Positions 1 through 6,859 of a DNA stretch of 6,859 nt are shown here, piece by piece. The notes beneath the pieces were generated by a model. That model was not told the DNA's origin. It saw only the letters and a list, made by a program, of their open reading frames with translations, and searched no databases. How positions within the stretch are numbered: the stretch's first letter is position 1; each line of letters starts with the position of its first letter. The stretch covers positions 1-6,859 of the forward strand of contig JAUWZG010000056.1 in assembly GCA_030615425.1 (NCBI GenBank), given 5' to 3'. This stretch comes from Dehalococcoidia bacterium. GTDB lineage: Bacteria > Chloroflexota > Dehalococcoidia > Dehalococcoidales > BS750m-G39. The position numbers and the translations under genes were made by a program.

Positions 1-224
1 CCCCGCCTCTTCTTTGCCTCCTCTGGTGACTCCTCTTTCCCCTTGGGCAGGGGCACCCGGCAGGGTCCCATACCACAATTGCTGCAACAACTGCCCACCG
101 AGCCTATAGGACAAGGCTTCATCGCTTCAGCTCTATCAAAAGCAGTATTCGCCCCATCACCGGCTGCTTTTTCAATCATCCTAACACTGGCGCTATCAAT
201 GCTCTTGGTCTCTTCTTCTGCCAT
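1..224 (-). CDS. cooS: Ni-dependent CO dehydrogenase catalytic subunit, N-terminal 74 codons (partial)
   Basis: Interconverts CO and CO2 at a Ni-Fe-S C-cluster; in the acetyl-CoA pathway it supplies CO to acetyl-CoA synthase. Only the first 74 codons are present and the gene runs off the low-coordinate edge. The visible part carries the N-terminal iron-sulfur region: Cys38, Cys46, Cys47, Cys50 and Cys55, within CPIGSVGSCCSNCGMGPCR. This spacing matches the D-cluster (first two) and B-cluster cysteines of characterised CooS (Cys39, 47, 48, 51, 56 in Carboxydothermus CODH-II, from memory); the last B-cluster Cys would lie beyond the edge. The start ATG at 224 is preceded by GGAAGGGG about 9 nt upstream; a nearby ATG at 231 is out of frame. 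It lies 32 nt behind acsD, as the last visible gene of the operon. The C-cluster ligands cannot be seen, so it is uncertain whether this is a monofunctional CooS or the AcsA subunit of a CODH/ACS complex. Confidence 0.9.
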   Translation of the reverse strand, partial: MAEEETKSIDSASVRMIEKAAGDGANTAFDRAEAMKPCPIGSVGSCCSNCGMGPCRVPLPKGKEESPEEAKKRR

Positions 225-256
225 CCGGCATCACCCCTTCCAATCTCCGATTATTT

Positions 257-1204
257 TCAGGAAGCTGTCAATTCAGCTGTCATCTCTCGAACCAACTTTA
301 TTGCCTCGGGATGCCTCATAATCATCACGTCCCCCCCAGCCAGAATCAGCACCATGGCTGACATTGCTTCCAACAAGATTCCCCGCTTCTTGGCATCCCC
401 AAGCTTGGGGTCTTCCTCCGTTGGGATTTTTACTTCCTTGGTCTTCCACGCCTCTTTAGATATATTACAGATGAGAGGGAACTGGAGCTTTTCATCCTGC
501 TGGGTGAGCCCGGCCATCCTCATTCTCTCCATTACTGAGTAGCAATACTCAATGCCATAGCCGATGCAACTGACAGTAGGGTCCATTACAATCAATTCGT
601 CAGGGACACCCAGGTTGCCCAGCAGAATATTAAGCTGCTTGGCTAGGTTTATGTCTATAGGCGTTGACGAAACCACCGTGTGGTGATAGCCGATAGCGGC
701 AGCGCCAATCTTCTTGTAGTCTCCTTCCTCAACTGGTCCGATAATCAGATTTTTACCCTGGCAGACCTCGGTCACCTTCCTCAGAACCTCAGTATCTTTC
801 TCATGATTAGCCGTTCCCCAGACGATTAGGGGGACATCAATAGCATCAGCCACCTTCTTGACCACCTCGGCGGCTTCATCCGCCCCCCGGTCAAGCCTGT
901 TGGGGTCAGTGCTTACTAGTTGCAGGCAAATCATCTCCGCCCCGTAATCGTCAACGCACTTCTTTGCCCAGGCTACCGGGTCATCGGTCACCCCTTTAAA
1001 CGGCTCCAGGGCAGCCTCAGCCCACTCCTGGGGTGGCATGTCCCAGACCTCCATAGCTATTTTGGGTAGGTTGGGCATCTCCCCCTCAAAAAGGTAAAGC
1101 GGGTAGCATGTCTCCCCGCCAACTGTTACCGCTTTCTCACTGCTGCCCAGCTTTATCTCCTTAATCTTGCCGCTATACGCTGTCTTAGGGATTTCAAATG
1201 CCAT
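257..1204 (-). CDS. acsD: Corrinoid iron-sulfur protein small subunit (CODH/ACS delta subunit)
   Basis: Small, TIM-barrel subunit of the corrinoid iron-sulfur protein, which carries the methyl group from methyl-THF to acetyl-CoA synthase in the cytoplasm. Family hallmarks in order (315-aa numbering): GGETCYPLYLFEGEMPNLP near 29-47, DPVAWAKKCVDDYGAEMICLQL near 75-96, VPLIVWGTANHEKDTEVL near 124-141, SPID-type STPIDINLAKQLNILLGNLG near 180-199, MDPTVSCIGYGIEY near 207-220, then YSVMERMRMAGL and an EAWKTKE segment. Length is normal for the family. I start at the ATG at 1204, not the one at 1210: the AAGGAGGG motif directly abuts 1210 (no spacing) but is 6 nt from 1204. It lies 16 nt behind the 72-codon gene and 32 nt before cooS. 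Oddity: the segment after MDPT contains two cysteines (SCIGYGIEYC) where I recall small or hydroxyl residues. The large subunit (acsC) and acsB are not in the window. Confidence 0.93.
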   Translation of the reverse strand: MAFEIPKTAYSGKIKEIKLGSSEKAVTVGGETCYPLYLFEGEMPNLPKIAMEVWDMPPQEWAEAALEPFKGVTDDPVAWAKKCVDDYGAEMICLQLVSTDPNRLDRGADEAAEVVKKVADAIDVPLIVWGTANHEKDTEVLRKVTEVCQGKNLIIGPVEEGDYKKIGAAAIGYHHTVVSSTPIDINLAKQLNILLGNLGVPDELIVMDPTVSCIGYGIEYCYSVMERMRMAGLTQQDEKLQFPLICNISKEAWKTKEVKIPTEEDPKLGDAKKRGILLEAMSAMVLILAGGDVMIMRHPEAIKLVREMTAELTAS

Positions 1205-1210
1205 CCTCAT

Positions 1211-1218
1211 CCCTCCTT
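1211..1218 (-). promoter_or_regulatory. Ribosome binding site that decides the acsD start
   Basis: On the minus strand AAGGAGGG is followed by ATGAGGATG. The first ATG (1210) touches the motif and is too close for initiation; the second (1204) has 6 nt of spacing. The shorter protein, starting MAFEIP, is therefore preferred. Confidence 0.75.
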
Positions 1219-1220
1219 AC

Positions 1221-1439
1221 TCAAGCTGGATTCTTCCGCTTCTCACTACCATACCAGTCTTTGCCATACCAATATCGCTCACCACTTTGCAGATATTTGA
1301 GCTTTTCCTCTCTTCCCTCCAGTTTCTGCCTCCACTTCCCCACATCCTCCCCCTCGGGTTTGCCCTCCTCAAAGGTCGCTCCCAGCACCTCTACCTCCTC
1401 CCTGCCCGGTGCCTTCTTTTTCTCAATCTTATATTCCAT
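1221..1439 (-). CDS. Small highly charged protein of unknown function inside the Wood-Ljungdahl operon
   Basis: I do not recognise this 72-aa protein. It starts with ATG at 1439, with AGGAGGT about 9 nt upstream, and ends with TGA 16 nt before the acsD start. It lies 13 nt behind folD, so it fits the operon's spacing exactly. About 46% of residues are charged (14 Glu, 2 Asp, 12 Lys, 5 Arg), nearly balanced. It has no Cys and no His, hence no obvious metal or cluster ligands, and no signal peptide or membrane segment. The N-terminal half looks like a short strand plus a flexible Gly/Glu/Pro segment. Residues about 33-55 (VGKWRQKLEGREEKLKYLQS) could form a charged amphipathic helix. The C-terminus is aromatic and basic, with YWYGKDWYG at 56-64. 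Position and ribosome binding site argue for a real gene rather than chance. A small accessory or scaffold protein of the pathway is a guess from context only. Confidence 0.7.
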   Translation of the reverse strand: MEYKIEKKKAPGREEVEVLGATFEEGKPEGEDVGKWRQKLEGREEKLKYLQSGERYWYGKDWYGSEKRKNPA

Positions 1440-1452
1440 CCTTAACTACCTC

Positions 1453-2340
1453 CTAGGCTATGCCGGCGGCTAATTTTGCCGCTCTTACTGTATTTAGCAT
1501 AAGCATGGTTATAGTCATAGGTCCTACCCCACCAGGAACCGGGGTAATGGCTCTAGCCTTCTCCTTAACCGCTTCAAAGTCAACATCCCCGCAGAGGATT
1601 CTCTTGCCTTCAGCAGTCTTCCCGATTTGGTTAACACCGACATCAATTACCACCACCCCCTCTTTAACCATATCAGCGGTGATAGCTTTGGCTTTCCCTG
1701 CAGCCACAATTAGTATATCAGCCCTCCTGGTATGAAAAGCCATATCCTTGGTTTTAGTGTGGCATACAGTTACGGTGGCATTAGCCCCGTCCCTCTTCTG
1801 GAGCAGGATGTTGGCGATGGGTTTGCCGACGATGTTGCTTCTGCCAACGACAACTACTTCAGCACCCTCAATCTGGGTGCCGGACCGAATCAAAAGCTGC
1901 TGGATGCCGGCGGGTGTGCATGGTACGTAGTCCGGCTCCCCTATCATCAGCTTGCCCACGTTTACCGGGTGGAAGCCGTCAACGTCCTTTTTGGGGTCAA
2001 TGGCGTAGAGGACTCCCCCCTCGTTTAAGTGCTTGGGCAGTGGGAGCTGGACTAAAATCCCGTGAATCTTGGGGTTTTTGTTCAGCTTGTCAATCAGGGC
2101 GACGAGCTCTTTCTGGGTGGTCTCCTCCGGCAGGTCGTGCCTTTCCGAATAGACGCCCAGCTCTTTTGAAGTTTTTTCTTTAGCGCCGACGTAGACCTGT
2201 GAAGCCGGGTCAGCACCGACAAGAACCGTGACCAGTCCGGGCACGACGTTGTGCTTCGCCTTGAGTTCGGCAATCTCCTTTTTCAGTTCTTCGCGAATCT
2301 GCACGGCGATTTCAGTGCCTCTAATAATCTGTGCTGTCAT
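1453..2340 (-). CDS. folD: Bifunctional methylene-THF dehydrogenase / methenyl-THF cyclohydrolase
   Basis: Interconverts 10-formyl-THF, 5,10-methenyl-THF and 5,10-methylene-THF in the cytoplasm, the steps after Fhs in the methyl branch. The 295-aa length is typical. The catalytic residues known from E. coli FolD fall at the same numbers: Tyr50 and Lys54 (in QVYVGAKEK), Gln98 (in VQLPLP) and Asp121 (in KKDVDGFHP). The Rossmann nucleotide-binding segment VVGRSNIVGKP is at about 164-174, and the C-terminal family signature TPVPGGVGPMT is at 266-276. The start ATG at 2340 has AAAGGGGT just upstream and is only 2 nt after the stop of the preceding cooC-like gene, suggesting translational coupling. 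The gene is followed after 13 nt by the 72-codon gene. NADP versus NAD preference cannot be settled by eye. No fchA or metF is in the window, so FolD must cover both steps unless partners are elsewhere. Confidence 0.97.
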   Translation of the reverse strand: MTAQIIRGTEIAVQIREELKKEIAELKAKHNVVPGLVTVLVGADPASQVYVGAKEKTSKELGVYSERHDLPEETTQKELVALIDKLNKNPKIHGILVQLPLPKHLNEGGVLYAIDPKKDVDGFHPVNVGKLMIGEPDYVPCTPAGIQQLLIRSGTQIEGAEVVVVGRSNIVGKPIANILLQKRDGANATVTVCHTKTKDMAFHTRRADILIVAAGKAKAITADMVKEGVVVIDVGVNQIGKTAEGKRILCGDVDFEAVKEKARAITPVPGGVGPMTITMLMLNTVRAAKLAAGIA

Positions 2341-2342
2341 TT

Positions 2343-3107
2343 TTACCCCTTTCCACCGAGAAGTTTGGTCATCAAATCACTCACTGCCCTCGCTGCCTTA
2401 GAAGTATCAGGCAGGTCAAGCAGCGGCTTTAATTTTAGGTCATACTGATATATTTCCTCATCCAAGGGAATGGTGGCGGTGGGTTTAATTCCCCATCGGT
2501 TCAATTCCTTAACCACCAGAGGGTCAAGTCCATCGGGGACAAGATTGATTACTACCGATTGCCTCTTCACCACCAGCTTGAGTTCAGCGACCAGGTCCCT
2601 TATCCGTGCCACAGTTCGAACACCCTTCACCGAATGGTCGGAGATTATAAGTAGCTCGTCAACATCTTGTGTGGTTCTCCGCGACAGATGCTCCATCCCC
2701 GCCTCATTATCCATAACCATATAGGGATAGTTTTCCACCAGGGTATCGGCAAATTTCCTCAGGATAAGATTGGGATAACAGTAACAATCCGGACCCTCTC
2801 CCCTGCCCATGGTCACCAGGTCAAGCCCCTTACTCTCAACTACAGTCTCGTTTAACTTATACTCCAGATAAGCTTCCTTGGTCATCCCGGGAGGGATGTT
2901 TATTTTCTCCTCATTAAAAGAGGCAATTATTGAGCCAATCGTTTGTTTTATGTCAAGTCCTAAACTCTCCCCCAGATTGGCGTTAGGGTCAGCATCAATA
3001 GCCAGAATTGGTCCGGCTCCATTCTTCATCAGGTAGCGGATAACCAGGCTGGCAACAGAAGTCTTCCCGCTACCGCCCTTCCCAGCCACAGCAATGTTAA
3101 AACTCAA
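2343..3107 (-). CDS. cooC: CooC/AcsF-family nickel-insertion ATPase (second paralogue)
   Basis: MinD/SIMIBI-class P-loop ATPase of the CooC family, which matures nickel sites of CO dehydrogenase or acetyl-CoA synthase. Seen in the 254-aa protein: deviant Walker A GKGGSGKT at 9-16 with signature Lys10, DADPNANLG at 38-46, the nickel-binding CxC motif Cys108-Tyr-Cys110 in GPDCYCYPN, and a switch II segment DNEAGMEHLSRR at 133-144. The start is TTG at 3107: GGAGG lies 8 nt upstream, no in-frame ATG or GTG precedes it, and an in-frame TAA lies 8 codons upstream. It sits between fhs (35 nt gap) and folD (2 nt gap). It differs clearly from the first CooC in this operon: Ser rather than Val in the P-loop, DNEAG rather than DMEAG, and a different C-terminus. 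It may serve the other nickel centre (for example the ACS A-cluster, as proposed for AcsF). That assignment is inference. Confidence 0.88.
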   Translation of the reverse strand: MSFNIAVAGKGGSGKTSVASLVIRYLMKNGAGPILAIDADPNANLGESLGLDIKQTIGSIIASFNEEKINIPPGMTKEAYLEYKLNETVVESKGLDLVTMGRGEGPDCYCYPNLILRKFADTLVENYPYMVMDNEAGMEHLSRRTTQDVDELLIISDHSVKGVRTVARIRDLVAELKLVVKRQSVVINLVPDGLDPLVVKELNRWGIKPTATIPLDEEIYQYDLKLKPLLDLPDTSKAARAVSDLMTKLLGGKG

Positions 3108-3115
3108 ACGGTTAT

Positions 3116-3120
3116 CCTCC
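3116..3120 (-). promoter_or_regulatory. Ribosome binding site supporting the TTG start of the second cooC
   Basis: On the minus strand GGAGG is followed by 8 nt and then TTG at 3107, with the P-loop only 8 codons further on. This spacing makes TTG the credible initiator. Confidence 0.7.
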
Positions 3121-3142
3121 GCTTTAATTGATTATCGGCCTA

Positions 3143-4906
3143 CTAAAATATTCCGCTGACCTTTCCCGTGTTTACATCAATGTCCACTTTTCTGAAGGCG
3201 GGGGCAGACGATGTCCCCGGCATCAGGCTGATGGTTCCAGCGCAAGGGCAGAGAAACTTTGCCCCGGAATAAATCAGCACGTCGCGGATGGGCAAATTCC
3301 ACCCTTTAGGGACACCCTTTATTGCCGGGTCATGGGTGAGAGAGAGATGAGTCTTCACCATCATGGTAGCATACTCATCATATTTAGGGTCAGACTCAAA
3401 TTTCTTAGCCTTAGCCTCGGCATCAGGAGTCCAGGCTACACCATCGGCTCCATAGACCACTTTAGCAATCTGTTCTACCCGCTCCCGCAGTTTCATTTCC
3501 ATGGGATAGAGGAATTTGAAATCGTTCTTATCCTCACAGGCTTCCTTAACCGTATCAGCCAGCTCCAGGGCACCATCGCCACCGTCTGCCCAGTGCGTGG
3601 ATACCGCGCAGCGTGCCCCGGCTGCCTCCGCCGCTTTCTTGACCATGGCTATTTCGGCTTTAGTATCGGTGTGGAAGCAATTAATGCATACCACCGGATT
3701 GATACCGGACTTCCTGATAACACCAATAAGGTGCACCATGTTGGACAGACCCTTCTCCAGGAGTCCAAGGTCCTCTTTAGTATAGGACTCAGGCAAAGGA
3801 ATACCAGCCACTACCTTGGGCCCGCCGCCATGCATCTTGAGCGCCCGAATGGTGGTGGTGAGCACTGAGACATGCGGCTTAAGACCACTGTAGCGGCACT
3901 TGACATTCCAGAACTTCTCAAAGCCGATATCGGCGGCGAAGCCACTCTCGGTAATATGGTAGTCAAACATCTTCAAGCCGATGCGGTCAGCTATGATTGA
4001 CGACTGTCCGACAGCGATATTGGCAAATGGACCGGCATGCACCATCAGTGGCTGGTATTCTACGGTACACATAAGTGTAGGATTAATGGTATTGCGCATC
4101 CAGGCGGTCATGGCACCACCCACCTCAAGGTCACCGGCAGTGATGGGGTTACCCTTCTTATCAAAGGCAACAGTAATATTGTCCATTCTCTCCCGCAGGT
4201 CAGCTAAGTCCCGGACAATGGATAGCATAGCCATCAACTCGGAGCTTACAGCAATGCCAAATTTGGACTGCATCATGAAGCCGTCCATACGACCGCCAAT
4301 GCCGATGATGATATTGCGCAGGCTCTGAGCACAGAAGTCCATAATCCAGCCCATCTCCACCCTGGTGGGGTCAATATCCAAGCGGCGCATATTGGTAAGC
4401 CTAGCCAGTTGCTCATCATCATAATTGCGCTCGTGCTGCATCCTGGCAGTAAGCGCTACCATGGCTAAGTTGTGAGCATTCATAATATCGTTGATATCGC
4501 CGGTAAGCCCCATAGAAAATTCGGTCAGGGGAATAAGCAGGGCGTTACCACCACCAGCAGCCGTGCCCTTAATGTTCATCGTCGGGCCACCCGAAGGCTG
4601 TCGGAGGGCACCACCGACATTCAGCCCCCGTTTGCCCATACCTTCCATAAGACCGCAGGCGGTAGTACTCTTCCCCTCCCCCAGTGGTGTGGGAGTTATA
4701 GCAGTTACTTCGATGTATTTACCGTCCGGCTTGTCCTTAAGGCGATCGATAATCTTCATGAAATCAAGTTTACATAGTCTGCCGTAGGGGATAATTTCAC
4801 CCTTTTCCAGGTTTAGTCTCTCCCGCCACTCATCAGGGGTGGGCATGTTTACCTCAGCTGCTTCCGAAATCTGCCAGTCCTTCATTTTTACCGCATCGTA
4901 GGCCAC
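3143..4906 (-). CDS. fhs: Formate-tetrahydrofolate ligase (10-formyl-THF synthetase), long divergent type
   Basis: ATP-dependent ligation of formate to THF, the entry of formate into the methyl branch (or ATP-yielding formate release in reverse). In the 587-aa protein: P-loop [12 protein letters not shown] at 71-82, [14 protein letters not shown] at 101-114, AAGGG and [15 protein letters not shown] nearby, [14 protein letters not shown] at 290-303, [13 protein letters not shown] at 320-332, [11 protein letters not shown] at 354-364 and a C-terminal [19 protein letters not shown] chose GTG at 4906 because AGGAGGT lies 4-5 nt upstream. The alternative TTG at 4927 overlaps the cooC stop but would place this motif inside the gene; it would add 7 residues. 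It is longer than the roughly 556-aa clostridial enzymes, and the segment I remember as LREPSLGP...GIKGGAAGGG is altered to LRQPSGGP...IKGTAAGGG. It lies 17 nt behind cooC and is followed 35 nt later by the second cooC. Confidence 0.95.
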
Positions 4907-4910
4907 AGGA

Positions 4911-4916
4911 ACCTCC
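4911..4916 (-). promoter_or_regulatory. Ribosome binding site that decides the fhs start
   Basis: GGAGGT on the minus strand lies just upstream of GTG at 4906 (TCCT between) but downstream of the alternative TTG at 4927. This favours the GTG start and a protein beginning MAYDAVKM. Confidence 0.75.
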
Positions 4917-4923
4917 TTTTTAA

Positions 4924-5700
4924 TCAATTTGTTGAAACGGTAGACAACAGAGCCTGATAGATATTTCTAACTTCCCTAATAATCTGGGGGCTAGAGTCAA
5001 GGAGAGGAAGATTGGCGAGGTCAGCTTCAACTAGGGCTTGGTCATAGGGGATAAAACCGAGGAATTCAAAACCTGGCAGGCTAGAAGTTAGGAATTCTCT
5101 ATCCGATTGGCTCCGGATTTTGTTTCCTACTATTGCAATATTATGTAAGCCAATCTCTTGTGCCAGTTTACCGATACTATCGACAGTTTCAATACTTCGT
5201 CTGCCCGCTTCCACTACTACAATCAATCTATCTACTGCCCTAGCTGTGGCTCGTCCCAGATGCTCTACACCAGCCTCCATATCCAGAATAACTACTTCAT
5301 CTCTTCCCAGGAGCAGATGGGTAATTAAGGCTTGCAGGAGGGCGTTTTCTGGGCAATAGCAACCAGTACCGCCCTTTTTAATTCGCCCCATTACCATTAA
5401 TCTAATGCCATTATATTTTAGGGAATACTTCTCTGGCAAATCATCCACTTTAGGATTTAGCTTAAAAAAGCTCCCCGCCTTACCGGCTGGTGCCCCTGTC
5501 CGCTCCTCAATAAGAGCGCTCATCTCAGATATAGGGGTTATCTCGTCAGAATGGGGGAAACCAAGGGTGGCGGCTAGGTTGGAATCGGGGTCAGCATCTA
5601 TGGCTAAAACGGAGTGGCCAGCCTCAGCGAAAGTTCGGGAAAGGAGAGAGGCTAATATGGTCTTCCCCACTCCACCCTTACCGCTAATAGCAATCTTCAT
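4924..5700 (-). CDS. cooC: CO dehydrogenase nickel-insertion ATPase CooC, first gene of the operon
   Basis: Cytoplasmic ATPase that binds nickel at a dimer-interface CxC motif and promotes Ni insertion into the CO dehydrogenase C-cluster. The 258-aa protein shows the classical pattern: deviant Walker A GKGGVGKT at 7-14 with signature Lys8, DADPDSNLA at 36-44, Cys114-Tyr-Cys116 in GTGCYCPEN, and switch [17 protein letters not shown] at 140-154. This matches characterised Carboxydothermus CooC (CxC at 112/114, from memory) in position and length, and more closely than the second paralogue. The ATG at 5700 is the natural family start, but I see no Shine-Dalgarno motif before it (AACAAGATTCCG), unlike most downstream genes. 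It is the first gene after the candidate promoter at 5792-5820, with an approximately 85-nt leader. Its TGA lies 17 nt before the preferred fhs start. Confidence 0.93.
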
Positions 5701-5722
5701 CGGAATCTTGTTTTTACCACAA

Positions 5723-5758
5723 TAAAGCTGAGACTTTGGGGGAAAGTTCTCAGCTTTA
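5723..5758 (-). terminator. Stem-loop in the leader of the Wood-Ljungdahl operon (attenuator or terminator candidate)
   Basis: An 11-bp perfect stem (TAAAGCTGAGA at 5723-5733 pairs with 5748-5758) is extended, after a 1-nt bulge, by four more pairs (CTTT/AAAG) closing a 5-nt loop (CCCCC in the minus-strand RNA, GGGGG on the plus strand). It lies 22 nt upstream of the cooC start and downstream of the candidate promoter, so it would be in the mRNA leader. On the minus strand the stem is followed only by UUGUGGUAAAAAC, a poor U-tract, so it is not a textbook terminator. It could attenuate the operon, end transcripts from sbcD-ABM, or stabilise the mRNA. Confidence 0.55.
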
Positions 5759-5761
5759 ACC

Positions 5762-5783
5762 GGTGTTATTATCTGGTAACACC
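5762..5783. promoter_or_regulatory. Inverted repeat at the predicted transcript start (operator or 5' stem-loop candidate)
   Basis: Perfect 7-bp inverted repeat GGTGTTA-N8-TAACACC. With the promoter at 5792-5820, transcription would begin near 5785, so this repeat covers roughly the first 20 transcribed bases. As DNA it could be a repressor operator; as RNA it would form a stem-loop at the 5' end. Confidence 0.45.
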
Positions 5784-5791
5784 CAACGTAT

Positions 5792-5820
5792 AGTCTATCT
5801 CACCGTGAATGAGAAGTCAA
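5792..5820 (-). promoter_or_regulatory. Sigma-70-type promoter for the Wood-Ljungdahl operon
   Basis: On the minus strand TTGACT (5820-5815, 5 of 6 consensus) and TAGACT (5797-5792, 4 of 6) are separated by exactly 17 nt. It is correctly placed in the intergenic region between the ABM gene and cooC, facing cooC. The predicted start of transcription is near 5785. No comparable promoter was noted within the operon. Confidence 0.6.
5798..5814. promoter_or_regulatory. Dyad filling the promoter spacer (operator candidate)
   Basis: The 17 bp between -35 and -10 begin TCTCA and end TGAGA, and contain a nested palindrome TCAC-C-GTGA at 5800-5808. A dyad confined to the spacer is a common operator position, for repressors or MerR-type activators. 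The regulator is not identifiable from this window. Confidence 0.35.
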
Positions 5821-5837
5821 GCAATTGTGGCTGCGGA

Positions 5838-6137
5838 TTACTTCTCCTCGGTAGCCACCACCTGATAGATGCTGACTCTGGGTTTCTCCGCCAAAAGCGG
5901 CTCAATTTGTTTATATAACTTAATTCGTGGCTCTGATTTCTCCCATGCTTTCCAGTCCTCCAGGCTCTGCCATGTGCTCAGCACCGAGATAATAGACAGG
6001 TCTCCAGTGCTGGCCAGGGTTTCTCCGGTTATATAGCCAGGGTAGTTCATAGCGGCAGCCCTGAGTTCCCTGAGCAGCGGCATCAGGTCTCCTTTCTTAC
6101 CTTCCTTCAGGTGGCGCTGTATTACCACTCTTACCAT
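5838..6137 (-). CDS. ABM-fold (antibiotic biosynthesis monooxygenase-like) small protein
   Basis: A 99-aa protein with the layout of the dimeric alpha+beta-barrel ABM superfamily: strand MVRVVIQRHLKEG, helix over LMPLLRELRAAAMNYPG, the family-typical PGYITGETL at 33-41, strand SIISVLSTW at 48-56, then the SLEDWKAWEKS helix at 58-68 and a C-terminal strand VSIYQVV. Members are heme-degrading enzymes, quinol monooxygenases or proteins of unknown role; nothing here fixes a substrate. I start at ATG 6137, preceded by AAGGAGGG with 5 nt spacing. The frame stays open further upstream, but that extension overlaps sbcD and has no family character. It lies 22 nt behind sbcD and probably shares its transcript. 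It is separated from the Wood-Ljungdahl operon by the promoter region, so a link to that pathway is not implied. Confidence 0.8.
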   Translation of the reverse strand: MVRVVIQRHLKEGKKGDLMPLLRELRAAAMNYPGYITGETLASTGDLSIISVLSTWQSLEDWKAWEKSEPRIKLYKQIEPLLAEKPRVSIYQVVATEEK

Positions 6138-6150
6138 TGCTGCCCTCCTT
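6138..6150 (-). promoter_or_regulatory. Ribosome binding site that decides the ABM gene start
   Basis: AAGGAGGG followed by CAGCA and then ATG at 6137. It marks the internal ATG as the true start and rules out the longer open frame reaching 6404. Confidence 0.8.
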
Positions 6151-6159
6151 CCATACTTT

Positions 6160-6859
6160 TTATCCCTGCTTAGTCCTCTGCTCCTGGATAAGCTTTTCCC
6201 CATACTCAAGCAGAAGCTTGGCTCGCTCTGGGGATACCTTCTTTGATTCCAAGTAGGCTTTGAGGGCATCAGAAGGGGCAATCTCTTCAGCAGTCCATTG
6301 CCCCAGTCTGAGGCGGGTCTCCCGCTTAATGTCCTGGGCGATGGTAAAGTAGTGAGCCTCCCGCGCCATATTCCTGATATCATTATCTCTGAGCTGACCT
6401 TCAATCTCCGTCGGCAGGCTAATCTGGAGCCGCACTATGGCATCCCTGACCTTGTCTTGCTGCTCGGCGATAGCTCTGAGCACCGTTGATGTCGGCTCAG
6501 CATCCTGTGGCTCTATATTAATATCGATGGTGACAAAGCGGCGCCCAACTACCTGGTGAAAGTCAAAGGAAGTCCGCCTTTTGCCTGTTTCACTATCCGG
6601 CTCAATTTCTACCAGATAAAATCCCTTATCATCTTCCCCTTCGCTGAAATCCAGCCGCTCCAGACTACCGGCATAAACCACCGGCGGGTTATGGCTTAAG
6701 ACCTGGTGCTTATGAATATGACCCAAGGCGATATAATCAAAGGCGGGATGGGCAACATTGCTCAGCAGCAAGGCATGCTCCTGCCCTATGGTCATTGACC
6801 TCTCTGAGCCTACCTGGGCGCCGGAGACCCAGACATGGGCAGCCAGTATGGCAGGCAGT
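6160..6859 (-). CDS. sbcD: SbcD/Mre11-type DNA exonuclease subunit, C-terminal part (partial)
   Basis: Metal-dependent nuclease subunit that, with the SbcC/Rad50 ATPase, cleaves hairpins and processes double-strand breaks. The window holds the last 232 residues; the frame is open to the high-coordinate edge, so the ATG at 6795 is internal. Visible features from the edge: AILAAHVWVSGAQVGSERS (metal-ligand His of the calcineurin-like phosphoesterase fold, at about visible residue 8), YIALGHIHKHQ with the GHxH metal motif at 46-49, then PPVVYAGSLERLDF at 58-71 and KGFYLVE, followed by the C-terminal capping domain. The first phosphoesterase motifs (DxH, GNHD) lie outside the window. The gene that follows is the ABM protein, not sbcC, which usually lies next to sbcD. 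It could equally be called a Mre11-like exonuclease; the family is clear, the exact subtype is not. Confidence 0.88.
   Translation of the reverse strand, partial: LPAILAAHVWVSGAQVGSERSMTIGQEHALLLSNVAHPAFDYIALGHIHKHQVLSHNPPVVYAGSLERLDFSEGEDDKGFYLVEIEPDSETGKRRTSFDFHQVVGRRFVTIDINIEPQDAEPTSTVLRAIAEQQDKVRDAIVRLQISLPTEIEGQLRDNDIRNMAREAHYFTIAQDIKRETRLRLGQWTAEEIAPSDALKAYLESKKVSPERAKLLLEYGEKLIQEQRTKQG

Follow-up and report, generated by a model that had tools for sequence, protein, structure and literature searches.

A conserved small protein linked to acsD in bacterial CODH/ACS gene clusters, with a possible role as a tether for the corrinoid protein

CODH/ACS is the core of the Wood–Ljungdahl pathway and makes acetyl-CoA from CO2. 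In a Dehalococcoidia gene cluster for this pathway, a gene of 72 codons with no family name lies between folD and acsD, which raises the question of whether it is a real gene and, if so, which of the surrounding enzymes it serves. The window, by which we mean the whole stretch of 6,859 nucleotides analyzed, encodes the 72-aa protein MEYKIEKKKAPGREEVEVLGATFEEGKPEGEDVGKWRQKLEGREEKLKYLQSGERYWYGKDWYGSEKRKNPA (translation of 1221–1439, minus strand), and we use the label SP for its unnamed family. Read along the minus strand, the gene order is an sbcD-like end, an ABM-domain gene, a CooC-type ATPase, fhs, another CooC-type ATPase, folD, SP, acsD, and the start of acsA. The features of the cluster are as follows.

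3..224, minus strand: acsA/cooS (CODH), first 74 codons, running off the window (TIGR01702, matched in part at E 6e-9, under the curated cut-off)
257..1210, minus strand: acsD, small subunit of the corrinoid iron-sulfur protein, CoFeSP (PF03599 E 2e-54, NF003377, PDB relatives)
1221..1439, minus strand: the SP gene, 72 aa with an ATG start, a conserved CODH/ACS-associated small protein
1224..1277, minus strand: codons of the strongly conserved SP tail, RYWYGKDWYGSEKRKNPA (residues 55–72, up to the C-terminus), from alignments of 28 and 98 sequences and from where the motif stands in 223 of 225 proteins
1284..1334, minus strand: codons of the second conserved block of SP, WRQKLEGREEKLKYLQS (residues 36–52), mostly helical by prediction, from the same alignments and AlphaFold2
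1449..1454, minus strand: ribosome binding site AGGAGG of SP, read from the sequence and overlapping the folD stop codon
1453..2340, minus strand: folD (Pfam and NCBIfam), the usual but not constant upstream neighbor of SP
2343..3107, minus strand: P-loop ATPase, CooC-type (CbiA domain; no NCBIfam equivalog)
3143..4927, minus strand: formate--tetrahydrofolate ligase, fhs, of the same cluster (Pfam and NCBIfam)
4924..5700, minus strand: second CooC-type ATPase of the same cluster (CbiA domain)

The CbiA-domain ATPases, here and in the loci of relatives, are presumably CooC, a label we take from their domain and place. Ahead of the cluster, the same strand carries a gene for an ABM-domain protein (PF03992; 5838–6137) and the terminal part of a gene for an SbcD-like nuclease (6160–6858), the latter below the NCBIfam cut-off.

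Most of what the initial annotation read directly from the letters is borne out. The strong ribosome binding site is an AGGAGG 9 nt ahead of the ATG, and the tight spacing of 13 and 16 nt is correct: 13 nt separate the gene from folD, and 16 nt separate it from acsD with an acsD start at 1204, or 10 nt with the upstream ATG at 1210. The start at 1204 matches that of relatives (MAFEIPK...) and by this comparison is probably the conserved one. The composition, given as 46% charged with neither Cys nor His, counts out at 45.8% D+E+K+R, 0 Cys and 0 His. The aromatic motif YWYGKDWYG, described as the C-terminus, is present but occupies residues 56–64 and is followed by SEKRKNPA, so that it lies near the end rather than at it.

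The SP gene is real, and its family has no name. A protein database search returned 2444 proteins related to SP at E≤1, the best 120 of which are all 72 aa long (the window's own at 100% identity, the others at 86–94%), and a scan of GTDB contigs yielded 67 SP loci. Over 40 sequences the median dN/dS (Nei–Gojobori; 122 usable pairs of 780) is 0.105 and the maximum 0.32. The initial annotation had proposed that missing homologues or neutral substitution would expose the gene as a chance open frame; relatives are plentiful and the substitution pattern is not neutral. Such a frame might be suspected from the shortness of the gene and the low confidence of its predicted fold, and there is next to no chance of it given the 2444 relatives, the low dN/dS, a fixed tail motif, and the fusions to AcsD described below; we regard it as ruled out.

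The claim that the protein belongs to no known family also holds against Pfam (0 families at E≤1 for the SP of the window) and NCBIfam (no model). Comparison of 98 SP members with both collections gave scattered weak matches only, the best (E 0.0053, in five of the 98) to a viral peptidase model. CdhD (PF03599) is not among the four families matched by any of the 98 at E≤0.1, and at the same threshold no member matches the archaeal CODH epsilon subunit (CdhB) in Pfam or NCBIfam. Homology to a solved protein was considered and set aside, as a search of PDB chains with the SP profile gave none below E 0.1 and nothing convincing at its best (phage gp16.7, E 0.14). Our literature search, thin on subscription journals, found no paper recognizable from its title or the first lines of its abstract as dealing with such a protein. 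We regard SP as a new accessory subunit of an enzyme system that is itself well known.

The system is indicated by the neighbors of the gene. At all 66 of the 67 GTDB loci in which the 3′ side of SP is present, the next recognized gene is acsD, on the same strand and an estimated −5 to 229 nt away; the one remaining record stops on that side. Upstream of SP are folD (55 loci), cooC (11), or the record end (1). These counts derive from tblastn against 12 reference families, and the labels AcsA, AcsB, AcsC, AcsE, AcsV, ferredoxin, and Fur were checked on one representative each. SP also directly precedes acsD in all 44 stand-alone loci (L068–L094, L105–L109, and L170–L181, some of which repeat earlier loci) and in all 20 further pieces (some repeating other loci). 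Where folD is absent, a CooC-type gene adjoins SP, and in L006 4.8 kb separate folD from SP, which still sits beside acsD. FolD is therefore ruled out as the partner of SP, and of the acsD/folD context that the initial annotation proposed to check the acsD half proved constant and the folD half did not. Four loci (L222, L223, L225, L226) have the order acsA-acsB-acsC-acsE-(acsV)-cooC-SP-acsD-folD; acsD is here apart from the other enzyme genes and SP stays with it, so the link is specifically between SP and acsD.

Some loci carry additional genes. A Fur-family gene lies between acsD and acsA in L016, L024, L030, L034, L036, and L107 (PF01475 checked in L016), a CooF-like 4Fe-4S ferredoxin gene follows acsD in L042, L046, L056, L059, L061, L063, and L228 (Fer4 checked in L061), and a tandem folD pair precedes SP in L007, L025, L029, L033, and L107.

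Moreover, the two genes are fused in some genomes. In 10 of 44 SP-bearing Desulfobacterota genomes (L095–L104), SP forms the C-terminus of AcsD, in a layout of ~310 AcsD residues, a linker of roughly 115–140 residues, and the SP domain. Nine database proteins share this layout, and one of the nine is the same as the L096 protein. SP thus displays the gene fusion, here with AcsD, that marks a dedicated CODH/ACS accessory gene, and the constant link that goes with such a gene is found across phyla (acsD adjacency in 66/66 and 20/20; AcsB, as detailed below, in 41/44 and 6/6 SP genomes). We conclude that SP is almost certainly a dedicated partner of AcsD/CODH-ACS. The small size and charge of SP, and the Fur-family gene in some of the operons, could instead suggest an operon-encoded regulator or sensor outside the enzyme machinery; we think this very improbable, as SP is fused to AcsD, adjoins acsD strictly over several phyla, and matches no DNA-binding family in Pfam or NCBIfam.

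SP is distinct from AcsD/CdhD itself (PF03599; PDB 2h9a, 4djd, 9fzy). It is the constant neighbor of that protein, and in some Desulfobacterota its C-terminal domain, but has no PF03599 match, and the solved AcsD chains (309–323 aa) have no SP match. Other lengthened AcsD proteins occur. Six of 20 loci of SP-less Desulfobacterota (L117, L120, L121, L122, L125, L128) encode an AcsD with an Ala/Lys-rich extension of ~200 aa, which like the SP fusion lengthens AcsD and has a basic, partly aromatic end, but which gives no SP profile match and has a different tail, of the type RWR.RG.GV.K in L120, L121, and L122; the tail shared by these three is perhaps another docking element. In L119, L123, and L124, AcsD is the C-terminal part of a protein of 892–992 aa, the N-terminal part of which in L124 matches methylenetetrahydrofolate reductase (PF02219, E 3e-41).

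The titles of the 67 GTDB records name mainly Dehalococcoidia, other Chloroflexi, Deltaproteobacteria, Myxococcales, Spirochaetes, and Ca. Ratteibacteria, the Deltaproteobacteria including Syntrophus, Syntrophorhabdus, and Ca. Zymogenus (titles of metagenome records). Two records titled Deltaproteobacteria (L017, L022) group with Dehalococcoidia on the AcsD tree, and the titles given to some metagenome bins may be wrong. No archaeal title occurs among the 67, and our genome surveys covered bacterial phyla only. Under the phylum names presumed for these draws from the record titles of their central loci, the SP profile detected the family in 6 of 301 evenly drawn genomes of Chloroflexota (phylum of G001), 44 of 297 of Desulfobacterota (G004), and 4 of 100 of Spirochaetota (G010), as well as in 12 of 35 genomes of Ratteibacteria (G011) and all seven of an unnamed phylum (G012). 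Within the class of G001, 5 of 197 genomes have SP and 84 of 197 match the AcsB domain PF03598, some of these matches being short or weak and possibly not AcsB. By these counts, SP is widespread but patchy.

Within this patchy distribution, SP keeps company with AcsB, scored as PF03598 over the cut-off in tests that treat related genomes as independent. In the Desulfobacterota draw, PF03598 is present in 41 of 44 SP genomes and 201 of 297 overall (Fisher p 3.6e-5), or in 38 of 44 and 185 of 297 once 16 weak matches are removed (p 3e-4); in the Chloroflexota draw it is present in all six SP genomes and in 43 of 301 overall (p 6e-6). Against this stand the many AcsB-bearing genomes with no detectable SP: 160 of 201 in Desulfobacterota, 37 of 43 in Chloroflexota (20 of the 37 with CODH), and 79 of the 84 AcsB-domain genomes in the class of G001. 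As most AcsB-bearing genomes surveyed are without SP, it is not a general need of CODH/ACS. The three SP-bearing Desulfobacterota without AcsB, of which G597 has a full-length CODH and G315 and G479 have none above the cut-off, likely reflect incomplete assemblies.

The association with CODH can be examined in the same way. CODH above the cut-off is found in 26 of the 43 PF03598-positive Chloroflexota, including all six with SP (p 0.066), and acsA is seen in 57 of the 67 SP loci, the other 10 pieces ending before its usual place, and in 17 of the 20 further pieces, the other three being records of 4.1–6.9 kb. On the other side, the AcsD-SP gene of L096 directly precedes acsB with no acsA between them, and none occurs in 602 kb of this genome of ~2.8 Mb. 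Eleven genomes (L130–L139, L142) have the order fhs-acsV-cooC-folD-acsD-acsB-acsC, with neither acsA nor SP, and searches of the rest of each genome found no SP anywhere and no CODH above the cut-off. On an AcsD tree built by a quick method with SH-aLRT support, the 11 form one group (support 92) nested in the Chloroflexota SP clade (61 rows, support 96). By this nesting, SP and CODH were probably lost on one branch, a single event on the AcsD tree. The clade is probably Dehalococcoides and Dehalogenimonas. The incomplete pathway of Dehalococcoides is mentioned in the available text of PMC5736913 and PMC7918482.

Across the SP-less loci L110–L139 and L142, the SP profile matched no ORF of at least 30 aa, and inspection by eye recognized nothing upstream of acsD, one locus having unread bases there. 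Only AcsD positions 67, 202, and 277 passed our filter for changes in the clade lacking SP and CODH, too few to outline an interface. A second CODH loss, in the Desulfobacterota L116, L123, and L124, was considered and rejected, since those genomes have CODH elsewhere.

Since the clade retains AcsB, AcsC, and AcsD without SP, CoFeSP and ACS seem able to exchange methyl groups in its absence, and SP is more likely tied to CODH. This bears on the idea that SP serves only CoFeSP, as a structural or gating subunit that caps AcsD or the corrinoid and does not touch CODH/ACS. The link specifically to acsD and the fusion to AcsD are in keeping with that idea, and the aromatic residues of SP could stack on the corrin ring; we nevertheless consider it unlikely, because a clade with AcsD, AcsC, and AcsB but no CODH has no SP and because a model of the fusion protein, built with only 17 fused rows, does not place SP against AcsD with confidence.

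The joint absence of SP and CODH would also suit a factor acting transiently, with the CooC-type ATPases, in the assembly or maturation of CODH or AcsD. So would the CooC-type gene, which is the recognized gene immediately ahead of SP in 11 of 67 loci and shortly precedes folD in many more. CODH accessory proteins include CooC, CooT, and CooJ. CooC-type genes share the cluster of SP, but SP matches no ATPase family. Nickel chaperones of the CooT/CooJ type carry metal-binding Cys or His residues, and the SP of the window has none with which to hold nickel or iron. Moreover, ten genomes fuse SP permanently to AcsD, which would be odd for a transient CODH chaperone, and the CODH-less operons retain a CooC-type gene but not SP. 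Maturation is accordingly a rather unlikely role, though slightly less so than that of a subunit of CoFeSP alone.

The end of SP is strongly conserved. Among 225 proteins (P0002–P0226), a set made up of the nearest relatives of two queries plus the nine fusions and so not a random sample, 223 have exactly four residues after GSE[KR]R; of the two exceptions, one has six residues after the motif and the other, P0149, reads GSESR. In the alignment of 98 rows, W36, R55, Y56, G64, S65, E66, and R68 are invariant. That the motif is at the very end both in separate SP and in fused SP suggests from these alignments that a free C-terminus matters. One gene is cut short: in L107 (5146–5313, G069) SP stops after ERY, before the conserved tail, though acsA follows, a case that reflects decay or an assembly fault and, taken at face value, speaks against a tether.

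The predicted structure is sparse. AlphaFold2 models SP alone (98 rows) with a mean pLDDT of 67 and a pTM of 0.36, placing helices at 35–39 and 43–52 and two strands in the N-terminal part. For the fusion P0122 (37 rows, 17 fused), the AcsD barrel is predicted confidently, and after residue 320 the ten-residue blocks have pLDDT values of 33–64. In a Foldseek search with this model, CoFeSP small subunits, including 9fzy, and other TIM-barrel-type enzymes are the top listed matches, with nothing for the SP part among the matches listed. A protein that hardly folds by itself and hangs on a flexible linker would suit a docking role, for which these low-confidence models are weak evidence.

The initial annotation had offered an accessory subunit of the corrinoid protein or of CODH/ACS, and the acsD linkage, the AcsD fusion, the co-occurrence with AcsB, and the joint absence of SP and CODH favor that general suggestion. 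More specifically, we tentatively propose that SP is an accessory subunit that tethers the corrinoid protein, via AcsD, to CODH/ACS, a reading that we find plausible without yet being persuaded of it; The protein that carries the methyl group may in this way be kept at the enzyme that makes CO. In some bacterial CODH/ACS systems, SP would be an accessory subunit present in stoichiometric amounts, attached to AcsD and reaching from it to CODH/ACS. Its helical block and exposed C-terminal tail (WYGSEKRKxPA) would dock CoFeSP onto the CODH-ACS core, and once docked the methyl donor would stay close to the A-cluster, with easier turnover, much as in archaea, where CoFeSP is part of one stable complex. 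Physical binding by SP, CODH-ACS as its second partner, and the tether role itself are what we infer from linkage, fusion, and shared loss.

The SP-less majority of AcsB-bearing genomes, the single event behind the shared loss of SP and CODH, and the L096 locus all weigh against a tether, as do two further observations. The PDB, which includes 9fzy, a solved entry titled as a CODH/ACS-CoFeSP complex, holds no convincing match to the SP profile. In L055 and L105, AcsD is fused to AcsA through a low-complexity Pro/Ala-rich linker (ORFs 5315–8686, 1123 aa, and 1922–5362, 1146 aa, respectively), and both loci keep a separate SP upstream, which argues that SP is not simply a replaceable linker.

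As the alpha subunit carries the corrinoid, the beta subunit corresponds to AcsD. The available text of PMC11474084 sets the standalone CoFeSP of acetogens against a stable archaeal complex, which shares with SP the proposed outcome, a CoFeSP held to CODH/ACS. It also describes archaeal ACS as extended at its C-terminus by about 75 aa of unknown function, like SP a short flexible tail on a CODH/ACS component. Neither likeness extends to sequence as far as the PDB covers it, where the SP profile matched none of the chains at E<0.1. A bolder version of the tether proposal, possible yet more doubtful, is that SP is a widespread subunit by which a bacterial CODH/ACS-CoFeSP system that would otherwise dissociate becomes a tethered complex, its free peptide WYGSEKRKxPA binding a conserved pocket of CODH/ACS and positioning or gating methyl transfer; some bacteria would then have a functional counterpart of archaeal ACDS made from an unrelated protein.

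How CoFeSP is recruited to CODH/ACS in bacteria is still being worked out. Syntrophus and Syntrophorhabdus are genera that can be grown, and since relatives of SP occur in metagenome records titled with these names, the role of SP is open to experiment; the natural AcsD-SP fusion is a ready single-chain construct for structural work. At mostly 55–90 aa, SP is easily missed, and it would change the CODH/ACS parts list in many uncultured bacteria.
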